DNA of 15,700 nt from Acidimicrobiia bacterium (GTDB lineage: Bacteria > Actinomycetota > Acidimicrobiia > Acidimicrobiales > Acidimicrobilacustridaceae), in the NCBI GenBank assembly GCA_018882825.1, contig VERC01000021.1:1-15700 (forward strand), read 5' to 3'. The translations under genes and the position numbers were made by a program. Below the pieces are notes generated by a model. It was not told where the DNA came from. It saw only the letters and a program-made list of their open reading frames with translations, and did not search any database. Positions 1 to 15,700 of the stretch are shown piece after piece (position 1 is the first letter of the stretch; the number at the start of each line of letters is the position of its first letter).

Positions 1-531
1 CACCTCGATCGAGCCGGCGAAGCCATGGATCGAACCCAGTGCGGGGAGGACTCGAGCCACATCGGGCCGCGCCAGGTCGGCTCGGAGGATCATCGCTGGT
101 GACGTGCCGATCCGGACGCTCACGTCGATGGGGGACCTGGGCGCCTTCGGATCGGCCGCCCATCCGCTGAGCGTCACGAGGTTCCTTCCTCCGGCGACCA
201 GATCCAGGAACCCGAAGGGAGGGGAGGGCGTGACCTGCACGGTCCGACAACCGAGCAGCGGGTTCGAGCCCGGGCCCGAGAGGTTGATGGCGTAGACGCA
301 CACCGAGTGTGATCCGGGCGCCGCCGGGATCGACGCAGTGAACCCGTGTCGCGCTCCGGCGACCGGGAAGACCCGGCCCACGTCGGGACGGTTCCCTGCT
401 GCGGTGAGGGCCGTCCCGGCACTGTCGACGTAGACGTGGACCTGTGTGGCCGAGACATCGAGGCTGGGATCGATGGCCCAACCGGAGATGGACACCGATT
501 CCGGCCCTCCGACCACCGCGTCGAGATGGCC
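1..531 (-). repeat. Two tandem GWxxDP extracellular repeat modules inside the SGNH hydrolase gene
   Basis: Module 1 (plus 229-531, residues 316-416) and module 2 (plus 1-213, residues 422 onwards, incomplete) align over G(H/F)LD...GG...V..SGWA.DP...V.V...RPDV.RV.P..G..HGF..SI. They are diverged at sequence level, so this is a protein-domain repeat and not a recent DNA duplication. Similar modules are, to my knowledge, common in secreted actinobacterial proteins. Further copies may lie past the left edge. Confidence 0.75.
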
Positions 532-1476
532 GATCGTGTCCCCGTCGATGAACCGCACGTAGGCCGACATCTGCGCGGCCCAGCGGAGCGCGCCCGGCGA
601 GTAGGTGCTGCACTTCGGGACGATGCCGTCATAGGAGGCCGTGGACGGGCAGAAGTGGCCGAGGTCGGCGGACCGCACGTCGATGAGGCCGTTCCGACAG
701 AGCGGATTGGTCACCTCCCACGATCCGCAGGGCTGGACCTTGGTCCACGAACCCTGTGTCGTGGCGAAGGGGCTGAATCCATCGATGACCCCGACTGCTG
801 CTCCGCGGGCGCGCCACTCGCTGGAGGCCTGCCGGTACACGCCATCGAGGGGGTGTGTCTCCGACCGGAACCCTGACGGGATCTCCCCGATCCTCCACTC
901 GCCGACGGCGGCGGGGGTCATTCCCGTGGGTGCCTGATCCGCGAACCCGTCGGTCTCGGTGTCGATGCCGGTCTCTGCCCACGTCTCGAATCGGCTCCCT
1001 GCGGGCACCCTCTGATCAGATGCTGCTGTCGTCGTCGTCGGTCGCAGTACAGGGGGCGGGGTGACGAGGGCGAGAGGAACGCCGAACGACGAGAGTCGCC
1101 CGGCCACGACGTCGACGTCGGCGCGGTACTTCTCGGCGATCTGTTCCTGCGTCGAGGAACCCTTCATACAGGCAGTGGCGGCGTTCCCGGAGAACGTGGA
1201 GATCACCAACTTCGGTCGCAATGATCGCGCGGCGCTGATCATCCGCTCCTGGTAGTCGCACAGGGCCGTACCGCCCATCGCGTCGACACGGACGTCGTAG
1301 GCATCACCCATCAGGAACACGATGTAGTCGAGCGATTCGAAGGTGAGGGAGTCGCCGTAGACGAGCACGACGGGTTTGACGATCTCACAGCCCGAAAGAC
1401 CCATGCCCATCAGTAGCGCGGCCAACCCGATCGCCATGGATCGGAACAGACGTTTCCGCCTCGGATTGGGGGGCAT
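1..1476 (-). CDS. SGNH/GDSL-family hydrolase lipoprotein with C-terminal GWxxDP repeats (3' end outside window)
   Basis: An open frame of 492 codons runs without a stop from ATG 1476 to the left edge. An in-frame TGA lies directly upstream (1479-1477) and a GGAGAA ribosome site (plus 1481-1486) stands 4 bases before the ATG. Residues 1-30 form a lipoprotein signal (RRKR, hydrophobic stretch, lipobox LSGC with Cys30). YGDSL at 40-44 gives the nucleophile Ser43 of block I. GNAA near residue 98 may be the block III Asn, and DLGH (Asp271, His274) fits the block V Asp-His pair. After the catalytic domain come two copies of a roughly 95-residue extracellular module (from residue 316 and from about 422) with GWAIDP/GWAADP, RPDV, HGF and VCVYAIN signatures. 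Likely an exported, membrane-anchored esterase or acetyl/acyl hydrolase; the substrate cannot be read. The repeats probably bind the cell surface or a polymer. Family call is firm from the GDS and DxxH motifs; specific role unknown. Confidence 0.85.
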   Translation of the reverse strand, partial: MPPNPRRKRLFRSMAIGLAALLMGMGLSGCEIVKPVVLVYGDSLTFESLDYIVFLMGDAYDVRVDAMGGTALCDYQERMISAARSLRPKLVISTFSGNAATACMKGSSTQEQIAEKYRADVDVVAGRLSSFGVPLALVTPPPVLRPTTTTAASDQRVPAGSRFETWAETGIDTETDGFADQAPTGMTPAAVGEWRIGEIPSGFRSETHPLDGVYRQASSEWRARGAAVGVIDGFSPFATTQGSWTKVQPCGSWEVTNPLCRNGLIDVRSADLGHFCPSTASYDGIVPKCSTYSPGALRWAAQMSAYVRFIDGDTIGHLDAVVGGPESVSISGWAIDPSLDVSATQVHVYVDSAGTALTAAGNRPDVGRVFPVAGARHGFTASIPAAPGSHSVCVYAINLSGPGSNPLLGCRTVQVTPSPPFGFLDLVAGGRNLVTLSGWAADPKAPRSPIDVSVRIGTSPAMILRADLARPDVARVLPALGSIHGFAGSIEV

Positions 1477-1676
1477 TCAGTTCTCCGCCGTTGACAACAG
1501 ACTTGATGAGTGGGGCACCCTTGGCTCGAACGAATCCGCCGATCGAGGCGCAGACCCCAACTTCACCCATGACCATAGACGGAAAATCGCGAGCTTCGTA
1601 CGCGGTCGACTCGAATCAGCCACCAGGAACTGCTGACGATCAAAGGTCCATCTTGGGCATCATCGTCGCCGACACT

Positions 1677-1686
1677 TCACATGTGA
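1677..1686. promoter_or_regulatory. 10-bp perfect palindrome TCACATGTGA, possible operator
   Basis: TCACATGTGA equals its own reverse complement and lies about 200 bp upstream of the SGNH hydrolase start, in the gene-free spacer. A repressor or activator site is possible. The palindrome is short and could be chance, and no second copy was seen nearby. Confidence 0.25.
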
Positions 1687-1786
1687 TCGGTCACGCTCAG
1701 GTTCCGGTCAACGGAGCGCAGGGGTGGGCGACGGCTCGCTCGGCTGTACGGTCCGGCGATCGGCCGTCGCTGCCCGTCCTCCCGAC

Positions 1787-1824
1787 CGATCGACCTGCCG
1801 GCCCACTCGCCGACCTGTCGATCG
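1787..1824 (-). terminator. Possible terminator hairpin after the aldolase operon
   Basis: CGATCGAC (1787-1794) and GTCGATCG (1817-1824) form an 8-bp stem; an inner CGGC/GCCG pair (1799-1802, 1809-1812) can extend it across a 4x4 internal loop. It begins one base after the stop codon of the Ltp2-like gene. There is no clear T-run after it, so this is a weak or non-canonical terminator at best. Confidence 0.35.
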
Positions 1825-1825
1825 A

Positions 1826-2986
1826 TCAGCGCGAGAGGATCAACCCACTGGTGGGGACGCCGGTGCCAGCGGTGACCAGCGCGTGTTCGACGTCGTCGAC
1901 CTGGTTGACCGAGGTGCCACGGATCTGGCGCACCACCTCGGCGATGCCGTTCATGCCGTGGATGTAGGCCTCACCGAGGAGGCCGCCGCTCGTGTTGATG
2001 GGCAGGTCGCCGCCCACCGACAGCCGCTCGATGGTGGCGAAGTCCTTGGCCTCACCTCGCCCGCAGAACCCGAGTTCCTCCAGTTGCACGAGCACGAACG
2101 GGGTGAAGTGGTCGTAGAGGAAGGCGGTGTCGATGTCGGTCGGCGACAACCCCGACTGCTGCCACAGTTGACGTCCGACCAGGCCGATCTCGGGCAACCC
2201 GGTGACGGTGTCGCGGTAGTAACTCGTCATCATCTCGCCCTCGCCGGTCGCACCCTGCGCGGCGGCGGTGACGATCGCCGGTCGCTGGGGCAGGTCCCGG
2301 GCCCGTTCCACCGACGTCAGCACCAATGCCACGCCGCCATCGCTCTCCTGGCAGCAGTCGAGCAGGCGCAGCACCGGTTCCACCACCCACGGTGAGGCCT
2401 GATGATCGGCCAGCGTGATCGGTCGCTCGTAGAACCAGGCGTTCGGATTGGTGGCGGCGTGGCGACGATCCACGACGGCGATCCGCCCGAAGTCCTCATT
2501 GGTCACCCCGTACTCGTGCATGTAGCGACGAGCGTGCAGCGACACCCACGAGCCGGGGGTCAGCAGACCGAACGGTGCGTACCACGACAACCACAACGGC
2601 ATGGTCGACATCGAACCGCCGATGTTGCCGAAGCGCAGTCCCGAGCGTTCGTTGAAGGCCCGGTAGATGACCACGACCTCGGCCGCTCCGCTCACCACGG
2701 CCATCGCTGCGTGCTGCACGGTGGCCGCCGCCGCACCACCGCCATAGGTGATGCGGCTGAACATGGTGATCTCGTCGAAGCCGAGGTTGCGACCCAGTTC
2801 GAGTTCCTCGGTGGTGTCCTGGGAGAAGGTGACCAGTCCGTCCACGTCGGCCGGGGTGAGACCGGCATCATCGAGGGCGGCCCGCACCGCCTCGCACGCC
2901 AGTTGCAGTTCGGTGCGACCGGACTCCTTGGAGAACTCCGTCTGGCCGATGCCGACGATGGCGGTGCGACCGCTCAAGGCACTCAT
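1826..2986 (-). CDS. Ltp2-like thiolase-superfamily aldolase (lipid-transfer protein)
   Basis: A 386-residue thiolase-fold protein starting MSALSGRTAIVGIGQTEF. At the position of the nucleophilic Cys of true thiolases the sequence reads ITYGGGAAAATVQHA, with no Cys. The C-terminal part has LYDHFTP, GFCGRGEA, NTSGG, GEAYIHGMNG and RQIRG, typical of the Ltp2/SCP-x-like branch rather than degradative thiolases. Tyr291 (LYDHF) and Tyr341 (AYIHG) are candidates for the catalytic tyrosines used by Ltp2 in place of thiolase chemistry. In Mycobacterium and Thermomonospora, Ltp2 with the DUF35 domain of ChsH2 cleaves a beta-hydroxyacyl-CoA steroid side chain by retro-aldol reaction. Here it is the last gene of the operon and its ATG overlaps the preceding TGA (ATGA, 2983-2986). 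The family assignment is strong; a steroid substrate is inferred and another branched acyl-CoA is possible. Confidence 0.88.
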   Translation of the reverse strand: MSALSGRTAIVGIGQTEFSKESGRTELQLACEAVRAALDDAGLTPADVDGLVTFSQDTTEELELGRNLGFDEITMFSRITYGGGAAAATVQHAAMAVVSGAAEVVVIYRAFNERSGLRFGNIGGSMSTMPLWLSWYAPFGLLTPGSWVSLHARRYMHEYGVTNEDFGRIAVVDRRHAATNPNAWFYERPITLADHQASPWVVEPVLRLLDCCQESDGGVALVLTSVERARDLPQRPAIVTAAAQGATGEGEMMTSYYRDTVTGLPEIGLVGRQLWQQSGLSPTDIDTAFLYDHFTPFVLVQLEELGFCGRGEAKDFATIERLSVGGDLPINTSGGLLGEAYIHGMNGIAEVVRQIRGTSVNQVDDVEHALVTAGTGVPTSGLILSR

Positions 2987-3390
2987 GCCGGCAGCGCCAC
3001 GATCGCCGTGCCCGTGGCGTGGTCGCCCATCTCGTTGGCGGCCCGCAGGTCGATGTGCACCAGTTGCTCGTCACCCGACGGCTCGACGTCCGTGACGCGG
3101 CCCGTGAACCGGAGCGTCGAACCCGGGTGCACCGGCACACCGAGGCGGATCGACAGCGACCGCACCAGCGAGTCGGGTCCTCCCCAGTCCGAGAGGTACC
3201 GGCCGCAGTAGGCGTTGGTCGACAGGATGTTCATGAAGATGTCGGCTGCACCCTGCTGCTGGGCGTAGTCGCGGTCGTGGTGGACGGGCATGAAGTCGCG
3301 GGTGGCGATGGCGCCGGCCACGATGCGGGTGGCCGTCATCTCCAACGCCAGTTCGGGCAGCTCATCGCCCACCTTCGGTGTCGGGGTCAT
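2983..3390 (-). CDS. MaoC-like enoyl-CoA hydratase subunit (ChsH1-like), catalytic type
   Basis: A 135-residue single hot-dog protein. The start is ATG 3390, overlapping the DUF35 gene stop (ATGA, 3387-3390); a longer open frame reaching 3849 in this frame is antagonised by the DUF35 gene on the same strand. RDFMPVHHD carries the D-x4-H pair of MaoC/PhaJ hydratases (Asp32, His37), with Met in place of the usual Asn. Length and position match ChsH1, which pairs with the MaoC domain of ChsH2 to hydrate a steroid side-chain enoyl-CoA. The neighbour at 3791-4345 lacks the His, so this is the likely catalytic subunit of a heteromer. Its product would be the substrate of the Ltp2-like aldolase encoded next. 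Confidence 0.85.
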   Translation of the reverse strand: MTPTPKVGDELPELALEMTATRIVAGAIATRDFMPVHHDRDYAQQQGAADIFMNILSTNAYCGRYLSDWGGPDSLVRSLSIRLGVPVHPGSTLRFTGRVTDVEPSGDEQLVHIDLRAANEMGDHATGTAIVALPA

Positions 3391-3794
3391 GCCTGCTCCC
3401 TCGGTCGGAACTGGTGGAGGACGAGATCGCCGTCGAATTCGGCGAAGCACACCTCGACGGGCATGTCGATCCGGGCGTCGGCCGGTTCGATGCCGACGAG
3501 GTTGCTCACCAGCCGGACGCCTTCGGCGAGGTCGACCAGCGCCACGATGTACGGATAGTCGAGGAAGGGGAACTGTGGGTGCAGCGGCATCACGAAACTG
3601 TGCAGGGTTCCCCGTCCGCTGGAGTCGACCGTGTCCCATTCGAGCGAGTTGCAGGAGGGACACATCGGGCGAGGCGGGTGGCGGAGTTCGCCACAGGACA
3701 CGCAGCGTTGGATGCGCACGACGTGCTCGCGCAGACCGTCCCAGAAGAATGCGGTGTCGGGCGAGATCGTGGGGCGAAGGGGAGTGGCCATCAC
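3387..3794 (-). CDS. DUF35 OB-fold / zinc-ribbon acyl-CoA-binding partner protein
   Basis: A 135-residue protein with an N-terminal helix (residues 12-25), a rubredoxin-like zinc ribbon (CVSC at 31-34, CPSC at 45-48) and a C-terminal OB fold: the standard DUF35 layout. DUF35 proteins bind to thiolase-fold enzymes and help hold the acyl-CoA; the DUF35 domain of ChsH2 is required for Ltp2 activity. Here it is a free-standing gene between two MaoC genes, corresponding to the C-terminal domain of ChsH2. The start may be GTG 3794 (4-base overlap with the previous stop) or ATG 3791 (1-base overlap); both imply translational coupling. Family confidence is high; partnership with the Ltp2-like protein is inferred from the operon. 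Confidence 0.88.
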   Translation of the reverse strand: MMATPLRPTISPDTAFFWDGLREHVVRIQRCVSCGELRHPPRPMCPSCNSLEWDTVDSSGRGTLHSFVMPLHPQFPFLDYPYIVALVDLAEGVRLVSNLVGIEPADARIDMPVEVCFAEFDGDLVLHQFRPREQA

Positions 3795-4345
3795 GCGCTC
3801 CCGGGGGCGAACTTGAGGATCCGGAAGCGCTGCCGACCCACGACCTCACCGGCCTCGTCGGTGTAGGTGGTGAGCCAGGTGCAGAAGTGACCGGGTCCGA
3901 GTCGGGTCGCCTTCTCCTCGGAGATGCTCTCGACGATGTTGGTGGCGCTGATGCGTTCGCCGAGTCGCAGGTGCCGCTCGATCTCGAACTCCGAGCCCAC
4001 GGCCAACGTGCCGGTGAAGCCGCGTCGTTCGAACACGGTCATGATGCTGTCGCCCTCGGACTCGGTGGGAGCCCCGCCCCGCTCGGCGATGCCGGTGATG
4101 ACCGGGGAGGGCATCGTCCACGTCTGGAGCATCATCGGTGGGGCCACGATGGCGCCGAACCTCGACCGGGCGGCCGCCTCCGGATCGGTGTACACGGGGT
4201 TGGCGTCCTCGAAGGCGGCGGCCCAGTGGCGGATCATCGGCTGGTTCACCGGATCCGGCCCCTCACTGAACCCCGAACCCCCGGGCGGTCGGCCGATGAG
4301 GGCGTCGAGTTCGGCACGGAACGCGTCGGCGTCTGCGGATTCCAT
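3791..4345 (-). CDS. MaoC-like dehydratase-family protein (ChsH2 N-domain-like), lacking catalytic His
   Basis: A 184-residue hot-dog protein of the MaoC N-terminal type. The motif region reads FEDANPVYTDP: Asp47 is kept but the catalytic His of the D-x4-H pair is Tyr52. APPMMLQTW and a C-terminal RFRILKF are typical of the family. It is first in the leftward operon and starts at ATG 4345, with an AGGA element about 9 bases upstream. Followed at once by the DUF35 gene, it looks like the N-terminal half of ChsH2 as a separate protein, and would form the non-catalytic half of a hydratase heteromer with the protein at 2983-3390. A different hydratase with unusual chemistry cannot be excluded. 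Confidence 0.82.
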   Translation of the reverse strand: MESADADAFRAELDALIGRPPGGSGFSEGPDPVNQPMIRHWAAAFEDANPVYTDPEAAARSRFGAIVAPPMMLQTWTMPSPVITGIAERGGAPTESEGDSIMTVFERRGFTGTLAVGSEFEIERHLRLGERISATNIVESISEEKATRLGPGHFCTWLTTYTDEAGEVVGRQRFRILKFAPGSA

Positions 4346-4423
4346 GGGAGGGTCCTACCACACCGACCCTCGAGCCGGCGTCGGCCCGGCTCGACAGCAG
4401 GTCGTTGAAAGTACGGTCTGGTG
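4346..4423. promoter_or_regulatory. Divergent promoter region with central inverted repeat
   Basis: A 78-base gap separates the start of the leftward hydratase/aldolase operon from the rightward CoA-transferase gene, so both promoters must lie here or in the adjoining coding sequence. A 9-bp perfect inverted repeat, TCGAGCCGG (4370-4378) and CCGGCTCGA (4386-4394) with a 7-base spacer, sits at its centre, about 37 and 42 bases from the two start codons. That suits an operator for a dimeric regulator controlling both sides. It could also fold as an RNA hairpin. No clear -10/-35 pair was seen. Confidence 0.5.
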
Positions 4424-6838
4424 ATGGCGAGAACAGTGTCCGACGAGAACGCCGGTCCGCTGGCCGACGTGCGCGTACTCGAGTGCGGACAGGGTGTGGC
4501 CGTCGGTCAACTGGGCAAGTTGTTCGTCGACGCGGGGGCCGACGTCATCAAGGTCGAACCGGTCGGGGGCGACCGCCTGCGTCGTGTGGCGGCGACCGTC
4601 GAGGTGCCCGAAGGCGAGGACGGCGCACTGTTCCGGTTCCTCGGAGCGGGGAAACGGTCGATCATCGGGAGGCTCGATGACGAGCGCGTCACTTCGCTGC
4701 TGCCCGGCGTCGACGTGGTGATCGAGGACGGTGATCCCGACCTCGACATCGACGCCTTGCGCGCCGCCCATCCACGCGTGGTCGTGGTGTCGATCTCGCC
4801 CTATGGGCGCAGCGGACCGTGGGCCGGACGACCGGCCACCGACCTCACCCTCCAGGCCGAGTCGGGCGGACTCCAGTTCCGTGGTCCCACCGATCGACCG
4901 CCCATCCAGGCCGGCGGTCTCATCACCGAGTTCCTCGGCGCGCTGTTCGCCGCTGCGCCCACCCTCGCCGCGGTGCTCGAGGTGCAGGCCGGTGGCGACG
5001 GAACCCATCTCGACGTCTCGATCCACGACGTGATGGCCCTGGCGGGCTCGAATCATCTCGATCTCGTGCATCAACTCGCCGGAAGTCCGGAGGTCGGTCC
5101 GCCGGTCCGCACCCTCGACACTCCCGGCATCGAACGGGCCGCCGACGGTCTGGTGGCGTTCAACACCAACGCCGGCCACATGATGCAGATGTTCCTGCTC
5201 ATGATCGGACATCCCGACCTCATGGACGACCCGGTGTACCTCAGTCTCAACGAGCGACTGGCCATGGGGCCGACGTGGCAGTCGATGATCGACACGTGGA
5301 CCACGGCCCACACCGTCGACGAGATCGTGCAGTCGGCGGTGGAACTCCGCGTGCCGGTGGCGCCCTGTCATGACGGCGCCTCGATCGTCACCGACGAGCA
5401 ACTGGTGGCTCGCGAGGCCTTCGTCACCGGTGCCGACGGGTTCGTGCGCCCCCGCCCGCCCTACCGACTCGATGGTCGTCGGCTGGAGCCGGCCGACGAG
5501 GTGCCCCGACCCGGTGCGCACGACGCCGAGGTCGGACCCTCCACGTGGTCGGCACGGTCGACGTCGGCGAGTGGGTCCATGGATGACTTGTCCGCGGTTC
5601 GGTCGATGCCGAACGGTCGACCGCTCGAGGGTCTGCTCGTGGTCGATCTCACCTCCTGGTGGGTGGGGACACTCACGACCCAGTTCCTCGGCCGACTGGG
5701 TGCCGACGTCGTGCACGTCGAGGGCCCCGGTCGACCGGACGGCATGCGCCTCACCGGCAAGATGTTCGCCCGGACCGAGGCGTGGTGGGAGTACGGCCAC
5801 ATGTTCGCCGCCGTCGACACCGATCGACGGGCCATCGCCGTCGATCTGGCCAGCGAGGACGGACGCGAGGTGCTGTGGCGACTCATCGAACGCGCCGACT
5901 TCCTCGTCGAGAACTTCGCGCCGCGCGTCGCCGAGTCGTGGGGACTGACCCACGAGGCGGTGCTGGCCCGCAACCCGGGCATCGTCTACCTGCGCATGCC
6001 GGCCTTCGGGCTGGACGGCCCGTGGCGCGACCGACCGGCATTCGCCCAGACCATCGAGCCGATGTCGACGATGTCGTCCATCACCGGTTACCCCGATGGC
6101 AAGCCGGTGTCGAAGGGAGGCCTGCCCGACCCGGTCGGTGGCTCCACGGGCGCGTGGGCAGCGATGGTGGCCCACGCCGAGCGCCTGCGCACCGGTCGTG
6201 GAGTGGCGGTGGAGTCGGTGATGTTGGAGGCGGCGGTGAACGTGTCCGCTCAGCCGGCACTGGAGTTCCTGGCCCACGGAACGACGATGGGCCGTCATGG
6301 CAATCGTTCGTCGCACGCCGCGCCCCAGGGTGTCTACCCGTCGGTGGCCGATGGTGAGTGGGTGGCGGTGAGTGTCGTGGACGACGCGCAATGGCGGTCG
6401 CTGGCCGGACTGATCGGTGGTGACGCACTGGCCGCCGATCCTCGATTCGCCACTCACGGCGATCGGTTCGCCGCCCACGACGAGCTCGACGCTCTGCTCG
6501 CGGCGTGGACGGTGTCGCGTCGCGCCGACGCCGCGGCGGACGAACTGGTGGCCGCCGGAGTGCCCGCCGGATCATGCCGGGATCCCCGGACGTTGCGGCG
6601 ACACCCCCAGTACGTCGGGCGCGGTGTGTTCGAGACGGTCGACCATCCGGTGCTCGGGGCCATCGAGGTGCCCGGTCAGCCCTATCGCCAACCCGGGATG
6701 GAGACGTGGATCACCCGGCCGGCCCCGACCTTCGGCCAGCACAACACCGAAGTGCTGCGCGAAGCGGGGTTCACCCCTGAGGAGATCGCCGGGCTGGAGG
6801 CCGCGGGCGTCATCGCCGATCGCCCCCGCGACCTCTGA
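4424..6838 (+). CDS. Tandem-fused CaiB/BaiF (class III) CoA-transferase
   Basis: An 804-residue protein with two CaiB/BaiF domains: residues 1 to about 375 and 400-804, joined by a variable linker. Each begins with the family pattern (DVRVLECGQGVAVGQLGKLF; LLVVDLTSWWVGTLTTQFLG). Class III CoA-transferases move CoA between carboxylic acids through a catalytic Asp-CoA intermediate. In the second half this is Asp569 (LPDPVGGSTG). In the first half the aligned place is Thr168, next to Glu169 (LITEFLGALF), so the N-terminal half is probably structural. The two halves are only distantly alike, so the fusion is old. ATG 4424 is chosen; GTG 4421 is directly before it. No strong ribosome site is seen, so leaderless translation is possible. 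Divergent to the hydratase/aldolase operon, it may activate the acid degraded there; the substrate is unknown. Confidence 0.88.
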   Translation: MARTVSDENAGPLADVRVLECGQGVAVGQLGKLFVDAGADVIKVEPVGGDRLRRVAATVEVPEGEDGALFRFLGAGKRSIIGRLDDERVTSLLPGVDVVIEDGDPDLDIDALRAAHPRVVVVSISPYGRSGPWAGRPATDLTLQAESGGLQFRGPTDRPPIQAGGLITEFLGALFAAAPTLAAVLEVQAGGDGTHLDVSIHDVMALAGSNHLDLVHQLAGSPEVGPPVRTLDTPGIERAADGLVAFNTNAGHMMQMFLLMIGHPDLMDDPVYLSLNERLAMGPTWQSMIDTWTTAHTVDEIVQSAVELRVPVAPCHDGASIVTDEQLVAREAFVTGADGFVRPRPPYRLDGRRLEPADEVPRPGAHDAEVGPSTWSARSTSASGSMDDLSAVRSMPNGRPLEGLLVVDLTSWWVGTLTTQFLGRLGADVVHVEGPGRPDGMRLTGKMFARTEAWWEYGHMFAAVDTDRRAIAVDLASEDGREVLWRLIERADFLVENFAPRVAESWGLTHEAVLARNPGIVYLRMPAFGLDGPWRDRPAFAQTIEPMSTMSSITGYPDGKPVSKGGLPDPVGGSTGAWAAMVAHAERLRTGRGVAVESVMLEAAVNVSAQPALEFLAHGTTMGRHGNRSSHAAPQGVYPSVADGEWVAVSVVDDAQWRSLAGLIGGDALAADPRFATHGDRFAAHDELDALLAAWTVSRRADAAADELVAAGVPAGSCRDPRTLRRHPQYVGRGVFETVDHPVLGAIEVPGQPYRQPGMETWITRPAPTFGQHNTEVLREAGFTPEEIAGLEAAGVIADRPRDL

Positions 6839-6843
6839 ATCAC

Positions 6844-6858
6844 CGGCCGTGCGGGCCG
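6844..6858. terminator. Small hairpin between convergent genes
   Basis: CGGCC (6844-6848), loop GTGCG, GGCCG (6854-6858) lies in the 23-base gap between the stop codons of the CoA-transferase gene (6838) and the antiporter gene (6862). It could serve as a bidirectional terminator. The stem is only 5 bp and lacks a T-run. Confidence 0.3.
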
Positions 6859-6861
6859 AGT

Positions 6862-7974
6862 TCAGGGAACGAGACTGAGGAACACGAAAGCGGCGAACAC
6901 GGCGAGATGTTGCGCCCCCTGCAGCACGGTGGCGCGCCCCGACCCGAACGTCAGCGTGCCGATCACGGCAGTGAGCGCCAGCAGCACGATGCCCGTGGGC
7001 CCGAGACCGAGCACGATCGGACCCTCCAGCCAGATCGAGGCGATGGCGATCGCCGGGATGGTCAGGCCGATACTGGCCAACGCCGATCCCAGCGAGAGGT
7101 TGAGGCTCGTCTGCATCTCGCCCCGATGGGCGGCCCGGATGGCGGCGACAGATTCGGGCAGGAGGATCATCACGGCGATGACCACGCCCACGAACGCCTG
7201 TGGGGCGCCGAACCACGCCACCGTCTCCTCGATCCGCGGCGCCAGCACCTTGGCCAGACCGATCACACCCACGAGACTCACGACGAGGAGCGTCGACCGG
7301 GACAACAGCCCGTCCATGCGGCCATCGCGCGGTTCGCGTGCCGTCACGTGGGCCAGTTCGTCGTCGGCCTCGTCATCGAGCGCATCAGGGGACAGGAACA
7401 TCCACCGATGTCGGATCGTCTGCACGAACACGAACACCGAGTAGACGACGAAGGCGGACACGGCGGCGAAGGCGAACTGTGAACCGGTGAAGGTGTTGCC
7501 CTCGGAACTGGACGTGAACGTGGGCAGCACGAGTGCCAGTGTGGCGATCGTCATCACCGTGCCGAGCAGGGCATTGGCGCCCTGCTCGCTGAATCGCACG
7601 ATGTGCTCCCGTCGGGAGCGCACGATGATGGAGAGCCCGACGACCCCGTTGCACACGATCATGATGGCGGCGAAAACCGTGTCGCGAGCGAGCATCGATG
7701 TCGACTCGGGCTTGGTGATCATGAGCATGAGGACCAGCGACACTTCGATGACCGTGACGGCGAGGGCCAGCACGAGGGTCCCGAACGGTTCGCCGACTCG
7801 ATGGGCGATCGCCTCGGCGTGGCCGACGGCGATGATGACCAGCGCCACATGCAGCACGGCCAGCAGCACGGCGAGGGCCGGCGCCGGAGTCGAGCCGAAC
7901 GTGAACAGCACGACGACCAGTCCCACTGCCGGCAGGACGATCGATGAGGCGGTGCCGATTCGATCGGTGGTCAT
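6862..7974 (-). CDS. chaA: ChaA-type Ca2+(Na+/K+)/H+ antiporter
   Basis: A 370-residue polytopic membrane protein with about ten or eleven hydrophobic segments, close to the 366 residues of E. coli ChaA. Hallmarks of the family are HAEAIAHRVGEPFGTLVLAL followed by AVTVIEVSL in the first half, and LPESVAAIRAA...NLSLGSALASIGLTIP in the second: the two conserved acidic-helix repeats of Ca2+/cation antiporters. An acidic cytoplasmic loop (DALDDEADDELAH) separates the halves. The start is ATG 7974, overlapping the TGA of the upstream methyltransferase gene (ATGA, 7971-7974); an open frame extending to 8199 in this frame lies inside that gene and reads as Arg-rich noise. It likely exports Ca2+ or Na+/K+ in exchange for protons at the plasma membrane. 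Co-transcription with a methyltransferase is unexplained. Confidence 0.87.
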   Translation of the reverse strand: MTTDRIGTASSIVLPAVGLVVVLFTFGSTPAPALAVLLAVLHVALVIIAVGHAEAIAHRVGEPFGTLVLALAVTVIEVSLVLMLMITKPESTSMLARDTVFAAIMIVCNGVVGLSIIVRSRREHIVRFSEQGANALLGTVMTIATLALVLPTFTSSSEGNTFTGSQFAFAAVSAFVVYSVFVFVQTIRHRWMFLSPDALDDEADDELAHVTAREPRDGRMDGLLSRSTLLVVSLVGVIGLAKVLAPRIEETVAWFGAPQAFVGVVIAVMILLPESVAAIRAAHRGEMQTSLNLSLGSALASIGLTIPAIAIASIWLEGPIVLGLGPTGIVLLALTAVIGTLTFGSGRATVLQGAQHLAVFAAFVFLSLVP

Positions 7975-8993
7975 GGCCGGGGAGCGAACAGGTAGTGGGC
8001 CACGAACCATTCGTCGCCGTGGTCGAACTCGAACAACGTGGCGCAGGCGAGGAAGAACATCCGCCACCGCTGGAACCAGATCGGCCCGTCGGCCCCATAG
8101 GTGCGGTTCATCACCGACATGACCTCGGTGCGTCGATCGTCGTGACGCTCCAGCCAGTGGCGCAGTGTGCGGCCGTAGTGCGAGCCGTTCACCTTCCATC
8201 GATCGACGAGGTCCATGACGTCGAGCTCGGGGAGCAGGTCCCAGGACGGCATGGTGCCGCCGGTGAAGAAGTGTGTCGTCATCCAGTCCGCCTCACTACG
8301 AGTCTCGAACGGGTAGCACGAGTCCCGGTTGACGAAGATGTGCACGAACAGTCGACCGTCCGGCTCCAGCCAGTTGGAGATCCGTTCCAACAGGAGCGCA
8401 TGGTTGCGCACGTGCTCCATCATCTCGACGCTCACGATCCGGTCGAAGCGGTCTGTGGGAGCGAAGTCGTTGATGTCGGCGGTGACGACCTCGACGTTGG
8501 TGATGCCCTCATCGGCACAACGGGCCTCGATGTCGAGTCGCTGGGCGTTCGAGTTGGACACCGCCGTCACCGAGCACCCGGGGAACCGACGAGCGATCCA
8601 CAGTGACAGTGACCCCCAACCGCAACCGAGATCGAGCACGCGCATGCCGTCGGTGATGCCGGCCCGTTCGACGGTGAGGTCGAGCATCGCCTCCTCGGCC
8701 TCGGCCAGGCTCTCGGTACCCATCGGGTAGAGCACACTCGAGTACTTGCGTTGCGGTCCCAGCACCAGATGGAAGTACTCGGGCGGCAGTTCGTAGTGCT
8801 GTTCGTTGGCCCGATCGGTGGCGATGGCCACCGGGCCCTGACGGCAGGTGGCGAGGTAGGCGGCCTGCACTCCGGTTCGATTCGCCCGCCGCGCCGTGGT
8901 GCGACGGCGACGACACAACAGCCACATCGCCATTCCGAGCGTACGGTCGTCGAAACACCCTCGTTCGGCGGCGTCGATCACACGCTGCAGCAC
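7971..8993 (-). CDS. CFA-synthase/coclaurine-N-methyltransferase-like SAM-dependent methyltransferase
   Basis: A 340-residue class I methyltransferase. VLDLGCGWG at 119-127 is the SAM-binding motif. NEQHYELPPEYF (63-74) and KYSSVLYP (83-90) are characteristic of the cyclopropane-fatty-acid-synthase-like group, and SVEMMEHV follows. The C-terminal half carries FFTGGTMPS, WKVNGSHYGRTL and a WFVAHYLF end, which resembles plant coclaurine N-methyltransferase more than E. coli Cfa; the N-terminal lipid-binding domain of Cfa is replaced by about 60 basic residues. The start is GTG 8993, backed by GGAGG (plus 8999-9003) five bases away. It may cyclopropanate or methylate a membrane fatty acid, or methylate an amine; the sequence does not decide. 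It overlaps the antiporter gene by 4 bases. Confidence 0.83.
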   Translation of the reverse strand: MLQRVIDAAERGCFDDRTLGMAMWLLCRRRRTTARRANRTGVQAAYLATCRQGPVAIATDRANEQHYELPPEYFHLVLGPQRKYSSVLYPMGTESLAEAEEAMLDLTVERAGITDGMRVLDLGCGWGSLSLWIARRFPGCSVTAVSNSNAQRLDIEARCADEGITNVEVVTADINDFAPTDRFDRIVSVEMMEHVRNHALLLERISNWLEPDGRLFVHIFVNRDSCYPFETRSEADWMTTHFFTGGTMPSWDLLPELDVMDLVDRWKVNGSHYGRTLRHWLERHDDRRTEVMSVMNRTYGADGPIWFQRWRMFFLACATLFEFDHGDEWFVAHYLFAPRP

Positions 8994-9050
8994 GTCGTCC
9001 TCCGCACTCGGCCTGTGTTCACGCTATCGGTGGCCAGGGGGGCCCGAACG

Positions 9051-9087
9051 CGAGAGGGCCCGGAGTCGGCGACCCCGGGCCCTCTCG
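9051..9087 (-). terminator. Strong hairpin terminator downstream of the fasciclin gene
   Basis: CGAGAGGGCCCGG (9051-9063) and CCGGGCCCTCTCG (9075-9087) form a perfect 13-bp GC-rich stem with an 11-base loop, 17 bases past the fasciclin gene stop codon. No long T-run follows on the minus strand (CGTTCGGG), common for high-GC actinobacterial terminators. It separates the fasciclin gene from the methyltransferase/antiporter pair. Confidence 0.75.
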
Positions 9088-9104
9088 GAATCGGCAAGCT
9101 GACG

Positions 9105-9644
9105 TCAGGGAAGGAGCACGCCGTCGATCACGTGGATCACGCCGTTGCTGCCGACGATGTCGGTCGACACGACGTTCACGGTGTTGCCCTTGGCGTCGGT
9201 GATCGACACCTTGCCGTTGTTCACGTTCACGGTGAACTCGGCACCGTTGACGGTCTTCACCTTGCCCGGCTTCACGTCCTCGGCCAGTACCTCACCGGCC
9301 ACCACGTGGTAGGTGAGGATCGACTTCAACTGTTCCGGCGTCAGCGAGGCCAACGTGCCCGCAGGCAGCTTGGCGAAGGCGGCGTTGGTGGGAGCGAAGA
9401 TGGTGAACGGTCCCTTGCCCGACAACGTGTCGACCAGGCCGGCGGTCTTGACCGCACCGACGAGGGTCGAGAAATCGGCGTTGCCCGACGCGATCTCGAC
9501 CAGGTTCTTGGCGGCGATGGTGGTCGACGATTTGGCCGTGGTGTCGCTCGAACTCGACTTCGAGTCACTGCTGCAGGCCACGGTGCCGAGGGTGAGGGCG
9601 GCGGCGACGGCGATGCCGCCGACCAGGGTGAGGGGACGACGCAT
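9105..9644 (-). CDS. Fasciclin (FAS1)-domain lipoprotein
   Basis: A 179-residue exported lipoprotein. Residues 1-24 form the signal ([10 protein letters not shown], hydrophobic core, lipobox TVAC with Cys24). A Ser/Thr/Lys-rich linker runs to about 45, and one FAS1 domain fills the rest: [24 protein letters not shown] (H1 box), LTYHV, and [12 protein letters not shown] (H2 box) at the very end. This matches the small mycobacterial MPT70/MPT83-type secreted FAS1 proteins in layout. Such domains mediate adhesion or ligand binding at the cell surface. The start at ATG 9644 is fixed by AAGGAG (plus 9652-9657) seven bases upstream; the longer open frame to 10067 reads as Arg-rich noise before this Met. 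A 15-base palindrome lies 30 bases upstream. Confidence 0.92.
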
Positions 9645-10015
9645 TGGAATGCTCCTTGGGGGGATTCGGGGGGAGGGGTGCTGCACCCCCACTGTCGGGA
9701 ATCGAGAGGGTCGGCGCCGTCCACCAACCACACGAACAGGTCGCCGGGGGCAGCCACGGGGGTGGCCGCGGCGCGGCCGGAGTTCCAGAACTTCGCATCG
9801 GTCACCTCGAGCAGTTTCGGCGGCTCGATGACGGGGCCGCCGACGAAGCCCGGGCTGGTGAGCGTGACCGTGCCGTGAGCGTCGGTGACCGCCAGCGGGC
9901 ATCCCGTCGTCCGTTCGGCCAGTTCCAGCAATGCTGCCGCCGACGGATCGGCGGTGAGGATCCGCATGAACTCGGCGTACATCTCCCGCCACTCGGTGAG
10001 GACTCGACGATCCAT
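9341..10015 (-). CDS. Unknown ORF running into the fasciclin gene
   Basis: ATG 10015 is preceded by GGGAGGG (plus 10021-10027) five bases away. Residues 1 to about 112 look like a real soluble protein: balanced composition, GC-rich third codon positions, an N-terminal helix ([13 protein letters not shown]), then [19 protein letters not shown], faintly like a PAS/GAF-type strand pattern. From about residue 113 the translation becomes Pro/Ser/Arg-rich, and from residue 124 to the stop at 9341 it lies inside the fasciclin gene in another frame. Both other frames are also open there, so no frameshift gives an early stop. Possibilities: a true about 300-base overlap, a damaged gene that lost its stop, or the C-terminal tail being tolerated junk. 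No family recognised. Confidence 0.5.
9675..9689. promoter_or_regulatory. 15-base palindrome upstream of the fasciclin gene
   Basis: GGGGTGC, one central T, GCACCCC: 7-bp arms, 30 bases before the fasciclin start codon and just before its ribosome site. It could be an operator or, as RNA, a short hairpin. It is flanked by runs of six G on its left (plus strand). Confidence 0.4.
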
Positions 10016-10083
10016 GTGTTCCCTCCCTGCGCCGGTGCGCCCGACGTCCGTCCGCTGCCCGCAGCATCGTCGCCGCCGCCAGC

Positions 10084-10092
10084 GGGGGGGGG
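10084..10092. repeat. Run of nine G residues upstream of the unknown ORF
   Basis: A G9 homopolymer on the plus strand lies 69 bases upstream of the unknown ORF start, outside coding sequence. Long single-base runs slip during replication, so this could vary expression of the downstream gene, or could be a sequencing error site. Confidence 0.6.
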
Positions 10093-10110
10093 AACCTCGA
10101 TCGCCCAGTT

Positions 10111-10125
10111 GGAGCGAATCGCTCC
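10111..10125. promoter_or_regulatory. 15-base palindrome after the YqjF gene
   Basis: GGAGCGA, central A, TCGCTCC: 7-bp arms, 33 bases past the YqjF-like gene stop and about 95 bases upstream of the unknown ORF. As RNA it would form a 5-bp stem with a 5-base loop. It could be an operator or a weak terminator; it has the same 7-1-7 layout as the palindrome at 9675-9689 but a different sequence. Confidence 0.35.
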
Positions 10126-10158
10126 GGTGCGTTCGTCGTCCCGGTGTGAACGATGCCG

Positions 10159-10827
10159 TCAGGCCCAGCGAGGACGACCGACGCGGACCTTCACCGACGG
10201 AGCATGGTGGAGCAGCGCGGGACCGTCGAGCACGCCGGCCAGGGTGCCGGCGATGCCGGTGTCGGTCTCGACGGCCTCGGCGGTGTGGAGGGGCCATCGC
10301 TCGTGATCGACCGGTGCGGTCAGCAGCCGGCCGGCCAGTGGCGTGCGGGCGTAGAGCCGCCACCGACCGGTGAGGAAGTGATCGAGGTCGGTCGGCTCGG
10401 CGATCGCCTCACCCACCCGCAGGGTCATCGAACCGGAGGCCTGATCGGGCCAACGTCGACGCACCGACCACGAGTGCAATGTGCGGGAGTGGGAGGACTC
10501 GATCGTCGCGGTGCAGTAGGGCAGGGCGAAGACGGTGCGGGCCACCCAGGTGGGCAGACGGTTGGGGATGTCGAGCGAGTAGAACCACACACCCGGCCCG
10601 TGCCGGCCCGTGACGTAGGTACGCACGTTGAACTCCGGGAACCGGGCCGTGGTGGGCACCGCGGGCAGGCCGGTCAGACGCAGGTCGCACATCTCGAAGC
10701 CCACCAACGACACCCACGCGGCACCGTCAAAGGTGTCGACCTCGACGCCCTGGGGGAGCGTCGCTCGCAACAGACGGGGGTCGACGGGCCAATGGGCGAA
10801 ACTCACGTCTCGCCACGTCTGTCGCAT
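10159..10827 (-). CDS. YqjF-family (DUF2071) protein
   Basis: About 222 residues starting [17 protein letters not shown], the usual opening of DUF2071/YqjF proteins. [19 protein letters not shown], a LTGRWRLYA block and VDHERWPLH are the family's conserved motifs, in the usual order. The function of the family is not established; the fold resembles acetoacetate decarboxylase-like proteins. ATG 10827 is preferred because the family begins here; GTG 10881 in the same frame would add 18 residues and overlap the upstream membrane-protein gene by 29 bases. It follows two tiny membrane proteins with a 25-base gap, so it is probably co-transcribed with them. Confidence 0.82.
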
Positions 10828-10852
10828 CACGGGACGCCGGATGGGAGTCCCC

Positions 10853-10984
10853 TCAGGCGCGAGCGCTGCTGCCCTCGTCACCCTTCGACCACTTGCTGAA
10901 CGACAACATGCCGTAGACGAGAACTCCGACGAACACGATCAGGGTGACGGCCCCGCCGGCGATGAACAGCCCGGTCTCGGTCAT
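10853..10984 (-). CDS. Small single-span membrane protein (43 aa)
   Basis: MTETGLFIAGGAVTLIVFVG begins a 43-residue protein with one hydrophobic helix (about residues 5-28) and a charged C-terminal tail (SKWSKGDEGSSARA), probably cytoplasmic. Its ATG 10984 overlaps the TGA of the upstream membrane-protein gene (ATGA, 10981-10984), which is good evidence that it is translated. No family recognised. The tight coupling to a second small membrane protein suggests the two form a complex. Confidence 0.65.
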   Translation of the reverse strand: MTETGLFIAGGAVTLIVFVGVLVYGMLSFSKWSKGDEGSSARA

Positions 10985-11193
10985 CGCCGCGACTCCCGTC
11001 CGCTCATCATCAGTGCGCCCATCGACAGGATCGAGGGCACCCAGATGCCGACGAACACGCCGTTGAGGCGACCGTTCACATCGTCCCCGGCGGCGAAATA
11101 GAGGACGATGCTCAGCACCATGCTCAGGAACGCGGCCAGGAACAGACTTCCCTTGAGGACGACATCCGGTTTCAACGGCACCTCCACGTGCAC
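10981..11193 (-). CDS. Small two-span membrane protein (about 70 aa)
   Basis: A protein of about 66-70 residues with two hydrophobic helices (about residues 13-34 and 44-63), a short loop FAAGDDVNGRLNG between them, and an Arg-rich tail. All candidate starts are GTG (11193, 11187, 11181) and none has a strong ribosome site, so the N-terminus is uncertain. It overlaps the 43-residue membrane-protein gene by 4 bases. No family recognised. The gene lies 36 bases downstream of the mycothiol-isomerase-family gene stop and may belong to the same transcript. Confidence 0.65.
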   Translation of the reverse strand: MHVEVPLKPDVVLKGSLFLAAFLSMVLSIVLYFAAGDDVNGRLNGVFVGIWVPSILSMGALMMSGRESRR

Positions 11194-11229
11194 TTCGGAA
11201 CGAGGGGGTCAACCACCGTCGCGGCGAAC

Positions 11230-11904
11230 CTATTCCCCCCGCTCGCCCAGCGAGGTGATCGGGAGCGGGAGATGGTCATCGAGCAGTCGCACGTAGGGCA
11301 TGACGTCCGACGAGTCACCCAGTGCGCGCAACTCCTCCTCGGTGCGGCGGCTGTAGAGCACGCGTACCGCCTCCCAAGGGGAGACCTCGAGGACCCAGCC
11401 CGTCGGCGCGTCATGCGATCGCCACACCCCGTTCGTGTGGCGGACCTCGATGGCGCCGAGACCGCGTCGTTCCAGTTCGGGCACGCACGACTGCAGCGCC
11501 CGGGGCACGAACACGGCACCGTCGAGCACCGAATGGTCGGCTCGCCCCAGCGCCCCGCGCAGATCGTGTTCGTGCACGACAAGGTCGTCGAGCAGTACGC
11601 CACCCCCGCCGGACACCATGGCGGCGATGGTGTCGTCGACCGACTCCCATTCGGCGGCCAGTTCCTCGATCGGGTGATCGGCCCGGGAGGCCCGGATGGC
11701 GTCGAGCCACGCGTCGAGGTCGTCACCGGGAAGATCGCCGGCTGCGATGGCGGCGGGCATCGACACGCAGTGGGCGACGAGGTCGTGCGCCGACCACTCG
11801 GGACAGGCGGGCACGGTGACGCGCCGGGCCTCGGTGCCGACGTCGGTCATCAGTTGCAGCATGCGGGCGCGGGCGTCCCGGTACAGCGCGAGTGGATCGG
11901 TCAT
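11230..11904 (-). CDS. Mycothiol-dependent maleylpyruvate isomerase-family (DinB-like) protein
   Basis: A 224-residue protein of the four-helix DinB/MDMPI family. CPEWSAHDLVAHC (34-46) holds the first metal-ligand His45. DDLVVHEHDLRGALG carries the second ligand site, Asp107 plus His111, where the reference maleylpyruvate isomerase has Glu-x3-His. It has the C-terminal extension of the actinobacterial TIGR03083 group. These proteins are mostly of unknown substrate; some use mycothiol as cofactor for isomerisation or conjugation. ATG 11904 fits the family start; the open frame continuing to 11991 lies partly in the amidohydrolase gene. The gap to that gene is 22 bases, so the two are probably co-transcribed. 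Replacement of Glu by Asp may alter metal binding. Confidence 0.8.
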   Translation of the reverse strand: MTDPLALYRDARARMLQLMTDVGTEARRVTVPACPEWSAHDLVAHCVSMPAAIAAGDLPGDDLDAWLDAIRASRADHPIEELAAEWESVDDTIAAMVSGGGGVLLDDLVVHEHDLRGALGRADHSVLDGAVFVPRALQSCVPELERRGLGAIEVRHTNGVWRSHDAPTGWVLEVSPWEAVRVLYSRRTEEELRALGDSSDVMPYVRLLDDHLPLPITSLGERGE

Positions 11905-11926
11905 CGACCCACTCTGGCAGGCTCGG

Positions 11927-13306
11927 TCACGACCCCTGCCAACGCGCCGCCACGGCTCGATGCCGCCCGAGCATCTCGTCGATGCGGGCATCGACCAACA
12001 GGCCGTTGGTCACCACCGGACGTCCGGCGATGATCGTGTCGCGGGCCGACACCGGTCCACAGCGCAGCCACGCCTCGATGGGATCGGCGAGGGCGCCGGC
12101 GAACCGCACGCCATCGAGGGCCCACACGGCGACGTCGCCCGCAGCGCCGGGTGCCAGCACACCGATCTCGCCGGTGCGACCCAGGCAGGCAGCTCCGCCG
12201 AGGGTGGCCAACTCGAGGGCGTCACGAGCCTGCATCGAGGAGGGACCCGTTCGCAGTCGGCCCTGGAGCATGGCGGTACGGGCCTCCATCCACAGCGAGG
12301 CCGAGTCGACCGACGACGATCCATCGCACCCGAGGCCGACGGGCACCCCGGCGGCGCGGTACTCGGTGACCGGGGCCAGGCCGACGCCGAGGATCATGTT
12401 GGAACTGGGGCAGTGGGCCACTCCGGTTCCCCAGCGAGCGAGGCGTTCGATCTCGGCCGCGTTCGGGTGGACGCAGTGGGCGACCCACGAACGATCCGAT
12501 CCCCAACCGACCTCCTCGAACAGTTCGATCGGGCGACACCCGTAGACGTCCCGGCAGTAGACGTCCTCGTCGACGTCCTCGGCCAGATGGGTGTGCAGGC
12601 GCACATCGAGGCGTTCGGCCAGCTCGGCCGTCGAGCGCATCAGTTCGGGCGTCACCGAGAACGGCGAGCACGGGGCCAGCGCCACCTGCACCATGGCCAG
12701 AGGTGAGCGTTCGTGATGCTGTGCCACCAGTCGTTCTGAATCGGCGAGGATCTCGTCGTCGGTCTGCACCACGCTGTCGGGTGGGAGCCCGCCGTCCTTC
12801 TGGGAGCGACTCATCGAGCCGCGCGTGGCGTGGAACCGGAACCCGAACTCGCGTGCCGCGGTGATCTCGGCGGTGATGAGGTCGCCCCCACCGCGCGGAT
12901 GCACGTAGAGGTGATCCATGGTGGTGGTGCATCCGCCGAGGGCGAGTTCGGCGAACCCGACCCAAGCCGAGAGGTAGGCCGCCTCCTCGTCGAGATGGGC
13001 CCAGATCGGGTACAGCGTCGTCAACCACTCGAACAAGGTGCCGCGCGTCGCCGGGGGCAGGGCGCGTGTGAGGTTCTGGTAGATGTGATGGTGGGTGTTC
13101 ACCAGACCAGGGGTGACGAGGCACCCCTCGGCCCGGATCGTCCGCGTGGCCGCCGGCTCGGTGCCGCGCCCGCCGACACCGACGACGGCACCGTCGGAGA
13201 TGGCCACCCAACCGCCGCGCAGTTCGGTCCGTTCGTCGTCACAGGTGGCGAGGAGTTCGGCACCGGCGACGAGCAGGTCGACGGTGGTCGCAGGATCGAT
13301 GGTCAT
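11927..13306 (-). CDS. 8-oxoguanine deaminase-like amidohydrolase
   Basis: A 459-residue amidohydrolase of the AtzA/TrzN/SsnA group. Metal and catalytic residues are present: HxH at His72/His74 in NTHHHIYQNLTRALP, His240 and Glu243 in LHTHLAED, His277 in VAHCVHPN and Asp328 in GLGCDGSSSVD. The stretch THHHIYQNLTRALPPA, LFEWLTTLYPIW and APCSPFSVT match what I recall of Pseudomonas 8-oxoguanine deaminase. That enzyme hydrolyses 8-oxoguanine to urate and ammonia in the cytoplasm. The start is ATG 13306, overlapping the TGA of the PLP-enzyme gene (ATGA, 13303-13306). Related triazine hydrolases and other purine deaminases are the alternatives; superfamily is certain, substrate moderately so. Confidence 0.82.
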   Translation of the reverse strand: MTIDPATTVDLLVAGAELLATCDDERTELRGGWVAISDGAVVGVGGRGTEPAATRTIRAEGCLVTPGLVNTHHHIYQNLTRALPPATRGTLFEWLTTLYPIWAHLDEEAAYLSAWVGFAELALGGCTTTMDHLYVHPRGGGDLITAEITAAREFGFRFHATRGSMSRSQKDGGLPPDSVVQTDDEILADSERLVAQHHERSPLAMVQVALAPCSPFSVTPELMRSTAELAERLDVRLHTHLAEDVDEDVYCRDVYGCRPIELFEEVGWGSDRSWVAHCVHPNAAEIERLARWGTGVAHCPSSNMILGVGLAPVTEYRAAGVPVGLGCDGSSSVDSASLWMEARTAMLQGRLRTGPSSMQARDALELATLGGAACLGRTGEIGVLAPGAAGDVAVWALDGVRFAGALADPIEAWLRCGPVSARDTIIAGRPVVTNGLLVDARIDEMLGRHRAVAARWQGS

Positions 13307-14520
13307 CGGCGGCACACTCCCGGGCATCGGTCGACGGGACAGGGGCCGTCGCGATCGACGGCGGCCACACACGGGGGCGCGTCGGCGGCGACCGCAGCGG
13401 CGTCACGACCGACGGTGGCGGCGAAGAACGACGGATCGGTGGCGCCCTCCGTGGAGAGGAGCAGCACCGTCGCATCGGGGCCGAGTCCGAGGAGGGTGAG
13501 GTCATCGATGGCCTGCAGGGCGCCGAGTGACGCCGCGCCGGTCTCACCGGACACCACCCCGCAGTCGGCCAGCGAGCGCATGGCCCGCTCGGCATCGGCA
13601 TCGTCGATCGACACGAACCAGTCGAATCCGGTCGAGACCCAGGGCCAGGCGACCGGCGAGGGGAGTCCGCAGTTGAGGCCGGCCATGATCGATCGGTGGG
13701 GACCGGGGACCTCGACGATGTGGCCGGCCTCGGCCGAGGCCTGCACGCAGTTGGCGGAGGTGGGCTCGACGCCCAGCAGTCGCAGCGACGACGGGAACGA
13801 GTCGCGGCGATACCACTGGGCGGTGGCGGCAGCCAGGGCCCCCACGCCCATCGGCACGACCACCAGATCGGGCACGGCCAGTCCGGCCGCAGCGGACTGG
13901 GCGGCCACCTCGGCGAAGATCGTGGCGTAGCCCTCGATCACGATGGCGGGAATCGTCTCGTAGCCCTCCCACGAGGTGTCGGACACGACGAGGCAGTCGT
14001 CGCCGGCTTCCCGGGCGGCGCGGGCCACTGCGTCCTCGTAGGTGCCGTCGACCACCTCGCACGACGCGCCTTCGCCGAGCACGGCATCGATGCGCGACCG
14101 ACTGGTACCGGTGGGAACGAAGATCCGTGCGCCGATACCCACACGTCGGGCGAACGAGGCCACGGCGCGACCGTGGTTCCCGTCGGTGGCAGTGGCCAGC
14201 GCAATGGGCCGCAGCGGCTCGAGCGCGTCGGCCAGTTCGTCGAACGTCGACCACTGCGGTTCATGACCGAGCCGGTCGACGAGGGCCCGGTACGACGCCC
14301 ATGCGGCGCCGAGCATCTTGAAGGCGGGGAGGCCCAGACGATCGGACTCGTCCTTGACCAGCACGTGGCCGACGCCGAGTGCAGTGGCCAGGGTCGGCAG
14401 GTCGACCAGCGGCGTGGGCGCGTAGTCGGGGAAGCGACGATGGAACTCCGTCACCGGTCCGGGCGCCGTCGGGGGCGGAGTGCTGCCCTGCAGACGGTTG
14501 CGGGTGAGGTGGGCGCTCAT
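13303..14520 (-). CDS. Diaminopropionate ammonia-lyase-like PLP enzyme (YgeX/DpaL family)
   Basis: A 405-residue fold-type II PLP enzyme, about the length of E. coli YgeX (398). [17 protein letters not shown] (56-72) holds the PLP Lys68 in the family's characteristic context; [11 protein letters not shown] is the PLP/substrate loop and [10 protein letters not shown] the Gly-rich phosphate-binding loop. The family converts 2,3-diaminopropionate to pyruvate and two ammonia. The protein ends in an unusual Cys-rich tail ([21 protein letters not shown], last about 25 residues), which may bind metal or be a chance extension. Both ends overlap neighbours by 4 bases (ATGA at 14517-14520 and 13303-13306). 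YgeX lies near the amidohydrolase gene ssnA in E. coli, so a role in purine breakdown is plausible. A related ammonia-lyase or threonine-type dehydratase is the alternative. Confidence 0.83.
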
Positions 14521-15518
14521 GGTGTCCAGTCGGCGAAGGCGTCGATCATGGCATGAACGTCGTCACCCAACGGATAGAGGACGGGACAGGTGGCGCCGTT
14601 GGCCATGTACTCGGCGACCTTCTCGCGACACTCGTCGGGAGTTCCCGATGCCGTGATCATCTGCACGATGTCGTCGGGCACGAGCTTCGACGCGGCCACG
14701 ACCTGCTCATGGGTGGCCGGCCACGACAGCACCGAACCGATCTCGTCGAGCAGCGACTCGGGAACGCCCGACGCCTTCATGATGTGGGGCTGCTGGCCGA
14801 GGTACTGGGTCACCAGCAGTCGGGCATTGTCGAGCGCCCGTTGGCGATCGGAGTCGAGCGAGCACACCACGAGTTGCGGTCGGTCGATGTCGTCGATCGA
14901 CCGTCCCGCCTTCGTCGCACCGATCTCGAGATGCTCCATCGCCGTGGCGTTGTAGGCGGGGGACACGAGATAGTTGAGCAGGGCGCCGTCGGCGATCTCG
15001 CCGGTGAGTTCCATCATCTTCATGCCGGTGGCCCCGATGTAGATGGGGACGTCCTTGGGGCGACGCTCCTGGTGCACGTAGTCGAGTTCCACCCCGTCGA
15101 GCTGCACGAACTCCCCCTCGTAGGTGACGGTCTCGTCGGCCAGCAGGGCGCGCACCGCCTCACAGGTCTCGCGCATGGCCTTGAGCGGACGGGCGCGGTC
15201 GACACCCACCTTGGCGGCCAGAGGGTCCCACCAGGCGCCGATGCCGAGGATCACGCGGCCGGGCGCGAGATCGTCGAGGGTGGCGAACGTCGACGCCAGC
15301 AGGGCCGGGTTGCGCGTCCAGTTGTTGACGACACCCGACCCGGCCTTGATGCGTTCGGTCGACGTGAGGAAGGCGGCCATGGGCACTGTCGCCTCGCGCA
15401 CCAGTCGACTCTCGGCCTGCCACACGGCCTCGAAACCGCGCGACTCTGCGTACTGCACGATCTCGATGCCCTGGCGGATCGGATGGGCATCCTGCAGGTA
15501 GATGGCGAGTCGGGTCAT
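14517..15518 (-). CDS. Luciferase-like (LLM) F420-dependent-type oxidoreductase
   Basis: A 333-residue TIM-barrel protein of the bacterial luciferase superfamily. Typical segments are [33 protein letters not shown] (conserved cofactor-side strand), [28 protein letters not shown] and a C-terminal [13 protein letters not shown]. The pattern is of the actinobacterial F420-dependent methylene-tetrahydromethanopterin-reductase-like group rather than FMN monooxygenases, though sequence alone does not prove the cofactor. The substrate is unknown; in this operon it may reduce or oxidise an intermediate of N-heterocycle breakdown. The ATG 15518 has a GAGG site five bases upstream. It starts 37 bases past the stop of the partial amidohydrolase and overlaps the PLP-enzyme gene by 4 bases. 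Confidence 0.85.
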
Positions 15519-15525
15519 GGTGTCC

Positions 15526-15547
15526 TCGGTTTCGGAGTCGGTTTCGG
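15526..15547. repeat. Short direct repeat between two operon genes
   Basis: TCGGTTTCGG occurs twice, at 15526-15535 and 15538-15547 (12-base period), in the 37-base gap before the luciferase-like gene. It overlaps the ribosome-binding neighbourhood. Could be a slipped duplication or a site for a regulator. Confidence 0.4.
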
Positions 15548-15555
15548 GTTCGAGA

Positions 15556-15700
15556 TCAGAGTCGGGCGAACAGTCGAGCCGCCTGCTCCGCGGCGCGGGC
15601 CCGGATCTCGTCGGCGTCGACGCGGGTGGCCCGACCGTCTACGAGCACCTCCTCGCCGCTGACGGTGACGTCGACGGCGCGGATGTCGGTGGTGTAGGCC
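15556..15700 (-). CDS. C-terminal end of an amidohydrolase (5' part outside window)
   Basis: Only 47 codons before the stop TGA (15558-15556) are visible. The reading [20 protein letters not shown] followed by an Ala/Glu/Arg-rich helix ending ARLFARL is the usual C-terminus of AtzA/TrzN/SsnA-like amidohydrolases: the last beta-strand pair with V.VDGR, then an amphipathic helix. No other frame gives a recognisable ending. It is the upstream member of the leftward operon and would be a second amidohydrolase besides the one at 11927-13306. The identity of the enzyme cannot be told from this fragment. Confidence 0.65.

Follow-up and report, generated by a model that had tools for sequence, protein, structure and literature searches.

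A split ChsH2-type gene set, predicted to encode a hydratase and an Ltp2-DUF35 aldolase, in Acidimicrobiia and mycobacteria

The stretch of acidimicrobial DNA analysed here (the window, 15,700 nt) carries four consecutive genes on the minus strand, coding for a stand-alone MaoC domain (the MaoC half), a DUF35 protein, a ChsH1-like protein and an Ltp2-like protein. A CoA-transferase gene diverges from them. The features are as follows.

1826..2986, minus strand: Ltp2-like gene, 386 aa
2983..2986, minus strand: ChsH1-like/Ltp2-like junction, ATGA, 4-base overlap
2983..3390, minus strand: ChsH1-like gene, 135 aa
3387..3390, minus strand: DUF35/ChsH1-like junction, ATGA, 4-base overlap
3387..3791, minus strand: DUF35 gene, 134 aa; start ATG 3791 or GTG 3794
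3651..3704, minus strand: zinc-ribbon cysteines C30, C33, C44 and C47 of the DUF35 protein, read from the sequence
3791..3794, minus strand: MaoC half/DUF35 junction, GTGATG; TGA overlaps ATG by 1 base (TGATG) or GTG by 4
3791..4345, minus strand: MaoC half, 184 aa, stand-alone; stop TGA 3793-3791
4424..6838, plus strand: divergent two-domain family III CoA-transferase, PF02515 in two stretches, 513 bits; start maybe GTG 4421

All four minus-strand open reading frames are intact and neighbours overlap by 1 or 4 bases, just where the original prediction had placed four separate, coupled genes for MaoC, DUF35, ChsH1-like and Ltp2-like proteins. Since short overlaps are common in operons, the notable point is the conservation of these overlaps across the clade to which the genes belong.

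Profile searches assigned the MaoC half to FAS1_DH_region (PF13452, 69.4 bits) and the ChsH1-like protein to PF01575. The two proteins matched the larger and the smaller chain of 4w78/4wnb, respectively (E 2e-21, the top PDB match of the MaoC half, and E 1.4e-29), and the AlphaFold model of the MaoC half (pLDDT 74.6, with low confidence at about residues 31-100) had 4w78 chains as its top fold matches (TM 0.68). The ChsH1-like protein carries Asp32 and His37 within TRDFMPVHHD, a presumed hydratase dyad that we take to be its catalytic residues, while the MaoC half has the motif D47-x-N-P-x-Y52, in which Asp47 and Tyr52 are invariant in an alignment of 50 sequences. One MaoC subunit with Asp/His and a partner without the histidine (D-x-N-P-x-Y) is the pattern of the ChsH1-ChsH2 hydratase, and the MaoC half is predicted to be the non-catalytic, substrate-holding subunit. 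To count conservation we used 50 loci picked as split and as members of the clade; L060 and L182 are the same place, leaving 49 distinct loci after a recount. The ChsH1 pattern [TS][RK]D....H.D occurs in all 50 loci counted (one being the repeat). The tyrosine position of the MaoC half holds Tyr in 45 of the 49 distinct loci, is cut in one and holds His in three (L188, L189 and L190), so an inert role of this subunit is not safe for every member of the clade.

The DUF35 protein combines a zinc ribbon and an OB fold (PF12172 and PF01796 in profile searches, which returned nine DUF35 OB-domain matches in the genome of the window). It matches 6ok1_B in sequence (E 3.9e-38) and its model (pLDDT 93.8) superposes on that chain with a TM of 0.89, an rmsd of 1.2 and 48% identity in the fold match; every one of the 50 clade loci, the repeat included, has the C4 cysteine pattern. 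The DUF35 protein is predicted to act as a partner subunit of the Ltp2-like aldolase. The Ltp2-like protein matches Thiolase_C_1 and NF005892 (649.6 bits against a cut-off of 469), a family that NCBI names lipid-transfer protein and that we equate with Ltp2 from the match to 6ok1_A (E 2.1e-170). In the alignment with 6ok1_A, Tyr291, lying in a YDHF motif, corresponds to TcLtp2 Tyr294, and Tyr341 to Tyr344, the two tyrosines given as catalytic in PMC12329534. YDHF is found in 42 of 42 uncut clade Ltp2s and the GEAY motif in 41 of these (L079 being without it). Fused relatives have the same aldolase motif (39/39), and the motif therefore does not separate the clade in function. Sequence and key residues thus back the original assignment of the parts to ChsH2-N, ChsH2-DUF35, ChsH1 and Ltp2.

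We propose that the four genes code for a ChsH1-ChsH2-type hydratase and an Ltp2-DUF35 retro-aldolase in which the ChsH2 polypeptide is split in two, a reading to which we give a probability of about 0.8 as regards the enzyme activities and the split, the substrate being a separate matter. The MaoC half and the ChsH1-like protein would form a heteromeric enoyl-CoA hydratase, the former holding the substrate and the latter providing Asp/His. The DUF35 and Ltp2-like proteins would form a heteromeric retro-aldolase, with Tyr291 as base and Tyr341 as acid, that splits a beta-hydroxyacyl-CoA and so releases a short acyl-CoA along with a carbonyl compound. Subunit supply would be matched by the gene overlaps instead of a peptide linker, and hydratase and aldolase would be two untethered, separable complexes.

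The surroundings of the genes bear on the substrate. A search of the window for the families of the dehydrogenase pair and the P450 of an igr-type operon found none. Elsewhere in the same genome (G000; 2.25 Mb as assembled, 299 contigs, 80% complete), contig C73 carries a dehydrogenase pair scoring 484 bits to 4x28_A and 248 bits to 6wy8_A, and at the mycobacterial locus L061 the split genes lie beside a P450 (best match CYP125MRCA) and two acyl-CoA dehydrogenases (best matches 4x28 and 6wy8). Database tables list both 4x28 and 6wy8 as acyl-CoA dehydrogenases; we assume that they act on sterol/steroid side chains. No match to KshA (PF19298) was found in G000, at its 80% completeness, or in G009, an independent assembly of the same genus, and the steroid nucleus is thus possibly not broken down there; 22 of the 61 genomes searched have a match, and in the genus one of 21. 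The CoA-transferase, a putative activator of the substrate, has a 69% identical counterpart adjoining the operon of G009. A homologue (E 1e-15) occurs in 12 of the 43 loci compared, with 26% identity in L089. Given the dehydrogenase pair of G000 and the genes at L061, a steroid substrate is plausible, with about even odds that the enzymes act on a steroid-like acid whose short, alpha-branched side chain carries the CoA ester. The same enzymes and chemistry may instead serve a non-steroid substrate, for which we put the chance somewhat below even. This would be an acyl-CoA with a branched or cyclic skeleton, derived from an isoprenoid, hopanoid or aromatic acid, and the neighbouring CoA-transferase might activate it. 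Such an alternative would fit the missing KshA match, the small genome and a neighbour shared with G009 that is a two-domain CoA-transferase and not a steroid cluster, but is opposed by the NF005892 score well over the cut-off, the retention of active-site features of the steroid enzymes, the dehydrogenase pair in G000, which resembles steroid-type ones, and the CYP125-like and dehydrogenase genes adjoining the split genes in L061. Such a substrate would be compatible with the enzymatic part of our proposal.

Phylogenetic analysis separated the Ltp2-like aldolase from the fused igr-type sets and placed it with 41 other split-locus aldolases, whose sources are mycobacteria, Acidimicrobiia and other MAGs. 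The clade comprises 43 rows in the Ltp2 tree (SH-aLRT 99; 42 split, including the window, and L160, which is cut upstream), 48 rows in the DUF35 tree (SH-aLRT 99) and 66 rows in the MaoC+ChsH1 tree (SH-aLRT 100). These were quick trees with SH-aLRT support only, and the groups were named after the trees had been seen. Left out of the Ltp2 tree were same-place copies, L057 (a broken gene), L020 and L049 of G037, L103 (cut upstream) and undecided rows save ten named ones; the MaoC+ChsH1 tree omitted L057, same-place repeats and sets without a nearby ChsH1 domain (for example L202). Gene maps were drawn from HMM matches, a home-made gene caller having missed genes in L040, L053 and L243. A position outside the ChsH1, ChsH2 and Ltp2 clades would have counted against the original prediction, and all three trees place the genes among those relatives, in a clade of their own. 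Within the genus, an Ltp2 of this clade was present in G000 and G009 only of 21 genomes, with 90% identity between them, other same-genus matches reaching at most 57%. Split and fused forms coexist in all seven mycobacterial genomes searched. We thus rejected the idea that the split is an oddity of the window locus: the split form belongs to a widespread branch, and among the papers listed by searches of an open-licence library there was no published description of it or of a natural split of ChsH2-type genes. The split as originally claimed is real, but was overstated: it characterises a clade, and PMC10398937 had already reported a steroid side-chain aldolase partnered by a DUF35 protein on a separate chain (Atf1 with ChsH4).

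L053, L118 and L135 are split too, but in the trees they fall outside the clade, among the fused forms, in which the MaoC and DUF35 domains lie 5-57 residues apart (median 15, 61 cases). When the MaoC+ChsH1 tree was rooted on HadAB, the fused forms looked basal. A topology that united the fused forms with L053, L118 and L135 in one clade was not rejected (AU p 0.488; p 0.324 for the DUF35 tree), and the trees therefore do not tell fission from fusion.

Seventeen relatives have MaoC and ChsH1 without a DUF35 between them, in nine cases as one open reading frame, and the clade aldolase was not found in the genomes of these 17, indicating that the hydratase and aldolase activities separate in evolution. 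Proteins of one operon could nevertheless assemble as a single non-covalent complex. The split might be cosmetic, with the four proteins still forming one hydratase-aldolase complex by direct contacts and functioning as the fused ChsH2 does, which we consider doubtful. The four genes do remain together in the 49 distinct clade loci, the gap between DUF35 and ChsH1 being at most 300 bases in 24 and holding one dehydrogenase-size insert in the other 25. Against this, the 17 relatives with the hydratase pair have no DUF35 between its two parts, and in the homologous Shy-Sal system the aldolase attaches to the DUF35 domain and not to the MaoC domain (PMC11321319). If the complexes are separable as we propose, splitting MaoC from DUF35 may have made the hydratase independent, to be kept alone by some lineages (in one as a single MaoC-ChsH1 protein), and a free DUF35 protein might partner two or more Ltp-type aldolases of the cell, G000 having nine DUF35 OB-domain matches; this extension is speculative, and we would bet against it.

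That the Ltp2-like/DUF35 pair is a thiolase of the BbsAB or archaeal thiolase-DUF35 type, as its thiolase fold and a weak match of the DUF35 protein to the BbsA model might suggest, is very improbable: the scores to the BbsA and BbsB models (46.8 bits against 250 and 102.3 against 750) are both far under the curated cut-offs, which led us to reject a BbsAB-type thiolase, whereas the cut-off of the Ltp2 model is far exceeded and the YDHF/Tyr pair is present.

The layout itself is conserved. G009 (L011/L040) shares the four genes and their arrangement, with protein identities of 82, 77, 76 and 90%, and the arrangement recurs in 38 of the 38 named loci L060-L097, from isolates and MAGs alike. Relative to MaoC, DUF35 lies in frame +2 in 45 of the 49 distinct clade loci, the exceptions being L089, L090, L091 and L193. 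The MaoC/DUF35 junction measures -1 base in 31 loci, -4 in 14, +1 in three and 0 in one, values for which the script chose whichever start codon lay closest to the stop, a choice that biases exact overlaps towards short ones and leaves the frame unaffected; with the nearest start likewise taken, the ChsH1-like and Ltp2-like genes overlap by 4 bases in 48 of 49. A sequencing or assembly frameshift in an ordinary fused chsH2, joining 3791-4345 with 3387-3794 as the original prediction had itself considered, might be suspected in so fragmented an assembly, but the shared layout of G009 and the frames and junctions kept across the clade led us to reject it as having next to no probability.

These results indicate a second, split gene set in many mycobacteria and Acidimicrobiia. 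PMC12329534 describes as unclear why the native Shy-Sal complex exists, and raises the question of channelling in the ChsH1-ChsH2-Ltp2 complex. A clade naturally without the link between hydratase and aldolase, beside hydratase-only relatives, makes the reason for the DUF35 joining testable with native proteins.

The closest known system, ChsH1-ChsH2-Ltp2 of M. tuberculosis and Thermomonospora curvata (4w78, 4wnb and 6ok1), has the same four domains, catalytic tyrosines and zinc cysteines. The window differs in its distinct clade, in having no dehydrogenases within its bounds and in coding for MaoC and DUF35 by two genes in different frames, for which reason we file it as a split variant and not as ChsH2. 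BbsAB benzoylsuccinyl-CoA thiolase, PhlABC and archaeal thiolase/HMG-CoA synthase are not known to have MaoC partners. These likewise have a separate DUF35 chain with a thiolase-fold enzyme, according to their PDB entries. In Comamonas testosteroni TA441, PMC12502768 describes a homologous hydratase/aldolase (ORF40/42/43) whose ORF40 is naturally fused and was split in the laboratory; its MaoC and DUF35 halves, expressed separately, retained both activities. By analogy, this lends indirect support to the earlier suggestion that the DUF35 protein may be free to join the aldolase without the hydratase. Mycolicibacterium neoaurum Atf1 and ChsH4, both named as key pathway genes, pair a steroid side-chain aldolase with a free 138 aa DUF35 protein in one operon, but act in C22-C23 cleavage, and the operon as described in PMC10398937 is without a MaoC half or ChsH1 gene, unlike the window. 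In Shy-Sal of Proteobacteria (9myr), the DUF35 domain mediates aldolase binding and the hydratase works without it, whereas its MaoC is homodimeric, it has one fused protein and its aldolase has a Tyr/Cys dyad (PMC11321319 and PMC12329534).

We found the four genes of the original prediction, with a MaoC half and a DUF35 gene in place of one ChsH2, present and intact on the minus strand among the ORFs of the window, and families were assigned by comparison with Pfam, NCBIfam and the PDB:

4345-3791, minus strand: MaoC half, N-terminal part of ChsH2 (larger chain of 4w78/4wnb, E 2e-21)
3791-3387, minus strand: 134-aa protein, ChsH2-DUF35 (6ok1_B, E 3.9e-38)
3390-2983, minus strand: ChsH1-like protein, 135 aa (smaller chain of 4w78/4wnb, E 1.4e-29)
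2986-1826, minus strand: Ltp2-like protein (6ok1_A, E 2.1e-170; NF005892, 649.6 bits, cut-off 469)

As deposited, 4w78 and 4wnb give the two chains each other's molecule names, so the names are unreliable at face value. DUF35 could start either at ATG 3791, giving a 1-base overlap with the MaoC stop, or at GTG 3794, giving a 4-base overlap; the remaining two junctions are ATGA overlaps. The predicted DUF35 structure (pLDDT 93.8) superimposed on 6ok1_B with an rmsd of 1.2 and a TM score of 0.89, and that of the MaoC half was weaker (pLDDT 74.6), with the 4w78 chains as top matches (TM 0.68). According to PMC12329534, TcLtp2 uses Tyr294 (of the YDHF motif) and Tyr344, the counterparts of which in the Ltp2-like protein are Tyr291 and Tyr341.

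To tell split from fused forms, we scored stop-to-stop ORFs with custom-built HMMs. Separate MaoC and DUF35 frames recur in G009, a genome of the same genus, and in G059, G041 and G056, and no frameshift error that would hide a fused gene was found. Together with G009, the 38 named loci L060-L097, all of them split, make an artefact very unlikely; the split is not unique to the window. Among the other 42 named loci (L098-L139), 39 were fused, two split (L118 and L135) and one undecided. Since the 80 named loci were taken from the top of 588 confirmed loci ranked by similarity to the window's clade, and the number of pattern rows was limited, these counts hold within a best-hit sample. All 159 labelled Ltp2 matches, a tally that includes places fetched twice, comprised 62 fused, 55 split, 17 with DUF35 but MaoC missing or cut, and 25 undecided. 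Searching proteins with the MaoC half as query gave 3520 matches with E values of 1e-20 or lower, among which the 120 listed have single-domain lengths (172-197 aa); this search was limited to 1.75 times the query length, which kept out many fused forms. Split and fused copies (the latter L161-L166, L170 and L171) occur together in all seven mycobacterial genomes searched whole, those of L061, L067, L072, L079, L083, L089 and L091. The fused set at L057 (G036) has its Ltp2-like gene broken across three frames.

In the Ltp2 tree (127 rows), the window, 41 other split loci and L160, the upstream region of which is cut, formed one clade (SH-aLRT 99), and the DUF35 tree, built on few columns, recovered a clade of 48 split rows (SH-aLRT 99). 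Three split loci, L053 and the Nocardioides loci L118 and L135, fell among fused forms, so the MaoC/DUF35 split seems, from these trees, to have arisen more than once. In the MaoC+ChsH1 tree (134 rows, including six HadAB rows), a single clade (SH-aLRT 100) of 66 rows joined 49 split with 17 hydratase-only loci, in which no DUF35 lies between MaoC and ChsH1. A topology grouping the 49 split rows to the exclusion of the hydratase-only rows was rejected (AU p 0.0002), indicating that hydratase-only forms arose among split forms.

Within the window's class, 41 of 296 genomes had a match to the MaoC half at E 1e-30 or better. The 30 loci fetched from that class comprised 10 split four-gene sets (window included), three MaoC-DUF35 fusions, eight MaoC/ChsH1 neighbours lacking an intervening DUF35, and nine single ORFs:

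L191 and L194-L201 (nine genomes): a single ORF joins the MaoC half to a ChsH1-like domain, no DUF35; the product is predicted to be a MaoC-MaoC hydratase derived from the window's clade

The clade Ltp2 was not found in the 17 hydratase-only genomes, the assemblies of which are in some cases incomplete (64-99%); several hydratase-only loci end close to contig ends, where a neighbouring aldolase may have been missed. Among 30 Ltp2-like loci compared from these genomes (L014 and L213-L241), all 17 that are 64-70% identical to the window's Ltp2 were nearer fused forms; L232 (52% identical) scored 401 bits for the clade versus 388, leaving its placement undecided, and the others were nearer other groups. 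Matches left unfetched were 58% identical or less.

Across 49 distinct clade loci, the DUF35 frame is +2 with respect to MaoC in 45, the MaoC/DUF35 junction being -1 in 31, -4 in 14, +1 in three and 0 in one, and the ChsH1 to Ltp2 junction is -4 in 48. DUF35 and ChsH1 are at most 300 bases apart in 24 and separated by a 1.1-1.2 kb insert in 25, all mycobacterial; at L061 (M. colombiense) this insert is an acyl-CoA dehydrogenase gene. The zinc cysteines of DUF35 and the Asp/His pattern of ChsH1 are kept in all clade loci counted, as are YDHF in 42/42 and GEAY in 41/42 uncut Ltp2s. At the usual His position the MaoC half carries Tyr in 45 loci, is cut in one and has His (D-x-N-P-x-H) in three, L188, L189 and L190, where both hydratase subunits might therefore be catalytic.

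The window's genome (80% complete, 2.25 Mb) has nine DUF35 OB-domain matches, two of which share a frame on contig C158, and contains a second pair:

4973-6744 of L056 (contig C224): DUF35 and Ltp2-like genes; MaoC half not found beside them

In the alignment, this Ltp2-like protein has YENF in place of YDHF and lacks four residues near the C terminus. Of the 21 genomes of the genus, 15 have Ltp2 matches at 54-57% identity, and DUF35 adjoins Ltp2 in 13 of the 14 fetched loci of this type.

The window and G009 share a divergent two-domain CoA-transferase as neighbour, and another gene set lies further off:

4424-6838, divergent to the operon across a gap of about 75 bases: CoA-transferase, 805 aa, two family III stretches
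11927-15518, minus strand: three genes with 4-base overlaps, the first listed an LLM-type oxidoreductase
within 11927-15518, minus strand: diaminopropionate ammonia-lyase-like protein (NF006058, 338 bits, cut-off 276)
within 11927-15518, minus strand: 8-oxoguanine deaminase (NF006055, 597.5, cut-off 532)

A search of 61 genomes found KshA in 22, the split-clade G041 and G059 among them, and did not find it in the window's genome (80% complete) or G009. Contig C73 of the window's genome carries an acyl-CoA dehydrogenase pair, the sole PDB matches of which at the thresholds used were 4x28 and 6wy8/6wy9, which we take to be sterol/steroid side-chain enzymes; alcohol and aldehyde dehydrogenases accompany this pair. 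At L061, the genes flanking the split set are a P450, for which CYP125MRCA is the best match at 341 bits, together with two dehydrogenases whose best matches are 4x28_A and 6wy8_A. These two gene contexts favour a steroid-like side chain as the substrate in the window's organism, at about even odds.

The hydratase would hydrate an alpha,beta-unsaturated CoA ester, and the Ltp2-DUF35 pair would cleave the hydrated product, the split form presumably relying on mass action between two complexes. No description of a natural ChsH2 split was found in the open-licence literature searched. An artificial MaoC/DUF35 split has already been published, as has a free DUF35 partner of an aldolase (PMC12502768 and PMC10398937, respectively), and every part of the split set is of a known kind.
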